Positions 1 to 64,000 of a DNA stretch of 64,000 nucleotides are shown here, piece by piece. The stretch comes from a virus, in IMG/VR virus record IMGVR_UViG_3300048930_000242, positions 89,341 to 153,340 of that record; one strand, written 5' to 3'. The notes below the pieces were generated by a model that was given only the letters and a program-made list of their open reading frames with translations, did no database searches and was not told the origin of the DNA. Position 1 is the first letter of the stretch; every line of letters begins with the position of its first letter. The position numbers were made by a program, and so were the translations under genes.

Positions 1-159
1 GCCCATACTTTCAAGGATTTCCTCTTCAAAGCATGAATGAGAAATCGCTTCTTCTTCTCCATTATGGATTGACACAGTGTATCCACGCACCAAAATTTCA
101 TGAATAAGTGCTTGAGCAATACGAGATTCGATCTGCATAGGAAGATTGAAAATGCTCAT
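1..159 (-). CDS. Hypothetical protein, partial (C-terminus outside window)
   Basis: Starts at an ATG (157-159) preceded by an AGAAG ribosome site and reads 53 codons to the window edge without a stop. The visible N-terminus (MSIFNLPMQIESRIAQALI) is followed by an acidic stretch. I do not recognise the family. A phage promoter lies 32 bp upstream (191-219), so it is probably the first gene of its transcript. The opposite-frame reading frame over the same bases lacks a start context and was discarded. Confidence 0.6.
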   Translation of the reverse strand, partial: MSIFNLPMQIESRIAQALIHEILVRGYTVSIHNGEEEAISHSCFEEEILESMG

Positions 160-190
160 TTGGACTTCTCTTTGCGGTTGGTAGAAGTAA

Positions 191-219
191 ATCATACCAT
201 AGTGGCTTGACCTTGTACA
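191..219 (-). promoter_or_regulatory. Sigma70-type phage promoter
   Basis: Minus strand: -35 TGTACA, 17-bp spacer, -10 TATGAT, preceded by GTAAACAATT-like sequence. It belongs to the repeated promoter family of this phage and drives the leftmost gene. Confidence 0.75.
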
Positions 220-302
220 GCTTTCTTTTCCGTAATGACCAATTGTTTACAATCTCTTGCTGCACAACTTTTCTAGCTTGTGCAGCAAGAGCGCTTCTCC
301 TT

Positions 303-1133
303 TTAGCGACTGATGATCGAAAGTGACGGATGGGCAATTGGCTCGTTGTACATGGCCAAGACATCCGAAACCACTCGTGAACGAACAACGTCTCTTTCGT
401 CAAGCTGGTCGACCGAGATCAACTTGGTCCGTGATTTGGCTAGACGGTTTCTAAGGTCGACCAGGCCGTTCTCAGAGGCCTTCAGGTCTGATTGATTTGG
501 GTCTCCAAGGATGACCGTCTTGGAGTTCTCACCGGCTCGGGTGGTCAAGCATTTCATCTGGGAGATGGTCGAGTTGCTCATCTCGTCGGCCAGAACAAAG
601 GCATCCGAGAAGGTGCTACCACGCATGAAGGCGAACGGACGAATCTGAATGACACCTTTCTCAATCAGATGGTTTGTCATTCGACCACCAACAAGTGTAA
701 CAAAGCAGTCCAAGATCGGAAGCACATAAGGGAGCATCTTCGAATCGACGCCACCAGGCAAGAAGCCTAGTTGCTCGTCGGACTCAACAGCTGGCCTTGT
801 GATAATCACTCTTTCAATTCGCTCGTCTCGAAGAAACTCAAGAGCGGTAAGAACTGAAAGGAAAGTCTTTCCTGAACCAGCTGGACCAATGATGACCGAC
901 ATTGGAAGCTCGGATCGGAGGTTATGAAGAACCTCTGCTTGGCCTTGTGTTTTCGGCTCAATCAACTTATGGATCTTGATCTCGGAACCACGTATTGGCT
1001 CGAAATATCCCATCCGAATAGCATCGGACTTTGTTTGGTTGATTGAACCTAGCAGCGGTTCCTCTTCGCGGCGCGTTTCTGACCGAGAGTACTTTTGCTG
1101 CTTTTTCTCATAATTAGAGTTTCTTCTGCCCAA
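303..1133 (-). CDS. phoH: PhoH-like ATPase
   Basis: Phosphate-starvation-inducible PhoH family P-loop ATPase, common in T4-like phages; cytoplasmic, probably RNA-related, exact role unknown. Walker A GPAGSGKT is at residues 83-90, the Walker B region VLADE near 180-184 and the conserved ILGDPNQSD near 208-216. Length (276 aa) is normal for phage PhoH. The start is a TTG with AGGAG 8 nt upstream; an ATG at residue 41 (MGYFEPIRG) is the alternative. It sits downstream of two small coupled genes, and the 61 bp upstream hold only a weak promoter-like sequence. Confidence 0.93.
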   Translation of the reverse strand: MGRRNSNYEKKQQKYSRSETRREEEPLLGSINQTKSDAIRMGYFEPIRGSEIKIHKLIEPKTQGQAEVLHNLRSELPMSVIIGPAGSGKTFLSVLTALEFLRDERIERVIITRPAVESDEQLGFLPGGVDSKMLPYVLPILDCFVTLVGGRMTNHLIEKGVIQIRPFAFMRGSTFSDAFVLADEMSNSTISQMKCLTTRAGENSKTVILGDPNQSDLKASENGLVDLRNRLAKSRTKLISVDQLDERDVVRSRVVSDVLAMYNEPIAHPSLSIISR

Positions 1134-1261
1134 AAGAGAAGCTCCTGTAGTGATAAATGAGTTTTGAGTACAGCGAGGAAAAGACGTCCGAAATTTGATT
1201 GGGCTTCAGCAGTATACTGCTCGAATAACTAGATTATTTCTTTCTGTCTTTTCCTACAAAC

Positions 1262-1426
1262 TTATCTATCTGATTCCAGGCAGACTTCCTTCAAGAGTCG
1301 AATCTCGTTTTCAATATGCTCGAAGAGATCCACTCCGTAGGTCTCTTTCTTTTCGGCGAAGTAATTGCGGCCTCTGGTGCATATCCGCTCAAGGATCTCG
1401 AATCTACTCTCTAGGATTGATTTCAT
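1262..1426 (-). CDS. Small hypothetical protein (54 aa)
   Basis: Its ATG overlaps the stop of the upstream 133-aa gene as ATGA, a coupling used throughout this genome. The protein is charged and predicted helical (MKSILESRFEILERIC). A longer in-frame extension exists but lies inside the upstream gene. No family recognised. The stop region contains the string ATAGATA, which resembles the late motif of this phage but is explained by codons. Confidence 0.6.
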   Translation of the reverse strand: MKSILESRFEILERICTRGRNYFAEKKETYGVDLFEHIENEIRLLKEVCLESDR

Positions 1427-1824
1427 TTCACCAGGTTCGCGAAATATGGCTGCTCCCATTCTCGGCAATATTTGTCAGTGCAATAGATCCTGTACCAAGC
1501 CTTTGAAAGAGGTCGACTAATTTCATCGATAATTCTACCGGCCCATGATGGATGAACGGTTTGATCTTCGATAGATTGCTTAAACCATTCATGATCGTTA
1601 ATGCTACGAGCGATATTCAAAAGATCTCGGCGCACATCGAAGAAAATAGTTGGATCTTGTTGAATGAAGTCGGTTTCATTATTCTTGAAACAAGAATCTG
1701 CTCTTGGCTTCAGGCGTAGCATAATAAGATTGATTTCTTCGCAAAGAGATTCATGAGCTAAACACGAAGCAACATCATGAAACATTGACCCATCATTTGC
1801 TTCAAATCGAATAATTTCTTTCAT
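1423..1824 (-). CDS. Hypothetical protein (133 aa)
   Basis: Soluble protein with three Cys residues in its N-terminal third (CLAHESLCEE region) and a Trp/Tyr/Cys-rich C-terminus. No recognisable domain. It is coupled by ATGA to the 54-aa gene downstream and follows a two-gene set of small membrane proteins. The codon pattern and tight packing support a real gene; the function is unknown. Confidence 0.7.
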   Translation of the reverse strand: MKEIIRFEANDGSMFHDVASCLAHESLCEEINLIMLRLKPRADSCFKNNETDFIQQDPTIFFDVRRDLLNIARSINDHEWFKQSIEDQTVHPSWAGRIIDEISRPLSKAWYRIYCTDKYCREWEQPYFANLVK

Positions 1825-1834
1825 TTTGAGATTC

Positions 1835-2143
1835 CTATTTCACCAGGTAGAAAGCAATTGAAGAACCGACAAGAGCACCAAATGCCGCACCTAACGCGTA
1901 GAGAAACCTATCAATGGCTCCACCGAATACAACCTTTCGGATATTGTGAGTCCAGATAATAGAGATCATGAAGCTCGTCAGAAAGATTCCAAGAGGAACA
2001 TATTTGGCGACCAAATAGGAATTTGCTCCAACGAATGCTACTTGAATGAATCCAGTAGAGAACAGCATCACTCGATCCTTGGTCGAACTAATAACAATGC
2101 TTGTCCGACGGTCCACTCGCTTGACCTCTTCTTCAGTGCTCAA
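1835..2143 (-). CDS. Small membrane protein (102 aa)
   Basis: At least three hydrophobic helices: roughly residues 25-45, 48-65 and 80-100, the last containing FGALVGSSIAFYLVK. I chose a TTG start at 2141-2143 that overlaps the stop of the upstream gene as TTGA; an ATG seven codons earlier would overlap further. The N-terminus (STEEEVKRVDRRTS) is cytoplasmic in character. Likely an inner-membrane accessory protein; no named family recognised. Confidence 0.65.
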   Translation of the reverse strand: MSTEEEVKRVDRRTSIVISSTKDRVMLFSTGFIQVAFVGANSYLVAKYVPLGIFLTSFMISIIWTHNIRKVVFGGAIDRFLYALGAAFGALVGSSIAFYLVK

Positions 2144-2466
2144 TCGCCACCACCAGAGCTGCATGAAGAAGAACCAGAGTCAGAAGAAGACGAGCATGAA
2201 TCATTTGAAGAGTACGACAAATCAATTGCCGCATACGAAGACAATTTTGGTGGGCTCACTCCAAAATCAGCAAGAGTTCGATTATTTGCGCTTGGATATT
2301 CTGGCGCAAGCGGAGTAGTATATCGACGGGTCTCTGGGATCTCCAGGTCAATATCGATTTCTGGAAATTCAATAGCCGACTTTCTATTAGATCGCCGAAT
2401 CAAATAATACAGCACAACCACTGCAATCAATGCGATAATAATGAAGACAACAAATTCGGTGCTCAT
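2140..2466 (-). CDS. Membrane-anchored protein with Ser/Gly-rich tail
   Basis: One N-terminal transmembrane helix (about residues 5-24, FVVFIIIALIAVVVLYYLI) followed by a basic stop-transfer sequence and a C-terminal tail of Ser, Cys, Gly and Asp. Low-complexity tails of this kind occur on small phage membrane proteins of unknown role. It overlaps the next membrane protein gene, so the two are probably translated together. Confidence 0.7.
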   Translation of the reverse strand: MSTEFVVFIIIALIAVVVLYYLIRRSNRKSAIEFPEIDIDLEIPETRRYTTPLAPEYPSANNRTLADFGVSPPKLSSYAAIDLSYSSNDSCSSSSDSGSSSCSSGGGD

Positions 2467-2477
2467 TTCGGTTTTCC

Positions 2478-2759
2478 TTAATTGGTCACATCACTAGAAA
2501 CTGGATCGATGTAAACATGCCAAACCAGTCCGTTATTCATCAGAGCGGTTCCGACATATTCAAGACTATAGTCGTCAAATTCATTTCCGGTGCCGGCGAT
2601 ATGAACATTAACAATACATGGCTTTGCTCGATCATCGGTCATCATCCATAGACACAAAACTCCATTCTGCTCATGGACAGAGAGAGGCTTGAAACCACGG
2701 AAAGAATGAATCTTCTGCTCGTCGGTGATCTTCAGCTGATACTTCAGGATGCGCTTCAT
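2478..2759 (-). CDS. DUF7352-like protein (93 aa)
   Basis: Start chosen at ATG 2757-2759 (MKRILKYQLKITDEQKIH). The pattern of a short strand, a turn, then VHEQNGVLCLWMMTDD and a C-terminal GTALMNNGLVWHVY matches a small conserved phage family (DUF7352-like) of unknown function. It lies five bases downstream of the receiver-domain gene in the same operon. Confidence 0.7.
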   Translation of the reverse strand: MKRILKYQLKITDEQKIHSFRGFKPLSVHEQNGVLCLWMMTDDRAKPCIVNVHIAGTGNEFDDYSLEYVGTALMNNGLVWHVYIDPVSSDVTN

Positions 2760-2764
2760 GTCAT

Positions 2765-3127
2765 TTACTCCGGTTGCCAGTTCAAACAACGGTTAGATTC
2801 TTCACGAATGTCATCTTCGTATTTGCAAGCCCATTCCATATAGTCCCAGATCGCCTTGGCGCCAATAGGATTCTGAGAGTGAACATCGATCTCAGGAAAC
2901 TCGGCATTGTGCCAAACGCAAAACCGGATCAACTGCTTGAGACAATCCAGGCCGGTCCGTGCTTCACCCAGGTCATGGTCAAAAGAGACCTTGACCGGAG
3001 GACCGTACTCTTGGAGGACATTATTGAACTCAGCCCAAGAACGGACAATAATCGGTGCACCATCCTCGAAGAAAGTCGAATGAGCTGGAGGAAAGCGTTC
3101 GTCATCAAGAAAGAGATTGTAGCTCAT
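2765..3127 (-). CDS. Cyclic-phosphate processing receiver-like protein
   Basis: 120 aa. Begins MSYNLFLDDERFPP and carries SFDHDLG and a C-terminal HSQNPIGAKAI, the hallmarks of the receiver-like family (cREC_REC) predicted to act with RNA repair or cyclic-phosphate processing enzymes. The start is the ATG at 3125-3127, since the upstream extension lies in a non-coding leader. Two RNA ligases are encoded elsewhere in the window, so a role in RNA end processing is plausible but inferred. Confidence 0.75.
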   Translation of the reverse strand: MSYNLFLDDERFPPAHSTFFEDGAPIIVRSWAEFNNVLQEYGPPVKVSFDHDLGEARTGLDCLKQLIRFCVWHNAEFPEIDVHSQNPIGAKAIWDYMEWACKYEDDIREESNRCLNWQPE

Positions 3128-3239
3128 TTCGAATTCCTTGCCTTGGCTCGAAGGACCCTTGCCAGATAGTGCTTCGATCGGTAAATTTGCTGACTCCACT
3201 TATGAAGAAGGTAAATGTTCATCGATAGTCCAATTGACT

Positions 3240-3458
3240 TTAGTCGTCAAACTCATCACTGTCGCAAGTGACGGTTTCCATCGCCACTTGAAGAAGATGC
3301 TCGTAGTTGCTGGATGTCATGTTGTCCATGACGGCCTTGATCTCTTCCTGAGAGACTCCACCACGACGAAGAACTCGAGTAAGCCGACCCATGATCGAGT
3401 AGGCATTTCCGTCTTCGCCGGCAAGCCTCATATGGAGTTGCGGATACTTGATGCTCAT
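3240..3458 (-). CDS. Conserved small phage protein (72 aa)
   Basis: Starts at MSIKYPQLHMRL with a good ribosome site; the region GEDGNAYSIMGRL followed by LRRGGVSQEEIKAVM matches a small soluble protein family found in many phages, of unknown function. It is the first gene downstream of the promoter at 3485-3513, and its operon continues to the receiver-like gene. Confidence 0.7.
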   Translation of the reverse strand: MSIKYPQLHMRLAGEDGNAYSIMGRLTRVLRRGGVSQEEIKAVMDNMTSSNYEHLLQVAMETVTCDSDEFDD

Positions 3459-3484
3459 GATAAATCTCCAATTGGTAGAGTTAG

Positions 3485-3513
3485 ATTCTAACACTTCGGA
3501 GCCAGATTGTCCA
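3485..3513 (-). promoter_or_regulatory. Sigma70-type promoter inside a hairpin
   Basis: TGGACA, 17 bp, TAGAAT on the minus strand. The -35 box sits in the loop of a 13-bp perfect inverted repeat (3490-3526) whose arms read AACACTTCGGAGC and its complement. In RNA this could terminate the upstream DUF932 transcript. Confidence 0.8.
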
Positions 3514-3540
3514 GCTCCGAAGTGTTAACTTTAGAACCTA

Positions 3541-4545
3541 TCAGACCAGCGCCAACGCCTCGGTGAAGGCCTTGTTCTTCAAGCGCTCACCGGCTCCGAA
3601 CCATGCTTCCGAGAGACGAGTGTCCAGATTTCGACGACCAGCATCGAAGTCCACATCGTGGGTGACCGCGTTCAGCAGGCCCCAAACGGTTCCCAGAGCG
3701 GTCGGCATATCAGAGCCAGGAGCGGTCCGAAGGATCTTCGCCATGTGCTGGATGGTCCGCTCATGCTTCCGAACGACCGGCTCGCCTTCCTTCAGATTGT
3801 GGTAGACCTTCAGGAGGTACTTCGCCTGCATCTCTTCGGTGACCGGAGTCGAGGCCATCTTCAGCATCTGACCCTTGAAGGTTTCCCAGGCCTCGCCGAT
3901 CTTGAGATCGATCTTTGCCTGCTGAGCATCAAACTTCCGAGAGTGAGGAATCACCAGGCTCGATGCCGACTGCTCGGAGTTGCTCATGGTCAGAGTGTTG
4001 TTACAAACGACTCGGACCGAAGTGAACTTTGCCTGGGTGGCGACCGAACGATCGAAGGAAGTGGAGAGGAGCAGATAGGCCTTGACTTCATCGACGTCCT
4101 CCAGAGAGATCGCCATGTTGGTCGAAGCAAGCGCCCAGATCACTCGGCCGCTCTTGAGCACTCCGGCGGTCTCCATCTTGAATCCGTAGCTTTCGGTCAG
4201 ATCTCCGAAGAAGCCCATGACTTCGGCCGGCTGCACGATGTTGTATCGCGGAGAGACCATGCCAAGGAAGCCACCAGTATCCGAGCGGACCAAAGCGTTG
4301 AGCTCCTCGATCGGACTGAAGCCAGTCTCGGCATAGATGCCGCCAGCTTCCTCGATCTGCTCGATCGTGTTGTTCGGATCGAATCCAAGTCGATAGCGAT
4401 TCGCCTGCCACCCCATGCCGGACAGCTGAAGCCATTCCTCGAGGGTCTCATTGCCGGTCATCGGAGTACCGAGACCATGCCAAGGCGGAAGACCAACCCA
4501 AGCAGTTGCTGCGCGACCAGTGGTCATATCGATCTCGTGGCTCAT
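3541..4545 (-). CDS. DUF932 / phage-plasmid-like protein
   Basis: 334 aa, matching the DUF932 (phage/plasmid-like, TIGR03299) family in length and landmarks: N-terminal PPWHGLGTPM, the central KAYLLLSTSFDRSVATQAKFTSVRVVCNNTL region and the C-terminal AWFGAG. The family is common on phages and plasmids and its function is not established. The gene stands alone between two promoters, each with a hairpin, so it is probably a single-gene transcript and well expressed. Confidence 0.9.
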   Translation of the reverse strand: MSHEIDMTTGRAATAWVGLPPWHGLGTPMTGNETLEEWLQLSGMGWQANRYRLGFDPNNTIEQIEEAGGIYAETGFSPIEELNALVRSDTGGFLGMVSPRYNIVQPAEVMGFFGDLTESYGFKMETAGVLKSGRVIWALASTNMAISLEDVDEVKAYLLLSTSFDRSVATQAKFTSVRVVCNNTLTMSNSEQSASSLVIPHSRKFDAQQAKIDLKIGEAWETFKGQMLKMASTPVTEEMQAKYLLKVYHNLKEGEPVVRKHERTIQHMAKILRTAPGSDMPTALGTVWGLLNAVTHDVDFDAGRRNLDTRLSEAWFGAGERLKNKAFTEALALV

Positions 4546-4581
4546 TTTGAAGCTCCTTGTTGATTGGTTGATTGTAGAATT

Positions 4582-4610
4582 ATTCTACCGCAATGGAGAC
4601 CAGGTGTCCA
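4582..4610 (-). promoter_or_regulatory. Sigma70-type promoter beside a hairpin
   Basis: TGGACA, 17 bp, TAGAAT. The -35 box is part of a 12-bp inverted repeat (4599-4629, arms ACCAGGTGTCCA) that could act as a terminator for the upstream gene. Drives the DUF932 gene. Confidence 0.8.
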
Positions 4611-4639
4611 GTCATTGTGGACACCTGGTACAATTCTGT

Positions 4640-4993
4640 TCAATCGATCCGGTAGCCGTAGGAGACGTCTTCGACGTTCTCGACCAGGCCAACGAGGATC
4701 AGAGCTTCGTTGAAGGCTCGAGCTCCGGCGATCTTGGCGTACATCGCCTGAGTGTTGAGGTTCGCCGGGTCCCAAACCTGGACGCCACGCTCACCGTAGG
4801 CCTTGTTGGCACCAAAGTGCTCTTTGAGGACCTTGGCCAGCGCCGAACGGCCATCCTTCACGATGCACCAGGCGAAACCACACGGGTACCAATCGTTCGG
4901 ATTGCGATCGAGGTACCGCTGAGTTGCCATCCGAGCCGCCATGAAGCACTCGTTGAGCTTCTGGATGATCTCGTTTTTGGTGAACTTGCTCAT
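4640..4993 (-). CDS. Hypothetical protein (117 aa)
   Basis: Start at MSKFTKNEIIQKLNECF with a nearby ribosome site; the upstream in-frame bases only translate the promoter. Soluble, helical, with a Trp/Tyr/Cys-containing centre (NDWYPCGFAWCIVKDG). Similar small proteins occur in many phages without assigned function. Single gene with its own promoter at 5026-5054. Confidence 0.7.
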   Translation of the reverse strand: MSKFTKNEIIQKLNECFMAARMATQRYLDRNPNDWYPCGFAWCIVKDGRSALAKVLKEHFGANKAYGERGVQVWDPANLNTQAMYAKIAGARAFNEALILVGLVENVEDVSYGYRID

Positions 4994-5025
4994 TGTGAAT
5001 TTCCTGGTTGGTTGACTATGATAGA

Positions 5026-5054
5026 ATTCTACCACAACGGAGACCGCTTGTCCA
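5026..5054 (-). promoter_or_regulatory. Sigma70-type phage promoter
   Basis: TGGACA, 17 bp, TAGAAT with a palindrome (TAGAATTCTA) covering the -10 box and the block TTTACAATTCATTGC upstream of -35. Confidence 0.85.
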
Positions 5055-5075
5055 GCAATGAATTGTAAACTTGAG

Positions 5076-5441
5076 TTACGAAACCTGAGCGGCCAGGATG
5101 AACTCTTCGTAGGTGAACGGAGTGCTCGGCTTGATCAGCTCGATGAGCTTCTCGAAGAGAGCACGAGCGGCCTTGTCGCCGATCTCGCTCCGCCACGCTT
5201 CTTCGGCCATGCTGCGGATGTTCGGATTCGCCGCCATTGCGGAAGCGACCGACGGCTCAAAGAGACCGAGGTACCATGAGATCAGTTCGGAGCTCTTCGG
5301 AATCGGAGTGCCTGCGATAGCGGCATCAAGAACCTCGTGGATCTCTTCTTCGGTGCATCGACCTTCATCGACACTCGCTTGGATGGCGCCTTCGATGCGA
5401 AAGGCAAGGGCACGGGCGTGAAGCATTTGGGTGGCATTCAT
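5076..5441 (-). CDS. Hypothetical protein (121 aa)
   Basis: Soluble, mostly helical protein (MNATQMLHARALAFRIEGAI) with a central GTPIPKSSELISWYLGLFEP segment. No family recognised. It follows the zinc-finger gene by three bases and is the last gene of an operon that starts at the promoter 6145-6173. Confidence 0.7.
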   Translation of the reverse strand: MNATQMLHARALAFRIEGAIQASVDEGRCTEEEIHEVLDAAIAGTPIPKSSELISWYLGLFEPSVASAMAANPNIRSMAEEAWRSEIGDKAARALFEKLIELIKPSTPFTYEEFILAAQVS

Positions 5442-5444
5442 GTG

Positions 5445-5771
5445 TTAGTCTCCTGAGTCTACTTGACGGGTTGCGCCGCACTTGGCGCATGTGTGGAGGT
5501 AGAGACAATTGCCGATCTTGGCGGTCTCTACCCATTCATGGATGCATTCTTTGGCACGAGAGGCCGGCACATAGCCATGGCCACCGCACTGGTTGCAAGA
5601 TCCGGACATGTTGGCGAACAATCGCCACTGTCCGTGACCTTTGCAGACCGGGCAGTCGACCGGATCTTTCATGTAGGTCGGAACCTCTCGACGGAAGAGT
5701 CCATCGAACATCCGAGGGTCCGGGTTGTGGATCGGGTGCCAGTAGTTCGATTTGATCCAGAGGTTGCTCAT
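5445..5771 (-). CDS. DnaJ-type zinc-finger protein
   Basis: 108 aa. The centre has two CxxCxGxG-like repeats (CPVCKGHG and CNQCGGHG), the DnaJ central zinc-finger pattern, and a third Cys/His cluster (C-x-H, then CAKCG) near the C-terminus. There is no J domain. The ATG overlaps the upstream stop as ATGA. Likely a small metal-binding protein, possibly an adaptor; the role is not known. Confidence 0.75.
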   Translation of the reverse strand: MSNLWIKSNYWHPIHNPDPRMFDGLFRREVPTYMKDPVDCPVCKGHGQWRLFANMSGSCNQCGGHGYVPASRAKECIHEWVETAKIGNCLYLHTCAKCGATRQVDSGD

Positions 5772-6118
5772 GTCGTCCACACTCGTCCAGTTGCTACGTT
5801 CACCAACGTAACGCCAGGTCCAAACTCAGCACGAGCCTCGGCGTCGTTCTTATCGCTCACGGTCGCTTGCTTACCGCAAAGAGTCAAAAATGCAGCCAGA
5901 TCTTCCGCTGCCGCCCGTTTACACGCCAGTAGATCAACCGCCAATCCAATATGGACGGCCAGTTCAAGACAGTCGGTCGGAGGGACAGCATTATTTGAGT
6001 CCCACCTGATGATGCCGTTGGTGATGGTCGCTTCGTTGCGAAGCTGATTAGCCACTCGCTCGGCGTCCTTGCGGAAGAATTCGTTGGTGGACTGGAGATC
6101 TTTGACCAAGTTTGCCAT
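5768..6118 (-). CDS. Hypothetical protein (116 aa)
   Basis: Begins MANLVKDLQSTNEFFRKDAERV, a helical segment, then a region with DCLELAVHIGLAVDLL. No recognised domain. First gene after promoter 6145-6173 and translationally coupled to the zinc-finger gene. Confidence 0.65.
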   Translation of the reverse strand: MANLVKDLQSTNEFFRKDAERVANQLRNEATITNGIIRWDSNNAVPPTDCLELAVHIGLAVDLLACKRAAAEDLAAFLTLCGKQATVSDKNDAEARAEFGPGVTLVNVATGRVWTT

Positions 6119-6144
6119 GTTGCTTCTCCTAGACTATGATAGAA

Positions 6145-6173
6145 TTCTACCACAATGGAGAGGCCTTGTCCAG
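6145..6173 (-). promoter_or_regulatory. Sigma70-type phage promoter
   Basis: TGGACA, 17 bp, TAGAAT; -10 palindrome and upstream block TTTACAATTGAACAC present. Confidence 0.85.
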
Positions 6174-6187
6174 TGTTCAATTGTAAA

Positions 6188-6550
6188 CTATAATGCACTC
6201 GGTAGAAGGTTCGAGAAGCTCTTTGGAAGAAGCACGTTCGGAGTGTGACCCTTGAAGAACGGAGCGATGTCACCAGGCTTGTAGCCGGCCAAGCCGCAGC
6301 CGATCTTCACAACCTCGAATTCTAACTCCGGATGCTCCTTTGCGTAGACCAAGAACCTGGAGACCGCCGCCTGGATGTATGAAAGCGGAAGAGTCCGAAG
6401 GAACTTGTCCTTGGTTGGGATCCCATAAGCGTCTCCGGTCCGGCCTTCTCCTACCTTAAGTTGAGCACCATAGGCCTGACGAGCATGAAGAGCCGAGCCA
6501 GCTCCGTGAATGCCGGCCAGATTAGAACCAAAGACAAAGATCCGCTTCAT
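6188..6550 (-). CDS. Macro-like A1S_2505-family phage protein
   Basis: 120 aa. Opens with VFGSNLAGIHGAGSALHA and carries YGIPTKD, then VVKIGCGLAGYKPGDIAPFF; these glycine-rich loops define the A1S_2505/DUF7831 phage family, which resembles macro (ADP-ribose-binding) domains. Ligand binding is inferred, not shown. It overlaps the small winged-helix-like gene upstream as ATGA. Given the NAD+ genes at 16-18.6 kb, a link to ADP-ribose metabolism is worth testing. Confidence 0.8.
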   Translation of the reverse strand: MKRIFVFGSNLAGIHGAGSALHARQAYGAQLKVGEGRTGDAYGIPTKDKFLRTLPLSYIQAAVSRFLVYAKEHPELEFEVVKIGCGLAGYKPGDIAPFFKGHTPNVLLPKSFSNLLPSAL

Positions 6551-6762
6551 GGCAACTTCACCTTCCCAAAGAATCCATCGATGCGTTCATAAAGTCCGGC
6601 CTTCTTCAAGACCGACAGGTGACCGGACAATTCGGCCTTGGTCCATCCAGTCTCTTGGACGGCGGCCTCAATGTAGACACCTCCCCATCCGAGATCCTCC
6701 CAGCAGACCTTGCCGCGGAGGATTCCAAGAAGTTTCTCGGTGTCCTCATCCAATCCGTTCAA
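6547..6762 (-). CDS. Small putative DNA-binding protein (71 aa)
   Basis: Compact helical protein; WTKAELSGHLSVLKKAGLYERIDGFF reads like helix-turn-helix followed by a wing. A winged-helix fold is inferred from pattern only. Overlaps its neighbours on both sides (16 bp with the upstream gene, ATGA with the downstream gene). Confidence 0.6.
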   Translation of the reverse strand: MNGLDEDTEKLLGILRGKVCWEDLGWGGVYIEAAVQETGWTKAELSGHLSVLKKAGLYERIDGFFGKVKLP

Positions 6763-7357
6763 GTTCTTTCTTCGCTTTTGTCAAGCGTTCCTCGATGGCC
6801 TCAATCTCGCGGAGCTTTGCATTCTTCAGATTGGAAGACTTGACCTTGTTATCCTGAGCCACCTTTTTATCAAACTCCTCGGCGGTCATAAAAAGGTACA
6901 CTCCGGGAAAGGTATGCTCGCTCTCTTCATCCGATCCACCGCGGCATCCGTAGATCAAACAGGTCATCGTCAAGGCACCGGAAATCGTGCTATCGCGAAG
7001 ACCAATGATGCGGTCAAATTGAAATCCAAGATGATAAGCAATGTCCTTGAGTCGAGGAATAAGTGAACCAAGAAGATCGCCACGCTTATTCTCAAGCATA
7101 TCGATCTCATGTCCGAGTTTATCGTATTCTTGCCATGCAGTTTGGTTGTCGTTCATTGCTGATTCTCCGTTCATTGTCGTTAGGCCTTTAAAGGCCTTTC
7201 TGATCTCTATTGCGAAGACACCGTGACATTTGTCGGCAATAGTGTTCCAAGCATTCTGGTGGATCGTCCAGACTTGGCGAGCCTTGTCCCAGTATCCACC
7301 AACCTTCTTGATGAGATGCCGGTGGGCGTAAGTCGCTCCGTGAAGTGTGAGTCTCAT
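6746..7357 (-). CDS. Hypothetical protein with N-terminal DUF5710-like segment
   Basis: 203 aa. The first 35 residues (RLTLHGATYAHRHLIKKVGGYWDKARQVW) look like the small domain that reads THG..YP...KKLGGRWD..K..W in phage and plasmid proteins. The middle has a cysteine pair in MTCLIYGCRGG, and the C-terminus is a charged coiled coil (REIEAIEERLTKAKKELERIG). Function unknown. Confidence 0.65.
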   Translation of the reverse strand: MRLTLHGATYAHRHLIKKVGGYWDKARQVWTIHQNAWNTIADKCHGVFAIEIRKAFKGLTTMNGESAMNDNQTAWQEYDKLGHEIDMLENKRGDLLGSLIPRLKDIAYHLGFQFDRIIGLRDSTISGALTMTCLIYGCRGGSDEESEHTFPGVYLFMTAEEFDKKVAQDNKVKSSNLKNAKLREIEAIEERLTKAKKELERIG

Positions 7358-7403
7358 GGGCTTTCGCTCTCGTCAATCCAGCAAATGCAGTTCCACACCG
7401 AGT

Positions 7404-7715
7404 TCATTCGCATTCCACTCCTACCATTGATTGGTTGCCATTGCCAGTGTGAACCTTGAAAACCGGAGTGAGCGTTCGATGGAAGTAGAGAAGTCCTTGT
7501 ACACAGATAGTTGGGACCAAGTCCTTGTAGACCAATTTGGCAGCCGGAGGAGGCAACATGGTCTCATCGCAGAACTTCGGCCGCTCGGTCGGAACTTCAA
7601 GAGCAACCGCGTCGGTCAAGCATCCAACTCGTTGTCCGCAGACGTCATGACAAATCTTGATCGGATTTGAACTGATGATTCCAGCAAAGAGAACTGATGC
7701 AATTAGAGTGTTCAT
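7404..7715 (-). CDS. Small exported Cys-containing protein
   Basis: 103 aa. N-terminal hydrophobic segment (NTLIASVLFAGIIS) without a strong basic start, followed by six cysteines, suggesting export to the periplasm with disulfides. No family recognised. The ribosome site overlaps the stop of the upstream membrane gene. Confidence 0.55.
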   Translation of the reverse strand: MNTLIASVLFAGIISSNPIKICHDVCGQRVGCLTDAVALEVPTERPKFCDETMLPPPAAKLVYKDLVPTICVQGLLYFHRTLTPVFKVHTGNGNQSMVGVECE

Positions 7716-7724
7716 GTTGATTCC

Positions 7725-7964
7725 TTAGGAGACTCGAACGAGACCAGAGAGATGTTCACTGAATGTGCGCGCCCACTTCTTGAAGAAGTACTTCGTCAAC
7801 CAGCCAAATTCCAGAGTAGCGTTCGGAGTCAACTTGGCGACTCGAGAAATCCTCCAACTATCTGAGAACGCCCACCGAGTGGCCGAGAAAGCCGCTTTCC
7901 AGATTGGCATGAAGAAGACAATTGCAAAGCAGACGGCGAAACCAAGCCAAAATTCGTAACTCAT
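7725..7964 (-). CDS. Small membrane protein (79 aa)
   Basis: One or two hydrophobic helices near the N-terminus (FWLGFAVCFAIVFFMPIW), then a basic amphipathic region. ATG at 7962-7964 overlaps the upstream TGA by one base. Function unknown. Confidence 0.6.
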   Translation of the reverse strand: MSYEFWLGFAVCFAIVFFMPIWKAAFSATRWAFSDSWRISRVAKLTPNATLEFGWLTKYFFKKWARTFSEHLSGLVRVS

Positions 7965-8242
7965 CACACCGATTCCTCTTGGATGTAGTTGTCGCCAACC
8001 GTCTCGTCCATCTCGAAGTGATCCATCCGGAGCAACTTGAGGAAGAGACTGTAGGAGATGTCATGGTAGACGCGACCGCAGTTGGCCGAGCCAGCACGAC
8101 CAGAGATGATGATCCGCTCACAACCGATAGAACCGTCGGCATAAGTCCAGAAAGCCTTCGGGTAGACTCGGCCGGTCACTCGGACTCGCTTGCCGGCAAA
8201 GAAGGCGATGAAGTGGATGTAGCGGACCTTGTACTCGTTCAT
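7964..8242 (-). CDS. Hypothetical protein (92 aa)
   Basis: Start at MNEYKVRYI, chosen because GGAG lies six bases upstream. Beta-rich, with GKRVRVTGRVYPKAFW. No family recognised. First gene after promoter 8266-8294; two small genes follow in the operon. Confidence 0.65.
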   Translation of the reverse strand: MNEYKVRYIHFIAFFAGKRVRVTGRVYPKAFWTYADGSIGCERIIISGRAGSANCGRVYHDISYSLFLKLLRMDHFEMDETVGDNYIQEESV

Positions 8243-8265
8243 GACCATCTCCATTTGTTAGGATG

Positions 8266-8294
8266 ATTCTAACACAATGGAGAGAGCATGTCCA
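8266..8294 (-). promoter_or_regulatory. Sigma70-type phage promoter
   Basis: TGGACA, 17 bp, TAGAAT, with a palindromic -10 region (TTAGAATCATCCTAA). Drives the gene ending at 7964. Confidence 0.85.
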
Positions 8295-8321
8295 GTGCCT
8301 TGAGTCACTTGTTCCGAAAGT

Positions 8322-8522
8322 TTACAATTCGCAGCCGCCGATGCCGATGTCCACGATTTTGATCATTTCGCCGTCTTGGCCAAAGTCCATGGTCTCGTAG
8401 ACATCGAAGTCGGTTCCGTCCGCCTGGCGACCCCAGAAGCGAGCATTGAAGCCGTCTGTGATGGTGACTTCCAGGTCTTGGTTGAGCGCCTGGAGCTTCT
8501 CAATGAGTTCTTTGACTTTCAT
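8322..8522 (-). CDS. Small hypothetical protein (66 aa)
   Basis: Begins MKVKELIEKLQALNQDLEV, the opening of a small protein family common in phages and bacteria, followed by an acidic beta region ending in GIGGCEL. Function unknown. Own promoter at 8557-8585, close to the start of the plus-strand tail-fibre block. Confidence 0.7.
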   Translation of the reverse strand: MKVKELIEKLQALNQDLEVTITDGFNARFWGRQADGTDFDVYETMDFGQDGEMIKIVDIGIGGCEL

Positions 8523-8556
8523 TGCCTTCTTTTCTATCCTATGCTGGATTAGATAG

Positions 8557-8585
8557 ATCATACCACATCCGTGATCGCTTGTCCA
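8557..8585 (-). promoter_or_regulatory. Sigma70-type phage promoter
   Basis: TGGACA, 17 bp, TATGAT on the minus strand, between divergent genes. Confidence 0.75.
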
Positions 8586-8612
8586 CATCCAAGGATAGAA
8601 GTTTACAATCTC

Positions 8613-9227
8613 ATGAGTTCAATCCCTCAGCGTCAGATCTCCTTCACGGCCGGGCAGACATTCTTTGACCAAGTCATCTGGTGTCAAGGCGCCAGAGTTT
8701 ACAAGCAGGTCGCTTCGGTCACCACTGGTCTGCCAACAAAAATTCGAGTGCCAGGCCACGGCATCCCATTGGAATTGACCATCGCCGTGTGGTTCGACAA
8801 TTTCGTGACGGCCAAAGGTTCATTCTCTTCCGGCAAGCATTACTTTGCTTTCGCCGAAGATGAGAACACTATCGTCTTGATCGACGACAATACGACCAAT
8901 GAAACGATCAGTCAATACGGCACGATGTTCTATATTCCTCCGGTTGACCTGTTACAAACCACGGTCTATGCGGATTTCAAATACAAAGCTTCAGATACGA
9001 CGGCGCTGATTGATGCTTCTTCGTTGGCTCCTAACGCTATTTTCGAAATCGTTTCTCCTGGGCTTATCAGAATGGAACTTACTCCGGCTCATACAAAGAC
9101 TCTGATCGGGTCTTCAAGAAAGGCCGTTTCCGGTGTGGCTCAAATCGAACTCCATAACGAAGCCGGCCAGGTATTCAGGCCTTGGGACTACGCCTGGGAA
9201 GTGCATCCAGAAGGAACCAGAGAATGA
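8613..9227 (+). CDS. Tail-fibre / virion-associated protein
   Basis: 204 aa. Start at MSSIPQRQISFTAGQTFFDQ. The last ~95 residues (from IPPVD to RPWDYAWEVHPEGT) form a module that recurs in the gene at 9588-9881, with shared MELTP...TKTLIG and GVAQIE motifs. The first half is beta-rich. It opens a plus-strand island facing away from the early genes and is coupled by ATGA to the next gene. A structural or adhesin role is inferred from context. Confidence 0.65.
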   Translation: MSSIPQRQISFTAGQTFFDQVIWCQGARVYKQVASVTTGLPTKIRVPGHGIPLELTIAVWFDNFVTAKGSFSSGKHYFAFAEDENTIVLIDDNTTNETISQYGTMFYIPPVDLLQTTVYADFKYKASDTTALIDASSLAPNAIFEIVSPGLIRMELTPAHTKTLIGSSRKAVSGVAQIELHNEAGQVFRPWDYAWEVHPEGTRE

Positions 9228-9652
9228 GTAATGTAGCTTTGGTTTGGCCTGAGCACCAGGTTCTTATCTTCGGAGCTTCTCAGCCGTTTCCAGGAGTCTC
9301 TGGAGGTGGGTTTGTCGTTGATGTTCAAGAGTTCTTTGAGTCCGGAGAATGGACCAAGCCGGAAGACGCTCAGGAGATTGAAATTCACCTTTGGTCGGCC
9401 GGCTCTGGTGGTGGCGGCGGTGCGTATTCAACAATTACCCAATCTGGTGGTGGAGGCGGCGCGGCCGGAGGAGTTTATCAAACAGCTAAGATTCCCGCTT
9501 CGGCGGCTGGTTTAACCGAACTAGTGATAGTTGGTCTTGGAGGAATTGGTGGACTCGGAGCGACCACACCCGGAGGCTCTGGAGGAAATGGCGAAGCCGC
9601 CGATCGACACCACTGGTTTAACATTCGTGGCTCAGTTCAAAAAGAGCGCTAG
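9224..9652 (+). CDS. Glycine-rich adhesin-like protein, apparently truncated
   Basis: 142 aa. N-terminal 45 residues are beta-rich, then WTKPEDAQEIEIHLWSAGSG opens a glycine-rich domain (runs of five Gly, IVGLGGIGGLG) of the kind found in tail-fibre tips. The domain stops abruptly after GGSGGNG and ends in a frame-shifted tail. In the next frame the sequence continues as the C-terminal module of the 8613 protein, so this looks like a recombination product or a frameshifted fusion. Confidence 0.65.
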   Translation: MSNVALVWPEHQVLIFGASQPFPGVSGGGFVVDVQEFFESGEWTKPEDAQEIEIHLWSAGSGGGGGAYSTITQSGGGGGAAGGVYQTAKIPASAAGLTELVIVGLGGIGGLGATTPGGSGGNGEAADRHHWFNIRGSVQKER

Positions 9653-9881
9653 TTCTCCAACTCTTCTGGAGATTCGCTCGGATGGAGTCTCTCCTGGATT
9701 CACTCTCCCGGGTAACGGCATTATCTCTATGGAGCTCACTCCAGATCAAACCAGAAGCCTTCTTGGATTCAGCAAGAGTTCCATCAGTGGAATCGCCCAG
9801 GTAGAGGCTATTAATGGAACTCTTCAGGTGTCTCGTCCTTGGGATTATGTATGGACCGTGTCCTATGAAGGAACTCAGTGA
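9588..9881 (+). CDS. Duplicated C-terminal fibre module (97 aa)
   Basis: Reads MAKPPIDTTGLTFVAQF and aligns with the C-terminal half of the 8613-9227 protein (PPID/PPVD, GIISMELTPDQTRSLLG, RPWDYVWTVSYEGT). It overlaps the glycine-rich gene by 65 bp in another frame. The nearest GGAGG is only two bases from the ATG, so independent initiation is doubtful. It may be reached by frameshifting or be a remnant. The stop overlaps the next start as TGATG. Confidence 0.55.
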   Translation: MAKPPIDTTGLTFVAQFKKSASSPTLLEIRSDGVSPGFTLPGNGIISMELTPDQTRSLLGFSKSSISGIAQVEAINGTLQVSRPWDYVWTVSYEGTQ

Positions 9882-10315
9882 TGCTTCAATCCATTGTCTT
9901 GTTCCCAGACACAAACTCGATAATCATAGAGCAACCGAAGGAAGAGAATAGCGCCGTCATCATTTTCGGGCCTTCGGTCTATCCGGCGAACCAACGAGGC
10001 CCTCAGGGAATCCAAGGAGAAACTGGCCCACAAGGAGCTCAAGGCATTCAGGGAGAGACCGGTCCACAAGGTCCTCAGGGAATCCAAGGAGAGACAGGCC
10101 CTCAGGGACTTCCTGGAGTAGACGCGACGGTTCATGCAAGAAGGCAGGAGCATTCTACTCCATATCTCTACGCCGGCACAGCGCCGACCAATAGCTTAGA
10201 AAGCGATCCGGTCTGGAGAATCACTAGATTGACATACACAAACGGATCTTTGACGGCCACTCAATTGGCCGAAAATGTCACTTGGACCGGCCGAGCCGGT
10301 CATACCTACATCTGA
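9881..10315 (+). CDS. Collagen-like fibre protein
   Basis: 144 aa. After a beta-rich N-terminus it has about 15 Gly-X-Y triplets (GPQGIQGETGPQG units), the collagen-like repeat of phage fibres that forms a triple helix. The C-terminal ~60 residues (PTNSLESDPVWRITRL) look like a fibre tip domain. Tandem DNA repeats encode the collagen part. Position after the two fibre-module genes supports a tail or capsid fibre role. Confidence 0.75.
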   Translation: MLQSIVLFPDTNSIIIEQPKEENSAVIIFGPSVYPANQRGPQGIQGETGPQGAQGIQGETGPQGPQGIQGETGPQGLPGVDATVHARRQEHSTPYLYAGTAPTNSLESDPVWRITRLTYTNGSLTATQLAENVTWTGRAGHTYI

Positions 10316-10325
10316 GGATCGAGCG

Positions 10326-10646
10326 ATGGCATTCACCGGCAACACCCCCGACTTCCCTTTCCGTGGCGTGAGCCTGATCACGTCGCCGGCGTTCGGCCCG
10401 ACGTCAGTCGAGGGCCGTGTCGTGATCCAGTGCCAGCCGTATGGCGTGGTCGACGGGCAGATCGTGCGGCCGATGACAACCGTCGACGTCGACGGGGTGC
10501 CGACCGAGGTCGTGGACACGTCGCGCAACACGTCGCGGAGCTTTGTTGACGCCTACGCGGCGGCGGCGGGGAATCCGGCCTATGCGCAGGCGCTGGCGCT
10601 GATCTCGCAGGGGATTCAACTCCTGATCGACGCCGAGGGTCTTTGA
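10326..10646 (+). CDS. Small virion-associated protein, high GC
   Basis: 106 aa, start at MAFTGNTPDFPF with GAGG upstream. Mixed beta N-terminus with a helical alanine-rich C-terminus. The codons are clearly GC-richer than in neighbouring genes, from about 10320 through the end of the next gene's 3' part, which suggests a recent gain from another phage or a host. Function unknown; a fibre accessory is likely from position. Confidence 0.55.
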   Translation: MAFTGNTPDFPFRGVSLITSPAFGPTSVEGRVVIQCQPYGVVDGQIVRPMTTVDVDGVPTEVVDTSRNTSRSFVDAYAAAAGNPAYAQALALISQGIQLLIDAEGL

Positions 10647-10647
10647 T

Positions 10648-11721
10648 ATGGCAGATAAATGGCCGCTTGCCGACGGTGTCTGGTCGAACGCTGCAAACTG
10701 GAACGGCGGCACAAAACCAATAACCGGCGACGTCGTTTATGCGGACAACCGGATCGTCGCGATTGACGAGACGCCGGCAAGCGGCATCACGCTGCGGAAT
10801 AGCGCGCGGTCCGGCGGGACAGCCGGCGGGCAGTTCACTATCGCCATTAACTTGACGCTGACGCTTAATGTCGAGGGGTGGACACAAACGACTGCTGGTG
10901 GATTTTTGAATACTAGCGGAACCGCCAATGTCACAATTATTGGGAATGTAACATGGGCGGTCAGTCAATCGCTGGATGCCAGATATGCGATAAACCATGC
11001 CAGCACCGGGAGTCTTGTCGTTGTTGGAGCTGTCGTTAGCACTTCGACGCGCTCATCTGGCGGGGCAATCGCGGTTAATGCAGGCGGTCCAGTTTCCATT
11101 GTTGGCAACGTATCAAGCACGGCAGGATCGCCCGCTGTATCTTATTTCGCTTCATCCACTTTAACTATTACCGGCAATGTAACAAACAGTGGAAGCAGCG
11201 CCACGGTTTCGTCGGTTGTGGCTCAAACGGTAAACGTCATCGGGAACTTAATCGGCGGCGCAAGTTATGCCGTTGGTAACGGTAACACGTCGCAAGTGTT
11301 TATTGTCGACGTTGTTGGGAATGTAAGCGCGGGTGCTTCGCCGGCCGTATTAATGGCTTCGCCTTCTGGCTCGGTGACTGTCACCGGCAACTTAACGAAT
11401 AATGTTGCTGTCATGGCAATATATTCACCAAGACTGCGTTTGGGAGCCACTCAGCCGACGTACTGGCAGCTCTACACGCCGACTGGCGTCGACCGCCGCC
11501 TCTACACCGCAGACAGCGTCGGCGGCAACCCGGCGACGTCCAACGTGCGCCTCGGCACGACCTACGGGCCGGCATCGGAGTTGACCGGCACGTTGGCGGT
11601 GCCGCCTGCGTCGGCGGTCGGTGCGGGGGTGCCGGTCGACAATACGGTCGGAACTGCGGTCTGGACGGCGGAGCAGATCAGCGCTGCGCTGGCGCCGTTG
11701 TTTGCCGCCTACGGCTCTTAA
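10648..11721 (+). CDS. Tail fibre / beta-solenoid protein
   Basis: 357 aa. N-terminus KWPLADGVWSNAANWNGGTKP matches a known phage fibre start. The centre is a repetitive series of short beta strands with I-x-G-N-V-x-x repeats (TIIGNV, SIVGNV, TITGNV, NVIGNL), typical of a right-handed beta-helix. The last ~90 residues are higher in GC and resemble a separate C-terminal domain. It is the last gene of the plus-strand island and ends directly against a minus-strand gene. Confidence 0.75.
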   Translation: MADKWPLADGVWSNAANWNGGTKPITGDVVYADNRIVAIDETPASGITLRNSARSGGTAGGQFTIAINLTLTLNVEGWTQTTAGGFLNTSGTANVTIIGNVTWAVSQSLDARYAINHASTGSLVVVGAVVSTSTRSSGGAIAVNAGGPVSIVGNVSSTAGSPAVSYFASSTLTITGNVTNSGSSATVSSVVAQTVNVIGNLIGGASYAVGNGNTSQVFIVDVVGNVSAGASPAVLMASPSGSVTVTGNLTNNVAVMAIYSPRLRLGATQPTYWQLYTPTGVDRRLYTADSVGGNPATSNVRLGTTYGPASELTGTLAVPPASAVGAGVPVDNTVGTAVWTAEQISAALAPLFAAYGS

Positions 11722-11943
11722 TCACCGGTCTCCTGGAGTGTATCCGAGGAACTCTTCCTCGGTCATTCCATTCCAAGTATGGCCATCGCCTTCAACATCG
11801 AAGATATAGCTCATAAAATGCCTTTGCTTGGTCTGACGAATCGTGAAGGTGGCGACTCCGTATCGATTCCGGCCGGTCGCCTTTTCTCCTAGTCGGACCT
11901 GACGTCCGGCTTCTCGCCATTCCAGGTAGGTCTTACTTTCCAT
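11722..11943 (-). CDS. Small protein with ArdC-N-like motif (73 aa)
   Basis: TYLEWREAGRQVRLGEKATG resembles the W..AG.QVRKGEK motif at the N-terminus of ArdC-type ssDNA-binding proteins, but the protein is much shorter than ArdC (73 aa). The role is inferred only from this motif. It is the third gene of an operon with the 54-aa membrane protein and dNMP kinase. Confidence 0.6.
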   Translation of the reverse strand: MESKTYLEWREAGRQVRLGEKATGRNRYGVATFTIRQTKQRHFMSYIFDVEGDGHTWNGMTEEEFLGYTPGDR

Positions 11944-11944
11944 A

Positions 11945-12109
11945 TCAAGCCGCCTTGATTGACTTCACGAACTCGTTGGCCCAATAGACCGTCAAGATCA
12001 AATCCAGACCGACCAGCCACGGATTCTGACTGAGAGCTCCGGCCGAAACTGCGAAGAATAAACAGATCAGAAGAGAGATCTGAGACCAATTGCGCTTCAA
12101 GAAATCCAT
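11945..12109 (-). CDS. Small membrane protein (54 aa)
   Basis: MDFLKRNWSQISLLICLFFA opens with a basic segment followed by a transmembrane helix; a second hydrophobic stretch covers residues 31-45. Good ribosome site (GGAGAATCGC before the ATG), and it ends two bases before the next start. Function unknown. Confidence 0.65.
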   Translation of the reverse strand: MDFLKRNWSQISLLICLFFAVSAGALSQNPWLVGLDLILTVYWANEFVKSIKAA

Positions 12110-12123
12110 TGCGATTCTCCTTC

Positions 12124-12816
12124 TCAGACGATGATGGTGTTCACGAGCTTCAGCACGTTTGTCATGAAGACATGTTTGCCGAGGACCGGATTGTCGTAGA
12201 ACTGGTTGACCAGAGTGAAGTCGACCAGATTCCGTGAGATCTGAGCCTCCGAGGCGTGACTTCGGAACTCCTCTTTGCTGGTCGCTCCGATCGAACTCCC
12301 AAGAGCCTCGACCTGGATGATCACTCCGCCCATCTGGCGGATTGCCTCGGCCTCGTTATCGAAGCGCACGTCGGTGATCACCGTGAAGTAGCCATTGGCC
12401 TTGTTCTTCTGGACGTTCCGACGGACAATGTCCAGCCAGATTGAGTCCGAGATCATGTTTCGGCCCCAGTCTGTGCCGAGAGTCTGGAGCATGAACCGCA
12501 ATGACTTGCCTCCGAACTCCGGTATAGGGTCGTTCTTGCCGACTCCACCGTGCTCTTTGTAGATCTTGTCTACGTCGATTCCGAGACACTTGATCATCTT
12601 GCGGATCGGCTCGGCGAAGGACTCTCGCTTGACACGGATACCGGAAGACTCGATCGCATCTCCGGCCGAGTCCTTGCCGGAGCCGGCTTTTCCGGCGAAA
12701 CCAATCACCGGAATCTTGATATCTTGGAAACCTTCGGACTTCTTGAAGATCTGCTGGTAGAAGGCATTCGCGACCTTCTCAAAATCAATGATGGCCGCTT
12801 GGCCCAACTTAGACAT
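12124..12816 (-). CDS. Deoxynucleoside monophosphate kinase
   Basis: 230 aa, T4 gp1-like: phosphorylates dNMPs (in T4 dGMP, dTMP and hydroxymethyl-dCMP) for DNA synthesis. P-loop GKAGSGKDS near residues 42-50; FMLQTLGTDWGRNMISDSIWL and TDVRFDNEAEAI match the conserved substrate and lid regions. Length is typical. It works with the phage RNR and thymidylate synthase in dNTP supply. Confidence 0.88.
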   Translation of the reverse strand: MSKLGQAAIIDFEKVANAFYQQIFKKSEGFQDIKIPVIGFAGKAGSGKDSAGDAIESSGIRVKRESFAEPIRKMIKCLGIDVDKIYKEHGGVGKNDPIPEFGGKSLRFMLQTLGTDWGRNMISDSIWLDIVRRNVQKNKANGYFTVITDVRFDNEAEAIRQMGGVIIQVEALGSSIGATSKEEFRSHASEAQISRNLVDFTLVNQFYDNPVLGKHVFMTNVLKLVNTIIV

Positions 12817-12827
12817 TCACATTCTCC

Positions 12828-13241
12828 TTATTCTGTTAACATCCTGTAGGCGCGAGCATTCAGCCTGATGCCTTGGACTCCGTGCACTTTCAGAAGCTCT
12901 TGTAGAAACTTCTTGCGTTGAACAAGCCACCCCTGGAGCAATTCAACTCGTTGAAAGTGAATGTCGTCGCTGTAATAGAATTCCTCGTACGGCATTTTTC
13001 CACTACAGACGAGGTTGATTGCGGCCGCGTAGGCTTCTTGGTGAGTTCCGTATCGCGGCCTCTTCCACCAAAGCCAACCGACGATTTTCTTCTTCAGAAT
13101 CTCGGTGCATTCATCGATCAGCGCCAGGCGCTTATTGGAAATCAATACATCGGCCTCAAAGATCTTTTCTTCGGCCTTTTTATGCACCCATTCAAGGCTG
13201 CATTCAATCTGGAAGTCAGGAGTTGGTTCGCATTTGCTCAT
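12828..13241 (-). CDS. Hypothetical protein (137 aa)
   Basis: Charged, helical protein with a Trp-rich centre (KKIVGWLWWKRPRYG). No known domain. Overlaps the upstream 75-aa gene by 26 bp and precedes dNMP kinase by 11 bp, so it is part of the RNA-ligase operon. Confidence 0.65.
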   Translation of the reverse strand: MSKCEPTPDFQIECSLEWVHKKAEEKIFEADVLISNKRLALIDECTEILKKKIVGWLWWKRPRYGTHQEAYAAAINLVCSGKMPYEEFYYSDDIHFQRVELLQGWLVQRKKFLQELLKVHGVQGIRLNARAYRMLTE

Positions 13242-13443
13242 TTTGATTTCTCTCTTTCAGAAGTTGTCCGTGTAGTTGGGCAATCACCGCCGCATACACA
13301 TCCAGGCTTTGCTTTGGCGGCCCTACTTGGAAATAGTGGAGCCACCAATGTCTGGAGTTTGGTTGGCGGATTCGAATCCCGACAACCTCTTCGTATTTGT
13401 CGTCGAGCATATACTCGACTTCGTACTCATTTGGCTTCGTCAT
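13216..13443 (-). CDS. Small hypothetical protein (75 aa)
   Basis: Begins MTKPNEYEVEYMLDDKYEEV and has a HWWLHYFQVG motif; C-terminus helical and polar. It overlaps the 3' end of the RNA ligase gene by 17 bp and its own downstream neighbour by 26 bp. No recognised family. Confidence 0.6.
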   Translation of the reverse strand: MTKPNEYEVEYMLDDKYEEVVGIRIRQPNSRHWWLHYFQVGPPKQSLDVYAAVIAQLHGQLLKERNQNEQMRTNS

Positions 13444-14566
13444 AAACCTTGTTCATCACCTTGAAAGAGCGGACCTTTCCGTTCTCGTCGACGTATTGGC
13501 AGACCACGCCTTCGAACATCTCGAAGTTATACTCCGGAGCCAAGAGCTCTTCTTCCTTTGTCGCAGACAGCGCCTCGGCCAGAGTCTTCGAAGTCTCGAT
13601 CTTCCGAAGGAACTCTGCGGTGATCACAGTGTTGCACGAGAGGTATGGCACAGTTCGGATGTCTTCGATGTCCAGAAGAGACTCGAACGGAAGGTACTCA
13701 AGAGTCCGAAGGTCGAGCAGCGAGAACCAAGAGACACTCTTCTCTCGTTGACTCCAAGGATTGTACTTGCCGGACTGGATGCCTGGTCCATGGACTTCGC
13801 CGCGGATGGCCAGTGATTTGCCGGTCTTGACGCAGTAGTCCTCGAGCATCTTGAAGATGTTCGAAGACTTCACGGCATCCCAGTACCGATTGGTCTCACC
13901 GACTCCAGGAATCTTCAGCTCGTTGTTCCTGGCGCAGTAGCCAAGGATTGGTCGATCTTCAGTTCCGCCTTCGGCAAGGACATATCCACGATGGCCAGGA
14001 AGGACGCAGTAGACGGTCAATGATGTACCGTCGATCTTTTCGGTGACCGTACACACTTGTCCAAGAACCTGGGCTTCTCCAAGGTTCTGGTAGCGGTCCT
14101 CGTCGGTCGGCATCAAGCAAAACGGAAGCGGACCCTTGACGGTGAGGTCGGTCGGAAGAGGCGCTTCATACTTGGTGACACCGAAAGACGCTGAGACTTC
14201 GGTCCCAGCTTTCGGGTATTTGGGGTCCGTGCTCCACCAATGATCTGTGAACAGAGCATAGCAAGATGGATCGGAAGAAACTTTGTTGAACGGAACAACC
14301 AGGCCAAAACTCCACTCTCCACGGATGTTCTTGGCCTTCACTCGCCGGGTGGTCGAGGAGACAAACGAAAGGTACTCTTGAGCCCACTCTCGGTCAGCCG
14401 GAAGAGACGCGTCAGGATGGACCAAGAAGCATTTCGAGCCGACCTGGTACACGCCACGGCCAACGATCGCCTCGTAGCCAGCGACTCGGACGATGTCCAG
14501 GCGGTCAGCATTCGGATGCGGTCGGACGGACTCGACACACTCAAAGGTCATCAACTTGTTACTCAT
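13427..14566 (-). CDS. RNA ligase, DRB0094 (Rnl5) type
   Basis: 379 aa. ATP-dependent RNA ligase with an N-terminal OB-like domain (about 1-140) before the nucleotidyltransferase core, the DraRnl/TIGR02306 layout. Motif I is EKIDG with the nucleophilic Lys at about 177; IRGEVHGPGIQ (motif III region), FEGVV (IV) and SFKVMNK (V) follow. It probably seals nicks in RNA, for instance in damaged tRNA. It leads an operon from promoter 14610-14638 that includes dNMP kinase. A second, unrelated RNA ligase is at 43810. Confidence 0.88.
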   Translation of the reverse strand: MSNKLMTFECVESVRPHPNADRLDIVRVAGYEAIVGRGVYQVGSKCFLVHPDASLPADREWAQEYLSFVSSTTRRVKAKNIRGEWSFGLVVPFNKVSSDPSCYALFTDHWWSTDPKYPKAGTEVSASFGVTKYEAPLPTDLTVKGPLPFCLMPTDEDRYQNLGEAQVLGQVCTVTEKIDGTSLTVYCVLPGHRGYVLAEGGTEDRPILGYCARNNELKIPGVGETNRYWDAVKSSNIFKMLEDYCVKTGKSLAIRGEVHGPGIQSGKYNPWSQREKSVSWFSLLDLRTLEYLPFESLLDIEDIRTVPYLSCNTVITAEFLRKIETSKTLAEALSATKEEELLAPEYNFEMFEGVVCQYVDENGKVRSFKVMNKVYDEAK

Positions 14567-14609
14567 CATTGGTCTCCATGCTAAAAGGCCTTCTCGATCT
14601 GTTAGATTG

Positions 14610-14638
14610 ATTCTAACACAAAGAGAAGGCCTTGTCCA
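14610..14638 (-). promoter_or_regulatory. Sigma70-type phage promoter
   Basis: TGGACA, 17 bp, TAGAAT; the palindrome TTAGAATCAATCTAA covers -10. Drives the RNA ligase operon. Confidence 0.85.
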
Positions 14639-14658
14639 GCGTTCAATTGTAAAATTTG

Positions 14659-14904
14659 TTACTCGTCGGCTCCGTTCGTTGCCTGGATCTCCAGAGCGAG
14701 CTTTCGCATGTCATGCGTCAAGCGGCTCATCGCATTGGACTTTGCATTGGCCTCGCGGTGACGCTCGCGGCCATGAGCCTTCGACTTCTCGATGAAGCCA
14801 CGGAAAGCAACTCGCTGCTCCTCCGGAGTGTCAATCCTCCGCGCGAGCTCGTCCATCCGCTTGCAGACCTTCGTGTACCCGATGATGCAGGTTCGCTTTT
14901 TCAT
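14659..14904 (-). CDS. Small basic protein (81 aa)
   Basis: Start at MKKRTCIIGYTKVCKRMDEL. Highly basic and helical, with His and Arg clusters (KAHGRERHREANAKS), which suggests nucleic-acid binding; that is inference. It overlaps the next upstream small frame by 74 bp, so only one of the two may be real, although both have a ribosome site. Confidence 0.55.
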   Translation of the reverse strand: MKKRTCIIGYTKVCKRMDELARRIDTPEEQRVAFRGFIEKSKAHGRERHREANAKSNAMSRLTHDMRKLALEIQATNGADE

Positions 14905-14992
14905 TTTCAATGATCCTCTTGATGGATTCGGAAACTTCGGACTCAACTCGATCGTACCAGTCTTCCCACTCTACGTTGCGTTCGGTGAGCAT
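14831..14992 (-). CDS. Possible small acidic protein (53 aa)
   Basis: MLTERNVEWEDWYDRVESEV follows the promoter at 15025-15053 by about 30 bp and has AGGGA just upstream. Acidic, helical. The 74-bp overlap with the downstream basic protein lowers confidence, but it fills what would otherwise be a long leader. Confidence 0.4.
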   Translation of the reverse strand: MLTERNVEWEDWYDRVESEVSESIKRIIENEKANLHHRVHEGLQADGRARAED

Positions 14993-15024
14993 TTCCCTGG
15001 AGCTCCTCGGTAGTTGGTAGGATC

Positions 15025-15053
15025 ATTCTACCACTTTCCGAGGAGCTTGTCCA
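15025..15053 (-). promoter_or_regulatory. Sigma70-type phage promoter
   Basis: TGGACA, 17 bp, TAGAAT, with palindrome GGTAGAATGATCCTACC over the -10 box. Confidence 0.85.
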
Positions 15054-15061
15054 GCGTCAGA

Positions 15062-16063
15062 TCACTTGATTACAATCACCTTGGTGCCACTCACCAGCTT
15101 ACGATTGAGGCTGGTGCTCTGGACGAAGACGTCCCAGACATTGCCCGGAGTCTTGTCGACCGAGATCCGCACCGTACCGGCCGGGATCCCAAGGATTGCG
15201 CGAGCGTTCGGACCGTGGTAGGCCTTGCCGGAAACTCGGTGGACGATCAAGAGGTTCTTCATCGGACCAAGCTGTTCGGACTTCGTGAGCTGGTAGTAGG
15301 CCGAGCCCTTCACATAGCGGCCAAGTTTGCTCTCGACGAACGGAGCGATCTCCACACCGTCGAAGTTCACATCCAGGAACTGGAGAGGCTGAGTGAACGC
15401 GGCCACCGTTCCTTCCGCAACGGCCTTCTGAACAGCCGCTGTGTTCGGACGGAAGAGGCTGCTCGAAGTGGTCTGACCGGACGAACGAGTGGTTGCGTAT
15501 TCACGCATCGAGGAAGTGACGGTCGCCTTGACCTCAGAGAAGTCTCGGTTGATGTCCCAAATCTGGATGTTGCCGTGAGGGATTCCAAGGCTCTTCGCGT
15601 AGGTCTCGCCGTATTGGTTCGGCACGAAGGCAGCCACGGTCACCAGGTTCGCCAACTTGGCGTGCTGAGACTTCAGCGTCGAGATAGGAACCCGCGAGCT
15701 GTTGTCCTCACCATCGGTAACCAGATAGACCAAGAACGTGCGATCACGAGAATCGCAGCGCTGGCGAAGAGCGGCGATGTCTTCATAGACCGTCGACAGT
15801 GCATCCACGATGGCTGTGTTGCCAAACGGACGGTAGTCATCGAACTTCGCGAACCGAGGATCGCCATCGGTCAGAGCACGGGAGCAGCGCTCGTTGAATG
15901 TGTAAACGCTCACTCGATTTTCAACACCCGGAATAAGGTCTCCGGTCTCCGAGATCAAGGCGTTACAAACATTCTTCACCTGGTTGGTATGGCGCATCAT
16001 CGAACCAGATTGGTCGACCACGAAATAGACATGATTGACCTGAGACGAATTGATTTTCTGCAT
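15062..16063 (-). CDS. von Willebrand factor A domain protein
   Basis: 333 aa. VWA domain in the N-terminal ~200 residues: the metal site DQSGSM near residues 17-22, a TFNE strand, GNTAIVDAL (the conserved Thr) and TDGEDNSS (the conserved Asp). The C-terminal part is beta-rich and has no named domain. Cytosolic phage VWA proteins of this type have no established function. A late-type ATAGATA motif lies 71 bp upstream (16134-16140), directly after the NAMPT gene. Confidence 0.85.
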   Translation of the reverse strand: MQKINSSQVNHVYFVVDQSGSMMRHTNQVKNVCNALISETGDLIPGVENRVSVYTFNERCSRALTDGDPRFAKFDDYRPFGNTAIVDALSTVYEDIAALRQRCDSRDRTFLVYLVTDGEDNSSRVPISTLKSQHAKLANLVTVAAFVPNQYGETYAKSLGIPHGNIQIWDINRDFSEVKATVTSSMREYATTRSSGQTTSSSLFRPNTAAVQKAVAEGTVAAFTQPLQFLDVNFDGVEIAPFVESKLGRYVKGSAYYQLTKSEQLGPMKNLLIVHRVSGKAYHGPNARAILGIPAGTVRISVDKTPGNVWDVFVQSTSLNRKLVSGTKVIVIK

Positions 16064-16133
16064 TTTAGATCTCCTTTGATTGGGACTTTGCCCTAAGTTT
16101 GGTTTCTTTTTTGGTGTGGCTTTCACCACAAAC

Positions 16134-16140
16134 TATCTAT
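16134..16140 (-). promoter_or_regulatory. Late-promoter-like motif ATAGATA
   Basis: TATAGATAG context upstream of the VWA gene; similar to the T4 late promoter TATAAATA. Confidence 0.4.
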
Positions 16141-16141
16141 A

Positions 16142-17587
16142 TCAGTCGAAACTAGCCTCAAGGTCGCGGTACATTTTCACTCGAGCTCGAATCGACTCTA
16201 CATTCTGGTCAATCGCGTCTTCCAACGAATGCATCGCGCCGGCCACTCCAACAGGAAGACGCTCGACCAGATTGTTCTTGCGGAACGCAACCGGCTCTCC
16301 TTTCTCGGAGAACACGGTGGTCACAATACCGGCCTTCGACTTCTTGCTGGTCTGGCCAATAGGACTCTTGAAAACCGGATCCCAATGGTCGGAATAGATG
16401 TTGTTGGTTTTGGCCGAGCATTTCATGGCAAACGAAAAAGTGTCTCGGTCGAGCTTCTGAAGAAGTGCTCCGCCCATACCAAAGGCGATATTATCGGCAG
16501 AGAAACCATTATCATGGATCTCTTGAAGAATCTCTCCAATACTAACAGGATTAACTCCATCTCCTTGGATAATTCGGACACGGTTCAAAACCTTGAACCC
16601 TTTTGTGTTAATTGTGTAACCAAATTTCTTTGCCAAAATCCAAAGACACTGAATGACAGTCTCCTTTGGATCTCCTGAATCTGGCCGAATCACCAGAGTT
16701 CCAGGCGCAGCGAGCACCTCGTCTTTCAGCACTCCGCCCCAGATGTTCTCACAGGCGTTGAAGATGTCGTAAGAGTCCGAGACAACAGCAAAGAGTCCTC
16801 CGCCGAACTGCTTGATCATGTTCCGATAGGCGTCGACCTCGTTGTCCTTGCCCCAGGAGGTGATCGTCGAATGCTCGGCTGCCGGGATCGAGAATCCGAC
16901 CATCTCGGAATCATAGACCTCTTCGGCGAAAGCCAGAGCCTCCATCGTGTCGGTACCCATGAAGCCAACGCAAAGGTGAGCGAAGCCACCAAGTTCGGCC
17001 GACTCATGAGAACTGACGCCTCGAGCTCCGAAGTCATGGAGCATGAATGGGAGCTTAGACTTGTCGTCGCAAGTTAGGTCCATATAGTACTCGATCATCT
17101 CATAGCAGTAGTTCGAGATCGAGGCCACAGTGGACGGATACCAGATGCACCGCTGGATCAGCGTCTCGAGGAACCCAGGCAGCCAGAAGAAGTCCGGATC
17201 GGTGTTCACGACGGTGAGGATCGGAACGCCTGGGTTGACGATCGTGCCTTCCTTGACCGTATTGATCTTGACGGCGCCAAGGAGACGACCACCATACCGC
17301 TCGACCAGAGTGTTCCAACCTTCCTCGTTGAACGGCTCTCCGGCGGCTGTTACAATCCGCTTCGCCTGTTCAACATGAGCGGAAGTCACTCGAAGGCTCT
17401 CCAGGAGAGCCAGAAGGTAACGCTGTCCGACGCAGACTACTTTGGTGATTGCATCTTCTCCACTGAGCGTCTTGATCGAACGAGCCTCAATGTACTCGTA
17501 GACATAGTTGGTGTCCGGCGGATACTGGAGATAGTGACTGTGCTTATAGGCATCGGTCATGAGAATTGGGTTATTGCTGCGGTTCAT
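16142..17587 (-). CDS. nampt: Nicotinamide phosphoribosyltransferase
   Basis: 481 aa, full-length NAMPT: makes nicotinamide mononucleotide from nicotinamide and PRPP. Landmarks include HDFGARG (184-190), GFMGTDT (208-214), the catalytic His in PAAEHSTITSW (about 239) and RPDSGDP (302-308). It lies 45 bp downstream of the NMN adenylyltransferase gene, so the pair rebuilds NAD+ from nicotinamide. This is the gene content of the phage NAD+ reconstitution pathway NARP2, which counters NAD+-depleting defences; that role here is inferred. Confidence 0.95.
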   Translation of the reverse strand: MNRSNNPILMTDAYKHSHYLQYPPDTNYVYEYIEARSIKTLSGEDAITKVVCVGQRYLLALLESLRVTSAHVEQAKRIVTAAGEPFNEEGWNTLVERYGGRLLGAVKINTVKEGTIVNPGVPILTVVNTDPDFFWLPGFLETLIQRCIWYPSTVASISNYCYEMIEYYMDLTCDDKSKLPFMLHDFGARGVSSHESAELGGFAHLCVGFMGTDTMEALAFAEEVYDSEMVGFSIPAAEHSTITSWGKDNEVDAYRNMIKQFGGGLFAVVSDSYDIFNACENIWGGVLKDEVLAAPGTLVIRPDSGDPKETVIQCLWILAKKFGYTINTKGFKVLNRVRIIQGDGVNPVSIGEILQEIHDNGFSADNIAFGMGGALLQKLDRDTFSFAMKCSAKTNNIYSDHWDPVFKSPIGQTSKKSKAGIVTTVFSEKGEPVAFRKNNLVERLPVGVAGAMHSLEDAIDQNVESIRARVKMYRDLEASFD

Positions 17588-17632
17588 TGTGTTTCTCCTT
17601 TAACGTTTAACAAGGATTGGTGTTGTTATACT

Positions 17633-18574
17633 TTAGACGACTGGGTCTTTCCACATCAGGTGCCGAGAGAGCATCTCCATCAATGGACGATGATTCGGAA
17701 CCAGATCGGAATAGTTCGGCCACTTTGTCAGTTCGATGGTCTTGAGTTCGAAGAGATCGTCACCCGGCTCCATTCTGCCTTTCGGATTCCGACCGATGAA
17801 GAACAGAGTCTTGATCTTGTCGACTTCCTTCCGGTACCGCCAGTCGTCGATCAGCATCGAGCCGATGTACTCGACATGGCTAAGGATCAGACCGGTCTCT
17901 TCACGGACTTCGCGCTTGGCATCGTCCTCAAAGGAAGGAGAGTTCGGCTCGGAGAATCCTCCTGGGAAGCGCCAAAGCTCCTCGTTCTTCTTCCGACCAA
18001 GGACCAACAAACCAGACTCGTTGAAAACCGCTACATCCACCGTGGTGAACGTTGTTGGGTAGCGGTGATAGGCAGACCAAACTGCGCCGGCTCGGAACTC
18101 TGCGGTGGCCTGAGGGTTCTCAGCAATGCTTTCTCGGACCGCCGTACCGGATGGATTCTGGCGAACAATCTTCGGCTCAAGAATCTCGGTCTTGAAGTCG
18201 CCGGTGTAATGCGGAATGAACGAATCACGGGACCCGTAGAGAACGGTCTCGATGCTCGCCTGACCCATGAACTGGCGATACCTCACGATCAACTCGTCGA
18301 GATTCTTAGACCAGACATGGTCGAGCATTTCGTCTTGGATGTAGCGGTAGTTGACCCGATCGGACACGCCGATGTACTTGAAGTGATCTTCAAGCATGCG
18401 CTTACGAGATTGGAAGTCCAGAGGATTCGCCCGAGTTGCTCGGACCGAAGAGTTGCCAAGGACTACTAGAAGATGGTCGTGTTTCGAGAGGACTTCATTG
18501 AAGAGCTCGATGTGACCCGGATGAAGAGTCGGAACCTGGAAACGTCCGACAATGACGCCTAGCGAGTTGCTCAT
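17633..18574 (-). CDS. nadM: NMN adenylyltransferase / Nudix hydrolase, bifunctional
   Basis: 313 aa with two domains. N-terminal nucleotidyltransferase: GRFQVPTLHPGH (HxGH at 18-21) and a GTAVRESI motif near 143-150; it joins NMN and ATP to give NAD+. C-terminal Nudix hydrolase: box from GGFSEP to REVREETGL (205-229), likely cleaving ADP-ribose or a related dinucleotide, which would recycle NADase products. This fusion is known in phages and some bacteria (NadM-Nudix). Promoter 18625-18653 drives the two-gene NAD+ operon. Confidence 0.95.
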   Translation of the reverse strand: MSNSLGVIVGRFQVPTLHPGHIELFNEVLSKHDHLLVVLGNSSVRATRANPLDFQSRKRMLEDHFKYIGVSDRVNYRYIQDEMLDHVWSKNLDELIVRYRQFMGQASIETVLYGSRDSFIPHYTGDFKTEILEPKIVRQNPSGTAVRESIAENPQATAEFRAGAVWSAYHRYPTTFTTVDVAVFNESGLLVLGRKKNEELWRFPGGFSEPNSPSFEDDAKREVREETGLILSHVEYIGSMLIDDWRYRKEVDKIKTLFFIGRNPKGRMEPGDDLFELKTIELTKWPNYSDLVPNHRPLMEMLSRHLMWKDPVV

Positions 18575-18624
18575 TTTTCACTCCTTCTTGGCGGTCAACG
18601 ATTACACCGCTTTTGTTAGGAACC

Positions 18625-18653
18625 ATTCTATCAGCTAGGCAGGCACTTGTCCA
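18625..18653 (-). promoter_or_regulatory. Sigma70-type promoter inside a hairpin
   Basis: TGGACA, 17 bp, TAGAAT. A 12-bp inverted repeat (18628-18667, arms CTATCAGCTAGG) encloses the -35 and spacer. Drives the NAD+ operon and may end the upstream virion gene. Confidence 0.85.
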
Positions 18654-18688
18654 TACCTAGCTGATAGTGTTTACAACATTGTTACAAC

Positions 18689-19324
18689 TTACCGAGTACC
18701 GACTGGCTCGTAGCCTTCAGCAAACAAGAAGTCAGCATTTCCGATCAACGCGACCGATGGGGCTGGAGTCGTGTAGGTCGAAGCACCAGTGCGGCTAAGG
18801 ACTTCCAGACCGTCCAAGAAATAGCTTCCCTTCACGAAGGTATCGGTTCCGTTGGAGCCAGAATACTCTGCGTAGGCGAAACCATCGGCGTCATGGAGCT
18901 TGTCATTCGAGAACTGGCAGTCAAAGGTGATGTCGTTGCGCTTGGTAATGTAACGACCGGTCTTGACGCCGTTCACATAGAAAGCCTGGTCCGGCGTGTA
19001 GGCATAGGTGAAGCCAGCGGTTCCGTCAGTCAATTCAGCTTCGGCTGGATTACGGAGAGCCGCGCCGGTTGCGAAACCAGCAGCTGGGGTAGCCGCATGA
19101 GTGGTTCCGGCCGTGGTGCACTCGTAGACGTGATAGATCGCGGTGGCGCCGTCTGCCAAGACCTTGATGACTAGGTCACCGAGTTCATAGGCGGTGTTGC
19201 GTGCTAGTTCACGAGCCTTGCCACAAGCAATGTATGCTGGACGGGCACCGGCGTCGTAGTGAAGACGGCCCTGGGTGTCCAGGTGGAAAATGCCGTCACG
19301 GTTGGTGTGCTTGGTTTGTGCCAT
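18689..19324 (-). CDS. Probable virion protein
   Basis: 211 aa, beta-rich, low in charge, rich in Thr, Ala, Gly and aromatic residues (GFTYAYTPDQAFYVNGVKTG). N-terminal QTKHTNRDGIFHLDTQGRLHY. The composition suits a capsid decoration or fibre protein. Unlike the neighbours it has a late-type motif upstream (19368-19374, GAATAGATAAGG), about 45 bp before the ATG, and a hairpin after the stop. No exact family recognised. Confidence 0.65.
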   Translation of the reverse strand: MAQTKHTNRDGIFHLDTQGRLHYDAGARPAYIACGKARELARNTAYELGDLVIKVLADGATAIYHVYECTTAGTTHAATPAAGFATGAALRNPAEAELTDGTAGFTYAYTPDQAFYVNGVKTGRYITKRNDITFDCQFSNDKLHDADGFAYAEYSGSNGTDTFVKGSYFLDGLEVLSRTGASTYTTPAPSVALIGNADFLFAEGYEPVGTR

Positions 19325-19367
19325 TTTAGTTCCTCAGTTTGTGGTCAGAGATCGAGCTTTGTAGCCT

Positions 19368-19374
19368 TATCTAT
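19368..19374 (-). promoter_or_regulatory. Late-promoter-like motif ATAGATA
   Basis: GAATAGATAAGG upstream of the probable virion gene; same form as the copies at 20648, 31877 and 32676. Confidence 0.5.
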
Positions 19375-19742
19375 TCGTTTATGACTTCTCGGATAATCCG
19401 AATCATTCTGGTTACGGACTCCGGAGTGTCAGCCAAATCATCGTATTGCCCCATATGATAGATCAGGCCATTGATTTCGGCTTCTTGAAAATCATGGAAC
19501 TTCTCGATCTCACGGTACCAGAAGCTGACTTTCACTTCTTCCAGGATTTCATAGGTCCAAGCATATTGGTCAAGTCTACAAAATCGACCTTTCGAAAGAA
19601 ACCGAATCACTCTGCGAATCCATTCATGCTTCTTATAGGATTCGCGGAACTCATTCACGAGTTGTGTGATACAGTTTTGCTTATAGATCCGATTCTGGAT
19701 CTTCAGCACTTCTAAGTCTTTTTTGGTTTCCCAAGCTTTCAT
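19371..19742 (-). CDS. Hypothetical protein (123 aa)
   Basis: Start at MKAWETKKDLEVL, since the upstream extension would lie inside the 51-aa membrane gene. Helical, charged, rich in Trp, Tyr and Phe. The two genes overlap by 62 bp. Its 3' end contains part of the late motif that serves the next gene. No family recognised. Confidence 0.6.
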   Translation of the reverse strand: MKAWETKKDLEVLKIQNRIYKQNCITQLVNEFRESYKKHEWIRRVIRFLSKGRFCRLDQYAWTYEILEEVKVSFWYREIEKFHDFQEAEINGLIYHMGQYDDLADTPESVTRMIRIIREVINE

Positions 19743-19836
19743 TATGCATGGCCTCAAAATAGATTCTGGCGAAAGAAAATAGGCCAAGTACGGCCAAAAC
19801 AATCAAGAGAAACATAATAAACAACCACGTGATCAT
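19681..19836 (-). CDS. Small membrane protein (51 aa)
   Basis: Single N-terminal transmembrane helix (LFIMFLLIVLAVLGLFSF) followed by a polar tail. The ATG overlaps the stop of the upstream 70-aa gene as ATGA, which supports translation. Function unknown. Confidence 0.6.
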   Translation of the reverse strand: MITWLFIMFLLIVLAVLGLFSFARIYFEAMHNESLGNQKRLRSAEDPESDL

Positions 19837-20045
19837 GCCGAAATCAGGTGACTGCTATCCCAAAGTTTGAATCCGCAGATTGGTGTGTCGAGCAGACACG
19901 TGTTTGGATGGCCTTGCGCTTCGTCGTATCCAACGACGGTTGCCACCTTTCCATCCGGCTTGACCGGAAACTGGCCCTTGGCCCCGATGGCCGCTCCATC
20001 GCGGACCTTCACTTTGGCTCCGATAGGAAACCGTTGAATGTTCAT
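19833..20045 (-). CDS. Small SH3/KOW-like protein (70 aa)
   Basis: Beta-rich; FPIGAKVKVRDGAAIGAKGQF and KVATVVGYD look like the strands of a small SH3-like or KOW-type barrel. No closer assignment. Coupled by ATGA to both neighbours. Confidence 0.6.
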   Translation of the reverse strand: MNIQRFPIGAKVKVRDGAAIGAKGQFPVKPDGKVATVVGYDEAQGHPNTCLLDTPICGFKLWDSSHLISA

Positions 20046-20281
20046 TCTGTGACTCTCCTTACATTATCAGTTGCTGAATTCTTGAAATCGCTTTCGTACC
20101 ATCCCTTTCCCTTCAGCCGAAACTCCGGAGCGGTCAAAATGGTCTTCTCCAGAAGGCAGATCTTTTCAACCTGATCCGTCTGGAGACATTCCGAAGGCAT
20201 CCGATCTTCGGCCGCCGAAATAGAAAGGAACTTCTCTGTCACTAGCCCGCATTTCGGGCACACATAATCAAATGTCGGCAT
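20042..20281 (-). CDS. FmdB-type zinc-ribbon protein
   Basis: 79 aa. MPTFDYVCPKCGLVTEKFLS is the FmdB-like zinc-ribbon opening (Y.C..CG...E.F.S); a second Cys pair is reduced to single Cys residues (ECL, ICLL). Such proteins are regulatory or unknown. Coupled to the exported protein upstream by TAATG. Confidence 0.7.
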   Translation of the reverse strand: MPTFDYVCPKCGLVTEKFLSISAAEDRMPSECLQTDQVEKICLLEKTILTAPEFRLKGKGWYESDFKNSATDNVRRVTE

Positions 20282-20619
20282 TACTTGACCTCGATTCTCT
20301 TGGAGACGGAACAGAGAGTGTTTGGCTCCACTGGAACCAACTCATAGGATTTCCGGTCATCAGAGAAGAACAATGTGAAAACCACATCGCCGTTATCAGA
20401 TGAAGTTGTGAAGTCCAGAATATCATAGCGTGTATACACCGTCTTGTAGTTGCCATCCTTGTCGGTTGCGACGCACTTCATGTCGAAGACGACGTCTGGC
20501 TCCTTGTTAGAGGACTGGCTGATTGCTGGCTGAGTTGCAACCCAAAGCCCGGCGGCCAGAAAGAACGCACCGACCATAATGGATAGGCGCTTGGTCAAAG
20601 GATTTGAGTTTACCTTCAT
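20281..20619 (-). CDS. Exported hypothetical protein
   Basis: 112 aa. Basic N-terminus and hydrophobic core (RLSIMVGAFFLAAGLWVATQ) form a signal peptide, with likely cleavage near AIS-QSS. The mature part is beta-rich with two Cys. Periplasmic or envelope location inferred. A late-type motif (20648-20654) lies 29 bp before the start. Confidence 0.65.
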   Translation of the reverse strand: MKVNSNPLTKRLSIMVGAFFLAAGLWVATQPAISQSSNKEPDVVFDMKCVATDKDGNYKTVYTRYDILDFTTSSDNGDVVFTLFFSDDRKSYELVPVEPNTLCSVSKRIEVK

Positions 20620-20647
20620 TGCTACTTTCCTTGTTGTTTCTAATGGT

Positions 20648-20654
20648 TATCTAT
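20648..20654 (-). promoter_or_regulatory. Late-promoter-like motif ATAGATA
   Basis: GAATAGATAACC directly after the topoisomerase subunit stop, upstream of the exported protein operon. Confidence 0.45.
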
Positions 20655-22004
20655 TCAGGCTATCTTTGCGAGATCGGCGGCGAACTCTTTCTCCGGCTTC
20701 AAACCAGAAATCCGCTTGATCTCCTTCTCGAGCTCCTTGATTTTCTTCTCGGTCTCTTGGAGGACTTCGTTGGTGAACTGGTAGACCGGAAGGTTCACCA
20801 GTCGATCCATGTTGGACTCGATTTCCTCGGTCTGGAATCCTTCACTTCGGAGAGTTCCACCGAATTGATCACGAAGTTTAGCCTTTGTGGTCCGCAGATT
20901 GAAGTAATCATGCGGACTAAGTCCGACAGCCTCTACCAAACGGCGCTTCATTTTCAAGAAAATGAAGTCTTGATTAAGTGCCGCTAGTTCCCTTGCAAAT
21001 CGCTTTGGGTATACGGTCAGACGGTACTGAACGAAATCCCATACAAGTGAACCTATGGTCGGGTAGGTATTGACCTTGCCGTCCGGACTGATGACCACGA
21101 TATTCTCGGTCATCTTGACTACAAGCTTCAGATCGGCCAGAATCTGGCCGTCGTCCTTCTTCTCCAGAGAGGACGGAACCTTCAAGGAGAAGCGGAAGCG
21201 GCCGCCGGAGGTCTCGTCGGTGTAGTCATTGATGACACCCTTCTCGATCAACTTCTCGAGCTTCTCGATGTAGCCTTCACGGTCATAGCCGTATGGCAGT
21301 TCAGTCACAATGATCCGCTTCTTGTCTCGCTCGATCTTGCCGGAGACAATCCATGAAGTCCGGCCGTTCTCTTCAAACGGTTTCACCGATCCGAAGAACT
21401 GCGGAAACGAAGGCTTGATATGAGTCGCCCTGGCCTTCTCTTCCGAGAGTCCGCCAAGGATCTCCAAGACGAAGTCCTTGATCGAGGAGATGGACCGTGG
21501 GAAGATGTCGGTGGCGAAGCCGACGGCCATGCCCGACGCGCCATTGATCGCCACGACAGGAAGGATCGGGAGGAAGAAAGATGGCTCGTTGCCGTCCGGA
21601 GACTGGCGACAGTCCTCGGAGTCCAAGAAGATCGGCAATGCGGCCGGATTGACTCGGACCGAAGTGTATCGAGCGGCTGCTGGGACCTGGACGATCCTGG
21701 AGCCGAAGTTGCCTTCACCCTCTAGAAGCGGAAGGTTGTTGGCCCATGGAGCGGCCATCAAAGATGCGGCGTCTTGGAGTGAGGAATCGCCGTGGTGGTA
21801 GTCGGCCTCGACAATCACCTGACCGCAGAGAGCAGCGGTCTTGGTGAACTTCTTGGCGTGGTTCGTTGCGGTCCAGAAGATCTTCCGTTGGGAAGGCTTC
21901 ATCCCATCAATCAATGATGGGATGGCTCGTGAGAAAACCACATACCGGGCGTAATCCCGGTGCGGTCCATTGATGAGATCAGTGATTGTGGTCAAACGAA
22001 CCAT
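20655..22004 (-). CDS. DNA topoisomerase II medium subunit (gp52-like)
   Basis: 449 aa, T4 gp52/GyrA-type cleavage subunit. The catalytic Tyr is in AARYTSVRVNP (about residue 113), after YHHGDSSLQDAASLMA and LLEGEGNFGSR, which are conserved in type IIA enzymes. The C-terminus is a coiled coil (ETEKKIKELEKEIKRI). It pairs with the ATPase subunit at 23058. Start overlaps the small membrane gene upstream by 13 bp. Confidence 0.93.
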   Translation of the reverse strand: MVRLTTITDLINGPHRDYARYVVFSRAIPSLIDGMKPSQRKIFWTATNHAKKFTKTAALCGQVIVEADYHHGDSSLQDAASLMAAPWANNLPLLEGEGNFGSRIVQVPAAARYTSVRVNPAALPIFLDSEDCRQSPDGNEPSFFLPILPVVAINGASGMAVGFATDIFPRSISSIKDFVLEILGGLSEEKARATHIKPSFPQFFGSVKPFEENGRTSWIVSGKIERDKKRIIVTELPYGYDREGYIEKLEKLIEKGVINDYTDETSGGRFRFSLKVPSSLEKKDDGQILADLKLVVKMTENIVVISPDGKVNTYPTIGSLVWDFVQYRLTVYPKRFARELAALNQDFIFLKMKRRLVEAVGLSPHDYFNLRTTKAKLRDQFGGTLRSEGFQTEEIESNMDRLVNLPVYQFTNEVLQETEKKIKELEKEIKRISGLKPEKEFAADLAKIA

Positions 22005-22147
22005 CCCATGATGGCGCCAAGCGGCGCGATGAAGATTCCAACCACTCGGAGGATCGTCTCACCGTCGAGGATGAACGGACTCTCGGTGGCGAGCTTGTAA
22101 ATGTTCATGATCCAACCGATGCCGGCCAGGATAAGAAAAGCGAACAT
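21992..22147 (-). CDS. Small membrane protein, start region possibly frameshifted
   Basis: From the ATG at 22145-22147 the frame gives 51 aa with two hydrophobic helices (FAFLILAGIGWIMNIYKL and VVGIFIAPLGAIMGWFV). The same frame continues upstream as NESIQRSWNFGTSTLLG, a natural-looking N-terminus, but has no start codon. The ATG with a good GGAG site (22195-22197) is one base out of frame. Either a one-base change has broken the start or a weak internal start is used. Confidence 0.5.
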   Translation of the reverse strand: MFAFLILAGIGWIMNIYKLATESPFILDGETILRVVGIFIAPLGAIMGWFV

Positions 22148-22209
22148 GCCAAGCAAAGTAGAAGTTCCGAAATTCCACGACCGCTGGATCGACTCATTGT
22201 GTTCTCCTT

Positions 22210-22455
22210 TTAGATTTCTTGTGAGGCCAAAAAGGCCAGGTGTTCAACTTCGGCTTCTGTTGGAGCGAAAAGCAGAACTCGCTTCCCATTGATTTCGTCC
22301 TCGAACGGATCATGGGTGCAATACACTTGCCCATAGGCCTTGACCAATTTCCGAATGAACCTCTTATCGGTCTCCGGAGAAACTGAATCTGGAGAGTGAT
22401 CTTCGAAAAGTCGTTCCAACGAGTGCTTCCATTTGACTCTGTTGAGGAAGATCAT
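22210..22455 (-). CDS. Hypothetical protein (81 aa)
   Basis: Start at MIFLNRVKWKHSLERLFED, overlapping the upstream 31-aa membrane gene as ATGA. Mixed helical, with VYCTHDPFEDEINGKRVLLF. No family recognised. Confidence 0.6.
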   Translation of the reverse strand: MIFLNRVKWKHSLERLFEDHSPDSVSPETDKRFIRKLVKAYGQVYCTHDPFEDEINGKRVLLFAPTEAEVEHLAFLASQEI

Positions 22456-22547
22456 ACGCACCTCACCATAGCGAAGATGACGCAGAGAACGGCGATCACG
22501 ATGATCACATTGTCCATCTTGTTCGAGAGTTCGGGTTGGATTTTCAT
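22452..22547 (-). CDS. Very small membrane protein (31 aa)
   Basis: MKIQPELSNKMDNVIIVIAV followed by LCVIFAMVRCV: one transmembrane helix. GGAG lies 8 bp before the ATG and the stop overlaps the next ATG. First gene after promoter 22572-22600. Function unknown. Confidence 0.55.
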   Translation of the reverse strand: MKIQPELSNKMDNVIIVIAVLCVIFAMVRCV

Positions 22548-22571
22548 GCCATTTCTCCAGTTGGTAGATGA

Positions 22572-22600
22572 ATTTTACCACAAAGAAGAGCGGATGTCCA
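22572..22600 (-). promoter_or_regulatory. Sigma70-type phage promoter
   Basis: TGGACA, 17 bp, TAAAAT, with the GTTTACAATTCAGTGT block upstream. Confidence 0.85.
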
Positions 22601-22620
22601 ACACTGAATTGTAAACAATG

Positions 22621-23046
22621 TTACTTCGAGACCCATGGACACTCGACGAAGCACAGGTTTGGACGAGTCACTTTGATCGTCTCTTGAGTTCCATATGGAC
22701 TGAAGCTCGCGGTCTTCATTGGACCAAACACCGTGTCTAATTCCTTCGCTATTACTGCGAATTGCTGTGGGTCATCTTCAAAGATGGTTTCGATTTGGTG
22801 ACCAGACTGAAGCAGCTGGAGAATCGTCTTGGCCTTGTGCCGGCCGGAGTCTTCACGCGTTCGCCCTTGGCTTTTGAGTTTCATGTTGAAGTAGATCGGA
22901 GGCCAATTCGCCGGCTCGCCGAGAAGATTCTGTAGCTTGTTGTAGACGATTTCGCACTCGTCGAACCCTCGGCCTGTGATGATCACATCGAAGGCCGTCG
23001 GACAAAGTCCGATAGACACCACACCATCAAAGTCAAACACGTTCAT
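22621..23046 (-). CDS. HAD-like hydrolase
   Basis: 141 aa. The N-terminal VFDFDGVVS is HAD motif I (DxD at residues 5 and 7), TGRGFDE is motif II and FEDDPQQFA is the acidic motif IV. The size suits a small capless HAD phosphatase; the substrate is unknown. A polynucleotide-phosphatase role is possible in a phage with two RNA ligases but is not shown by the sequence. Confidence 0.75.
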   Translation of the reverse strand: MNVFDFDGVVSIGLCPTAFDVIITGRGFDECEIVYNKLQNLLGEPANWPPIYFNMKLKSQGRTREDSGRHKAKTILQLLQSGHQIETIFEDDPQQFAVIAKELDTVFGPMKTASFSPYGTQETIKVTRPNLCFVECPWVSK

Positions 23047-23057
23047 TCATAGTCTCC

Positions 23058-24932
23058 TTAGGACAACCAAACTTTCCGAGCGTCGGCCGAAGGCCCAAAG
23101 GCGATCATCAAGGACTTCTCGGCATCTTCATCTTTCTCGATCTTGGTCCAGCGCGGATTGCGGATCATCTCGGCGTAATCGGTCTCATTCATCGAACCAA
23201 GACCTTTCAGGTAGGTCGCCTTGGCCTTGGCCGGAATCGCCTTCAGAGCCTCCTCATCTTGGCCGTAGATGAAGCCAACCTTGGTTCCGTCGGTCCATCG
23301 GTAAGAAGGCGGCTCCACAGCCCAGAGGTGACCACCGGCAACCAGGTTAGGCCAGAGGCGCATGAAGAGGTTCACCAGAAGAGCCTTGATCGAGGCACCG
23401 TCATGATCGGCGTCGGCCATGATTGCGATTCGTCCGTACTCCAGGTCCTTTGGATCGACTTCCTCTCCAGGGCGGATCCCGAGCACGGCGGCGATCTCCT
23501 TAACCTCCTTGTTCTCGAAGATCTCGTTCAGAGTCATCCCGTGAGCGTTGATGATCTTTCCGCGGAGCGGAAAGCCACCATGCCGCTGAGGATCACGGAC
23601 GTTCGAGAGCTGGCCGATTGCCGAGTCGCCTTCTGTCAAGAAGAGGATTCGCTGAGCCGGATCAGGATGGTTGGCCGGAAGATGCTTGGCCACTCGGAGT
23701 TTCTTCATGTCCTTGCCAAGGCGCTTCACCTCGGCTCGCTCCTTCGCTTCCTTCTTCAGGATGAAGGCCTCGACGATCTGGTCGCAGATATGAGACGAGC
23801 CGATCATCTTCTTGGCAACAGCCTCTCCGTCGAAGTCCTTGATCAGATGAGTCCAAGAACCCGGCGGAGAGCTCAGGTACTCCTTGGTCTGTGACCGGAA
23901 CTGAGGATCGACCACACCATCGAGCATCACAACGAAACAAGTCTTCGCTCGGATGTCGTTCGGCTTGATGTCGACCTTGTGTTTCTTGGACAGCTTGGCG
24001 GCGACCACATCGATGATCTTGTTGCGGACGTACTCCAGATGAGTGCCGCCTTCGTAGGTGTCAATTCCGTTCACGAAGCTCAGGTTGATGTTGTCATCCG
24101 ATGAGAGGATCGCCAGGCGAAGGTTCTCGTACTCGAAGACCAGTGGGTCTGGACCGATTCCACAAAGAGGACTCGAAGAGATCGCTCCGGCGTACCGCTT
24201 GAAGGTTCGGCTCTGGACAACCAGGCCGTCCAACTTGAACGTGATGGCTGGGAAGCATGCCGCCAGGTCGAAGATTCGACGCCGAATGATCCGGACCGCG
24301 GTCTCCACGCTGTCAAGGTCAAAGATCGAACGATCCGGCATATATGAGATCTTGGTGTATGGGTCGCCTTTCTTCGGAGACAAGGCGCGCTTCCTCTGGA
24401 TTCCACGACAAGACTTGAGGCTGTAGAAAAGCTCGCCGTCCTCGATCTCTGCCTGGAAGTCCTCGGACAAGATGTTGACCAATGTAACGCCAAGGCCGTG
24501 AGTTCCGATAGAGACCGCACGGTCGGCATCGAAGTTGCTGCCGGCTCGGAGGTGCTGAAGAGCCAGGTCGGCCATCAGATGCTCTGAGTCCTTGGCCTTC
24601 CGCAATGGAATGCCGCGGCCATTGTCCCGAACGGTGAACCGGTAGTTGCCGAAGTCCTTCTCGGTGTTTACCCAGATGGTAAAGGTTCCGCCTTTGGCCG
24701 ACTTATGGCCAAGTCGATAGGACTCATCGATGGCATTCGAGACAACCTCGTCGAAGAGCTTCACCAGCGCCGGCGAGTACGAAACCTCTTCCCACTTCAG
24801 CTCCGGAAGGTTCTTGCTCTCGTCCAAGACCCAACAGGTCTTCACCTGCGGCGCAACTGCGCCGACATACATTGAACTACGTAACCTGACATGTTCAATA
24901 TCAGTTAATGCTACAATGTTATTGTCGTTCAT
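23058..24932 (-). CDS. DNA topoisomerase II large subunit (gp39-like)
   Basis: 624 aa, GyrB/T4 gp39-60-type ATPase subunit. GHKL fold: NAIDES (66-71), DNGRGIP (103-109), GTHGLG (143-148). TOPRIM: FLTEGDSAIG and MADADHDGASIK in the last third. In T4 this protein is split in two genes; here it is one. Its first 14 bases overlap the end of a homing endonuclease gene. Confidence 0.93.
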   Translation of the reverse strand: MNDNNIVALTDIEHVRLRSSMYVGAVAPQVKTCWVLDESKNLPELKWEEVSYSPALVKLFDEVVSNAIDESYRLGHKSAKGGTFTIWVNTEKDFGNYRFTVRDNGRGIPLRKAKDSEHLMADLALQHLRAGSNFDADRAVSIGTHGLGVTLVNILSEDFQAEIEDGELFYSLKSCRGIQRKRALSPKKGDPYTKISYMPDRSIFDLDSVETAVRIIRRRIFDLAACFPAITFKLDGLVVQSRTFKRYAGAISSSPLCGIGPDPLVFEYENLRLAILSSDDNINLSFVNGIDTYEGGTHLEYVRNKIIDVVAAKLSKKHKVDIKPNDIRAKTCFVVMLDGVVDPQFRSQTKEYLSSPPGSWTHLIKDFDGEAVAKKMIGSSHICDQIVEAFILKKEAKERAEVKRLGKDMKKLRVAKHLPANHPDPAQRILFLTEGDSAIGQLSNVRDPQRHGGFPLRGKIINAHGMTLNEIFENKEVKEIAAVLGIRPGEEVDPKDLEYGRIAIMADADHDGASIKALLVNLFMRLWPNLVAGGHLWAVEPPSYRWTDGTKVGFIYGQDEEALKAIPAKAKATYLKGLGSMNETDYAEMIRNPRWTKIEKDEDAEKSLMIAFGPSADARKVWLS

Positions 24933-25623
24933 TCATTTTCCTGATTGTTGTTCTGACGCATCTTTTCCTAATTTCACTATAGCCTTTTTGATTCATATAG
25001 GTTTCTAATTCATCATTTTGCAGCTTTGAGATTTTCTCATAATGAACTTTACTGGCTTTATTTTTGAATATATGCGGTCTTTCTTTTGAATCGCCTGTGA
25101 AAGATTTCGGAAGATTGATTCTACCGGCTGTCCATCCTGGCTGAATGTTGTTTGGTTTCACTCTAGAATTTTTGATTCCATTGTTCACCCATACTAGCCC
25201 AGTTGTTGGACATCTAATTCTACCTAATTCCCATCCATTTGGAATTTCAATTCTATCGGTTGGCCAAGTGATTTCAGTAATTTGATTGTTTATCCATTTC
25301 CAACCGCATACCGAAGAATCGCCATTTATTTTCCTAAATCCAGATCCAGAAGTTCCATTTAAGAATTTCTTATTCTTTCCGGCCATAACTTTTCTTAGAA
25401 ATCTATGTTCCCAATTGAAGCATTTCATCGGTTGGGTGTAGAATCTTTCTCTAATTTGGTATGAGAAAGATTCTACACCATCTTGGTGGATCAAGGCCTT
25501 AACGACATTTGAAGATGTGAAATATGTCACAAACAAATCTAATTCTGGTTCAACTGTTGACAATCTTGCTCCATAATATAGCAGGCCACTCTTGTGTCTT
25601 AAAAGATAGCAATATCCAATCAT
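24919..25623 (-). CDS. Putative homing endonuclease (GIY-YIG-like)
   Basis: 234 aa. N-terminal YCYLLRHKSGLLYYGARL is a GIY-YIG-like opening, followed by a segment similar to the other homing genes here (TSSNVVKALIHQDGVESFSY, FNWEHRFL). The C-terminal half has PNGWELGRI and QPGWTAGRI repeats like the NUMOD-type DNA-binding modules in the 39573 and 43169 genes. AT-rich compared with neighbours, so probably acquired. It sits just upstream of gp39 and overlaps its start by 14 bp. Confidence 0.7.
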   Translation of the reverse strand: MIGYCYLLRHKSGLLYYGARLSTVEPELDLFVTYFTSSNVVKALIHQDGVESFSYQIRERFYTQPMKCFNWEHRFLRKVMAGKNKKFLNGTSGSGFRKINGDSSVCGWKWINNQITEITWPTDRIEIPNGWELGRIRCPTTGLVWVNNGIKNSRVKPNNIQPGWTAGRINLPKSFTGDSKERPHIFKNKASKVHYEKISKLQNDELETYMNQKGYSEIRKRCVRTTIRKMNERQ

Positions 25624-25715
25624 TGAAGCCTCCAATGTACATGATGCTATACTATGTATATTGGAGAATGCCAATATGTAAATTAGACGAGCATCTCTCC
25701 TACTTCCTAAGGTTG

Positions 25716-25744
25716 TATCTTACCACACTTCGACGGCCTTGTAC
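25716..25744 (-). promoter_or_regulatory. Sigma70-type phage promoter
   Basis: TGTACA, 17 bp, TAAGAT, about 95 bp before the homing endonuclease start. Confidence 0.75.
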
Positions 25745-25841
25745 AGCTTTATTTTGGTGGAGTCTGGTGGGCTGACAGACTGGCCACTAGAAAGAATTCA
25801 CCTAGATCACCCGTTGTGTCTCTAAGTGACTGATCTTCAGC

Positions 25842-25868
25842 AAAAGAAAAGGGGCCTTGCGGCCCCTC
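25842..25868 (-). terminator. Rho-independent terminator
   Basis: Minus strand GGGGCCGCAAGGCCCC hairpin followed by TTTTCTTTT, 20 bp after the 25891 gene. Confidence 0.85.
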
Positions 25869-25890
25869 TCTTGTTTATACAGCTAGACCA

Positions 25891-26424
25891 TCATTCCCAG
25901 ACTTCGGACTTCGCGGTCACCGAGGTCTTGATGGTGAACACCGAGAACTTGGTGCCTGGGTACTCCTTGGCCAGACGAAGAGCTTCGACCTTGCCGGAAT
26001 GAAGGCTCGTGTGGACCTTCGGAGAACTCGAGAAGACCGGAGCGCCGTTCACGATCTTGGCGATCACGCAGAACTCAATCGGTTGGGCGGAGCACGGCTT
26101 GACTTCTACAGTCGCCGGAGCCGAGTTTCCGAACTTCCAGGCGTTCGGATTGCGAACCGCGAAGCTTTCTCGGTTTCGCTTCAGGATGCTCTCATGGTAG
26201 GTGAGGCGGCAGCCACTGTGGGTTGGTTCGAATGAGAAATAACGTCCACTGACGGTCTTGGTCCCACGGAGCTGGGCCAAATAGGCCACACCGCCGCCGG
26301 CGAAACTCACCAAGACCTTTGGTCCAAGAGACGAAATCTTGGAGAAGAGCAGGCCAGTCTCGGAAATGAAATAAGAGCCGCGGCGCACGGAACTCAAAAC
26401 CAAAGCAAGATCAATCACGTTCAT
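25891..26424 (-). CDS. Hypothetical protein (177 aa)
   Basis: ATG at 26422-26424 has AGGAG at good distance; a GTG two codons earlier is too close to it. Beta-rich with a Gly stretch (VLVSFAGGGVAYLAQLRG) and several Cys residues. The C-terminal TSLHSGKVEALRLAKEYPGT is helical. No family recognised. Single gene with a strong terminator, just outside the tRNA region. Confidence 0.7.
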   Translation of the reverse strand: MNVIDLALVLSSVRRGSYFISETGLLFSKISSLGPKVLVSFAGGGVAYLAQLRGTKTVSGRYFSFEPTHSGCRLTYHESILKRNRESFAVRNPNAWKFGNSAPATVEVKPCSAQPIEFCVIAKIVNGAPVFSSSPKVHTSLHSGKVEALRLAKEYPGTKFSVFTIKTSVTAKSEVWE

Positions 26425-26439
26425 CTTCACAGCTCCTCA

Positions 26440-26832
26440 TAGTTAGACATCGTAAGAATTCTTGTCGGATTTTCTTCCCGCTTTGCGCAGGCTAGTGGAT
26501 GGCTACGAGACTGGTCGATCCGACAACCTCCAGCCAAGAAGGGTTCCTTTTGGTAAGAACCTCTATCTTAAGACCCTCTCTGTTCCGGTGGTAGCTAACC
26601 AACACAGTGGTAGAGAAAACCAACAGAGCGTTAACGATTGCTGCAAAACGAGTGGACACATACCACTACACGCCGGCTAGTTTGAATTGTTAGCCGGGCC
26701 AATGTCTCCAAGATGCCACTCTCGGAGATGTTCCTCAATTTGCGCCGTTCGCGGACTTGCAAATCCCAACGGCTTTCATTGGCTCTTAACCGTCTAGCTA
26801 TGTCTTGCAAAACACAACTAGAATGAACTTTC
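26440..26832. other. Gene-poor stretch, probably structured RNA
   Basis: About 390 bp with no convincing coding sequence. On the minus strand it can form several hairpins (CTCTGTT with AACAGAG near 26577-26627; CCGGCTA with TAGCCGG near 26673-26697; GGTTC with GAACC near 26541-26562). A 96-codon open frame runs through it and into the Ser tRNA, so it is unlikely to be a gene. Confidence 0.35.
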
Positions 26833-26919
26833 TGGCGGAAAGCAGAGGTCCCGATCCCCAGCCCTTTCGGACCCATTCGCTTTCGAGGCGATGCCGACTC
26901 CCTGGTCGGTTTACTTTCC
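26833..26919 (-). tRNA. tRNA-Ser (CGA)
   Basis: Full cloverleaf with long variable arm, anticodon loop CTCGAAA, encoded CCA. Reads UCG. Acceptor GGAAAG pairs with CTTTCC. Confidence 0.88.
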
Positions 26920-26923
26920 ATGT

Positions 26924-26998
26924 TGGTCGCGCTGGGCGGACTCGAACCGCCTACTTCGGCTTATGAGGCCGGTGTGTTTCCCGTTAAACCACAGCGCA
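26924..26998 (-). tRNA. tRNA-Met (CAT)
   Basis: Anticodon loop CTCATAA, T-loop TTCGAGT, encoded CCA. The first acceptor pair is U-G, weak as in initiators; there are three CAT tRNAs here, so initiator, elongator and lysidine-Ile roles cannot be assigned by eye. Confidence 0.8.
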
Positions 26999-27006
26999 TC
27001 AATTTT

Positions 27007-27074
27007 CGACTGGTCCCAGGTTCGACCTGGATCTCCTCTTAGAGGGAGGCGACTTTGCCTTAGTCCAACCAGTC
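27007..27074 (-). tRNA. tRNA-like, possible Arg (TCT), aberrant
   Basis: Seven perfect acceptor pairs (GACTGGT/ACCAGTC), good D stem and T arm (loop GTCGAAC). The anticodon loop CCTCTAA lacks U33, and the variable region is two bases. Possibly decaying. Confidence 0.5.
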
Positions 27075-27189
27075 TTGCGCACTCCGCTCCTAGCTAGGTC
27101 GCGATCTTAGCGTACGTTGGAGTGTCTACGTACGAGCATCTGGCTTTGGTGATGCCGCAACGGACCAGCCAGAGAATCCGTCTTGGATC

Positions 27190-27489
27190 TTATGCAGCCG
27201 CCTTCAACTTGGCGATTCCGAGCAACTGCCCAGCGTACTTCACCATTGCCTTCCTAGCGACCGCGAGCTGCTTCGGAGTCAAGAAGCCACGAGCCTTAAG
27301 CTGCTTCGAGAAGCTCGAAAGGATCGGAGCATCGACACCGTTGAAGCCAACACCGTTGTTCTTGTTGGTCGACTCGGACGCTTGTTCGTCCTGAGTCTGG
27401 TAGTCGAAGATTGCCAGAAGACCGCGGTACAGCCACCGGTCGGAGGCGATCAACTTCTCAACAATGAACTCTTTCGTCAAGGTCGTCAT
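27190..27489 (-). CDS. Conserved phage protein (99 aa)
   Basis: MTTLTKEFIVEKLIASDRWL, then QTQDEQ and MGFNG-like GVGFNGVDAPIL, ending RKAMVKYAGQLLGIAK: a conserved small protein family of large phages and prophages, helical, function unknown. Preceded by the 72-aa gene and promoter 27736-27764; the only operon within the first part of the tRNA region. Confidence 0.75.
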   Translation of the reverse strand: MTTLTKEFIVEKLIASDRWLYRGLLAIFDYQTQDEQASESTNKNNGVGFNGVDAPILSSFSKQLKARGFLTPKQLAVARKAMVKYAGQLLGIAKLKAAA

Positions 27490-27493
27490 GGCT

Positions 27494-27709
27494 TCAGCCC
27501 TTGTTCTTGCGGATGGCGGATTCGATCACCGACTTCATCGAGCGGCATTTCCATTCCGGGATCATCGCCCAGACCATGCCTTTCTTCGTGTTGCGCTCGA
27601 CCTTGTACATGACGCATTCGAAACCACTTCCGTCGACGTAGTTCTGGCGGCAATAACGAGTTCCGCTGATCTCAACGATCGTTTCGGTCTGGTTCGGCTT
27701 TGTCATCAT
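27494..27709 (-). CDS. Small hypothetical protein (71 aa)
   Basis: Start ATG chosen nine bases from GGAG. Beta-rich centre (TETIVEISGTRYCRQNYVDG), basic C-terminus. No family recognised. Confidence 0.6.
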   Translation of the reverse strand: MMTKPNQTETIVEISGTRYCRQNYVDGSGFECVMYKVERNTKKGMVWAMIPEWKCRSMKSVIESAIRKNKG

Positions 27710-27735
27710 GATCTTCATCTCCAGTTGTTAGAATG

Positions 27736-27764
27736 ATTCTAACACAACGGAGAGGCCTTGTCCA
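27736..27764 (-). promoter_or_regulatory. Sigma70-type phage promoter
   Basis: TGGACA, 17 bp, TAGAAT; perfect palindrome GTTAGAATCATTCTAAC and full GTTTACAATTCAGTGC block. Confidence 0.9.
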
Positions 27765-27781
27765 GCACTGAATTGTAAACT

Positions 27782-27952
27782 TTACTGCAGAGAAGGATCA
27801 TCGTAGTCGAAGACGTTGATGAACCGATCCTTGTCTGGGAAGAGTCGATGCTCTTCCTTGAACGGAACGAAAAACATGTAGAAGGCATAGACGGCGTAGC
27901 CGATGAACACAAAGAGCATCAATGCCGACATCACGATCGTATCGAGGTACAT
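27782..27952 (-). CDS. Small membrane protein (56 aa)
   Basis: MYLDTIVMSALMLFVFIGYA and onward forms one long hydrophobic helix (residues 5-30), then an acidic/basic cytoplasmic tail (FKEEHRLFPDKDRFINVFDY). GGAG precedes the ATG by 9 bp. Lies between the Glu tRNA and promoter 27736. Function unknown. Confidence 0.65.
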   Translation of the reverse strand: MYLDTIVMSALMLFVFIGYAVYAFYMFFVPFKEEHRLFPDKDRFINVFDYDDPSLQ

Positions 27953-27969
27953 TTCTCATCTCCGTAGAT

Positions 27970-28046
27970 TGGAGCTCGAGACGGGAATCGAACCCGCATC
28001 TTCCTGGCTGAGAACCAGGCATCCTAAGCCTTTAGACGACTCGAGC
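27970..28046 (-). tRNA. tRNA-Glu (CTC)
   Basis: Acceptor GCTCGAG/CTCGAGC, anticodon loop TTCTCAG, T-loop TTCGATT, encoded CCA. Confidence 0.9.
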
Positions 28047-28051
28047 GTTTC

Positions 28052-28124
28052 GGCGGTCTTCCGGATTCGAACCGGAGTCTCTGCTACCAAAGAGCAGTAT
28101 CCTAAGCCTCTAGACGAAGCCCGC
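28052..28124 (-). tRNA. tRNA-Gln (TTG)
   Basis: Anticodon loop CTTTGGT, T-loop TTCGAAT. One acceptor mismatch (G5-A68) and no encoded CCA. Confidence 0.8.
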
Positions 28125-28135
28125 ACAGTAAAACT

Positions 28136-28209
28136 TGGTGGCCCTGTCAGGAATCGAACCTGCGTCTCCACCTTATCAGGGTGGAGCTCTACCATTGAGC
28201 TACAGGGCC
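28136..28209 (-). tRNA. tRNA-Ile (GAT)
   Basis: Perfect acceptor GGCCCTG/CAGGGCC, anticodon loop CTGATAA, encoded CCA. Confidence 0.92.
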
Positions 28210-28500
28210 TTACTTTCTCATGTACTTAGCAAACAATTCGATGGTTCGCTGAGAGTGGATATGCCGACCGGACTCTTCATCCCAGACCTTTCGCCACTCA
28301 TCTTTCGCCCACCAACTCTTCCCATCTTTTGGACCACCCCAAGGGTTTCCGAACTTCTTCGGTTGCGGCATGTCTTCCTTTCCGATCAGAAGGAGCATCC
28401 TGACGAGCCTACGCTCTCTTCTGTGCTCAAACGCCTTGTACAACTTCTCTGATCCGCTAGCATTCCCAAAGATCGGGGTCTTCTTTCTTGATCTGCTCAT
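28210..28500 (-). CDS. Conserved basic phage protein (96 aa)
   Basis: Opens MSRSRKKTPIFGNASGSEKL, a start shared by many phage and prophage proteins; very basic N-terminal half (FEHRRERRLVRMLL), Trp-rich second half (NPWGGPKDGKSWWAKDEWRK). Nucleic-acid binding is likely from charge but not shown. Ends one base from the Ile tRNA. Confidence 0.7.
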   Translation of the reverse strand: MSRSRKKTPIFGNASGSEKLYKAFEHRRERRLVRMLLLIGKEDMPQPKKFGNPWGGPKDGKSWWAKDEWRKVWDEESGRHIHSQRTIELFAKYMRK

Positions 28501-28522
28501 GTGTCACCATAGGTTAGGGTAC

Positions 28523-28708
28523 CTACATGACTTTCACCTGAGTCTTCTTGACCTGTTCTTGGAGGTCGCGAAGCTCAGCAGCGAGCTTCGCGCGTTCGTT
28601 GTAGTCTTTCGGAGAAGCGTATGGGTCAAGATTGGCCAACTCAACACGGATCTCATCCATGCGAGCCTTCACTTTCTGAATCCTCTTGAACTCCAACAGC
28701 GTGTTCAC
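28523..28708 (-). CDS. Small coiled-coil protein (61 aa)
   Basis: Almost entirely helical heptad-like sequence (FKRIQKVKARMDEIRVELAN; ERAKLAAELRDLQEQVKKTQ). Probably a dimer. Function unknown. Confidence 0.6.
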   Translation of the reverse strand: MNTLLEFKRIQKVKARMDEIRVELANLDPYASPKDYNERAKLAAELRDLQEQVKKTQVKVM

Positions 28709-28720
28709 ATTGCTTCTCCG

Positions 28721-28975
28721 TTATGACTCCCTCGCCAAGGAGGTGAGTCGAAATGTCTTGATCGGTCGACCTGGAAGGTCCATCTTAACCTTGGCATGCA
28801 TCGTTCCACCGTGAGGCTTCTGTCGCTGATGGTCCCATTCTTGATCTTGAGGAGTCTTGAAGACCTCAAGAACAACTCCGGTCATGCCAGCCTTTGCGTA
28901 GTTGGCGTCCTCGTTACGAGAAATGTCTCGGAGGACAGACACAACATCTTTCGGTCGAATTCCGGGATGACTCAT
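28721..28975 (-). CDS. Hypothetical protein (84 aa)
   Basis: Start at MSHPGIRPKDVVSVLRDISR, as the upstream frame runs through a Ser tRNA. Basic, beta C-terminus (GTMHAKVKMDLPGRPIKTFR). No recognised family. Confidence 0.6.
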   Translation of the reverse strand: MSHPGIRPKDVVSVLRDISRNEDANYAKAGMTGVVLEVFKTPQDQEWDHQRQKPHGGTMHAKVKMDLPGRPIKTFRLTSLARES

Positions 28976-28992
28976 GATCAACTCCTTCAAAA

Positions 28993-29081
28993 TGGCGGAA
29001 GCAGGACGTCTCGATCGCCATACCCTTTCAGGTACCCAACGCTTTCCAGGCGTGGCCGACTCCCCGGTCGGTTCAGCTTCC
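28993..29081 (-). tRNA. tRNA-Ser (GGA)
   Basis: Long variable arm, anticodon loop CTGGAAA, acceptor GGAAGC/GCTTCC, encoded CCA. Confidence 0.88.
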
Positions 29082-29084
29082 TTA

Positions 29085-29357
29085 CTATATCTTTCCAAGC
29101 GCTTCCATCAGTGCGGATTCGTTCTTGTAGACTTCGGAGCCGGTTCGGCTGCTGCGCACCAGAATAAAGTTTCGATTGAAGACCTGGACAGTGCAATCAA
29201 GAGTTCGTGCTCGCCCAAAGGTCACGCATTCATACTTCCTTCCAGCAGTCGACTTTCCGGTTCCGCGGATCACACCATACGGAGCAGACAAAGTCGTGTT
29301 GCTCTTCGCCCATTCTTCAACTGCGTCGGCAATCCGGCAACTCTCGGACATCGCCAT
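29085..29357 (-). CDS. Hypothetical protein (90 aa)
   Basis: Start at MAMSESCRIADAVEEWAKSN, with GGAG eight bases upstream. Beta-rich middle (GRKYECVTFGRARTLDCTVQ). Begins next to the stop of the 118-aa gene. No family recognised. Confidence 0.6.
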   Translation of the reverse strand: MAMSESCRIADAVEEWAKSNTTLSAPYGVIRGTGKSTAGRKYECVTFGRARTLDCTVQVFNRNFILVRSSRTGSEVYKNESALMEALGKI

Positions 29358-29359
29358 GA

Positions 29360-29716
29360 TCAGATCTCCTCTTTGAAGCCGATCGGAGCAACTCGCCACC
29401 AGCCGATGTTTCCACCGTTCGCGGCAATCAAGTGAATCCAATCGCCAACCATCATGCTTCGGTGTCCAAGAACGTCTCCCCAGAAGTCCTTCACCAACGG
29501 TTCAATGACATCGATCGCCTCATTGAAGTCTGGGTTGCGTTCACCGTTCTCGAAGAACTCTCCCTTGCTCCAAGAGCCTTGGATGTTCTGAGTCACTCGG
29601 TAGACATACTCAAGAGCATCTTCGATTCCGTGGTCTCCACCGAGGTCAACCACAGCCATCATAGTAGTAGTCGGCACTCCACCTTCCAGGTCGGCAAAGA
29701 AGACTTCAGCTTTCAT
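29360..29716 (-). CDS. Hypothetical protein (118 aa)
   Basis: MKAEVFFADLEGGVPTTTMM, then acidic helical and aromatic regions (DWIHLIAANGGNIGWWRVAP). Cytosolic; no family recognised. First gene after promoter 29741-29769. Confidence 0.65.
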   Translation of the reverse strand: MKAEVFFADLEGGVPTTTMMAVVDLGGDHGIEDALEYVYRVTQNIQGSWSKGEFFENGERNPDFNEAIDVIEPLVKDFWGDVLGHRSMMVGDWIHLIAANGGNIGWWRVAPIGFKEEI

Positions 29717-29740
29717 GATCTACTCCTTGAATGTGAGATC

Positions 29741-29769
29741 ATTCTAACCTAACTCCGGAGCTTTGTCCA
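29741..29769 (-). promoter_or_regulatory. Sigma70-type promoter inside a hairpin
   Basis: TGGACA, 17 bp, TAGAAT. Inverted repeat 29751-29779 (arms ACTCCGGAGC) brackets the -35 box. Confidence 0.85.
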
Positions 29770-29790
29770 GCTCCGGAGTGTAACTCTTCG

Positions 29791-30198
29791 TTACGCCGCC
29801 TTCACAGCGGTCTTGATGCTCAGCTCCGGAGCCTTGAAGGTCTTACCGGTCTTCACGTCCTGGATGATGAACGGACGAGCGTAGCAGCGAGCATTGTAGC
29901 CGATGACCTTGTAGCCGCGGCCACCCATCATGAAGGTCTCGTTGACAGTGTCCTTGGTCAGATTGCCGAAGGAAGTGTACTGAAGCATCTTCTTCAGCGA
30001 GACCGACTCACGAGTGACCACTTCTCCGGTGGAGGCGATTGGGCAGAGATCGATACCGATCTGAGCCGTGCCGGTGAAGCTATTGTAGCGGAACTTCTTC
30101 ACCGAGAACTGGACGCCGAACTTCGTACCAACGGTCATCAGAGCGGCCTGGATGGCTTCGTCGATGGCTTTGGCTTGGGTGGCGGTCATTGCGGTCAT
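29791..30198 (-). CDS. Hypothetical protein (135 aa)
   Basis: Start MTAMTATQAKAIDEAIQAAL. Beta-rich domain with KFGVQFSVKKFRYNSFTG and GGRGYKVIGYNARCYARPFI, then a short helical tail. Similar uncharacterised proteins occur in large phages. Own promoter at 30235-30263. Confidence 0.65.
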   Translation of the reverse strand: MTAMTATQAKAIDEAIQAALMTVGTKFGVQFSVKKFRYNSFTGTAQIGIDLCPIASTGEVVTRESVSLKKMLQYTSFGNLTKDTVNETFMMGGRGYKVIGYNARCYARPFIIQDVKTGKTFKAPELSIKTAVKAA

Positions 30199-30234
30199 GA
30201 TGTTCTTCCTTACTGGTTGATTGACTGTAGGTGT

Positions 30235-30263
30235 ATAGTACAACATCCTAAGCGTCTTGTCCA
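30235..30263 (-). promoter_or_regulatory. Sigma70-type phage promoter
   Basis: TGGACA, 17 bp, TACTAT, with the full GTTTACAATTCAGTGC block. Confidence 0.8.
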
Positions 30264-30361
30264 GCACTGAATTGTAAACAATGTGCATCTTCCGGAGGGC
30301 AATCTAGGTGAAATCTGAGAGACTTCGCCGATCCAACTACTGGAACATGCTTCTAAATTCG

Positions 30362-30430
30362 CCAGAGTCATGGGATTCGAACCCAACCTGCCGCTCAACG
30401 CGGAGTGCCAACCAAATACACCTCACTCTG
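30362..30430 (-). tRNA. tRNA-like, anticodon uncertain
   Basis: Good T arm (TGGG TTCGAAT CCCA) and six acceptor pairs (CAGAGT/ACTCTG), but the anticodon arm (TCCGCGTTGAGCGGC) fits no canonical 7-base loop with U33; TTG is the nominal reading. Possibly a decayed Asn or Gln tRNA. Confidence 0.45.
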
Positions 30431-30499
30431 ACTCAACACCCGAGGTTCATGAGGCCTCGTGTCGGGCGATACCGTCGACTGTATGCCCAGTTGTGTTCT

Positions 30500-30575
30500 T
30501 GGCGCGCCTGGAGAGACTTGAACTCCCAACCTTCTCCTTAGGACGGAGCGGCTCTATCCGTTGAGCTACAGGCGC
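30500..30575 (-). tRNA. tRNA-Arg (CCT)
   Basis: Acceptor GCGCCTG/CAGGCGC, anticodon loop GTCCTAA, encoded CCA. Reads AGG. Confidence 0.9.
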
Positions 30576-30581
30576 ATATTT

Positions 30582-30656
30582 TGGAGGTCAGGGTGGGAGT
30601 CGAACCCACCTACAACGGGTTTGCAATCCGAGGCATAGCCGCTCTGCCACCTGACC
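30582..30656 (-). tRNA. tRNA-Cys (GCA)
   Basis: Acceptor GGTCAGG/CCTGACC, anticodon loop TTGCAAA, encoded CCA. Confidence 0.9.
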
Positions 30657-30659
30657 GGA

Positions 30660-31055
30660 AATTCTTGCACCGTATCGGCGGTGCCACCCGGATAGACTTG
30701 GTCAGCCAACGTCTATCAGATCAGCCTCAAGCAGCCATAGCTACCGGAGCAAAGTACTCGTCATTTGCGGTTACTTTAGGTTTGGACTCTTTAGGACGGA
30801 CTTGCCGACTTAAGCAAGCTACCCGATCCACGCGAGCTACCATCTCGGATCGCCAACAGGTTAGTATGACATCAGTCGAAGCCAGGGCAGGCCCATCAAA
30901 AGCTCTTTAGGTGGCTCCGGGTCTTGATACGGAGCACTTACATCCCCTTTCGTACCTAAAGGGCTTATGGTGGACCTGGCGGGAATCGAACCCGCGTGTT
31001 GCTGCCTTTTCGCTGTCAGTTTACGATCATTCAAGCCCTAATCGCGCGAACGACT
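30660..31055 (-). ncRNA. ssrA: tmRNA, circularly permuted (two-piece) form
   Basis: Rescues stalled ribosomes by trans-translation. The acceptor piece comes first: a T arm (GCGGG TTCGATT CCCGC), acceptor strand CAGGTCC and ACCA, ending at 30968. After a ~73-nt spacer the coding piece starts at 30894 with GGGCCTG, which pairs with the acceptor strand (one G-U), followed by CTGGCTTCGAC, a tmRNA hallmark. The tag frame (30768 down to 30727, preceded by AGTAACC) encodes ANDEYFAPVAMAA and a TGA stop. Several hairpins follow, as expected for the pseudoknots. Outer ends are approximate. Confidence 0.9.
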
Positions 31056-31066
31056 TCGGGAATCCG

Positions 31067-31360
31067 TTACGTGTTCAACAAGTGGAGCATCGGAAGGTTA
31101 TTGATTCGGCGCTTATCATCGTAGCACGGCTCGAACACAAAGGCAACAACCTCTCCATGTTCTACGATGTCGCGGTCTTCGGCATGAAAGTACCGAACCT
31201 TGTGGTGCTTGCCTTGGATCTCAAGGCCGGTGTCGTAGGCGTCGTCATAAAGTCGACCGATGTTCCGCTCCGCCATCGACATCTCACCGATCAACAGATT
31301 GGAAGCCTTGTAGAAGGTGAACATCGAAATCGGCATGGTCTTCATAGCGAGCTTTGCCAT
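31067..31360 (-). CDS. Hypothetical protein (97 aa)
   Basis: Start MAKLAMKTMPISMFTFYKAS; GGAG upstream. Contains SMAERNIGRLYDDAYDTGLE and HAEDRDIVEHGEVVAFVFEP, a beta-rich C-terminal half. No family recognised. Lies between the tmRNA and promoter 31386-31414, which may also transcribe the tmRNA. Confidence 0.65.
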   Translation of the reverse strand: MAKLAMKTMPISMFTFYKASNLLIGEMSMAERNIGRLYDDAYDTGLEIQGKHHKVRYFHAEDRDIVEHGEVVAFVFEPCYDDKRRINNLPMLHLLNT

Positions 31361-31385
31361 TTCTGTATCTCCAGTTGGTAGAACC

Positions 31386-31414
31386 ATTCTACCAACTTCC
31401 GACCCTCATGTCCA
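31386..31414 (-). promoter_or_regulatory. Sigma70-type phage promoter
   Basis: TGGACA, 17 bp, TAGAAT; palindrome GGTAGAATGGTTCTACC. Likely drives the 31067 gene and perhaps the tmRNA beyond it. Confidence 0.88.
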
Positions 31415-31438
31415 GCACTGAATTGTAAACTTTAGTCC

Positions 31439-31837
31439 TCAGCTCCAGGTCTTACCACCGTCGCGACTGATCACACGCGGCCCAGTGGTTCCGTTACGAC
31501 CACCGGAGGTCATGTTGTAGTCACAATGAAACCGAACCGAGAAGCCATCTTCTTTCAAGTAGTAGTCGACTTCGGCCTCGACAATCATCTTAGAGAAAAA
31601 GGCCGATAGAAACTTTGGAAGAAGTGCGGTCACATCGCCTTCGTAGTATTCAGATTGAACGTTGGCGCTTTGCTTTTGCTTAACTCGCTTCAGTGAGACG
31701 GCGCCAAACAGACCAACAAGTCCAGCCGCTTTCATTGCCGAAAGAATCTGCGATTCGTCAAGCAATGCTCCGGGAATTGCCTCTTTCTTCAGAGTCTTGC
31801 CGGATTCAACATTCTCAAAAATCTTTTCAATGGACAT
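31439..31837 (-). CDS. Hypothetical protein, late-type upstream motif
   Basis: 132 aa: charged helical N-terminus (MSIEKIFENVESGKTLKKEA), a small apolar stretch (AAGLVGLFGAVSL), then beta-rich C-terminus ending GPRVISRDGGKTWS. A late-type motif (31877-31883) is 40 bp upstream. No family recognised; a virion or morphogenesis role is possible from that motif. Confidence 0.6.
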   Translation of the reverse strand: MSIEKIFENVESGKTLKKEAIPGALLDESQILSAMKAAGLVGLFGAVSLKRVKQKQSANVQSEYYEGDVTALLPKFLSAFFSKMIVEAEVDYYLKEDGFSVRFHCDYNMTSGGRNGTTGPRVISRDGGKTWS

Positions 31838-31876
31838 CTTATCTCTCTCTCTCTGTTAGTGAATTGCGAAGTCCAT

Positions 31877-31883
31877 TATCTAT
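31877..31883 (-). promoter_or_regulatory. Late-promoter-like motif ATAGATA
   Basis: TAATAGATAATGG upstream of the 132-aa gene. Confidence 0.5.
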
Positions 31884-31897
31884 TAGGCTGGTATGAG

Positions 31898-31963
31898 TTC
31901 CGAAGTCATACCGTATGAGCTTTGCTTCAGGCGCAAGCTCTTAAGCCACTCCGATCTTCGGAA
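31898..31963 (-). ncRNA. Compact multi-hairpin RNA unit (predicted)
   Basis: Ends TTCCGAAG and CTTCGGAA pair over 8 bp and enclose a hairpin GAGCTT...AAGCTC. No T-loop, so not a tRNA. One of a set of such units between the tRNA genes. Confidence 0.35.
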
Positions 31964-31971
31964 TCAGAAAT

Positions 31972-32045
31972 TGGTACCTCTGACAAGAATCGAACTTGTG
32001 TAGCTGGCATGTCATACCAGAGCTCTACCATTGAGCTACAGAGGC
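31972..32045 (-). tRNA. tRNA-Val (GAC)
   Basis: Anticodon loop ATGACAT, acceptor GCCTCTG/CAGAGGT (G-U at pair 1), encoded CCA. Confidence 0.9.
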
Positions 32046-32051
32046 ATTGAA

Positions 32052-32645
32052 TCAAATCGCGACGACGATCTTCTTTCCAGGAGTGCCGAACATCGCCTTG
32101 GTGTGAAGCTCTCCTCCGATGTCTCTTCGATAGAAGTACTCGGAGAAGTAAGGATGCTGGACCAACTCTGGGTCGTCCGGTTCTACATCATGAAGAGTAT
32201 CAGGCGCCAACAGAGCGGCCGCTTGGTCTCGAGGAATAGCGTACTTCTTCATGAAGTCCAGGCCAACCTCTTTGATCATGAACCGGAGCATCGGTCCAGA
32301 AGTCTCGTTGAAAGCTCTTCCGAAGTCCTCTCTGATCTGCATCGCCAGAGCGGCTTTTCCTTCGGCGGTTCCATCGGTGAAGACGGCAACTCGCTTTCGA
32401 CCACCCTTGTCCTTGTAGAAAGCGCCTGAGACGATCGACTCTCCTCGGCGGATCAACTTCCACATTGGAAGGTTCCGAACCATGTCATCAGGAGAGCGGA
32501 ATCCAGAACCATGGATTCCGCCGATCTTCGCATAGGCCTTCTTCAGCTTCTCAAAGACCTCCTCAGCGTACTTCTCTCGGATCGCTCGATCGTCGGTAAA
32601 AAGGTTCAGAACCCTCTCGGCGAGGAACTGTTCAAAGAGTAGCAT
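32052..32645 (-). CDS. Conserved T4-like phage protein (197 aa)
   Basis: MLLFEQFLAERVLNLFTDDR, then KLKKAYAKIGGIHGSGFRSP, MWKLIRRGESIVSGAFYKDK and RKRVAVFTDGTAEG match a family in large T4-like phages, some of whose members resemble acetyltransferase-like folds; function not established. Late-type motif 31 bp upstream (32676-32682). Confidence 0.7.
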   Translation of the reverse strand: MLLFEQFLAERVLNLFTDDRAIREKYAEEVFEKLKKAYAKIGGIHGSGFRSPDDMVRNLPMWKLIRRGESIVSGAFYKDKGGRKRVAVFTDGTAEGKAALAMQIREDFGRAFNETSGPMLRFMIKEVGLDFMKKYAIPRDQAAALLAPDTLHDVEPDDPELVQHPYFSEYFYRRDIGGELHTKAMFGTPGKKIVVAI

Positions 32646-32675
32646 GGTTGGTTTCCGTGTTGGTCAGAGTCCAAC

Positions 32676-32682
32676 TATCTAT
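32676..32682 (-). promoter_or_regulatory. Late-promoter-like motif ATAGATA
   Basis: GAATAGATAGTTGG upstream of the 197-aa gene. Confidence 0.5.
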
Positions 32683-32684
32683 TC

Positions 32685-33254
32685 TCAGTCACTCCGCTCC
32701 GCAAAGGAGTTCCGAAGCTCATTGACGAACTTCGGAAGCAGATGGACTCGCTGGAACCGGTGATGGCCTTTGTCATAGACCTCGACATCCATGTACTTCG
32801 TCAAGAGTTCGATGTTCGGCCGCTGGTCGATGATCTCGTCACCGAGTTCGATCAGAGCGACGCCGTGGACTCCAGAAGCGAACTTGAATGCTCCTTGGTA
32901 CATCGCTTCGTAGCGAGCCTTCAGGTGGAGAGGAGCATCAGGTCCGAAGTACCGATCAGGACGAAACGAAGGATTGATCAGAAGACACTTGCCGGAACTA
33001 GCGCCGGCCGCCGCCAGAGCCCAGAGAGCACCGAAAGAGTGTCCAACGAAGATGTCGTCCGGCCGAGTGCAGTCAAGGACAATGTCGACCATCTGGTCCG
33101 GCTGGCTGAAGTCCATGTTGATGCATGCCTTCGGAGCCTGAAGCGCCTTGTACTTCGAAGACTCATGAGATGAGTCAAGACCATGGAAGAAGAAATTCAC
33201 CGACTCAGGTCGGCTTTGGTTCGTTCCATAGTCAGTCACAAGAAGTCGGCTCAT
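32685..33254 (-). CDS. YqiA-like alpha/beta hydrolase
   Basis: 189 aa. NFFFHGLDSSHESSKYKAL and VGHSFGALWALA (nucleophile Ser about 73) with LINPSFRPDRYFG match the YqiA/UPF0227 esterase family; the catalytic His is likely in YDKGHHRF near the C-terminus. Expected to cleave small esters; the phage substrate is unknown. I chose the second ATG, six bases from GGAG. Unusual cargo for a phage. Confidence 0.8.
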   Translation of the reverse strand: MSRLLVTDYGTNQSRPESVNFFFHGLDSSHESSKYKALQAPKACINMDFSQPDQMVDIVLDCTRPDDIFVGHSFGALWALAAAGASSGKCLLINPSFRPDRYFGPDAPLHLKARYEAMYQGAFKFASGVHGVALIELGDEIIDQRPNIELLTKYMDVEVYDKGHHRFQRVHLLPKFVNELRNSFAERSD

Positions 33255-33270
33255 CATGATCTCCTAAAAG

Positions 33271-33360
33271 TGGCGGATGGCACAGGTATCGATCCCGATG
33301 GCTCTGTGGCCACGTATGGGTTAGCAACCCACCCTGACAACCCCGGTCAGTTTACCATCC
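33271..33360 (-). tRNA. tRNA-Ser (GCT)
   Basis: Acceptor GGATGG/CCATCC, long variable arm, anticodon loop TTGCTAA, encoded CCA. Confidence 0.88.
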
Positions 33361-33363
33361 ATG

Positions 33364-33585
33364 TTAGTCGTAGTAGCCTTCTTCGAGAGCCCATCCGTAG
33401 AGAATCAGCTCGAGATCTTCAAGCGGCGCTTGATAGAACTCATTGGCGATCTCAAGATACGGATGGCCACCGGTCGGAGAAGTGAAGATCGCCAGATTAC
33501 CTGCGTAGAGGTAGCACTCGCGATCCGAAAAGTCGTCATTGTTAGTCGGCGACCGTGTGGCTTGGAACTCTGCGAAGGTCATCAT
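33364..33585 (-). CDS. Small hypothetical protein (73 aa)
   Basis: Start MMTFAEFQATRSPTNNDDFS. Acidic, aromatic (ECYLYAGNLAIFTSP; LYGWALEEGYYD). No family. Placed between two Ser tRNAs, with its own promoter. Confidence 0.6.
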   Translation of the reverse strand: MMTFAEFQATRSPTNNDDFSDRECYLYAGNLAIFTSPTGGHPYLEIANEFYQAPLEDLELILYGWALEEGYYD

Positions 33586-33611
33586 TGCTGCTTCTCCTAG
33601 ACTATGATAGA

Positions 33612-33640
33612 ATTCTACCACAACGGAGATGAGATGTACA
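33612..33640 (-). promoter_or_regulatory. Sigma70-type phage promoter
   Basis: TGTACA, 17 bp, TAGAAT; full upstream block and -10 palindrome. Confidence 0.88.
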
Positions 33641-33664
33641 GCACTGAATTGTAAACAATGTTGC

Positions 33665-33755
33665 TTCCGAAGGTTGGGACTGGATTACCCAACTTGCAAG
33701 AGTCCTTGGTAGAACTCGTTGCCACTCATTACTTACTTGCCGTAAGCCTTCGGAA
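33665..33755 (-). ncRNA. Cloverleaf-like non-tRNA unit (predicted)
   Basis: Nine-bp closing stem (TTCCGAAGG/CCTTCGGAA) and three internal hairpins (CTTAC GGCAA GTAAG; GAGT...ACTC; GTTGGG...CCCAAC). No T-loop or anticodon pattern. Confidence 0.4.
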
Positions 33756-33757
33756 AA

Positions 33758-33845
33758 TGGCGGAAAGCCGAGGTCTCGATCCCCAGTCCTCTCGGACCGA
33801 TTCGCTTTCAAGGCGGTCCCGGCGCGCCTGTCCGGTTGACTTTCC
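33758..33845 (-). tRNA. tRNA-Ser (TGA)
   Basis: Anticodon loop CTTGAAA, long variable arm, acceptor GGAAAG/CTTTCC, encoded CCA. Confidence 0.88.
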
Positions 33846-33849
33846 ATAT

Positions 33850-33937
33850 TGGTACTCTCGATGGGACTCGAACCCACAACCCAGTTTCCCAGGTACGGCA
33901 CCTCAAGCCGTTGCGTATGCCATTCCGCCACGAGAGC
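33850..33937 (-). tRNA. tRNA-Leu (GAG)
   Basis: Acceptor GCTCTCG/CGAGAGT, anticodon loop TTGAGGT, class II variable arm, encoded CCA. Confidence 0.9.
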
Positions 33938-33947
33938 ATTGAAACTT

Positions 33948-34022
33948 TGGTGCCCCAACAGAGAATCGAACTCCGATCTAACCCTTACCAAGGGCTTGTA
34001 CTAACCGTTGTACTATAGGGGC
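33948..34022 (-). tRNA. tRNA-Thr (GGT)
   Basis: Anticodon loop TTGGTAA, acceptor GCCCC/GGGGC, encoded CCA. Confidence 0.9.
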
Positions 34023-34028
34023 GAAACT

Positions 34029-34105
34029 TGGAGCCGTCGGCGAGGACTTAAACCCGCACTATCCTTCTTACGAGGAAGGTTGCACTATCATTATGCTACG
34101 ACGGC
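34029..34105 (-). tRNA. tRNA-Thr (CGT)
   Basis: Anticodon loop CTCGTAA, acceptor GCCGTCG/CGACGGC, T-loop TTTAAGT, encoded CCA. Confidence 0.9.
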
Positions 34106-34116
34106 ATTGTAAATTA

Positions 34117-34198
34117 CACGCACCGTCCAAAAGGCCCATTTCTTTTGAACTAGCTCTTCTTTCTTCATAGAGCTGGATGCTATTAGGCTAAATGCGTG
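34117..34198 (-). ncRNA. Cloverleaf-like non-tRNA unit (predicted)
   Basis: CACGCA/TGCGTG closing stem around hairpins AGCTCT...AGAGCT and AAAAG...CTTTT. A 25-codon frame (MKKEELVQKK) also lies here but has no ribosome site. Confidence 0.35.
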
Positions 34199-34207
34199 CA
34201 ACTTGAT

Positions 34208-34283
34208 TGGCGCGGCTACCAGGACTCGAACCTGGACCCCATGGCTTCGTAGGCCAGGACATTCTCCATTGTGCTATAGCCGC
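34208..34283 (-). tRNA. tRNA-Arg (ACG)
   Basis: Acceptor GCGGCTA/TAGCCGC, anticodon loop CTACGAA, encoded CCA; probably inosine-modified. Confidence 0.9.
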
Positions 34284-34294
34284 ATTGAACTAAA

Positions 34295-34370
34295 GAGTCG
34301 CCCTGGTTCTGAGCCAGCGTATAGAAGCTTGATTCTACAAGACATTCTATGGGTTCCGCACCAGCAACTC
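34295..34370 (-). ncRNA. Cloverleaf-like non-tRNA unit (predicted)
   Basis: GAGTTGC/GCGACTC closing stem (one G-U), hairpins GGT GCGGA ACC, ATAGAA...TTCTAT and CTGG CTCAGAA CCAG. Tripartite like a tRNA, but the third loop lacks the TTCRA consensus. Confidence 0.4.
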
Positions 34371-34378
34371 ATTGAAAT

Positions 34379-34455
34379 TGGCGACCCCGGAGAGACTCGA
34401 ACTCCCAACATCCTGGTTCGAAGCCAGGTGCAACTATCCATTGTGCTACGGGGTC
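34379..34455 (-). tRNA. tRNA-Arg (TCG)
   Basis: Acceptor GACCCCG/CGGGGTC, anticodon loop CTTCGAA, encoded CCA. Confidence 0.9.
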
Positions 34456-34462
34456 ATGTGAT

Positions 34463-34536
34463 TGGTAGCGGGCCCTGAGTTGAACTAGGCTCTTCAGCGT
34501 ATGAAACTGACGAGGTCGCCGGACCTCCTACCCGCT
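34463..34536 (-). tRNA. tRNA-Met (CAT)
   Basis: Acceptor AGCGGGT/GCCCGCT, anticodon loop TTCATAC, encoded CCA. Elongator Met or lysidine-Ile possible. Confidence 0.8.
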
Positions 34537-34549
34537 ATTGAATGTTTAG

Positions 34550-34624
34550 TGGTGTGACCGATGGGAATCGAACCCATATCGGAGCATTCACAGTGCTCCA
34601 CTCTGGCCATTGAGCTACGGCCAC
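34550..34624 (-). tRNA. tRNA-His (GTG)
   Basis: Acceptor GTGGCCG/CGGTCAC, anticodon loop CTGTGAA, encoded CCA. Confidence 0.9.
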
Positions 34625-34639
34625 ACCACTAAACACTTC

Positions 34640-35263
34640 TTAAATTTCAAATTCTTTGCATTCTCTAAGAGTTTCAATTATCTTGAGATTCGGAACAGTC
34701 TCGCGAATTACTTTCAACTTTTCCGCTTGAACTCTTACCGCATGCTGATTTTTAGGATCAAGATACAAATTGAACTTCGGAAGGTAGAAATCAGGAAAAT
34801 AATTATGAATCACGCCATCATTATCTTTCCATTCAACTGGACCAGGACGAATCCATTCTATTTCAAGAAAATCGAGTCTCTTAGCTAGTTCCAATTCCCA
34901 ACTAGAATCAAGAGTAACTCCGTTGTAGTCAATTGGATTCTTGCGCAATCTTCTGTGTTTTGATTTTAGCGCAGCTTCACTTATTTTCTTTTTCGATTCT
35001 TGCGTGTGCTTCTTTCCTGGCTTCCCTTTTAGGGCTGCGTTTTTGTCTTTGTACTTACCAAGTTTTGCGTTGGCTGATACTGTTCTCTTTCTCTTTTCTT
35101 CGGCTTCTTTCGAATGGACATTTTCCCAAATTCGACTTTTCAAATTTTCTACGTATTGGCTAATTTTAGGATTTGATTCACACCATCTAGAATGATTAGC
35201 CATCCATCCTTTTGGCTTATCAACAGTTTCGAAAATTTGGCCACAATGCTTACAGGTTGGCAT
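34640..35263 (-). CDS. Homing endonuclease, PD-(D/E)XK/Vsr-like with NUMOD3
   Basis: 207 aa. N-terminal zinc finger (CKHCGQIF...HSRWC), a central basic NUMOD3-like region (GKPGKKHTQESKKKISEAAL), and a C-terminal nuclease fold with LDSSWELELAKRLDFLEIEW, PDFYLPKFNLYLDPKN: D/E and K residues spaced as in PD-(D/E)XK or Vsr-type homing nucleases. AT-rich relative to the surroundings and placed between tRNA genes, so a mobile insertion. Different nuclease class from the GIY-YIG genes. Confidence 0.78.
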   Translation of the reverse strand: MPTCKHCGQIFETVDKPKGWMANHSRWCESNPKISQYVENLKSRIWENVHSKEAEEKRKRTVSANAKLGKYKDKNAALKGKPGKKHTQESKKKISEAALKSKHRRLRKNPIDYNGVTLDSSWELELAKRLDFLEIEWIRPGPVEWKDNDGVIHNYFPDFYLPKFNLYLDPKNQHAVRVQAEKLKVIRETVPNLKIIETLRECKEFEI

Positions 35264-35283
35264 AACTCTCTTCTAATAGAAAT

Positions 35284-35363
35284 TGGCGCGCCTGGCAGGA
35301 TTCGAACCCGCGTGTATCCAGCTAACCTTTCAAGGAGTTAGAAGCTCCAGGGTATACAGGCGC
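35284..35363 (-). tRNA. tRNA-like, possible Arg (TCT), lacks D arm
   Basis: Acceptor GCGCCTG/CAGGCGC, T arm TTCGAAT and encoded CCA are good. The best anticodon arm is GGAG CTTCTAA CTCC, which leaves only eight bases for a D arm and about 22 for the variable region. Confidence 0.5.
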
Positions 35364-35367
35364 GTAT

Positions 35368-35374
35368 TATCTAT
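35368..35374 (-). promoter_or_regulatory. Late-promoter-like motif ATAGATA
   Basis: GTATAGATAATACG just upstream of the aberrant tRNA-like gene; may be chance. Confidence 0.25.
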
Positions 35375-35378
35375 ACGG

Positions 35379-35435
35379 AAGACAGTTACTTTATCCACTT
35401 AGGCGCGTGCCTAATCCATTCGAGCCACGAGGCGA
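35379..35435 (-). pseudogene. tRNA remnant without T arm
   Basis: Minus strand GCCTCGTGGCTCGAATGGA then TTAGGCACGCGCCTAAGT looks like a tRNA 5' half and anticodon arm, but no T loop or matching acceptor follows. Confidence 0.35.
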
Positions 35436-35441
35436 TTTGTA

Positions 35442-35549
35442 TCAGAACCGACCAGACCAGAAGATCGAAACAATAAGAGCCGTAATCAAGACATCGCGAA
35501 TCATCTTCGCGTAGTGCAATCGAGCTTCAAGCTGCTTGTTCGTCATCAT
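35442..35549 (-). CDS. Very small membrane protein (35 aa)
   Basis: MMTNKQLEARLHYAKMIRDV then LITALIVSIFWSGRF: basic amphipathic start and one transmembrane helix. GGAG is nine bases upstream. First gene after promoter 35575-35603. Function unknown. Confidence 0.55.
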   Translation of the reverse strand: MMTNKQLEARLHYAKMIRDVLITALIVSIFWSGRF

Positions 35550-35574
35550 GTCTTCATCTCCATTTGTTAGAAGT

Positions 35575-35603
35575 ATTCTAACACCTTTCGATGCGCTTGT
35601 CCA
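35575..35603 (-). promoter_or_regulatory. Sigma70-type phage promoter
   Basis: TGGACA, 17 bp, TAGAAT with full upstream block; within the tRNA cluster. Confidence 0.88.
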
Positions 35604-35631
35604 GCACTGAATTGTAAACTTTGGTACTCCT

Positions 35632-35715
35632 ATCAGGACTCGAACCTGAACTGACCGCTAATCTGGCGGAAATCGGGTTTATAAGGCCCGCCGTGCTACC
35701 TTACACTATAGGAGC
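35632..35715 (-). tRNA. tRNA with TAT anticodon and long variable arm
   Basis: Acceptor GCTCCTA/TAGGAGT, T-loop TTCGAGT, encoded CCA, anticodon loop CTTATAA (TAT, Ile). A 7-base-loop variable hairpin (CCGC...GCGG) makes it class II, which is unusual for Ile. Confidence 0.7.
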
Positions 35716-35719
35716 AAAG

Positions 35720-35797
35720 TGGTACCACGAGTGGGAATCGAACCCGACCTGATCTGTCTTGTAAGGACAGTGTTCTCACCAGAAAAGCGATCGTGGC
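35720..35797 (-). tRNA. tRNA-Val (TAC)
   Basis: Acceptor GCCACGA/TCGTGGT, anticodon loop CTTACAA, encoded CCA. Confidence 0.88.
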
Positions 35798-35806
35798 ATT
35801 GAATTT

Positions 35807-35876
35807 GGCGGAAGCTATCGATGCGGGCTGCGCAACCCGATCCTCCCTTGCAAGAAAGATCTACACCGTAACCTCC
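35807..35876 (-). pseudogene. tRNA-like element, Cys-type anticodon loop
   Basis: Acceptor GGAGGTT/AGCTTCC and CCA are present and a TTGCAAG loop would give GCA, but the D arm is cut short and the T arm (loop TTGCGCA) is not next to the acceptor. Probably decayed; a sound Cys tRNA exists at 30582. Confidence 0.4.
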
Positions 35877-35887
35877 ATTGAACTTGT

Positions 35888-36021
35888 TGCTTAGTAGTTC
35901 ATGCCTGATGGTGCAGACGCCATCACATTGTGATCTAGCCCCTGAACCAAACCTTTCGGCTACTCGCTTGACGCTTTGCCCATCGATATGATGAGGTTCT
36001 ACGTACATGAGCTACTAAGCA
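35888..36021 (-). ncRNA. Structured RNA unit closed by a long stem (predicted)
   Basis: Ends TGCTTAGTAG and CTACTAAGCA pair (10 bp, then CATG/CATG), enclosing ~110 nt with further hairpins and GGGCAAA. Noncoding. Confidence 0.4.
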
Positions 36022-36024
36022 TTC

Positions 36025-36101
36025 TGGTACCCTTAGTCGGATTCGAACCGACATCCACCGGATTTTAAGTCCAGCCGCGCTGCCAGTTAGCGTACAAGGG
36101 C
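36025..36101 (-). tRNA. tRNA-Leu (TAA), short variable loop
   Basis: Acceptor GCCCTTG/TAAGGGT, anticodon loop CTTAAAA, encoded CCA. The variable loop is short, unlike normal Leu tRNAs. Confidence 0.8.
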
Positions 36102-36106
36102 AAATC

Positions 36107-36310
36107 TTATTTCTTGATGATCATCTGGGCCAAGTCCTCAAGGCTATTGGCCGAGAACTTAGCTACTCCTTGGTCTCCATCCATCAACACGTCAATGGTA
36201 AACCCGTGCTGCCCTTTCTTGACACCGATGATAGTCGCTCTAGTGTTGCCTCGACGATCCCGAGTGTTCTTGAACCTAATGATCTTTCCGATCAGGTCGC
36301 TCTCGTCCAT
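36107..36310 (-). CDS. Small hypothetical protein (67 aa)
   Basis: Start at MDESDLIGKIIRFKNTRDRR. Small beta-barrel-like pattern (ATIIGVKKGQHGFTIDVLMD) with a helical end. No family recognised. Lies between Leu tRNAs. Confidence 0.6.
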   Translation of the reverse strand: MDESDLIGKIIRFKNTRDRRGNTRATIIGVKKGQHGFTIDVLMDGDQGVAKFSANSLEDLAQMIIKK

Positions 36311-36386
36311 TATCATCTCTGTTAGTTAGATGGCTATCTAAGAACCCTCTCGTGCCCTCTAAGGCAGAGGAGAAGGCCATGTTGAT

Positions 36387-36463
36387 TGGTACCCCAGAGG
36401 AGATTCGAACTCCCAACCACGAACTTTTGAGGATCGCCGCACTGCCAGTTAGCGTACCGGGGC
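36387..36463 (-). tRNA. tRNA-Leu (CAA), short variable loop
   Basis: Acceptor GCCCCGG/CTGGGGT, anticodon loop CTCAAAA, encoded CCA; class I shape like the TAA tRNA. Confidence 0.8.
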
Positions 36464-36471
36464 ATTGAATT

Positions 36472-36546
36472 TGGAGCGGGTAGTGGGAATCGAACCCACC
36501 TAATCTTCCTTGGCAAGGAAGCAATCAACCACTGACTCATACCCGC
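36472..36546 (-). tRNA. tRNA-Gly (GCC)
   Basis: Acceptor GCGGGTA/TACCCGC, anticodon loop TTGCCAA, encoded CCA. Confidence 0.9.
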
Positions 36547-36555
36547 ATAACTCAC

Positions 36556-36646
36556 TGGTGGGACGAGTGGGATTTGAACCCACGATGAGGATTTCTCCTG
36601 TCGGATTAAAAGTCCGATGTCTTCGACCAGACTTGACGACCGTCCC
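36556..36646 (-). tRNA. tRNA-Lys (TTT) with long variable arm
   Basis: Acceptor GGGACGG/TCGTCCC, anticodon loop CTTTTAA, T-loop TTCAAAT, encoded CCA. A hairpin AGGA GAAA TCCT in the variable region gives class II shape, unexpected for Lys. Confidence 0.75.
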
Positions 36647-36725
36647 GTATCTGTCACTATAGGAATTCATCTCCTATAGAGGCCTCTTCTCAAGAGGACT
36701 TCAGCCCGATTGACCGGGAACAAAA

Positions 36726-36799
36726 TGGTAGCGAGAGAGGGATTTGAACCCACACCGCCGGCTTATGAGGCCAGCAATCTGCCAGTTAATATATCTCGC
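36726..36799 (-). tRNA. tRNA-Met (CAT)
   Basis: Acceptor GCGAGA/TCTCGC, anticodon loop CTCATAA, T-loop TTCAAAT, encoded CCA. Confidence 0.8.
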
Positions 36800-36806
36800 G
36801 TCAAAC

Positions 36807-36934
36807 TTTATCGTACCTGCCACCCCGCAGACCTCAGCCGTAGGCTCTTCCTTAAGAAGCGTACCTATTTGCCCGGTAGGGACTTCGTACTTCGATTAGG
36901 ATTTCTCCGTTGAGCGGTACGAAGACACGATAAA
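36807..36934 (-). ncRNA. Structured RNA unit closed by a stem (predicted)
   Basis: TTTATCGT/ACGATAAA ends enclose a second stem CTTCGTAC/GTACGAAG and GGGCAAA, a motif also in the 35888 unit. Noncoding. Confidence 0.4.
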
Positions 36935-36936
36935 CT

Positions 36937-37012
36937 TGGCGCCTCCTCCAGGTTTCGAACCTGACTCTCCTGCTTTTCAAGCAGGCGCTTTCACCAGATT
37001 AGCTTAGAAGGC
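36937..37012 (-). tRNA. tRNA-Phe (GAA)
   Basis: Acceptor GCCTTCT/AGGAGGC, anticodon loop TTGAAAA, encoded CCA. Confidence 0.9.
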
Positions 37013-37025
37013 ATTGTGATAGTTG

Positions 37026-37080
37026 GCTCCTTGGTTTGAGGATTTGGCGACTTCCATCGTCGTCATTAGCCTTAAGGAGC
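37026..37080 (-). ncRNA. Short stem-closed unit (predicted)
   Basis: GCTCCTT/AAGGAGC ends enclose GGC...GCC and GAC...GTC helices in 55 nt; too short for a tRNA. Confidence 0.3.
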
Positions 37081-37088
37081 TCGTTGAT

Positions 37089-37164
37089 TGGCAGCGAAGG
37101 TTGGTTTCGATCCAACTGCAATACTTTCAGAGAGTATCGGCTCAGCCACTTGCTCTTCTTCGCT
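37089..37164 (-). tRNA. tRNA-Gln (CTG)
   Basis: Acceptor AGCGAAG/CTTCGCT, anticodon loop CTCTGAA, T-loop ATCGAAA, encoded CCA. Confidence 0.88.
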
Positions 37165-37174
37165 ATTGTTTGGC

Positions 37175-37245
37175 AGCCCAGTACGGGATCGAACCGTATC
37201 CTCAGCGCTTCAAAGGCGCGGATGCAAGCCATTACACCACTGGGC
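37175..37245 (-). tRNA. tRNA-Gln (TTG), second copy
   Basis: Acceptor GCCCAGT/ACTGGGC, anticodon loop CTTTGAA. Different sequence from the 28052 copy. Confidence 0.88.
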
Positions 37246-37255
37246 AACAATTGTT

Positions 37256-37332
37256 TGGCTCCTGAGGTACGACTCGAACGTACAGCCTCCGAATTAACAG
37301 TCCGGTGAATCTACCATTGATCCTACTCAGGA
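37256..37332 (-). tRNA. tRNA-Asn (GTT)
   Basis: Acceptor TCCTGAG/CTCAGGA, anticodon loop CTGTTAA, encoded CCA. Confidence 0.9.
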
Positions 37333-37341
37333 ATTGAATTT

Positions 37342-37432
37342 TGGTGCGCGCAGATGGACTCGAACCACCACAGACTTATTTGGATGCGGCTGCTTTACAG
37401 GCAGCGGAGCTCAACCAGTGCTCAGTACGCGC
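37342..37432 (-). tRNA. tRNA-Tyr (GTA)
   Basis: Anticodon loop CTGTAAA, long variable arm normal for Tyr, acceptor GCGCG/CGCGC, encoded CCA. Confidence 0.9.
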
Positions 37433-37441
37433 GTTGAAACT

Positions 37442-37517
37442 TGGTCTCTGAGAGAGGACTCGAACCTCCAACCCCTGCGCCCCAAACGCAAAGCTCTACC
37501 AATTGAGCTACTCAGAG
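37442..37517 (-). tRNA. tRNA-Pro (TGG)
   Basis: Acceptor CTCTGAG/CTCAGAG, anticodon loop TTTGGGG, encoded CCA. First tRNA after promoter 37543-37571. Confidence 0.9.
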
Positions 37518-37542
37518 AGAAAACTTTACAAGTAGATGGTTC

Positions 37543-37571
37543 ATTCTACCACCAAACCATCTGCTTGTACA
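37543..37571 (-). promoter_or_regulatory. Sigma70-type promoter inside a hairpin
   Basis: TGTACA, 17 bp, TAGAAT; inverted repeat 37528-37568 (ACAAGTAGATGGTT with a near-complement). Drives the tRNA run Pro to Phe and may end the large RNA upstream. Confidence 0.85.
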
Positions 37572-37589
37572 GCTTTGAAGTGTAACAAG

Positions 37590-38490
37590 GTAGCCTGAGA
37601 ATACGGCTTCCGGTGGTTGCCTTTCGGAGCATTATCACCATGTTGCGACACGGCGTTCTCTCCTTATCCACCTCCAGCAAGGAGGTATCAACCGTAGCGG
37701 CCTTTTTAGACTGGTGGCGTTTCCAGTGTCGTCATGTTCTATTCCAGGCCTTGTCTACCGCCTACCTTGCGACGAGCAGTACGGGCTGCTACACCCTACG
37801 TGCGACTCTTCCTGAACAACCTTTGACTTTGCGATTCTTAGGTTGACTTGATTCACCCGAAGGTGTCAAGTATTACGCTACTTTCAAACATGACCGGCAA
37901 CGACTTTGCGTTTTAGTTGATGTGGGATTTGAACCGCACGCCAATTCCTTTAGATGGAATTGCTCTACCAATGAGCTAATCGTAACCTCCTGAAGACGAG
38001 CGTTGCCGTGACTTCATGGACTTTTGGTCCACAAAATACCACCCGCCTAGTATCCTTTCGACCGCTAAGTCTAGTCAGATCAGTTGTACCTTCTCGGCTC
38101 TTGCGAAGCCGAAACCTTACAACCTGGTGAACCGCTCTTGGCCGCTAAACCTCGAACTTTGATCACCTTCATGTTCAGCTTTGCTACTCGGTCTGTTTCG
38201 CTATGATATGCGAGTGCGAATCGCCAGGAGTCTTTCTACCAGTTGGCCTTGGACTCTTTTCTCATCAAACCTTCGCGGCTATCTCCGTCACCGAAGAGGC
38301 GCTTGTGGCGCCAGCGTTGCATGATTGTTTAGATGGACCTTTCGGCGGTGGTCGGGGAGGCCTTCCACCTTTCTGCACCTTGCGGTACAACATCCTTTCA
38401 TCTTTTCACTTTCGATCAAGATGTGCTAAACCAGACGGATTTCTCCGTTTCGTCCTTTTTGAAGGGAGGACTCTTCAGTAGTTCCCTTTG
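37590..38490 (-). ncRNA. Large structured noncoding RNA (~900 nt, GOLLD/ROOL-like?)
   Basis: No sound gene on either strand over 900 bp, yet many minus-strand hairpins: ACGGA GAAA TCCGT, GGCGC CACAA GCGCC, CGGCT...AGCCG, GGAC CAAAA GTCC, AAGATG/CATCTT. A tRNA-like domain (37919-37988) is enclosed by flanking complementary strands CGGCAACG (near 37998-38005) and CGTTGCCG (37891-37898), so it appears embedded in the larger fold. Size, phage context and internal tRNA recall GOLLD-type giant RNAs; this match is a hypothesis. Ends approximate. Confidence 0.5.
37919..37988 (-). tRNA. tRNA-like domain with CTA (amber) anticodon
   Basis: D arm TAGCTCATTGGTAGAGCA, five-bp anticodon stem with loop ATCTAAA (CTA, reads UAG) and T-loop TTCAAAT are good. 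The acceptor (GTT-AC-GAT/ATCAAC) has a two-base bulge, the T stem one extra C, and no CCA. Either a modified suppressor tRNA or a structural part of the large RNA. Confidence 0.5.
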
Positions 38491-38495
38491 AAGCT

Positions 38496-38570
38496 TGGCG
38501 CGCCGCGTAGGACTCGAACCCACATCTTTCGGCTTTGGAGGCCGACATCTTGCCATTAGACGAACGACGC
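38496..38570 (-). tRNA. tRNA-Trp (CCA)
   Basis: Acceptor GCGTCGT/GCGGCGC with two G-U pairs, anticodon loop CTCCAAA, encoded CCA. Confidence 0.88.
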
Positions 38571-38576
38571 AACGAG

Positions 38577-38650
38577 TGGCGGGATGGAAGGGAATCGAAC
38601 CCTCATTCTCTCGTAGACAGCGAGGCATCTTACCACTAGATGACCACCCC
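38577..38650 (-). tRNA. tRNA-Asp (GTC)
   Basis: Anticodon loop CTGTCTA, acceptor GGGGTGG/CCATCCC, encoded CCA. Confidence 0.88.
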
Positions 38651-38663
38651 TTAAACTTGGACT

Positions 38664-38733
38664 GCGGTATCGGCGCAGCCTCCGGCGGAATTTTACCGCT
38701 CGGTCCGCTTTGGTCTTCGACCTGCGCTTCCGC
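38664..38733 (-). ncRNA. Multi-hairpin non-tRNA unit (predicted)
   Basis: GCGG/CCGC and GCGCAG/CTGCGC closing helices around GGTC GAA GACC and GCGG TAAAATT CCGC. Confidence 0.4.
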
Positions 38734-38742
38734 TTTCCTCTC

Positions 38743-38819
38743 TGGTGGACACATATGGGGATCGAACCCATGACATTCTGCTTGCAAGGCAGACGCTCTC
38801 CCAGCTGAGCTAATGGCCC
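38743..38819 (-). tRNA. tRNA-Ala (TGC)
   Basis: Anticodon loop CTTGCAA, bacterial-like body, but the acceptor (GGGCCAT/ATGTGTC) has two mismatches, so it may be impaired. Confidence 0.75.
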
Positions 38820-38901
38820 GTAAAATGGTGTACGCTATCGCGGCACGGTCGCCGGATTTCTACCGGTGGTTAGGACTCTAATCATAACCATTGTCGATTT
38901 A

Positions 38902-38976
38902 TGGTGGACCAACGGGGAATCGAACCCCGAACTCAAGCTTGCAAGGCTAGTGTGTTCCCAGTTATACCATCGGCCC
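38902..38976 (-). tRNA. tRNA-Ala (TGC), second copy
   Basis: Acceptor GGGCCGA/TTGGTCC intact with wobble pairs, anticodon loop CTTGCAA, encoded CCA. Confidence 0.88.
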
Positions 38977-38980
38977 GTAA

Positions 38981-39329
38981 ATTTCGGTTCACGGACTGAC
39001 CAGGCTCATGTCCCGCGTCCAAACCGTCTCTAGGCTGCTACCGCCATTGAGCTCCACGTGGTGAAATTTGCTCTTGAGCCTCTATCAGAGCTACCCGACG
39101 GCTGCGGCCATTTGCTGGTCCGAGAAGCGTGCGCCGCCAAGATCATTGGTTACGTCTTCGCTTCCGTTCTTTGTCGGTTTCTACATTTGTAATTCGTCCC
39201 TTTATGGCGGACGGCCTCCAGATGGTTCTATCAAATGGCTAGAACCAACAACATGCCCAATTGGCGCTCCGTCTAGCCGGAACAACGCTGAAGGTTCTTG
39301 ATTGACCAGTACCTACACCTGTCATTGTT
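38981..39329. other. Gene-poor stretch with tRNA-like fragments
   Basis: About 350 bp without convincing genes. The minus strand has D-arm-like pieces (GTAGCTCTGATAGAG; GAGCTCAATGGCGGTAGCA) and CACG/CGTG ends but no T-loop, consistent with decayed tRNAs or further structured RNA. Confidence 0.35.
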
Positions 39330-39405
39330 TGGTACACCTAGAAGGACTCGAACCCTCATTCCCCGGTAATCGGCCGGACGTCCTACGCAATTGGACGATA
39401 GGTGC
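39330..39405 (-). tRNA. tRNA, probable GAT anticodon, C33
   Basis: Acceptor GCACCTA/TAGGTGT, T-loop TTCGAGT, encoded CCA. Loop CCGATTA gives GAT (Ile) but has C instead of U at position 33. Confidence 0.65.
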
Positions 39406-39411
39406 ATTGTT

Positions 39412-39485
39412 TGGAGCGGGTAACGAGGATCGAACTCGTCTCTCAAGCTTGGAAGGCTAGGGCACAACCACTATACCATACCCGC
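39412..39485 (-). tRNA. tRNA-Gly (TCC)
   Basis: Acceptor GCGGGTA/TACCCGC, anticodon loop CTTCCAA, encoded CCA. Confidence 0.9.
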
Positions 39486-39496
39486 ATTTGTAACTT

Positions 39497-39572
39497 TGGA
39501 GCCCTAAGACGGATTTGAACCGCCATCTGAGTCCTTACAAGGGACCTATGTTACCGTTAACACCATCAGGGC
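39497..39572 (-). tRNA. tRNA-Thr (TGT)
   Basis: Acceptor GCCCTGA/TTAGGGC, anticodon loop CTTGTAA, encoded CCA. Confidence 0.9.
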
Positions 39573-40211
39573 TTATTTTCTTCCGCTTCTCCATCCTTCT
39601 GGAATCTCTTGATCTTTCTTAATCTTCTTATTCAGGATTCCATCTGTAATCCATTTAGTTCCGAATTGTGAATTTTTAGAACCTTCTCGTGCACCTTTTA
39701 ATGTTTGACTAATTTTTCTTTTAGTTTCATCGGAATGTGTTTTTCCATTCCAATCAAATCGTTCATCACCTAAAAAGTATTTTCCATAAATCTTAAACCG
39801 AGTTTTCGCTGTGTTTGCGGCTCTAAGACTTCGACGAATTGGATCAATTTCGTCGTTTTTACTAATCTTTTCATTTCCAATAAGAGAAAGATTTTTTCTC
39901 TTATGTGAATCATACGATTGATTCGCAAAATCCCAACCACCTTCTCCGCCAATCTTTAAATTGTAACATTTGCCGGAATCGAGAACTTCTTCAGTCACCA
40001 ATTCTTTCTCTTTTGAGAAAGCCTCTTCTTTCGTTTCAAAGGAGTAAAGAACTTCTTTCACAAAATTCTCTACTCCGTACTTCTTGATTGCGTACTTAAG
40101 CCTCTTACCTGAACCCAGATAGTCATCATTGGGGTCAGTGGTCTTATGTACGCCTATATAGAACATTCCGTTAATCTTATTGGTTGTCCTATAGACTGTA
40201 TAGACTAACAT
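39573..40211 (-). CDS. GIY-YIG homing endonuclease
   Basis: 212 aa. GIY-YIG domain: TVYRTTNKINGMFYIGVHKT, with YLGSGKRLKYAIKKYG and the KEKELVTEE segment (catalytic Glu). C-terminal NUMOD-type DNA-binding modules: KTHSDETKRKISQTLKGARE and PEGWRSGRK. Close paralogue of the gene at 43169, with nearly the same first 90 residues. AT-rich; ends exactly where tRNA-Thr begins. Late-type motif 30 bp upstream (40241-40247). Confidence 0.88.
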   Translation of the reverse strand: MLVYTVYRTTNKINGMFYIGVHKTTDPNDDYLGSGKRLKYAIKKYGVENFVKEVLYSFETKEEAFSKEKELVTEEVLDSGKCYNLKIGGEGGWDFANQSYDSHKRKNLSLIGNEKISKNDEIDPIRRSLRAANTAKTRFKIYGKYFLGDERFDWNGKTHSDETKRKISQTLKGAREGSKNSQFGTKWITDGILNKKIKKDQEIPEGWRSGRK

Positions 40212-40240
40212 ATGGTTCCTTTGGAAGGTTCACGATATGT

Positions 40241-40247
40241 TATCTAT
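40241..40247 (-). promoter_or_regulatory. Late-promoter-like motif ATAGATA
   Basis: GTATAGATAACAT between tRNA-Lys and the homing endonuclease gene. Confidence 0.4.
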
Positions 40248-40255
40248 ACTGAGGG

Positions 40256-40328
40256 TGGGTTGCCGAGGACTCGAACCTCGTTCTCACCGCTTAAGAGGCG
40301 GGACTCTAACCTGTTGAGTTAGCAAGGC
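40256..40328 (-). tRNA. tRNA-Lys (CTT)
   Basis: Anticodon loop CTCTTAA, T-loop TTCGAGT. Acceptor GCCTTGC/GCAACCC has two C-C mismatches and there is no intact CCA, so function is uncertain. Confidence 0.75.
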
Positions 40329-40337
40329 GTAACTTTT

Positions 40338-40422
40338 CTCATTCTTGAAACTTCTCGGCATTACTAGGCACAACTCCGTAGAGAATTACGCACCGTTTCA
40401 AACCAAGAAGCCTCAAGGATGA
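40338..40422 (-). ncRNA. Rod-like structured RNA unit (predicted)
   Basis: CTCAT/ATGAG, CCTTGA/TCAAGA and CTTCTTGG/CCGAGAAG stack into one long stem between two tRNA genes. Confidence 0.4.
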
Positions 40423-40497
40423 GGGACCGGGGTTGGATTTGAACCAACGTCCTTCGGCACATAAGCCGCTGCTCTTCCAGACTGAGCTACCCGATCC
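40423..40497 (-). tRNA. tRNA, anticodon uncertain (TAT or ATG)
   Basis: Good acceptor GGATCGG/CCGGTCC, D and T arms (loop TTCAAAT). The anticodon arm CGGC TTATGT GCCG has a six-base loop in its best fold; TAT (Ile) is the likelier reading. No CCA. Confidence 0.6.
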
Positions 40498-40626
40498 ATT
40501 GCGAGTCGGCGGGACCATTTAAGGACACAACCGACTTCTTTGTGTTACATCTCTAAGTTTTGTGTACCACTGAAGAGCTTGTTGCTTGAAGCGGAGGCAT
40601 TTCGCTTTCCGTCATCTGTTGAAACT

Positions 40627-40655
40627 ATTCTACCACCAATTCTTCGCGATGTCCA
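40627..40655 (-). promoter_or_regulatory. Sigma70-type phage promoter
   Basis: TGGACA, 17 bp, TAGAAT; probably starts the transcript of the right part of the tRNA cluster. Confidence 0.85.
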
Positions 40656-40675
40656 GCAGAGAATTGTAACAATTT

Positions 40676-40861
40676 CTACTCTACTACTCGTTCCGTCACA
40701 ACCACGTAATCATAGCCGCAATCAACCCAGCGACCATCCGACAACAAGAACTGCTCATAAACCCGAGCATCTTCTTCGCGGAAGAACAATCGCAACGAAC
40801 CTTCCGATTCGCCTTCGTAATCGCAACCACCGATCACCGACCATACAGACAAACGTTCCAT
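40676..40861 (-). CDS. Small conserved phage protein (61 aa)
   Basis: MERLSVWSVIGGCDYEGESE then SLRLFFREEDARVYEQFLLS and a beta end (GYDYVVVTERVVE). This pattern is found in many small phage proteins of unknown function. Single gene with its own promoter at 40951-40979. Confidence 0.65.
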   Translation of the reverse strand: MERLSVWSVIGGCDYEGESEGSLRLFFREEDARVYEQFLLSDGRWVDCGYDYVVVTERVVE

Positions 40862-40950
40862 TTCGATCTCCTAGGCAGTCAAGACAAATCATCATTGACT
40901 TTCCTACTGCGCTTGGAGCCTCTTGAACCGTTCCTCCATCTGATGGAACA

Positions 40951-40979
40951 ATTCTACCACCTTCGAACCTGGATGTCCA
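40951..40979 (-). promoter_or_regulatory. Sigma70-type phage promoter
   Basis: TGGACA, 17 bp, TAGAAT; upstream GTTTACAATCTCAGGTG. Confidence 0.82.
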
Positions 40980-41030
40980 CAACTATTTCACCTGAGATTG
41001 TAAACAATTCTGCATGGTGACCGAGGATCA

Positions 41031-41085
41031 TCTAGGTGAAAGTTCCAGTGGTTCAGTCCACCACACTTTGCAACTTTCACCTAGA
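41031..41085. repeat. 14-bp inverted repeat with internal hairpin
   Basis: TCTAGGTGAAAGTT and its complement enclose GTGG...CCAC. Next to a bidirectional terminator; probably an RNA stem-loop. The string TCTAGGTGAAA also occurs near 30302. Confidence 0.5.
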
Positions 41086-41100
41086 CGGTCTTCTAAAGCA

Positions 41101-41126
41101 AGAAAGGTCCTTTCGGACCTTTCTTT
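41101..41126. terminator. Bidirectional Rho-independent terminator
   Basis: AAAGGTCC TTTC GGACCTTT with flanking AAAG and CTTT; T-rich on both strands. Confidence 0.85.
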
Positions 41127-41156
41127 GTAACTAAGAGGTAGCGGTGTCCGAACCGT

Positions 41157-41324
41157 CTACTCCATGAACCCTTCTTCTGCCTTGCCTTCTACCTGCCAAC
41201 CATCTACTGCGCCTTTATCCAGTCCGTTCCCGGTGCCATTAGCTGGAAAGAGGGAAATTCTGGCCGAAGCATGCTTGACGATGCCGCGAGGATAGGATTG
41301 AGTTGTCGGTGAGTTCTTTTTCAT
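41157..41324 (-). CDS. Small hypothetical protein (55 aa)
   Basis: MKKNSPTTQSYPRGIVKHAS; basic start, acidic end. Lies between two terminators. A late-type motif ends only five bases before the ATG, with GGAG just beyond it, so either the motif is chance or the RNA would be nearly leaderless. Function unknown. Confidence 0.5.
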   Translation of the reverse strand: MKKNSPTTQSYPRGIVKHASARISLFPANGTGNGLDKGAVDGWQVEGKAEEGFME

Positions 41325-41328
41325 ATGT

Positions 41329-41335
41329 TATCTAT
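41329..41335 (-). promoter_or_regulatory. Late-promoter-like motif ATAGATA
   Basis: GAGATAGATAACATATG, unusually close to a start codon. Confidence 0.35.
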
Positions 41336-41339
41336 CTCC

Positions 41340-41362
41340 AAAAGTGGCACTTTCGTGCCACT
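41340..41362 (-). terminator. Rho-independent terminator
   Basis: Minus strand GTGGCAC GAAA GTGCCAC then TTTT, after the metallophosphoesterase gene. Confidence 0.8.
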
Positions 41363-41375
41363 GAATTGTAAATTT

Positions 41376-41996
41376 TCACTGCTTCGGCTTATGATGATCG
41401 TGCCAAGCAATAGGACGAGCCATCAGGTAAGCCGCTACCTCATCCAGACGGAAGATCCGGTTGGCCGGCTCTCCGGTCACATGAGGAGAGTCGAATCCAA
41501 CGTCACAACGCCGACCGTAACCTTCGTTGCTCAGCGAACCATGGGTGTGACCATGAACATGCATCACTCCATAATGGCTCTTGTTCCAGACCTGGAGAGC
41601 GAAGTGGTCACAGACCATCTCTTCGTTCTTGCCGAACTTCAGAGTCAAGCGTTCACCATGCATCCACCACTTAGTGTAACCGACCGAGGAGAGCCGACGG
41701 CACATGTTGAACATATGTTGATCGTCGTCATGGTTGCCAAGAATCGAGTGGACTTCCTTGACCTTGATGCCGCTCAGCAGTTCGACGGTCTCGTCATAGC
41801 GACCGAATGTCAGGTCACCCAGATGGATGAACACGCCATTCGGACCAACAGTCTCGTTGATATGGTTCACGATCCATGCGTTCATCTCATCGGCGTTCGC
41901 CCACCGGTTTCCACGGTTCGGCTGGAACTTCAAGATGTTCTTATGGAAGAAGTGGAGATCCGACGAGATCCACGTGTTGGTTGCATCTACTCTCAT
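41376..41996 (-). CDS. Metallophosphoesterase
   Basis: 206 aa calcineurin-like phosphoesterase with all metal motifs: ISSDLHFFH, HLGDLTFG, LGNHDDD, CDHFAL and VHGHTHG. Phage members may act as phosphatases or nucleases; the substrate is unknown. Coupled to the 64-aa gene upstream by ATGA and followed by a terminator. A longer paralogue is at 46955. Confidence 0.9.
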   Translation of the reverse strand: MRVDATNTWISSDLHFFHKNILKFQPNRGNRWANADEMNAWIVNHINETVGPNGVFIHLGDLTFGRYDETVELLSGIKVKEVHSILGNHDDDQHMFNMCRRLSSVGYTKWWMHGERLTLKFGKNEEMVCDHFALQVWNKSHYGVMHVHGHTHGSLSNEGYGRRCDVGFDSPHVTGEPANRIFRLDEVAAYLMARPIAWHDHHKPKQ

Positions 41997-42187
41997 ACAA
42001 TCACTCGCAGTCCGTAATGGGTGATGTGGAACTTATTAGCCTTGCTGAAGTTGCTCAAGCCGGCCCAAGCATCTTTTACTTGCTCGTTGATCGTTCCCCA
42101 AGGGAAAAGATCAAGAACCTTTTTGACTTCGGCGTAAGCCGCATCGTAAAGGGCTTTTTCTGCTTGGGTCGGCTTCCGTGTTTTCAT
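41993..42187 (-). CDS. Small hypothetical protein (64 aa)
   Basis: MKTRKPTQAEKALYDAAYAE, helical then a short beta end (NKFHITHYGLRVIV). First gene after promoter 42213-42241. No family recognised. Confidence 0.6.
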   Translation of the reverse strand: MKTRKPTQAEKALYDAAYAEVKKVLDLFPWGTINEQVKDAWAGLSNFSKANKFHITHYGLRVIV

Positions 42188-42212
42188 TGCTGTATCTCCA
42201 GTTGGTAGGTGA

Positions 42213-42241
42213 ATTCTACCATAACTAAGAGATCTTGTCCA
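42213..42241 (-). promoter_or_regulatory. Sigma70-type phage promoter
   Basis: TGGACA, 17 bp, TAGAAT; full upstream block GTTTACAATTCAGTGC. Confidence 0.88.
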
Positions 42242-42256
42242 GCACTGAATTGTAAA

Positions 42257-42505
42257 CTATGCTGCATCCACTGTGATCAGCAGAGTGCCACCTGGAAGCT
42301 GCTGCTCGAAGGTGATGCCCATCCGCGGGAAGTTCGTGTAGGCCAAACGATCCACGTAGTAAAGGAAGTCGACCGCTCGCTCTGGAAGCTTGGAAACGTC
42401 CACTGAGTCGAGGCAGTCATGGATCGTCGGCCCGACGACAATTCGCTCAGCTACCGGCTCGCCAAGCAGGTCAACTATTGCAAGGGTGATCATTGCGGAA
42501 CTCAT
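42257..42505 (-). CDS. Small hypothetical protein (82 aa)
   Basis: Start MSSAMITLAIVDLLGEPVAE, overlapping the deformylase stop as ATGA. Alpha/beta pattern with VVGPTIHDCLDSVDVSKLPE. No family recognised. Confidence 0.6.
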   Translation of the reverse strand: MSSAMITLAIVDLLGEPVAERIVVGPTIHDCLDSVDVSKLPERAVDFLYYVDRLAYTNFPRMGITFEQQLPGGTLLITVDAA

Positions 42506-43182
42506 GCTGCTTCTCCTTTTTCCTTGGCCATTTCTTTGAACTTTCGGCGGTACTTCTTCTCGCGGCGCTTCCCGTCTTCCTTGGCGTATTCCCAATGGAG
42601 AGAAGTCACTCGATCCTGCATGGTAATGCCCATCAGATGATCGAACTCATGCTGCCACACGGTTGCCGCGAAGCCATCGACCGATCCAGACCGAGGGTTG
42701 CCCTTGATGTCCAAGAAGTCCACATCGATCCTGGCCAATCGAGACACGGTGACCTGGACGAACGGGTAGGACAAACAGCCCTCGATTCCGGTCGACTTTT
42801 TGGTATAGCTCGATGGCTCGGTGTTCTCGAAGATCTTCGGATTGCATGCCACCAGAAACTCAGTGGCGTCGTCCTTGGTCGGAACTACGATCATCGCATA
42901 CGGCAAACCCATCTGAGGAGCGGCGATGCCAACGGCCTTCATGGCCATCAGCTGAGCGACCAGAACTTGAGCCGCCCTGGAGACCAATTCGGTCTCGGTG
43001 AACATCCTCGGATGGATCTCGGCGGTCAGAGTATGGAGCACCGGGTCGTCGCAATGGATCAGCTTCGGGCCAGAATCCAACCAAGATTCGAAATCACTCT
43101 TAGTCTTAATGAACACATCATCGTCTAATGAATGAGTTTTGTAAGTTTCGTTAAAAAATTCAACGCTATTATCTTGGTTCAT
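42502..43182 (-). CDS. def: Peptide deformylase
   Basis: 226 aa. Removes formyl from new proteins. All three motifs are present: GIAAPQMG (85-92), EGCLSYP (134-140) and QHEFDHLMG (177-185), giving Cys/His/His metal ligands and the catalytic Glu. An extra ~50-residue N-terminus and a basic C-terminal tail (KRREKKYRRKFKEMAK) extend beyond the core. Its first 14 bases overlap the end of a homing endonuclease gene. Confidence 0.92.
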   Translation of the reverse strand: MNQDNSVEFFNETYKTHSLDDDVFIKTKSDFESWLDSGPKLIHCDDPVLHTLTAEIHPRMFTETELVSRAAQVLVAQLMAMKAVGIAAPQMGLPYAMIVVPTKDDATEFLVACNPKIFENTEPSSYTKKSTGIEGCLSYPFVQVTVSRLARIDVDFLDIKGNPRSGSVDGFAATVWQHEFDHLMGITMQDRVTSLHWEYAKEDGKRREKKYRRKFKEMAKEKGEAA

Positions 43183-43813
43183 AATCGGCGGCCTTTAATT
43201 TTCTTGCGTTAGTGTTGCCTATTCTTGATTTTGCCATGTTCTCTTTTGCTTCTTTTGAAAATCTAACTCTTCCATATTGCCACCCAGCCGGAAGATTTTC
43301 AGATTTGCTTATTTGCTTTTCTTCAATGCCGTTAGAAATCCATTTTGTTCCGTATCCTTTACTTTTCTCGCCGACGTATTTGCCTTTTAAAGCAAGGCTC
43401 ATTTTCATTTTCGTTTCTTCAGTAGCAATTAAGCCGGTTCTAGAATTACTAATCCTAGATTTTGTTTCTTTCGAATGAGTTCTTCCATATTGAACTCCGT
43501 TCGGAAATTTATCTAAGAGAGACTTCCTAGCAAAATCCCAACCACCTTCTCCACCGATTTTCAAATTATAGCATGATCCAGAATTAAGAACTTCTTCAGT
43601 GACCAGCTGTTTCTCTTTGGTGTAGGCTTCTTCTTTAGAATCAAAGGAATAGAGAACTTCTTTTACAAAATTCTCTGCTCCATATTTCTTGATTGCTCGC
43701 CTAATCCATTTTCCAGACCCAAGATAATGATCGTCCTGATTTGAAGTTTGGTGAACTCCAATATAGAATTTCCCGTCAATTAGATTAGTGGTTCGGTAAA
43801 CAGTGAATTTCAT
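43169..43813 (-). CDS. GIY-YIG homing endonuclease
   Basis: 214 aa. FTVYRTTNLIDGKFYIGVHQ and the conserved YLGSGKWIRRAIKKYGAENF and KEKQLVTEE (catalytic Glu) define a GIY-YIG nuclease; NUMOD-type modules follow (KETKSRISNSRTGLI; PAGWQYGRV). Paralogue of 39573. AT-rich. Its end overlaps the deformylase start by 14 bp, the same placement as the endonuclease next to gp39. Confidence 0.88.
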   Translation of the reverse strand: MKFTVYRTTNLIDGKFYIGVHQTSNQDDHYLGSGKWIRRAIKKYGAENFVKEVLYSFDSKEEAYTKEKQLVTEEVLNSGSCYNLKIGGEGGWDFARKSLLDKFPNGVQYGRTHSKETKSRISNSRTGLIATEETKMKMSLALKGKYVGEKSKGYGTKWISNGIEEKQISKSENLPAGWQYGRVRFSKEAKENMAKSRIGNTNARKLKAADYEPR

Positions 43814-44877
43814 TCACTCTCTACCTCATCTAGTTGGGATTCTGCGAAAGCGGCCATCGAAGCGTCGTAGGAATCCTTCTCACGCTGAGCCATTGTGAGG
43901 AACCCAATCCGCTGTTGCTCGTCCATCTCGACGAACATCTTCACATGACCGCGCTGGAACAAGAACTCGACCAGATGGAACATCGGAGCGGTGAAGTGAT
44001 TCGTCCAGGCCGAATGCTCGATAGGATGCGGGTTGCCATCCTTGTCGACCAAACGCTTCGACCGACCGAGGTACTTCAGGATCTTGTAGAACGGAGTCTT
44101 GAACTTCGCCAAAGGCTGTCCAGTCGGTGAGAGGATCATGTAGCCCTCGTGCCGATAGGAAAGGCTCAACTCCAGGATTTCGTCAACGGTGGTCCGGAGG
44201 AAATGCGGACGAAACACGGTCGCTCCATTCGCCGCCAACCAGTACTCGATGTCGTCCAGAGACTCAGGGCAAAGCAGACCAACCGGCTCTGAGATCACTC
44301 GAGCTCCGATCAACCAGGCTGAATGCCCACGACCAGTCTTCTGCTCCGAGATGATATGCGGATCACGGTCATGCACGATCTCGAAGAGGTAGGTGTAGTC
44401 ATCGTAGGTCTCATCTATCGACTGCATCCGCTTCTGGCCAGTGAGTCGGCCAAGAGCCTCAAGCACTCGGTTCTCGGTCAGAACAGTTCGAGCCATGTCG
44501 ACAAAGTCCGACTCCAAGGAACCGGTGGTCGAGACACGCCACTCACCGTTGTAGAACCAGACCGCGGCCATGAAGCCATTGACCTTGTATTCGGCGATCA
44601 CGTCATGGACACCAGCATCCGCCAAGGACTCGACATCTACTTCCTCCAGACGGAAGAACGGACGGCACACAACGGTCTTGGTCTCGATGTCGAAGACAAT
44701 GCCACGAGCATGGATCAAAAACTCCAGGTCACGATTCTCGTCCAACCAGGAGCGGCTGAAGAAAGCATCGCGACTGTACTTGAAGAGACGAAGACCATCC
44801 TTGTCACGGAAGTTCACCTGGCGCTTCTGTCCGACAGACACTTCCATCAATCGGTCAAACAACTCTGAGTCGTTCAT
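43810..44877 (-). CDS. RNA ligase, T4 Rnl1-like
   Basis: 355 aa, close to T4 Rnl1 in length. Motif I is EYKVNG with the predicted nucleophile at Lys98 (T4 Rnl1 Lys99); the usual KxDG is KVNG here. HARGIVFD, YLFEIVHDRD, HEGYMIL (motif IV) and LAKFKTPFYKILKY (motif V) follow. In T4, Rnl1 repairs anticodon-cut tRNA after host PrrC attack; with ~40 phage tRNAs here this is a likely role, though inferred. Coupled by ATGA to the homing gene. Confidence 0.85.
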   Translation of the reverse strand: MNDSELFDRLMEVSVGQKRQVNFRDKDGLRLFKYSRDAFFSRSWLDENRDLEFLIHARGIVFDIETKTVVCRPFFRLEEVDVESLADAGVHDVIAEYKVNGFMAAVWFYNGEWRVSTTGSLESDFVDMARTVLTENRVLEALGRLTGQKRMQSIDETYDDYTYLFEIVHDRDPHIISEQKTGRGHSAWLIGARVISEPVGLLCPESLDDIEYWLAANGATVFRPHFLRTTVDEILELSLSYRHEGYMILSPTGQPLAKFKTPFYKILKYLGRSKRLVDKDGNPHPIEHSAWTNHFTAPMFHLVEFLFQRGHVKMFVEMDEQQRIGFLTMAQREKDSYDASMAAFAESQLDEVESE

Positions 44878-44880
44878 TTT

Positions 44881-45153
44881 CTACTCCGCCTTGGCGACAG
44901 CTTCTTTGATCTTCTGGATCGCCTCGTCGAGCATGGCGATCAACTTGATCGGAGGAGCTGTTTCGGTCACATTGATGAGAAATTTGCAGGCCGCAAGAAG
45001 ATCCGGAGCAGCCGCGAAGATTTTAGCCTCTTCTTCTTCGAAGCCGCCGTCGGTGCTGCCAATCTCATGGCCGTCGGCGTCATGAATCACGAACCAGTCA
45101 TTGGTGTCTTCACCGGAATATGCGGTCCACGGAGTTGGGTGACGTTCGCTCAT
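44881..45153 (-). CDS. Conserved small phage/prophage protein (90 aa)
   Basis: HPTPWTAYSGEDTNDWFVIH, DADGHEI and AAAPDLLAACKFLI match a small protein family that is common in phages and prophages, with unknown function. First gene after promoter 45178-45206. Confidence 0.75.
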   Translation of the reverse strand: MSERHPTPWTAYSGEDTNDWFVIHDADGHEIGSTDGGFEEEEAKIFAAAPDLLAACKFLINVTETAPPIKLIAMLDEAIQKIKEAVAKAE

Positions 45154-45177
45154 AACAAATCTCCAGTTAGTAGATGT

Positions 45178-45206
45178 ATTCTACCAGAACTCAGCCACCT
45201 TGTCCA
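45178..45206 (-). promoter_or_regulatory. Sigma70-type phage promoter
   Basis: TGGACA, 17 bp, TAGAAT. Drives the Rnl1-like operon. Confidence 0.82.
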
Positions 45207-45400
45207 GCGTCGGATTGTACATAAGTGGAAACAATGTACTTCTCCGCTCTGGTCGATCCGGCCATGTAGAACAGCACCGAGTCCTCCACGTTGAACTTCT
45301 GGCAGAACGCCTGACCCATTCGCTTCGGAGCGAACTTGCCGAGGTGGAAGTCGGTCAACCAGGTCTCGGCTTCTTCTCTGCTTAGGAACTTACCTTTCAT
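45191..45400 (-). CDS. Small hypothetical protein (69 aa)
   Basis: MKGKFLSREEAETWLTDFHL with GQAFCQKFNVEDSVLFYM. Alpha/beta; its 3' end overlaps the next promoter's -35 region. Overlaps the protease gene upstream by 11 bp. Confidence 0.6.
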   Translation of the reverse strand: MKGKFLSREEAETWLTDFHLGKFAPKRMGQAFCQKFNVEDSVLFYMAGSTRAEKYIVSTYVQSDAGQGG

Positions 45401-46001
45401 AATGCCTCCAGAATGTCCTTGATGTCGAGACCAATTTCAGCCTCCGTTCTATCTCTTTCTTAGTGTGCTTCTTCTCGAAATCATCCAGGAAATCCAACCC
45501 TTCTTTCTTCCGGTCGGTCTGGCGCCAGAGCTTTCCGTTTGACCAGAATTTGACTCCTTTCGCTCCTTTACCGTCGGCTCCGAGAAATTTGAACTCTCCG
45601 TCATTCTCGTAGCACCAGAATCGGTCCATGTTGTTCATGATGAACGGAGCTATAGGATAGAAATGAAAAGCCAGTGGGAAAGCCCCAATCGACTTCGCCA
45701 CTGACTTCCATTCCTTTCCGTGCACTTGGTACTTCACATCCGAGGTGAAGTGGATCGAGTCCATGATATGGTGAGCCAACTCATGAGCCAGAATCTCTTT
45801 CACGAATGGCTCTGGCACATCTTTCATGATTCCTCGGTTCACGTAGATCATGCTCGGATAACAAATGCCGGCCCATGTCTCATACGAGGTCTTCATTTTC
45901 ACCAGAGTCCGAGGGACTCTCTTCTTGGTCTTCTTAGAGAAGTCCTCGGTCAGGTGGTCTACGAATTCTTGGGCTTCAGCCGTCGTTAGTCGATTTGGCA
46001 T
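45390..46001 (-). CDS. SprT-like zinc metalloprotease
   Basis: 203 aa. The zinc motif HELAHH is in EILAHELAHHIMDSIH, followed by HGKEW as in SprT-type proteins; the C-terminal Cys-type zinc ribbon is reduced. SprT/Spartan proteases act on DNA-bound proteins in other systems; the phage role is unknown. It overlaps the upstream gene by 26 bp. Confidence 0.8.
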   Translation of the reverse strand: MPNRLTTAEAQEFVDHLTEDFSKKTKKRVPRTLVKMKTSYETWAGICYPSMIYVNRGIMKDVPEPFVKEILAHELAHHIMDSIHFTSDVKYQVHGKEWKSVAKSIGAFPLAFHFYPIAPFIMNNMDRFWCYENDGEFKFLGADGKGAKGVKFWSNGKLWRQTDRKKEGLDFLDDFEKKHTKKEIERRLKLVSTSRTFWRHYER

Positions 46002-46545
46002 CTCCTATGAACCCATTCCCTTCTTGATTTGGCCACCATGCAGGAACCGGAGAATGATTCCACTTGGCGAAGCGTGCTTTCGCTCCGATGTAGTATCTAC
46101 GGTAGGCCTCGACTGAATTTCCGGGAACCTTGAACTCATCAGGCATGCATTGCGGAGGATCAAGGAAACAACCGGAAGGGGTGAGTCGTGGATCAGCAGT
46201 CAATGGATCAAGAAACTGCTGGTAGAAATGAGTCTTCTTGTACCGGCGAGTGTATTCGCGAAGCATTTCATCAAAGTGCGTCAATAGCCAATCATAATGC
46301 TGGTGACTCTGGCGGACCCAAATCGCCGATGGATGATTGTGATGAGTGGCCTGCGGAATCTGAGTGTCTAGGTCGCCTTCAACAGCATACCTGGTCTTCG
46401 AACCAACAGCAACCGGCCAACCATCCAAGATTCGATGCGCCGTTGCCAGAAGCTGAGCGGACTCACGGATCATCTGGACGACATGTCGGTCACAGAGTGA
46501 CCGAGCGGCGGTGAACGGGTCCTTATCGAGGTAGAAGATGTTCAT
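45976..46545 (-). CDS. Conserved phage protein (189 aa), unknown function
   Basis: MNIFYLDKDPFTAARSLCDR and HVVQMIRESAQLLATAHRI match a family widespread in T4-like cyanophages and other large phages, sometimes labelled as a pyrimidine-dimer glycosylase; I cannot confirm that. Other features: HHNHPSAIWVRQS, YDWLLTHFDEM and a Trp-rich end. A perfect palindrome in the leader (46570-46593) may be a terminator of the upstream gene. Confidence 0.7.
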   Translation of the reverse strand: MNIFYLDKDPFTAARSLCDRHVVQMIRESAQLLATAHRILDGWPVAVGSKTRYAVEGDLDTQIPQATHHNHPSAIWVRQSHQHYDWLLTHFDEMLREYTRRYKKTHFYQQFLDPLTADPRLTPSGCFLDPPQCMPDEFKVPGNSVEAYRRYYIGAKARFAKWNHSPVPAWWPNQEGNGFIGDAKSTNDG

Positions 46546-46569
46546 TGCGAAACTCCTGGCTGGAAGAAC

Positions 46570-46593
46570 AACGGCTAGGATGTCCTAGCCGTT
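46570..46593 (-). terminator. Palindromic hairpin (probable terminator)
   Basis: AACGGCTAGGA and its exact complement with a two-base centre, then GTTCTTCC on the minus strand; weak T-run. Confidence 0.5.
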
Positions 46594-46619
46594 GGAAGAC
46601 ATCATGATGATATTATACC

Positions 46620-46940
46620 TCAAACGCCGGTCTTCAGTCCATAGCCGGCCAGCACATCTGCGGAGCTTGACAGCACATCGGTCTCGGCCTCAAATTCCTT
46701 GAGATTCGACTTGTACTGGTGCTTCGCCAGATTCTTCGTGAACTTCTTCGGAACGTCCAACTCTTCCTGCATCCGATTCGCGACCTCGTTGATGAAATCC
46801 GACTCGGCCTGACGACGAATCAAAGAGTCCACAATTTCGTTCACTGCGTTCGCGATCGCCGTCCTGGACGATGGATCGGATGGAAGGACGAAGTCCTCAA
46901 GCTTGGTAGGGACCTTCTTTTCCTTTTTCTGTCGTGCCAT
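46620..46940 (-). CDS. Putative dsDNA-binding protein, DsbA-like
   Basis: 106 aa. Basic N-terminus (MARQKKEKKVPTKLEDFVLP), then ESDFINEVANRMQEELDVPK and LKEFEAETDVLSS, which resembles the T4 DsbA pattern (late-promoter-region DNA-binding protein). The fit is by pattern only. ATG at 46938-46940 preferred. Confidence 0.6.
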   Translation of the reverse strand: MARQKKEKKVPTKLEDFVLPSDPSSRTAIANAVNEIVDSLIRRQAESDFINEVANRMQEELDVPKKFTKNLAKHQYKSNLKEFEAETDVLSSSADVLAGYGLKTGV

Positions 46941-46954
46941 AATCATCTCCTGTT

Positions 46955-47809
46955 CTAGAGTACCCGCTTCATTTGAAACGGATTGGTGAGTCCTCGTTTT
47001 GTTGCCTCTCGCAAGTAGCCAATCTGATTGGTGACTATTCTTCCGCCATAGGTTGACTCCGTTTCATCGTTGATGTGTGAGTGACCGTAGCACCAAATGA
47101 GTTCTCCGCCGGTCTTCGCATGGAAATTGAAGCACTCGTTGAGAAACTCATGGTTGATCGGAGGGTCGAAGTAAGGGTTGATGCTCGGGTAGATCGCTCG
47201 CTGCGATGGGTTCTCGACTGTGGCGAAATGTGTTCCGACCACCAGGTTCTTGGCGATATGATCTACAGCTTTCAGGCGTCCAGCTGCATTGATCATGCTC
47301 TCGGCGGACACCTCTCCGAGGAGTTCCATGTCGGACGCCGTCATTGGTAGTGCCAGATCTTCGCGCTCGGTCATGAAGGCCGGCAGATCGGTCTGATGCA
47401 TCAAGTAGTCGCCGGCGGACATCCTAGGCCAATTCGTAGCCAAGATAAAGGCAGTGTCGCCATGGAGGAAGGTCTCGGCCATATGGATCACTCTGGCGCA
47501 ATGACCAAGAAGATTCTCGAACCGCCAAGCTGAGTCTTCAAAGACGCCTCGGTAACACTCATGGTTCCCGATCACGAAATACACATGCCCGTATCGAGAC
47601 AGCCTCTCACAGACCGTCAGAAGCCACTCTTGTGACTTTTCGTTAGCTCGGTGTATGCCATTCAACGAATCACCTAGAATCAAGTAGACGTTCGCTCGGT
47701 CGGGATCCCAGAAATCCTGGACCTCAGGAAGCTCGTGACGCCATCCTTGAGCGGCCCAGAGGTCAACATGGATGTCCGAGATGATCCAAACGGCTGGGGT
47801 CTTGTTCAT
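46955..47809 (-). CDS. Metallophosphoesterase, long form
   Basis: 284 aa calcineurin-like phosphoesterase: IISDIHVDLW, LILGDSLNG, VIGNHECYR, VVGTHFA and YGHSHIN carry the metal ligands. The middle has a ~90-residue insertion relative to 41376. Substrate unknown. Coupled by ATGA to the small gene upstream. Confidence 0.88.
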   Translation of the reverse strand: MNKTPAVWIISDIHVDLWAAQGWRHELPEVQDFWDPDRANVYLILGDSLNGIHRANEKSQEWLLTVCERLSRYGHVYFVIGNHECYRGVFEDSAWRFENLLGHCARVIHMAETFLHGDTAFILATNWPRMSAGDYLMHQTDLPAFMTEREDLALPMTASDMELLGEVSAESMINAAGRLKAVDHIAKNLVVGTHFATVENPSQRAIYPSINPYFDPPINHEFLNECFNFHAKTGGELIWCYGHSHINDETESTYGGRIVTNQIGYLREATKRGLTNPFQMKRVL

Positions 47810-47970
47810 TTAGGTGGCTCCATGTCGTGGACAGTCGCCGACATGTACCAGCTGCTTATCCTCTTCGTCTCGGCCTCGGCGCAAGCTTCGGCCTTCGTGA
47901 TGTCCGAGAACGGCCCAATGATACCGTCGATGAATTTGTCATGATTGTCAAAAATCACTACGCACCACAT
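47806..47970 (-). CDS. Small hypothetical protein (54 aa)
   Basis: MWCVVIFDNHDKFIDGIIGP then helical EACAEAETKRISSWYM; ATG at 47968-47970, stop overlapping the metallophosphoesterase ATG. Pattern (strand, loop, helix) suggests a small conserved phage protein. Function unknown. Confidence 0.65.
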   Translation of the reverse strand: MWCVVIFDNHDKFIDGIIGPFSDITKAEACAEAETKRISSWYMSATVHDMEPPK

Positions 47971-47973
47971 GAT

Positions 47974-48432
47974 CTACTTCCTCTTTGAGGGAACACCGGC
48001 CTTCGTGAGAGTCGCTTGGAACTCAAGCGCCGCCTTGACCTGAACGGCCTTCTCTTCGGCGGTGAAGCCAAGACGCATCTTGTGGCCGTATCCATAGGTG
48101 ATAGTCCATGCGACGTCTTTACGGCCGACAAACGACAGAATCCAGTTCTCGCGACTGATGTTCAGCTCGTCGCGGCGCATCGACTCGATCACCAGGAAAC
48201 ACGGCTTCATGAAAGACATATCGACATACACCATATCGCCGACCTTCAGCTCTTCAACCGGCTTGGAGCGAAGAGCGTTAAGGAACGCCTGAGCAGCTGC
48301 GCCGCGCTTGGTCAGCACATAGCCGGCGCCGTTACAGCCGTAGCATCGGGTCCCGTCCATCATGTTGAAGGAATACTTACCGCTTCCACCACAGCGACCG
48401 CAGGTTGCGTGTTCGAAGATCGGGGTACCCAT
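47974..48432 (-). CDS. DnaJ-type zinc-finger protein (152 aa)
   Basis: N-terminal CGRCGGSGKY and CYGCNGAGYV form a two-repeat DnaJ-like zinc finger. The rest (MVYVDMSFMKPCFLVIESMR; DVAWTITYGYGHKMRLGF) is a beta-rich domain with no name. No J domain. First gene after promoter 48461-48489. Second zinc-finger protein of this type in the window. Confidence 0.7.
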   Translation of the reverse strand: MGTPIFEHATCGRCGGSGKYSFNMMDGTRCYGCNGAGYVLTKRGAAAQAFLNALRSKPVEELKVGDMVYVDMSFMKPCFLVIESMRRDELNISRENWILSFVGRKDVAWTITYGYGHKMRLGFTAEEKAVQVKAALEFQATLTKAGVPSKRK

Positions 48433-48460
48433 GACTTCCTCTCCTTCATCCTATGGTAGA

Positions 48461-48489
48461 ATTCTAACACAAGATGAAGGAGATGTCCA
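48461..48489 (-). promoter_or_regulatory. Sigma70-type phage promoter
   Basis: TGGACA, 17 bp, TAGAAT; full upstream block. Confidence 0.88.
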
Positions 48490-48509
48490 GCACTGAATTG
48501 TAAACAATG

Positions 48510-49301
48510 TTACACCGCGATCGGAGCCTTGATGGCCGGATGAGGATCGTAACCGGCGATCAAGAAGTCCTCGAAGACGAAGTCGTCGATGTTCTTCCGC
48601 TCTGGGTTGATGATGAGTTGAGGAAGTGGCTTTGGATCACGCTCGAGTTGTGTCTTCACTTGATCGAAATGGTTCTTGTAGATGTGGACATCGCCGAAAG
48701 AAAGAACGAAGTCGCCAACATCAAGACCGCAGACCTGGGCGACCATATGTGTCAACAGCGCGTAAGATGCGATGTTAAACGGCACACCAAGAAACACATC
48801 AGCGCTACGCTGATACAGATGGCAAGAAAGCTTGCCGTTAGCCACATAGAACTGAAACAAGCAGTGGCAAGGAGCGAGAGCCATGTCATCAAGTTCATCG
48901 ACATTCCAAGCGGAAACGATCAATCGACGACAGTCCGGATTCGTTTTGATTCGTTCAATGACATTTTCGAGCTGATCGGTGTCTCCATACAATCCGCTCC
49001 AATTTCTCCATTGCTTTCCGTAAACTGGACCAAGTTCGCCATTCTCATCAGCCCATTCATCCCAGATATGAACTCCATTATCATTCAGGTACTTGATATT
49101 GGTGTCACCGGCGATGAACCAGAGAAGTTCATGAATCACACCCTTCATGAACATTTTCTTGGTGGTCACCAATGGAAACCCATCGCTCAAATTGAATCGA
49201 AGTTGCCGACCAAAGACAGAACGAGTTCCGGTTCCAGTTCGGTCACTCTTATCGACGCCATTTGTCATGATGTCTTGAAGCAACTCAAGATACTGATGCA
49301 T
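48510..49301 (-). CDS. thyA: Thymidylate synthase
   Basis: 263 aa. Converts dUMP to dTMP with methylene-tetrahydrofolate. Catalytic Cys in [12 protein letters not shown] (about 145), [32 protein letters not shown] and [11 protein letters not shown]-type [16 protein letters not shown] are intact. ATG chosen eight bases from GGAG; a TTG two codons earlier is less likely. Overlaps the nuclease gene upstream by 17 bp. Confidence 0.95.
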
Positions 49302-50070
49302 CTTCAAGTCTCCTAATCACTTTGATTGTCTCGGCCAAGGCCAAAGATTTGATCTTCTTGAATTCACCTGGGTCAACGAAGAATAACTGAGCGTCTTCTC
49401 CGGATTCGTTGGTCGCTATAATCAAGGCTCCGTCGGTGATCACTCCAGCGGTCTCTTCTATCGCAATGGAATACAGCGCGGTCTGGAAGAAAGCTTGGAG
49501 CATGTCCTCACGGTCTTTCGGACGACCGTAGTTCTTGAAGTCGATAACCGACCTCGAGATTGGACCGGAAGGGAACTTCACATAACCAATGGCGTCAGCA
49601 GTTCCAGCGAATCCGAGAGAAGATTTGACCTGAATCTCGGCGGCGATGAATGAATACACATGCTTCTGGATTGCTCTGGTCGCCTGAAGGAAGAGATTTT
49701 GATAGAGTCGATTGTCGGCCAAACCGGTGATCTCTTCTTTCTTGATCCATTGCTCTAAAGCCAGATGAACTGCGGTGCCGCGGATAGCACCTTTGTTTGT
49801 AGCTGTCTTGGCCGCCGCTTCACCCATATAGGCGGTCCAGCCGGCCAAGAAATCGGCCTTATTGAATCGCTCCATCTCGGAGAGAAGCGAAGTGACGGAG
49901 ATGTAGGCTTTTCCGTTCGAGTCCAAGTATCTCCGTGGACCAGTCTCTGAATCCACACGAGTGATCTTCGCAATGGTCGATTGGTTGACCCAGTTCTTAT
50001 CGATAGGTGGTGCTGGAGGAGCTTTGAACTCCTCCAGCATTTTCCGCTTCATGGCAAGGAACGAACTCAC
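49285..50070 (-). CDS. PD-(D/E)XK exonuclease (RecB/MGME1-like)
   Basis: 261 aa. [39 protein letters not shown] and [15 protein letters not shown] match the motifs of phage RecB-like nucleases (metal-binding D/E, K and Q). Likely processes DNA ends in recombination or packaging. Coupled to ThyA and to the pyrophosphohydrolase gene (ATGA). Confidence 0.85.
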
Positions 50071-50519
50071 AGAGGAGACGGTTCCAACAACGATGGATCG
50101 ACTTTCACGGCTCTTCGAGCGGCTTCTTCAAGGACTCCGGCGATATCTGGGCCTCTCCAACCCGGTGGCTTGATGACGTCGCCGACATATCCACGCTTGG
50201 ACTCGGCGGCTGTCTTGGCTCTCTCCTTGGTCATGTTCGAGCGCTGGACTTCGGCCCAACCCTCTTCCCACGGGAATCCTTGAAGATCGGCCGTTCCGAT
50301 GGCCACGTAGACGAGGTCCAGCAGAGCGTCGAATTGCTTCTCCAGATCGCCAGTCTCTACCGCATGCTTGTACTCGTCGAGCTCTTCCTGGAGGAACTTG
50401 ATTCGGAAATCATAGAGCTCCTTGTTCAAACTCGATGGAGCATCTGGGCGTGGATGGCCGAACTTTGCATGGAACATCCGAAGATCGAACACCATTTGAT
50501 TATGATCTTGCTTTTGCAT
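50067..50519 (-). CDS. MazG-like NTP pyrophosphohydrolase
   Basis: 150 aa all-alpha NTP pyrophosphatase. FLQEELDEYKHAVETGDLEK and DALLDLVYVAIGTADLQGF hold the metal-binding EExxE and ExxD-type residues; SNMTKER is conserved in this phage group. It would trim the nucleotide pool. Some relatives (MazZ) act in base-Z systems, but no PurZ is seen here. Confidence 0.82.
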   Translation of the reverse strand: MQKQDHNQMVFDLRMFHAKFGHPRPDAPSSLNKELYDFRIKFLQEELDEYKHAVETGDLEKQFDALLDLVYVAIGTADLQGFPWEEGWAEVQRSNMTKERAKTAAESKRGYVGDVIKPPGWRGPDIAGVLEEAARRAVKVDPSLLEPSPL

Positions 50520-50532
50520 TATGTCTCCTTGA

Positions 50533-50787
50533 TTACCAACTCACGAAAAATTGCTCGTCGAACTCTTCCCAGAGCCAATTGATCAACTCAGCTTCTTCTT
50601 TGGTGAAATTGTCATTATCCTCCGGATCAGGCAACCAAAAGACTGATCCGTTAGAAGGAGGATCGATATTACAAATGGTTGACCAGAGATCCTCGACAAC
50701 CTTTCGCTTAAATCCTCCTACTTCAATAGCGTACTCAGTGCAATCACGCCAATCAAAATAGCCTGGACGACGAATCGGCTTTTTCAT
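50533..50787 (-). CDS. Small hypothetical protein (84 aa)
   Basis: MKKPIRRPGYFDWRDCTEYA; acidic, Trp-rich C-terminus (AELINWLWEEFDEQFFVSW). No family recognised. Part of the operon started at 51178-51206. Confidence 0.6.
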   Translation of the reverse strand: MKKPIRRPGYFDWRDCTEYAIEVGGFKRKVVEDLWSTICNIDPPSNGSVFWLPDPEDNDNFTKEEAELINWLWEEFDEQFFVSW

Positions 50788-50789
50788 GG

Positions 50790-51164
50790 TCAGTTCACCA
50801 GAATCTTCGGCTCTCCACGAGCACCAGCCGGAGCAAGCACCCGGCGTTGACCGGTGTTTTCCATGTAGGCTTGAACCAGGTTGTCCGGCACCGATGCCAC
50901 TGTGATGGTATGCGGCATCAATTCGGCGAGTTCATAGTTGTCATCCGACGAGATCACCCATGGGAGGAAATGAACTCCGCCTTGAGGAGCGATCGCCAGC
51001 ATGATCGGCTTGGTCAGCCATTGCGGTTGACCGGAGAGTCCAGAGTTCGTCACCACGCCCATAATGAATTCACCGGTGACCAACTTCAGGCCGACCACCG
51101 AGTCCGAGTTCTTGTCGGACACTTCCTTGACACGCTCTAACAAGTTCACTTTGCGCTCCTTCAT
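50790..51164 (-). CDS. Lsm-like hypothetical protein (124 aa)
   Basis: After a helical start, SVVGLKLVTGEFIMGVVTNS and PIMLAIAPQGGVHFLPWVIS read like the strands of an Sm/Lsm fold (V.V.L..G....G.V). RNA binding is only suggested by this. Conserved in large phages to my knowledge. Own promoter. Confidence 0.6.
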   Translation of the reverse strand: MKERKVNLLERVKEVSDKNSDSVVGLKLVTGEFIMGVVTNSGLSGQPQWLTKPIMLAIAPQGGVHFLPWVISSDDNYELAELMPHTITVASVPDNLVQAYMENTGQRRVLAPAGARGEPKILVN

Positions 51165-51177
51165 AGCTAGATGTTAC

Positions 51178-51206
51178 ATTATACCACTTTCAAAAGACGG
51201 AGTCCA
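51178..51206 (-). promoter_or_regulatory. Sigma70-type phage promoter variant
   Basis: TGGACT, 17 bp, TATAAT: consensus -10 but variant -35. Confidence 0.75.
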
Positions 51207-51211
51207 CTAGT

Positions 51212-51574
51212 TTACCACCGGCGACCCCAATAGAGCTCAACCTGAACTCGGTCATGACTTCGATAACCTCGTCCGTAGCCATTGTAGTAACCGAAGCGAA
51301 CTCCTCGATTGTACCGAGGAGCGTAGTAAGGATTCGGACGGTAGCCGTTCACGCAGCAGTATCCGTCTCGAGCATAAGGACCGACTTCATACCTTCGCCC
51401 GGTGTACACTCGATCACAGACGGTTTCTACCTGCTGGTAGCGTGGATTCCAAACCTGCTCGCAACGAGTTTCATACTCGGCGAACTCATTTTGGTAATGC
51501 TCTGCGAAAGCGGGCTGAGCGAACATGCTCAGAACGAAAACAACCACCGCCAACATCTTAGAAAGGGCCGACAT
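51212..51574 (-). CDS. Exported Tyr-rich protein
   Basis: 120 aa. Signal peptide (KMLAVVVFVLSMFAQPAFA, cleavage AFA-EH), then a mature part rich in Tyr, Arg, Gly with four Cys (YCCVNGYRPNPYYAPRYNRG). Similar Tyr/Gly-rich small exported proteins occur in alphaproteobacteria. Periplasmic or envelope role likely; function unknown. Overlaps the ligase gene by 17 bp. Confidence 0.65.
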   Translation of the reverse strand: MSALSKMLAVVVFVLSMFAQPAFAEHYQNEFAEYETRCEQVWNPRYQQVETVCDRVYTGRRYEVGPYARDGYCCVNGYRPNPYYAPRYNRGVRFGYYNGYGRGYRSHDRVQVELYWGRRW

Positions 51575-52958
51575 CACTTCTCACCTCCACGAAAATCGGA
51601 AGAAACAGGGAACGAGGTCCATCACCCTTTGAGGAGATGATCTCGTTGTACTTGACGTTCACTACCTGACCGATCGGTTGGTTCTTCCAGAACTCTTCTC
51701 GCTCGGCGTCATCGAATCCAGAACCGACATTAAACTCGATCGGACCATCTTTGTCTTCTGCTCGACAGATGAGGGCTCCGAGCTTTCCTTCATACTTGCC
51801 GGTGCCTTCCTGGACTCCGACGATGACGGCATCCATCTCGAGTTCGGCCTTCATCTTGAGCTGCCACTTCGGACGAGCATTCTTCCAGATGCCGTTCACC
51901 GACTTCAAGATGATGCCTTCGTTTCCGTTCGCCAGCTCTTCGTTGAAGAGGGTCATGGCATCGCGGTGATTGTTCACCAGCTCGGTCTTCACAACGGTGA
52001 CCAAGTCAAGACCGGAGGCGTCGTTGGCCGCTTGGACAGCGGTCTTCAAGAAGGATAGCCGGTCGGCATAGCGAGCCTTCCATTCGCCTTCCCAGAAACT
52101 CTGGAGGAGAATGATGTCCCAGACCACGAATCGAACTCGGTTCCGCTCTTCCGGAGTAGAGGTGCCGCGGATCAGACGGGTGAGGACACCATTACCTTCC
52201 TTTCGAGTGACTGGCTTGCCGTCCTTGTTGACAACCAGCATCTCGCCGTCCAACACGAAACCTCCACCTTGAGCTGGACACTTTGCTCCGACGTCGAACA
52301 GAATGTAGTTCGACAGAGCGGCCGGATCGTCCTCAAAAGAGTTTCCGTTCCGAGTGAAGTAGTTGACGGTTCCGTTGCCGACCACTGCGGCGACTCGCAT
52401 GCCATCCATCTTGGTCTGGGCGATCGCCGGGAACTCGAAGTTCTCGAGTTTCTCTTTGTCGAAGGCAGAGCAAAGCATGACTGGGAACTCAGGGATGATT
52501 TCTCCGAGCTTCACCGCCTTTGCCGCCTTGTTGATCAGGCCGCCGGAGACTCCACAGCCAAGGTCGCGCTGGACGATCCTGGAGATGAACTCGGCATCCT
52601 GCGGCTCGGCGATCTCCAAGATGTTCCGGAGCTTCTCGACGGCCGCCGATCCGGTGACAAGCCGGTTGTAGAAAAGCTTGAGGTCGTCCAAGATCCGAAC
52701 GCAATGGTAGGCGCTCGCCTTGGCCGGAATGTAGTCAGGAATCTGGCGGATGTAGAACTTGATCCGTGGAGAGTAGCAGAGTTCAACTCCCTTACGGAAG
52801 CCGGCATTCTCGACCAGAGCCTTCTTGAGGATCTCGACTTTGTCGTTGCTCGAAGGAGTCGCCTCAAGCTCATCCACGATCTCGATTGGGAAGCGCTTGC
52901 CGTAGCTCAACTTTCCGTAGACGGATGGGTCGAGCGTGATGTGCTTATAGTTCATTCT
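51558..52958 (-). CDS. DNA ligase, ATP-dependent (gp30-like)
   Basis: 466 aa, T4 gp30 type. Motif I AQTKMDGMR with nucleophile Lys182; FVLDGEMLV (III), NEGIILKS (IV) and KLKMKAELEMDAVIVGVQEG region (V), with a C-terminal OB-fold. Seals Okazaki fragments and repair nicks. Start at MNYKHITLDP, eight bases from GAGG. Its gene follows RNase H, with which it acts on lagging strands. Confidence 0.93.
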   Translation of the reverse strand, partial: RMNYKHITLDPSVYGKLSYGKRFPIEIVDELEATPSSNDKVEILKKALVENAGFRKGVELCYSPRIKFYIRQIPDYIPAKASAYHCVRILDDLKLFYNRLVTGSAAVEKLRNILEIAEPQDAEFISRIVQRDLGCGVSGGLINKAAKAVKLGEIIPEFPVMLCSAFDKEKLENFEFPAIAQTKMDGMRVAAVVGNGTVNYFTRNGNSFEDDPAALSNYILFDVGAKCPAQGGGFVLDGEMLVVNKDGKPVTRKEGNGVLTRLIRGTSTPEERNRVRFVVWDIILLQSFWEGEWKARYADRLSFLKTAVQAANDASGLDLVTVVKTELVNNHRDAMTLFNEELANGNEGIILKSVNGIWKNARPKWQLKMKAELEMDAVIVGVQEGTGKYEGKLGALICRAEDKDGPIEFNVGSGFDDAEREEFWKNQPIGQVVNVKYNEIISSKGDGPRSLFLPIFVEVRSDVGPF

Positions 52959-52965
52959 GAGGACC

Positions 52966-53967
52966 TCACTTGATGAAGAGTTCAATGTTCTGAAGGTGGC
53001 GGTTCATGCCGTTCTGCGCAAAATATCTATAGAGTGACTCTTTCCGGCTCTGGAGGGTCGTTAACGAGTCGTTAACAGCCTCGGCGATCTTCGGAGAAAG
53101 CACCGGAGGAAGGTTCCGACAGCCACGGAGGTCGATCAACTCCATGTTCAGAGCGAACCGAGCACCAGCTTGAGTCTTGATGATGCCAGTGAAGAGATGA
53201 TCGCCAGGAGTCACAGCTGCATGAAGAATCCCGAGCTGCTTCTCGGTCATCGGCTTCTGGCGCTTCTCCTTGACGGCAAAGGTGTCTTCGGCCGAGAGCA
53301 CATTCGGGATGCCATCTCCGCCATCTCCACGGAGAACCAGGTCGAGGACATAGGCCGACTGCTGCTCGACGGTCTTGAATTGGAACCACTTCTTCTCGGC
53401 CGAGCCATGGACCGGAGCCAAGGAATGAACTCGACCGATCGCCAGCTGCTTGATGTCCTTGTCGGCCGAGACCAAGACCACATCGGTGAACTGGCCATAC
53501 TCGGCGGCAAACCAGGCGCAGATGTCGTCGGCCTCACAACGTGGAACCTTGACCGAGATGAACGGATAATGAGCGGACGCCTCGGAGGTCAATTGATCAA
53601 AGCACTCGTAACAACGAGACTTGAACGCAACTTCTTGCTCAGAGGCGTCTGGGTCTTTCTGCTTCCGTGACCACTTGTAATAGTCGAAGATCTCGTTTCG
53701 CCAAGATCCGGCGTCATGAGCCAAGACGGTCGTCACCTTCCTGTCTGGGAACTTCGCACGGACCTTCTTCAGGTAGTCCATGATGGAGTTCAAGGCGACA
53801 TGACGGAGCAAGTCGATCGAGACGTCCTCGGCTCGCTTGATGGAACTGTCGGAATAGATGGTCCGGAACAAGATGTTACTCAGGTCCACCACCATGTAGA
53901 CTGGCAGGTCTTCGACCTGCTGCTCCGCAGTCTGTTTGCTTGCTCCAAACCATTCTTCTAGGCTCAT
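52966..53967 (-). CDS. rnh: 5'-3' exonuclease / RNase H (T4 Rnh-like)
   Basis: 333 aa FEN-type nuclease. Acidic sites in YMVVDLSNILFR, LAHDAGSWR, PRCEADDICAWFA and LVSADKDIKQL match T4 RNase H, which removes RNA primers. HxTH helix region follows. Downstream ligase in the same operon supports a role in joining Okazaki fragments. Confidence 0.93.
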   Translation of the reverse strand: MSLEEWFGASKQTAEQQVEDLPVYMVVDLSNILFRTIYSDSSIKRAEDVSIDLLRHVALNSIMDYLKKVRAKFPDRKVTTVLAHDAGSWRNEIFDYYKWSRKQKDPDASEQEVAFKSRCYECFDQLTSEASAHYPFISVKVPRCEADDICAWFAAEYGQFTDVVLVSADKDIKQLAIGRVHSLAPVHGSAEKKWFQFKTVEQQSAYVLDLVLRGDGGDGIPNVLSAEDTFAVKEKRQKPMTEKQLGILHAAVTPGDHLFTGIIKTQAGARFALNMELIDLRGCRNLPPVLSPKIAEAVNDSLTTLQSRKESLYRYFAQNGMNRHLQNIELFIK

Positions 53968-54005
53968 GATTAGGTATGTTACTCCGGTCTGTAGTGTACT
54001 CTTTT

Positions 54006-54034
54006 ATTGTACCCTAGATGAGGGCCCTTGTCCA
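54006..54034 (-). promoter_or_regulatory. Sigma70-type phage promoter
   Basis: TGGACA, 17 bp, TACAAT. Drives RNase H and ligase. Confidence 0.85.
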
Positions 54035-54037
54035 GCT

Positions 54038-54259
54038 TTATTTTGTAACAGTGTGTAACCGTTCGTTTTGGCGCTTCTCAATGAACGCCTCAAGATCGTC
54101 GAGGACTGAAGTCCCGATGGTTGTGGCGGCATCGGTTCGGCTGAGGCCATAAATTCGAAATGAGTCAAATGCCTCGAGCGGAATAGCCATAGTGATTTGA
54201 TACATCGGCTCATACGTCACTTCGTTTGTAACAATGTCAATTTTAGCTCGATTGTTCAT
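54038..54259 (-). CDS. Small hypothetical protein (73 aa)
   Basis: MNNRAKIDIVTNEVTYEPMY; beta N-terminus then a helical C-terminus (VLDDLEAFIEKRQNERLHTV). No family recognised. Follows the cell-wall hydrolase by seven bases. Confidence 0.6.
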   Translation of the reverse strand: MNNRAKIDIVTNEVTYEPMYQITMAIPLEAFDSFRIYGLSRTDAATTIGTSVLDDLEAFIEKRQNERLHTVTK

Positions 54260-54266
54260 GATGATC

Positions 54267-54803
54267 CTAACGGTAGAAGATGTGGTTGTCGATGCGTGCC
54301 GTTCGCTCGAACTTCCAATTAGGATTCACCGCAACTGAGTGGAAGTAGATGGCTCCGTCGGTGATGTCGTCAATTCGGTCGTTCATCAAGAAAAGCCGAG
54401 CCTCTCGTTCCATCTTGTCGTAGAGTTTCATGTCCTTCGGAATGTCCGATCGACCATCGCATGTCCAAGAGAAGGCGCATTTCCGGCTTCGATTGTTCGC
54501 GCCGGACATCACGACCTCGCAGATCGTGTGGCCTGGGAACTCTGTGGACTCGGCTCGATTCTTGACAACGTTCATCACGGCCAAGCGGCCGACACGAGAC
54601 TCGCCACGAGCCTCATGGTACAGATTGAGAGCCAGACACATCACTTCGCGATCGTCTGGGTATTGGATTGGGTTCTCCACAACGAGAACTGTTGATGCTT
54701 CGGCCGGTTCGATGATCTTTGGAACAAGTGCTGACTTCATCAGAATCGGGGTTAGGAGGCCGGCTAGAAGCCCGCCTAGGAACACGAGAGTATGTTTGGT
54801 CAT
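54267..54803 (-). CDS. Cell wall hydrolase, SleB/CwlJ type
   Basis: 178 aa. N-terminal hydrophobic helix (TLVFLGGLLAGLLTPILM) as signal or anchor, then a Hydrolase_2 domain: MCLALNLYHEARGESRVGRL, CEVVMSG, CAFSWTCDG. The conserved Glu in YHEARGE is the likely catalytic residue. Probably a periplasmic peptidoglycan hydrolase; possible lysis or entry role. No holin is adjacent. Confidence 0.85.
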   Translation of the reverse strand: MTKHTLVFLGGLLAGLLTPILMKSALVPKIIEPAEASTVLVVENPIQYPDDREVMCLALNLYHEARGESRVGRLAVMNVVKNRAESTEFPGHTICEVVMSGANNRSRKCAFSWTCDGRSDIPKDMKLYDKMEREARLFLMNDRIDDITDGAIYFHSVAVNPNWKFERTARIDNHIFYR

Positions 54804-54823
54804 TGGCCTATTCCCTAAATGAA

Positions 54824-54853
54824 GAACGGCCTAGGTGTGATCCTAAGCCGTTC
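54824..54853 (-). terminator. Probable Rho-independent terminator
   Basis: GAACGGCTTAGG...CCTAGGCCGTTC hairpin then TTCATTT, after the 54881 gene. Confidence 0.6.
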
Positions 54854-54880
54854 TAGAACGGTCTACATGGCGTAGAGGCG

Positions 54881-55114
54881 TTATGCCGAGACGAGAGTGC
54901 CGTCGGCTGCCGGAACAACTCCGCAACGACGGATCTCATTGCGAGCCGTCTTCCATGCGGACTTGAGCAAAGTCTGCTGCTTCACAGTGCGTGCATCTTC
55001 ATCGGTGGCGTTCCACTCTTCGAGCAGACCGGCGAGAACTCCGAGGACCGGGACCGCATTGGTCTCGAACTTACGGACCTGCTTCTCGCTGACGCCAAAG
55101 GTTGCTTCGCTCAT
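54881..55114 (-). CDS. Small hypothetical protein (77 aa)
   Basis: MSEATFGVSEKQVRKFETNA; helical, with TVKQQTLLKSAWKTARNEIR. No family recognised. Single gene between its promoter (55158-55186) and a terminator. Confidence 0.62.
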   Translation of the reverse strand: MSEATFGVSEKQVRKFETNAVPVLGVLAGLLEEWNATDEDARTVKQQTLLKSAWKTARNEIRRCGVVPAADGTLVSA

Positions 55115-55157
55115 GATCATTTCCTCTTCAGTGTGGTTGGTAGTTGGTACATTGACA

Positions 55158-55186
55158 ATATTACCATCATGGACGATGGATGTCCA
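55158..55186 (-). promoter_or_regulatory. Sigma70-type phage promoter
   Basis: TGGACA, 17 bp, TAATAT; full upstream block. Confidence 0.85.
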
Positions 55187-55206
55187 GCACTGAATTGTAA
55201 ACTATG

Positions 55207-55545
55207 TTACACTTGAGCTCGCTTGAAGGCCGCCCACTCTTCATAGAGCTTCCTGTGAGCGTCGGTCTTGAAGATCGCGATGGCATCTCCATGGGTGATC
55301 CGCTGTCCGGTCAGCTCGGATTTCATTGCCGAGACCGAGTGAAGCTTGTCCTTGATCTGTTCCCAGGTGGCCACAAATGGCTTTGGCTTCACTACTGTGA
55401 CTGGGGCCGCAGCGGTCTCATCTTCCCTTTCAGCAACTTTCAAAAGTTCGCTAATGATCTCTTGATCAATTTCATTGATAATCTGCTGTTGCTGAAACGC
55501 GGCAGCCTGAACCTCTTTTTCGTCAAAGTACTTCTTCTTTGCCAT
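55207..55545 (-). CDS. Hypothetical protein (112 aa)
   Basis: Start MAKKKYFDEKEVQAAAFQQQ. Long helical, Gln-rich N-terminal half, then AATWEQIKDKLHSV-type helices and GQRITHGDAIAIFKTDAHRK. No family recognised. A late-type motif lies 26 bp upstream (55571-55577). Possibly a late accessory protein. Confidence 0.6.
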   Translation of the reverse strand: MAKKKYFDEKEVQAAAFQQQQIINEIDQEIISELLKVAEREDETAAAPVTVVKPKPFVATWEQIKDKLHSVSAMKSELTGQRITHGDAIAIFKTDAHRKLYEEWAAFKRAQV

Positions 55546-55547
55546 TC

Positions 55548-56177
55548 TCAATTCTCCATTTGGTTAAGACTATCTATGTGATTCTGCATCCAGACTGCGC
55601 AAGCCCAGGAGTCGCAGATGTCAGTGATTGGTCCGTCAAGTTTCTTCCTGCCAAGGACTTCCATCAGATTGACGCCGAACTCCTTCGAAAAAGCGTCATA
55701 GACGCCTTGCTTGCCATCTTTTTGTTTCGCTCCAACAGCTTTCTTTACAGAAGGCGGACTCGGCCTAAAAAAGTTTACAGCCAGTGGCAACTCTCTGACC
55801 AAGGTGGCAATCAAGCAGCCGGTGGCTTCTCCGATCTTGTGCGCGAACGTGTTCTTCGAGCCGAAAGAGTAGCCCTCGATGGCGATATAGAAACCGTCGA
55901 CGTTTCTCGGAGACATCTCAAAAGCGTCCACAACCGCGTCGGTGATTTGGTTCGCAATGAAGATCTCTCGATACTCTTGTTTGTCTTCCCAGCTATCTGC
56001 TGAAATCGCCTTTGGATCGGAGAAGAGCTGATTGAAAGACGGTCGGCAGACCCCGAATAGGAGATCGCAATCCTTCTTTTTCAATGCTGCGTGAAACGAA
56101 ACATCCTTACCGGAGATAATGGTGACCGCTGGTGAAGTGATTGAGAAGTCTATTCCAACAATTATGTGATTCTTCAT
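55548..56177 (-). CDS. RuvC-like Holliday junction resolvase
   Basis: 209 aa RNase-H-fold nuclease. Acidic residues expected at IIVGIDFSITS (Asp10), IAIEGYSFG (Glu) and DICDSWACAVW (Asp pair near the end), the RuvC/Pox A22 pattern. Likely resolves branched DNA before packaging. Its start faces a plus-strand gene across a late-type motif. Confidence 0.8.
   Translation of the reverse strand: MKNHIIVGIDFSITSPAVTIISGKDVSFHAALKKKDCDLLFGVCRPSFNQLFSDPKAISADSWEDKQEYREIFIANQITDAVVDAFEMSPRNVDGFYIAIEGYSFGSKNTFAHKIGEATGCLIATLVRELPLAVNFFRPSPPSVKKAVGAKQKDGKQGVYDAFSKEFGVNLMEVLGRKKLDGPITDICDSWACAVWMQNHIDSLNQMEN
55571..55577 (-). promoter_or_regulatory. Late-promoter-like motif ATAGATA
   Basis: ACATAGATAGTC, inside the end of the RuvC-like gene. 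Confidence 0.4.
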
Positions 56178-56182
56178 AGATA
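56176..56182 (+). promoter_or_regulatory. Late-promoter-like motif ATAGATA
   Basis: TTCATAGATAATGAG on the plus strand, 26 bp before the small plus-strand gene. Confidence 0.5.
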
Positions 56183-56207
56183 ATGAGTACTCAAAAGGAG
56201 GTGTCTT

Positions 56208-56324
56208 GTGTTGTCTTTTATTTTCGGCGCGTTCGTTGGTGTTCTTTCCGCCTGGGTATTTATCCCTGCTCCTGAGTCACTTAGCGACCTCATCCATCGT
56301 CTGAAGACGAAACTTGGATTGTAA
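56208..56324 (+). CDS. Very small membrane protein (38 aa), plus strand
   Basis: GTG start, six bases from AAGGAGG. LSFIFGAFVGVLSAWVFIPA forms one membrane helix, then a basic tail (DLIHRLKTKLGL). It stands alone on the plus strand among minus-strand genes, with a late-type motif before it and a strong terminator after it. Function unknown; a lysis accessory is possible. Confidence 0.6.
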   Translation: MLSFIFGAFVGVLSAWVFIPAPESLSDLIHRLKTKLGL

Positions 56325-56325
56325 C

Positions 56326-56359
56326 AAAAAGAAAGGGCCTCGCGGCCCTTTCTTCTTTT
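56326..56359. terminator. Bidirectional Rho-independent terminator
   Basis: AAAGGGCC TCGC GGCCCTTT with T-runs on both strands, between convergent small genes. Confidence 0.88.
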
Positions 56360-56453
56360 AGTGAACTTCAAAGTCTGCGAAGTTCGGAATGTCAAACCAG
56401 CTAACTATTGTCAGGATCAACAGTAGCGCCAGCGCCAAAATCGGTGTTCTCAT
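56358..56453 (-). CDS. Very small exported/membrane protein (31 aa)
   Basis: MRTPILALALLLILTIVSWF then a short polar tail (DIPNFADFEVH). GGAGAG lies five bases upstream, inside the end of the 78-aa gene. Ends at the terminator. Function unknown. Confidence 0.5.
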   Translation of the reverse strand: MRTPILALALLLILTIVSWFDIPNFADFEVH

Positions 56454-56637
56454 ACTTCTCTCCTAGTTGTGTGATTGCTTGTTTCAAACGAATGTCGAAT
56501 TCCTTGGCCATTACGTCGCCGATCTCTTCCAGGGGTTCTGGAATCAGCTGCTCAAACACCTCGGCGAACTCATCGCGGTTCTCCTTGACATCTCGCAGCC
56601 AAAGAGTGAAGGCCAACGCAAAAGCTTTTGTGTTCAT
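56401..56637 (-). CDS. Small hypothetical protein (78 aa)
   Basis: MNTKAFALAFTLWLRDVKEN, then acidic helices (EFAEVFEQLIPEPLEEIGDV). No family. Lies downstream of the 114-aa gene, coupled by TAATG. Confidence 0.6.
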   Translation of the reverse strand: MNTKAFALAFTLWLRDVKENRDEFAEVFEQLIPEPLEEIGDVMAKEFDIRLKQAITQLGEKYENTDFGAGATVDPDNS

Positions 56638-56639
56638 CA

Positions 56640-56984
56640 TTATCCCCTTGGCTTAGCCGCCCGCTGAAGAACGGCGCGGTAAAGACGTGTGCTCATCGCC
56701 TCTGGAACGTTCGTGACGACCAGAAGATCCTTGAACTGGAGAGCCACTCCATCGGAAGTCGCAACAATCTCTCCTCGGACTCGACAGGAGATCACGGTGT
56801 CTTCTCCGGTCGGCTTCCTCAGGTGGTTCGTTTCCTTGATTGGCTTCAGAATCCGAACCTGGTCGGAGTTCACGACTTTCGCCACGATCGCGTAGTTCCT
56901 GATCGGGTCGATGTGCCACCTTCTTCCCCAGAGAACGATGCTTCCAATTCCGATTGGGTTGCCAACTCTATCGACTGCTTTCAT
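56640..56984 (-). CDS. Hypothetical protein (114 aa)
   Basis: Beta-rich; IGIGSIVLWGRRWHIDPIRN, YAIVAKVVNSDQVRILKP and GEIVATSDGVALQFKDLLVV suggest a small barrel. No family recognised. First gene after promoter 57009-57037. Confidence 0.65.
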   Translation of the reverse strand: MKAVDRVGNPIGIGSIVLWGRRWHIDPIRNYAIVAKVVNSDQVRILKPIKETNHLRKPTGEDTVISCRVRGEIVATSDGVALQFKDLLVVTNVPEAMSTRLYRAVLQRAAKPRG

Positions 56985-57008
56985 GTTGTCCTCTCCTCAT
57001 TTAGATGT

Positions 57009-57037
57009 ATTGTACCAGAGCCGGACGTCCTTGTCCA
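57009..57037 (-). promoter_or_regulatory. Sigma70-type phage promoter
   Basis: TGGACA, 17 bp, TACAAT, overlapping the 3' side of the RNR gene's downstream region. Confidence 0.82.
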
Positions 57038-57052
57038 GCACTTTTCACTGTG

Positions 57053-58948
57053 TCATCGAACTGGGCATGCGCCTCCGGCGCAATCGTCAAGCTGGTCAAA
57101 GTCGGCCGTCGCGATCGACATGATCACTCTGGTGCCGGCCACTCGACGATCGTACTCTTCCTTGGTGATCTCTTCCAACGGAGCTTGGGTGAACCCGTGT
57201 TCGGAATGGAGCAAGAAGCTGAGCGACTTGCAGTTCTTGTTGTAGTTCTTGGCCAACCACTCACGGATCTCATCGAGCTCTTCCGGTCTGTAGTAGACGG
57301 TACAAGAGACCGAGTTGTCCGACCAGACAGTCTGGGCCTTCTTCACCCATTCAAGTTGATCGATCGCCGTCATGTCCTTGGCGAGGATCGTGCCTTCCGG
57401 ATGGGCAAACGGAAACTCGACCACAACAGTGCCGTAGTCCAACGAACCGTCGAACCCGATCTGGTACTCTGTTGGGTACCCATGGGCGCGGCAGGTCTCG
57501 ACCAACGGATGGTTCGAGGCGATTCGGATACGTCGGATCATGTACTGAGCGTAGGCTGGGTGAATTCCAGGAGAGACGCCAGGGAGAAGAGAAAGCGTAC
57601 CGGATGGCTTCAACGTGGTTAGTTTGATAGAAACTGGCCAGCCATGGGCCTTCGAGTATTCAACATCGTATTCACGAAGGCTCTTATAGACATAGTCGCA
57701 CCACTCAAGCTTTTCTGGAGCCTGGAGCACACCAGTGATGCCGATGCCCATTCTCATATTCTCATGGACGATCTTCTCGGTCTCTTTGTGGTGGCATGGG
57801 AGAGCCAACGAATGCTTGTTGATCCGGTAAAGCAGCTTGGCGATGTCCAAGAATTCTTCCTTGGATTCAATGTTCGGCAAGAAGGCCTCGGCCAAGCAGC
57901 AGGTCTCGAAGTCCGCAAGGCCCTGTTCGGCGCATGGATTGTAACCGCGGACCTTCGGGTCCTTGTACTGAGTGTCTCCGATTCTGCCGGTGGCCTTCGA
58001 GAGCTTCAGATTGATCAAGCCATACGGCTCGGACTTGCCGTCGTAGGTGTCCCAGAATGCCTGAGGAAGCAGTTTGATGTCGTTACAGACCACTGAGTTG
58101 TTCGAGAAGGCTCGCCAGTTCGGAATGTTTCCGTCAGACCAGCGCTTCGCATTGAGGTACTGTACGTCGTCGCAGTCGCCGATGGCGATCTGAGCCGATC
58201 GACGAACATTGCCGGACACAACCACTCGGCCAAGGATATTCATCACGTCCAAACAGTCGATTGGACGAAGCTGCTTGCCGGCTCGTGCTTCCAAGACCTT
58301 CGAAATGTCAGCGATGCCTTCGCAAAGATCCTCTGGACCAGATGCCACGCCGCCGAATCCCTTGATCAGAGTGCCCTTGCCGCGAATCACCTGAGTGGAA
58401 TAGGTGAAGCCGGCATGGATCTCGTTTTGGTAGAAAGCCGAATCAAGGAGCAGATTCAGAAGCTTCACCCAGCCCTCTCTGGAATCCGGCACAATGAAAT
58501 CAGCTCCGGCATCGTCTTTACGGATTGGAGCCTTGAAATCCTCCTTGACCGGAGGCAACTTGTAAACAAACTCGCGTTGGAGATTGTAACCGACTCCGGC
58601 TCCAAGCATCAACATGTCAAAGGCCCAGGTGAACGGCCGGATTGGGTGATCGATCGTGGTGAAGGCGCAATTCTGAAGGCTCGGAAGTCCGAGTCGATCA
58701 ACCGTGGACGTTCCGAGCTGCCAGAGGAATCGGCCGGCGACCGTGCCTTTAAGGCTCATCATGTAGTCGAAAAGGCGCAACTCTTCATCTTGAGTGAAAC
58801 CGACATTCAATTGATCTCGGCAAGCCCGAATGACTCTGGAGACCACATCACTCCATTCTTCTGTCTCGGAATTCTTGTCCGTTTCATCATGGCGTCTGGC
58901 ATATGTGCGTTTCATCACCAGATAACCAACTGTACTCCAAGGTGTCAT
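57053..58948 (-). CDS. Ribonucleotide reductase, class II (B12-dependent)
   Basis: 631 aa, monomeric adenosylcobalamin-dependent type. LPSLQNCAF holds the first active-site Cys; NPCAEQGL holds the radical-site Cys and Glu; the C-terminal CAGGACPVR is the redox Cys pair. No separate small subunit is needed. It makes deoxynucleotides for phage DNA and depends on host B12. T4 uses class I enzymes, so this is a replaced module. Starts at the primase stop (ATGA). Confidence 0.92.
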   Translation of the reverse strand: MTPWSTVGYLVMKRTYARRHDETDKNSETEEWSDVVSRVIRACRDQLNVGFTQDEELRLFDYMMSLKGTVAGRFLWQLGTSTVDRLGLPSLQNCAFTTIDHPIRPFTWAFDMLMLGAGVGYNLQREFVYKLPPVKEDFKAPIRKDDAGADFIVPDSREGWVKLLNLLLDSAFYQNEIHAGFTYSTQVIRGKGTLIKGFGGVASGPEDLCEGIADISKVLEARAGKQLRPIDCLDVMNILGRVVVSGNVRRSAQIAIGDCDDVQYLNAKRWSDGNIPNWRAFSNNSVVCNDIKLLPQAFWDTYDGKSEPYGLINLKLSKATGRIGDTQYKDPKVRGYNPCAEQGLADFETCCLAEAFLPNIESKEEFLDIAKLLYRINKHSLALPCHHKETEKIVHENMRMGIGITGVLQAPEKLEWCDYVYKSLREYDVEYSKAHGWPVSIKLTTLKPSGTLSLLPGVSPGIHPAYAQYMIRRIRIASNHPLVETCRAHGYPTEYQIGFDGSLDYGTVVVEFPFAHPEGTILAKDMTAIDQLEWVKKAQTVWSDNSVSCTVYYRPEELDEIREWLAKNYNKNCKSLSFLLHSEHGFTQAPLEEITKEEYDRRVAGTRVIMSIATADFDQLDDCAGGACPVR

Positions 58949-60027
58949 TTTCTCTCCTTTTTAGGGCAAAGCCGCATCCATTCCGCAAGCTTTAACTTTG
59001 CTCGAAGACCGGACTTGGTATGGGTTAGAACAAACTCTTTGAACTCTTGGCGTGACCAGCCTTTGATCTTGAAGATGTCGTTGGCGTCCAGATCGAAGAA
59101 CTCATCTGGGAGCATCACCATACGTTCGCCTTGGTCGATCAATGACTTGTACCGCTCCATAATGTGGGGATTCCTAGGCTCTTGGTCCAGATAGAAGACA
59201 CGGTCTTCTGGGATTCCTTCTGGATTCTTCGACGCTCCGCAAAGAGCGATAGAATTATCCACAAAGAATGAGTCGACCGGCCCCTCCAGAACAATGACTG
59301 TGGAGTGTCTATTTATCCGCTCTTGACCGAAGAGTCTAGGCTCTCCTTTGATGATCTGGCAGTCGACATAGCGGAGTTTGGCCTCTGGGTCAAGCGCTCG
59401 CCCCTGGAGCCCGACCATGTAGGTGTTGGTCGTGTCCATGATCGGGAAAATCACTCGTGGTTCGTCATGTCCTTCGCGGATCTTCTGCTCCGGCTTGAGC
59501 TGATGGAGTTTCTCCCAGAAGACTGGAGTGAACCAAATGTACTTCAATTGACTCTCATGGATTTGCCGGCCAGAGATATAGAGCCTGGCCGGATGATCGG
59601 TCGGGAGATCCAGAAGAGGTGTGAAGAAATTCTCAGGTCGGAGAACTGTCTTCTTGGAATCCATCGGAGGCGGAACCTCGGCGATGGTTGGCCCGGAGAA
59701 AGAGAAAGTATTCGCACTGAAGAGAGCCTTTCGGTACTCCCTATAGATACTTTCGTCAATATGCTTCAGCATTCCTGATAATGAATCTGAATGACCGCAT
59801 TTGAAGCATTTGAAACTAAGCTTATTCAAGCTTTTAGGATTCGGAAACACGTAAGCATGAGCGGCCGACGGATTCTTAGTTGAATCCCCACAGAAAGGGC
59901 ATCTAAAGTTCCATTTAGATGTTTGATACTGACGGAATCGGCCAAGCGAACCAGAAACCCTCAGGAGATACTCTCGGTCAATGAAATTTCCCAGACTCAC
60001 AGACGAAAACTTCCTTATGTATGCCAT
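58945..60027 (-). CDS. DNA primase (T4 gp61-like)
   Basis: 360 aa. N-terminal zinc finger CPFCGDS...CFKCGHS (Cys 43, 46, 74, 77), then a TOPRIM-type core (VIVLEGPVDSFFVDN; VFYLDQEPRN; the last acidic LPDEFFDLDANDI). Makes RNA primers with the replicative helicase, which is not in this window. Its 5' end overlaps a plus-strand gene by 47 bp. Confidence 0.9.
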   Translation of the reverse strand: MAYIRKFSSVSLGNFIDREYLLRVSGSLGRFRQYQTSKWNFRCPFCGDSTKNPSAAHAYVFPNPKSLNKLSFKCFKCGHSDSLSGMLKHIDESIYREYRKALFSANTFSFSGPTIAEVPPPMDSKKTVLRPENFFTPLLDLPTDHPARLYISGRQIHESQLKYIWFTPVFWEKLHQLKPEQKIREGHDEPRVIFPIMDTTNTYMVGLQGRALDPEAKLRYVDCQIIKGEPRLFGQERINRHSTVIVLEGPVDSFFVDNSIALCGASKNPEGIPEDRVFYLDQEPRNPHIMERYKSLIDQGERMVMLPDEFFDLDANDIFKIKGWSRQEFKEFVLTHTKSGLRAKLKLAEWMRLCPKKERK

Positions 60028-60391
60028 TAAGTGCTACAACAACCCGAACTGTCTTTCGTCGGATGACTTCAAGCGGGACATGAAGGCCTTCGCCTACATC
60101 TCAAAGGCCCTCTCGAAGATCGCAATGACTCAGTCTCCGAGTGCCCAGAACGTTCGCCAGCTCCTTAACCACATTATATCACTTTGCAACCTGTTTGGAA
60201 ATAGCCAAACGGCACGAATGATGTTTTTTTACTACCCAGAGAAGCATCATCCATGCATCAAGACCGCAATGGACTTCCTTGGTCGCCTCCCAGACACCAA
60301 AGCGACCGTCCATCCCGAGATCCGAGACATTGAGAAGATTCCTTGGGATGAGAAGATGGTGAAACTACTGGAGAATTTCAATGCAAGCTGA
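59981..60391 (+). CDS. DUF7207-like conserved phage protein (136 aa)
   Basis: KFPRLTDENFLMYAIKCYNN, a helical protein family of T4-like phages with unknown function. Plus strand, its first 47 bp antisense to the primase start. Starts a five-gene plus-strand cluster with tight overlaps. Confidence 0.7.
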   Translation: MKFPRLTDENFLMYAIKCYNNPNCLSSDDFKRDMKAFAYISKALSKIAMTQSPSAQNVRQLLNHIISLCNLFGNSQTARMMFFYYPEKHHPCIKTAMDFLGRLPDTKATVHPEIRDIEKIPWDEKMVKLLENFNAS

Positions 60392-60938
60392 CGGCATTTC
60401 CATCGTCATTGCGATCAAGTTCGTTTCTCAGCTGGCGAAGCCATTTGAGGAATGGAAGGCCTATCAACTCGGCCTGATCGACGCCGACGGCAACAAGATC
60501 CGAGATCCGCAGACCGCCGAAGAGAAGCGGCAGTTCACCGCCTGGTTGAATCTGATCCGGAACCTGAAGAGAATGCTAGTGAAGCTTCCTGGAGGCCGTT
60601 CTCAGATCGCCTCGTTGGCCGTCGCATTCATGATGTTGAAAGACAGCATCGAAAGAAAGGCCGGTGAAAAGATTACAGTTGAAGCGCTGAAGAATGTGCT
60701 TGAAACATATGCTCCTCAAATGAAGTTAGCGGAGGCCTCTGTTAGATATAGGCCAGTCAGATTTTCAGAAAGCTATTATCTGACCGATGACTTGGCGTTG
60801 GACTACGACAGCCATGGTTGTATGGACTGCCGGATTATTGGAGAATCGCTCATTGATCAAGAGTTGGTTCTTGTCAAAACAAAAACCGGATCGGAGATAA
60901 TGACATGCAGAAAAAGCCTACTTCCCAAGGCTTCATGA
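60381..60938 (+). CDS. Hypothetical protein (185 aa)
   Basis: Helical N-terminal two thirds (VIAIKFVSQLAKPFEEWKAY; LVKLPGGRSQIASLAVAFMM), then a beta C-terminus with DYDSHGCMDCRIIGE. No family recognised. Overlaps the previous gene by 11 bp. Confidence 0.65.
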   Translation: MQADGISIVIAIKFVSQLAKPFEEWKAYQLGLIDADGNKIRDPQTAEEKRQFTAWLNLIRNLKRMLVKLPGGRSQIASLAVAFMMLKDSIERKAGEKITVEALKNVLETYAPQMKLAEASVRYRPVRFSESYYLTDDLALDYDSHGCMDCRIIGESLIDQELVLVKTKTGSEIMTCRKSLLPKAS

Positions 60939-61042
60939 AACCGAGACGAGAAGAAACGACCACGGCCGCAATTCCTATCGTTCCAGTCCCAATGATGAAG
61001 CCTTTAAAGCGCACGGTACCGTCCAAGAAGACAGAAAAATGA
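60905..61042 (+). CDS. Small basic protein (45 aa)
   Basis: MQKKPTSQGFMKPRREETTT, Lys/Pro-rich, unstructured. Overlaps both neighbours (34 bp upstream; ATGA downstream), which supports translation. Function unknown. Confidence 0.5.
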   Translation: MQKKPTSQGFMKPRREETTTAAIPIVPVPMMKPLKRTVPSKKTEK

Positions 61043-61497
61043 GCATCATCGAACTCACTAAGGAGTGTGAGAAGTCGCCAATGGTAGAAAGAGCGATGTG
61101 CTTACTTGATCGAGTGCAGAATATGATCGGTGAACATTTGACCGCTTTGGACTCGATGCTGTTCTTCGAAGGACTTCCATTTCCAGCCTGGGTGAAAGAC
61201 ATAGATGGAAAGATGATCGTTGTGAATTCAGCCTATAAGGCCGTCTATCCGGCGATCAACAGAAACAAAGACGAAGTTCATCTTGGGTTCCCAGAAGTGA
61301 TTCTGAATCAATACGCGGTGAATGATCTTTGGGTGCTTAAGTACCGTCGCCCAAGAGTGTTCGTGGAAAATGCACCAAGAGAAAATGAGCCAGACAGAAC
61401 CACTAACTGTCTAAAGTTTCCGGTGTTCTCGAGCGATGGGTCACTAGCTGGGGTAGCCGGACTTGAAATAACAACTATCAAACAAGAGAACCCATAA
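61039..61497 (+). CDS. PAS-domain protein
   Basis: 152 aa. The PAS core begins at FFEGLPFPAWVKDIDGKMIV and continues VNSAYKAVYP, VFVENAPRE, FPVFSSDGSLAGVAGLEITT. No kinase or other output domain follows. May sense a ligand or serve as an interaction module. Coupled by TAATG to a coiled-coil membrane protein. Confidence 0.8.
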   Translation: MSIIELTKECEKSPMVERAMCLLDRVQNMIGEHLTALDSMLFFEGLPFPAWVKDIDGKMIVVNSAYKAVYPAINRNKDEVHLGFPEVILNQYAVNDLWVLKYRRPRVFVENAPRENEPDRTTNCLKFPVFSSDGSLAGVAGLEITTIKQENP

Positions 61498-61907
61498 TGG
61501 TAAATGATCAAAGCGGGAACATCACGCCGGTTTCGCTGCTTATTGAAGCGCAGCGCCAGTTGGCTGGTGAATTAGTAGAACAGCGAAGAGTGAATGGGGC
61601 TCTTAACGAAGCTCTATATAAGCTTTCTGCCGAGATTAAGCTTCTTTCAAACCAGATTGGTCGTCACGATCAAATTGAAAGCAAGGTCGCCGAATTATCC
61701 AGAGAGATTCACTCACTAAGAGGTGATTTCAAGGCTGACATTCATTCAGCCTTGGAAAGTAGGACGGAGCCTAAAATCGAAGCTCTTGATGAGCGAGTGA
61801 AAACCTTGGAGAAGAACATGTACCGATTCGCCGGGGCCGTGATGCTATTCACATTCTTGGTCGGAGCCTACAGAACATTCTTTCCGCTACCGGGAGCAGG
61901 CGGCTAG
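61497..61907 (+). CDS. Coiled-coil membrane protein (136 aa)
   Basis: Long helix with heptad character (EAQRQLAGELVEQRRVNGAL to ERVKTLEKNM) and a C-terminal transmembrane segment (FAGAVMLFTFLVGAYRTFF), so tail-anchored. Next to the PAS protein, with which it may act. Its stop overlaps that of the convergent gene within CTAG. Confidence 0.7.
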   Translation: MVNDQSGNITPVSLLIEAQRQLAGELVEQRRVNGALNEALYKLSAEIKLLSNQIGRHDQIESKVAELSREIHSLRGDFKADIHSALESRTEPKIEALDERVKTLEKNMYRFAGAVMLFTFLVGAYRTFFPLPGAGG

Positions 61908-63577
61908 CTCTCCAAAATAGACTTCATCTTCTCGTACTCCGAGTGGAGCGCAGAAGGCATTAGCTTCTTGAATGTCTCCTGGTCTCCACTTTTTATTGCG
62001 TCTCTTACGGTAGTCGCAGATGCAAATCGCTGAGCCAGGCTGAACTTGATTTGATTGTTTAGTGGGGTCTTGGCGACCTGGCGTCTATAATCGTCCACTC
62101 GGTCGTCTCCGGCGATCACCTCAATGACCTTTCCGCCCATCTCGGCTTCGACTTGCTCGACCAACGCCGGGATATAAGCCGAGGTCGCAACCATCACTCC
62201 GGCTCGGGAGCCCATCGCCTTCTTGATGAACCGCTTCTGGTCTTCGACCGAAAACGGATTCTTGTCCTTGTCCGACGAGGACTTCGCTCCTTTGATGATC
62301 ACATAGACCGGATAGCCATCGGTGCCTCCGCTCATCTTCTGATGACCGAGGTGGAACGGCTGGAATCTTCCAGGGATGATCGTCAGATGGTCTCTGGTGA
62401 CCTCGTTCAAAATCCTAGTGGCCTCGGCCGTCAAACTCGACTTTGCCGCAATGCCGGCATCTTGGAGGCTCTGGATAATCTTGTTCATCAAATCTTTCCT
62501 TGAAGCGTCGAGCCCGGTCTTTGGATTCACTCTGGTCTTCATATTCCGAAGGCCATTCACCAGGATAGAGAAAATGTCCTGGGCGAACCAGAACCGATTA
62601 GAGAGGGTCATCATTCCTTTCGGAACCAGATTTGGAGCAAGCTGGAAGAATCTCGAGCCGATAACCTCGTCTTGATGAGAGGAAAGCTTAGCCGAAATCT
62701 GATGACCATATTGGTTGACGATCTGGCCGGACAGCGCGGCGCAGAACTGAAGGAATGCCGTCGCCCCTGAGACTTTCTTCTTACCGGAAGCAATTTCTCC
62801 GATTGTCTTCTCGATCCACGGCATCAGTGGACGAGTGAGAGCCCAGATCTCATTCGAGAGCTGGAGGTAATATGAGTCTTCATCGGCGCCGGCGGCCTTC
62901 TTATCCTTGATCTGAGAGGTGAAGTTCGGATCGACCAGCTTGGCCATTACTGGCGCTTCATCGTCTCCGAAATAGAGAACCACGCCCTCGAATCCATCCT
63001 TCACCAGCCATTCAAGATCTTTAGGAGGAGTGAATAGCGAGAAGACGAATTCCAAGAATGTTGGGTAGCCGTGTTCTCCGGTCTGAGTGTACTCTCGGAG
63101 CTTGGCCTTGGCCGCGGTTGGAAGAGTTCCAGAGAAAATGACCGGAGAGGGCGCAATTTGAAGGACTTTTGCAGCTTCGGCGACCATTGGGTGATCCGGC
63201 TTCAGAATCTTCCCACTGGCGTCGGTGATATACGAGATTATCAGATTGTTCTTCGGCTTCTTGGTGTACTTGATAATCGATGGAAGATTATTCAAGAAGA
63301 GCTCGGTATAGATTTTGCACCGATGCGGAAGCTTTCTCCAGTCGGTCGATTCGACATGCGAAATGAAGCTTTCATACATCGCATTAACGGCGCGCTTGTT
63401 CGGATCGATTTCCTCTCGGCCTTCACGACCGAAGAACTTGAGAAACCGGCCATCTCGCATAATCACGAAGGCCGATGTGTCGATCTTGATTGAAGCAGTA
63501 ACCGGACCGGAAAGTAACTTGTCTACGATTCCGGACTCAAATGCCGAAAGGTGCTTGAGCTCGTTATAGAGTTTCAC
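61904..63577 (-). CDS. DUF6267-type protein with C-terminal nucleotidyltransferase
   Basis: 557 aa. N-terminal half carries IKIDTSAFVIMRDG and FEGVVLYF, recalling covalent nucleotidyltransferase (ligase-like) motifs I and IV. C-terminal ~160 residues are a cytidylyltransferase/NMNAT-like fold: IIPGRFQPFHLGHQKM (HxGH) and ASATTVRDAIKSGD. Known from large T4-like phages, function unknown. Substrate undetermined. Confidence 0.75.
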   Translation of the reverse strand: MKLYNELKHLSAFESGIVDKLLSGPVTASIKIDTSAFVIMRDGRFLKFFGREGREEIDPNKRAVNAMYESFISHVESTDWRKLPHRCKIYTELFLNNLPSIIKYTKKPKNNLIISYITDASGKILKPDHPMVAEAAKVLQIAPSPVIFSGTLPTAAKAKLREYTQTGEHGYPTFLEFVFSLFTPPKDLEWLVKDGFEGVVLYFGDDEAPVMAKLVDPNFTSQIKDKKAAGADEDSYYLQLSNEIWALTRPLMPWIEKTIGEIASGKKKVSGATAFLQFCAALSGQIVNQYGHQISAKLSSHQDEVIGSRFFQLAPNLVPKGMMTLSNRFWFAQDIFSILVNGLRNMKTRVNPKTGLDASRKDLMNKIIQSLQDAGIAAKSSLTAEATRILNEVTRDHLTIIPGRFQPFHLGHQKMSGGTDGYPVYVIIKGAKSSSDKDKNPFSVEDQKRFIKKAMGSRAGVMVATSAYIPALVEQVEAEMGGKVIEVIAGDDRVDDYRRQVAKTPLNNQIKFSLAQRFASATTVRDAIKSGDQETFKKLMPSALHSEYEKMKSILES

Positions 63578-64000
63578 TGAAGTTCATCCGGAAGAGGAAG
63601 GCCCTCTTTCTCTAGATTTGCGGCCAGTTTGGCCAGAATCTGTCGCTTGAATGGCTTATGAGCGAAGGCGTTGGAATTCACCGCTCGGTAGATCTTCTCA
63701 AACGAATCCACATCGGTCAGATCAAATGTCGGTCCAAGAAGGAACCTAACGACTTCCAGAGGAACTCTGGTGATTGGCTCTTTCGACACGACCTTTGGAT
63801 TCTTCAGAAGGCCCTTGGCGCCACGGATGGACTGAATGCCCTTCATCACGCCGTTCTTCATGTCAAACCAATAGCGACTCCAGGTCTCCGGAATCTCACA
63901 GCCATTTTCATCGGAGCAGGTGGTGATTACCTTCTTCTGAATCTCTCCGGCGATGGCGAAAAGGAAAAAGTTCCGGTAGATTCCCTTGTACCGACTGTCT
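63574..64000 (-). CDS. Hypothetical protein, partial (N-terminus outside window)
   Basis: Open frame from the window edge to a TGA at 63574, overlapping the next ATG; an internal ATG at 63861 is not needed. Visible part: DSRYKGIYRNFFLFAIAGEI, TTCSDENGCEIPETWSRYWF, then helical segments to EKEGLPLPDELQ. No family recognised. Confidence 0.7.
   Translation of the reverse strand, partial: DSRYKGIYRNFFLFAIAGEIQKKVITTCSDENGCEIPETWSRYWFDMKNGVMKGIQSIRGAKGLLKNPKVVSKEPITRVPLEVVRFLLGPTFDLTDVDSFEKIYRAVNSNAFAHKPFKRQILAKLAANLEKEGLPLPDELQ

What the first reader, a model, noticed from the sequence alone, without database searches (positions are those of the whole stretch)
30660..31055. Phage-encoded circularly permuted tmRNA
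The acceptor piece precedes the coding piece, the two acceptor strands pair, and a tag frame ANDEYFAPVAMAA with stop follows the expected resume signal. Two-piece tmRNA is established in alphaproteobacteria, so this gene suggests the host group and shows that the phage brings its own ribosome rescue, perhaps with a tag chosen for host or phage proteases.
Basis: partly seen in the sequence, partly recalled or inferred. Interest (0 to 1): 0.85.

Follow-up and report, generated by a model that had tools for sequence, protein, structure and literature searches.

The report
Phage two-piece tmRNA gene, ordinary
This bacterial virus carries a gene for a two-part RNA that frees stuck ribosomes and tags unfinished proteins for destruction; the gene is real and looks complete, but many aquatic phages already carry one, so it is a new example of a known thing.

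Summary
A circularly permuted (two-piece) tmRNA gene lies on the MINUS strand at about 31060-30660. ARAGORN calls it with tag ANDEYFAPVAMAA; Rfam tmRNA_permuted (RF04321) scores 88 bits, E=1.5e-15; 40 shuffled copies of the window gave no tmRNA call. The two strands of the acceptor stem, 73 bases apart, pair 7/7 (GGGCCUG/CAGGUCC) and keep the alanine-identity pair G3-U70. The phage is a divergent T4-type myovirus (153-kb record) with about 34 tRNAs, a GOLLD RNA, and no detectable smpB, SspB, ClpP or integrase.

"Suggests alphaproteobacteria" fails: no clade model passes its cut-off, and permuted tmRNAs also occur in phages of Stenotrophomonas, Xanthomonas, Alcaligenes and OM43. "Brings its own ribosome rescue" is half true: it brings the RNA; SmpB, AlaRS, processing enzymes and protease must come from the host. 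Phage two-piece tmRNAs are already published (PMC9004378); more than 100 further viral contigs turned up here. Verdict: new member of a known kind, low to moderate interest. Side leads: viral tmRNAs with 23-33-residue tags, and a CUA-anticodon tRNA-like element inside the GOLLD RNA.

The parts
30968..31060 (-). acceptor (tRNA-like 3') piece of the permuted tmRNA, with T-arm and encoded CCA (30970-30968); 5' end approximate
   Evidence: ARAGORN, RF04321 alignment, sequence
30972..30978 (-). 3' strand of acceptor stem, CAGGUCC
   Evidence: pairs 7/7 with 30894-30888; U70 of the G3-U70 pair
30895..30967 (-). intervening spacer (73 nt), predicted hairpin stacked on the acceptor stem; expected to be removed
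   Evidence: stem plus spacer -36.9 kcal/mol, z -4.35, 0 of 200 shuffles as stable; spacer alone z -1.76; end-to-end pairing in 93% of 128 unique viral spacers vs 44% of shuffles
30660..30894 (-). coding (mRNA-like) piece beginning with GGGCCUG; 3' end approximate, before tRNA-Cys at 30656
   Evidence: ARAGORN, RF04321, cofold with the acceptor piece re-forms the acceptor stem
30727..30768 (-). tag reading frame ANDEYFAPVAMAA plus TGA stop, first codon GCA
   Evidence: ARAGORN coding part 293-334; sequence
30667..30717 (-). two hairpins after the tag (30717-30691 and 30684-30667), probable 3' structure or processing/terminator element
   Evidence: -21.5 kcal/mol, z -2.88, 1 of 200 shuffles as stable

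Best explanation
A functional permuted ssrA gene of a divergent T4-type phage. Most likely the tRNA cluster is transcribed as precursors; host RNase P and 3' nucleases cut out the 73-nt spacer, leaving an acceptor RNA and a coding RNA held together by the 7-bp acceptor stem and other pairing. Host AlaRS charges it (G3-U70), host SmpB delivers it to ribosomes stalled on broken mRNA, the chain switches to the GCA codon, ANDEYFAPVAMAA is added, the TGA releases the ribosome and host ClpXP-type proteases destroy the tagged chain. The phage benefits by keeping ribosomes free while mRNA is being degraded and by depending less on the host's own tmRNA. Shown: gene architecture, pairing, tag frame, phage context, lack of detectable smpB in the record. 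Inferred: transcription, cutting, charging, SmpB use, tagging, benefit.
For: ARAGORN and RF04321; no false call in 40 shuffles; intact 7-bp acceptor stem with G3-U70, while pair 4-69 is C-G where RF04321's consensus has G-C, so the stem is kept by a paired change; hairpin of spacer plus stem; MAA tag end, and 90 of 111 unique viral permuted tags end in LAA, MAA or IAA; position inside a same-strand cluster of about 34 tRNAs; phage genes on the record; equivalent genes in many phages, which suggests selection keeps them.
Against: No expression or processing data. No close relative of this particular gene was found, so its own conservation could not be measured. The record has no detectable smpB, so activity depends on a compatible host SmpB. 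The inter-piece helix that the covariance model assigns beyond the acceptor stem was not verified separately.
Confidence: 0.87

Rival explanations
1. A decoy: the RNA is made and binds host SmpB or AlaRS but mainly inhibits host trans-translation rather than rescuing ribosomes.
For: Mycobacteriophage DS6A carries a tRNA-like-domain-only tmRNA; a molecule of that sort inhibits tmRNA (PMC4131195, PMC11915505).
Against: Here the tag frame, resume region and stop are complete; a decoy would not need them, and viral tags keep protease-type endings.
Confidence: 0.06
2. A relic: an ssrA copy picked up from a host, for example by integration at ssrA, no longer functional.
For: ssrA is a common integration site (PMC11915505), and host-derived fragments occur in prophages (PMC9004378).
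Against: The gene is whole with a perfect acceptor stem; no integrase family match in the record; it sits in a tRNA cluster of a T4-type phage; its T-arm plus CAGGUCC acceptor occurs in no recognised permuted tmRNA among 33 matches in 84,980 bacterial and archaeal species, 32 of which are standard tmRNAs or tRNA-Ala.
Confidence: 0.04
3. Chance resemblance or a tRNA fragment miscalled as tmRNA.
For: Covariance models for tmRNA can hit tRNAs (PMC11915505).
Against: E=1.5e-15, full-length model match 1-213, two independent programs, 0 calls in 40 shuffles.
Confidence: 0.01

Closest known systems
Two-piece tmRNA of Methylophilales phage Melnitz and other aquatic phages (PMC9004378)
   Same: Permuted ssrA in a T4-type myovirus; gp23 of the window phage is 43% identical to Melnitz gp23; RF04321 match in Melnitz 113 bits.
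   Different: Melnitz's is described with a glutamine riboswitch; no riboswitch family matched here. The window gene's own acceptor stem and tag were not compared with Melnitz's in detail.
Permuted tmRNAs of Stenotrophomonas phages Marzo/IME-SM1 and Xanthomonas phage X1
   Same: Permuted, Marzo's inside a tRNA cluster; X1 has the identical GGGCCUG/CAGGUCC acceptor stem and 96% identity over 50 nt.
   Different: Tags VAANDDSYTVRIAA and VAANDADYSVARYA; spacers 57 and 126 nt versus 73.
Rfam tmRNA_permuted RF04321 (alpha, beta and cyanobacterial permuted tmRNA merged)
   Same: Scores 88 bits, above gathering 47.
   Different: Below the cut-off of the beta clade model (57 of 84 bits), and no alpha_tmRNA match at its cut-off; C4-G69 instead of consensus G-C.
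One-piece tmRNAs of mycobacteriophages (Bxz1 group) and Bacillus phage G
   Same: Phage-encoded tmRNA in large phages (PMC4131195).
   Different: Here the gene is permuted; that those are one-piece is from general knowledge.

Membership tests
permuted (two-piece) tmRNA gene | acceptor piece encoded upstream of coding piece, separated by a spacer | tested here: met
permuted (two-piece) tmRNA gene | acceptor strands pair across the spacer and carry the alanine-identity G3-U70 pair | tested here: met
   7/7 pairs, G3-U70
permuted (two-piece) tmRNA gene | T-arm GGGTTCGATTCCC and encoded CCA | tested here: met
permuted (two-piece) tmRNA gene | tag reading frame with stop and C-terminal hydrophobic-Ala-Ala | tested here: met
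   ANDEYFAPVAMAA*
permuted (two-piece) tmRNA gene | score above Rfam RF04321 gathering cut-off | tested here: met
   88 vs 47 bits
permuted (two-piece) tmRNA gene | precursor is cut into two mature RNAs | not testable with these tools
   needs Northern blot or RNA-seq; only a spacer hairpin is predicted
alphaproteobacterial tmRNA (RF01849) | score above the clade model's cut-off | tested here: not met
   no alpha_tmRNA match at gathering; in the permissive scan the beta model was the clan's best, itself below its cut-off
self-sufficient trans-translation system | smpB on the same genome | tested here: not met
   PF01668 no match in the 153,340-base record, with 10 of 14 controls positive; the record may be incomplete

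The most novel reading that the evidence does not exclude
Phage permuted tmRNAs form virus-borne lineages, independent of the host's own tmRNA form, whose acceptor stems have drifted by paired changes so that phage halves pair with each other and not with the host's two-piece halves: an RNA insulated from its host counterpart. The window's C4-G69 and C5-G68 pairs would mispair with a host GGGGGUG coding piece.
Probability: 0.12. Interest if true: 0.55.

Novelty: new member of a known kind. Interest (0 to 1): 0.28.

Why it matters
It adds one more, very divergent, T4-type phage to those carrying a two-piece tmRNA and shows that the permuted form cannot by itself be used to name a phage's host. 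The survey made around it indicates that such genes are common and varied in viral metagenomes, with paired changes in the acceptor stem and some unusually long tags, which could be tested for how phages manage stalled ribosomes.

Tried and rejected
DNA search of the gene against 50,697 phage records found nothing at E 1e-5; the exact tag pattern and a coding-piece pattern found nothing in viral contigs. The gp23 relative search in viral contigs gave only three weak loci. I first thought the CAGGUCC acceptor might mark a single viral lineage, because the same pattern matched no permuted tmRNA in cellular genomes. A scan with three free positions showed that viral permuted acceptors are of many kinds (AGC, ACC, CGG, AGG, ATC and others), so that claim was dropped. 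A crude cofold test of halves from different phages was not decisive: the window's cognate pair (-6.2 kcal/mol) is no stronger than its acceptor's crosses with same-stem phages (mean -7.3). Sampling host permuted tmRNAs was not possible because no proteobacterial genome handle was available. SspB and ClpP searches in the record were negative.

Full report
Observation. On the minus strand ARAGORN calls a permuted tmRNA at 31060-30636 with tag ANDEYFAPVAMAA, and Rfam RF04321 (tmRNA_permuted) matches 31028-30727 over its whole length with 88 bits, E=1.5e-15. First-order Markov shuffles of the window (40 copies) gave no tmRNA call. The acceptor piece comes first, ends in an encoded CCA at 30968, and is followed by a 73-nt spacer and the coding piece that starts GGGCCUG at 30894. 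The ends pair 7/7, including G3-U70. The spacer is predicted to form a hairpin; together with the acceptor stem it folds at -36.9 kcal/mol, z -4.35, with none of 200 shuffles as stable, although the spacer alone is only z -1.76. ARAGORN's lower limit overlaps tRNA-Cys by 21 bases and is not the true end.

Context. The window is bases 89341-153340 of a 153,340-base IMG/VR viral record. Other parts encode a T4-type major head protein, portal, tail sheath, large terminase, helicase and DNA polymerase. It is far from known phages: no megablast match for 24 kb, gp23 at most 46% identical (Desulfovibrio phage), then Sinorhizobium phages and Melnitz. The tmRNA lies in a same-strand cluster of about 34 tRNAs covering all amino acids except Ser and Tyr, with one tRNA of undetermined identity, and a GOLLD RNA. 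SmpB, SspB, ClpP and phage-integrase families have no match in the record.

How common. In a check of 122 pattern matches (these, the window, and one cellular locus), 107 had a GGGCCTG that could be the partner strand within 250 bases downstream. The same pattern in 84,980 bacterial and archaeal species gave 33 places: 24 standard tmRNAs, 8 tRNA-Ala genes and one without a call; none permuted. A second viral scan with three free acceptor positions found many other acceptor types, so the stem is variable among viruses. Over 164 viral genes, pairs 4-69, 5-68 and 6-67 change in a paired way while G3-U70 holds in 160. Caution: the patterns fixed part of the 3' strand, my filter fixed G1 and G2, and 106 of the 164 share one stem. 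Spacer ends pair in 93% of 128 unique spacers against 44% of mononucleotide shuffles.

Named phages. RF04321 matches Stenotrophomonas phages Marzo, IME-SM1 and DLP6, Xanthomonas phage X1, Alcaligenes phage QDWS595, Caulobacter phage CcrPW, Pelagibacter phage HTVC008M, Melnitz and a crAss-like Bohxovirus; Sinorhizobium phages phiM12 and phiN3, Ochrobactrum phage OC and the Desulfovibrio phage have none. PMC9004378 says two-piece tmRNA is known in most Alphaproteobacteria, some Gammaproteobacteria (the former Betaproteobacteria) and Cyanobacteria; that Xanthomonadaceae themselves have one-piece tmRNA is from general knowledge and was not tested. The permuted form therefore does not point to an alphaproteobacterial host. 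In the permissive Rfam scan the best clade model is beta_tmRNA, 57 bits against a cut-off of 84.

Known or new. PMC9004378 found 402 tmRNA-bearing phages, with 53 of 133 unique structures two-piece, mostly aquatic. PMC11915505 lists 79 unique phage tmRNA sequences and built RF04321. So this is a new member of a known kind.

Mechanism. The best-supported reading is a working two-piece tmRNA that uses host SmpB, AlaRS, processing enzymes and proteases. Steps from transcription onward are inferred. Decoy and relic readings are less likely because tag frame, acceptor stem and spacer are intact.

Noticed in passing
window 38049-37592 (-): GOLLD RNA (200 bits) with a tRNA-like element at 37981-37919 in its linker region. 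Its anticodon loop reads CUA (amber), its acceptor stem is irregular and no CCA follows. TAG is used as a stop in 14 of 149 ORFs, so the phage does not look recoded. tRNAs in GOLLD linkers are known (PMC12286853); a CUA anticodon there may be worth a look.
   Followed up: partly
L064, L098, L155, L147, L090 and about 40 other viral loci: Viral permuted tmRNAs with tags of 23-33 residues (e.g. ANADTFDFSAMSFTGNTVRGAANESRFALAA), many sharing the resume context GTAAATGCAAACGC, with synonymous differences between contigs. The most frequent tag length in the tmRNA database is 10 (PMC11915505).
   Followed up: partly
L329 1172-1361 (Bohxovirus PV686213): Permuted tmRNA match (70.6 bits) in a crAss-like phage, with CACUA in place of the CCA end and not called by ARAGORN.
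   Followed up: partly
window 40496-40423 and 35363-35287 (-): tRNA genes with an undetermined two-base anticodon or marginal score.
   Followed up: no
window 42502-43182 (-): Peptide deformylase gene (PF01327, 110 bits), another translation-related gene of this phage.
   Followed up: no
window 39573-40211 and 43169-43813 (-): Two similar-looking proteins of about 213 residues; the first matches GIY-YIG (weakly) and NUMOD3, probable homing endonucleases next to the tRNA cluster.
   Followed up: no
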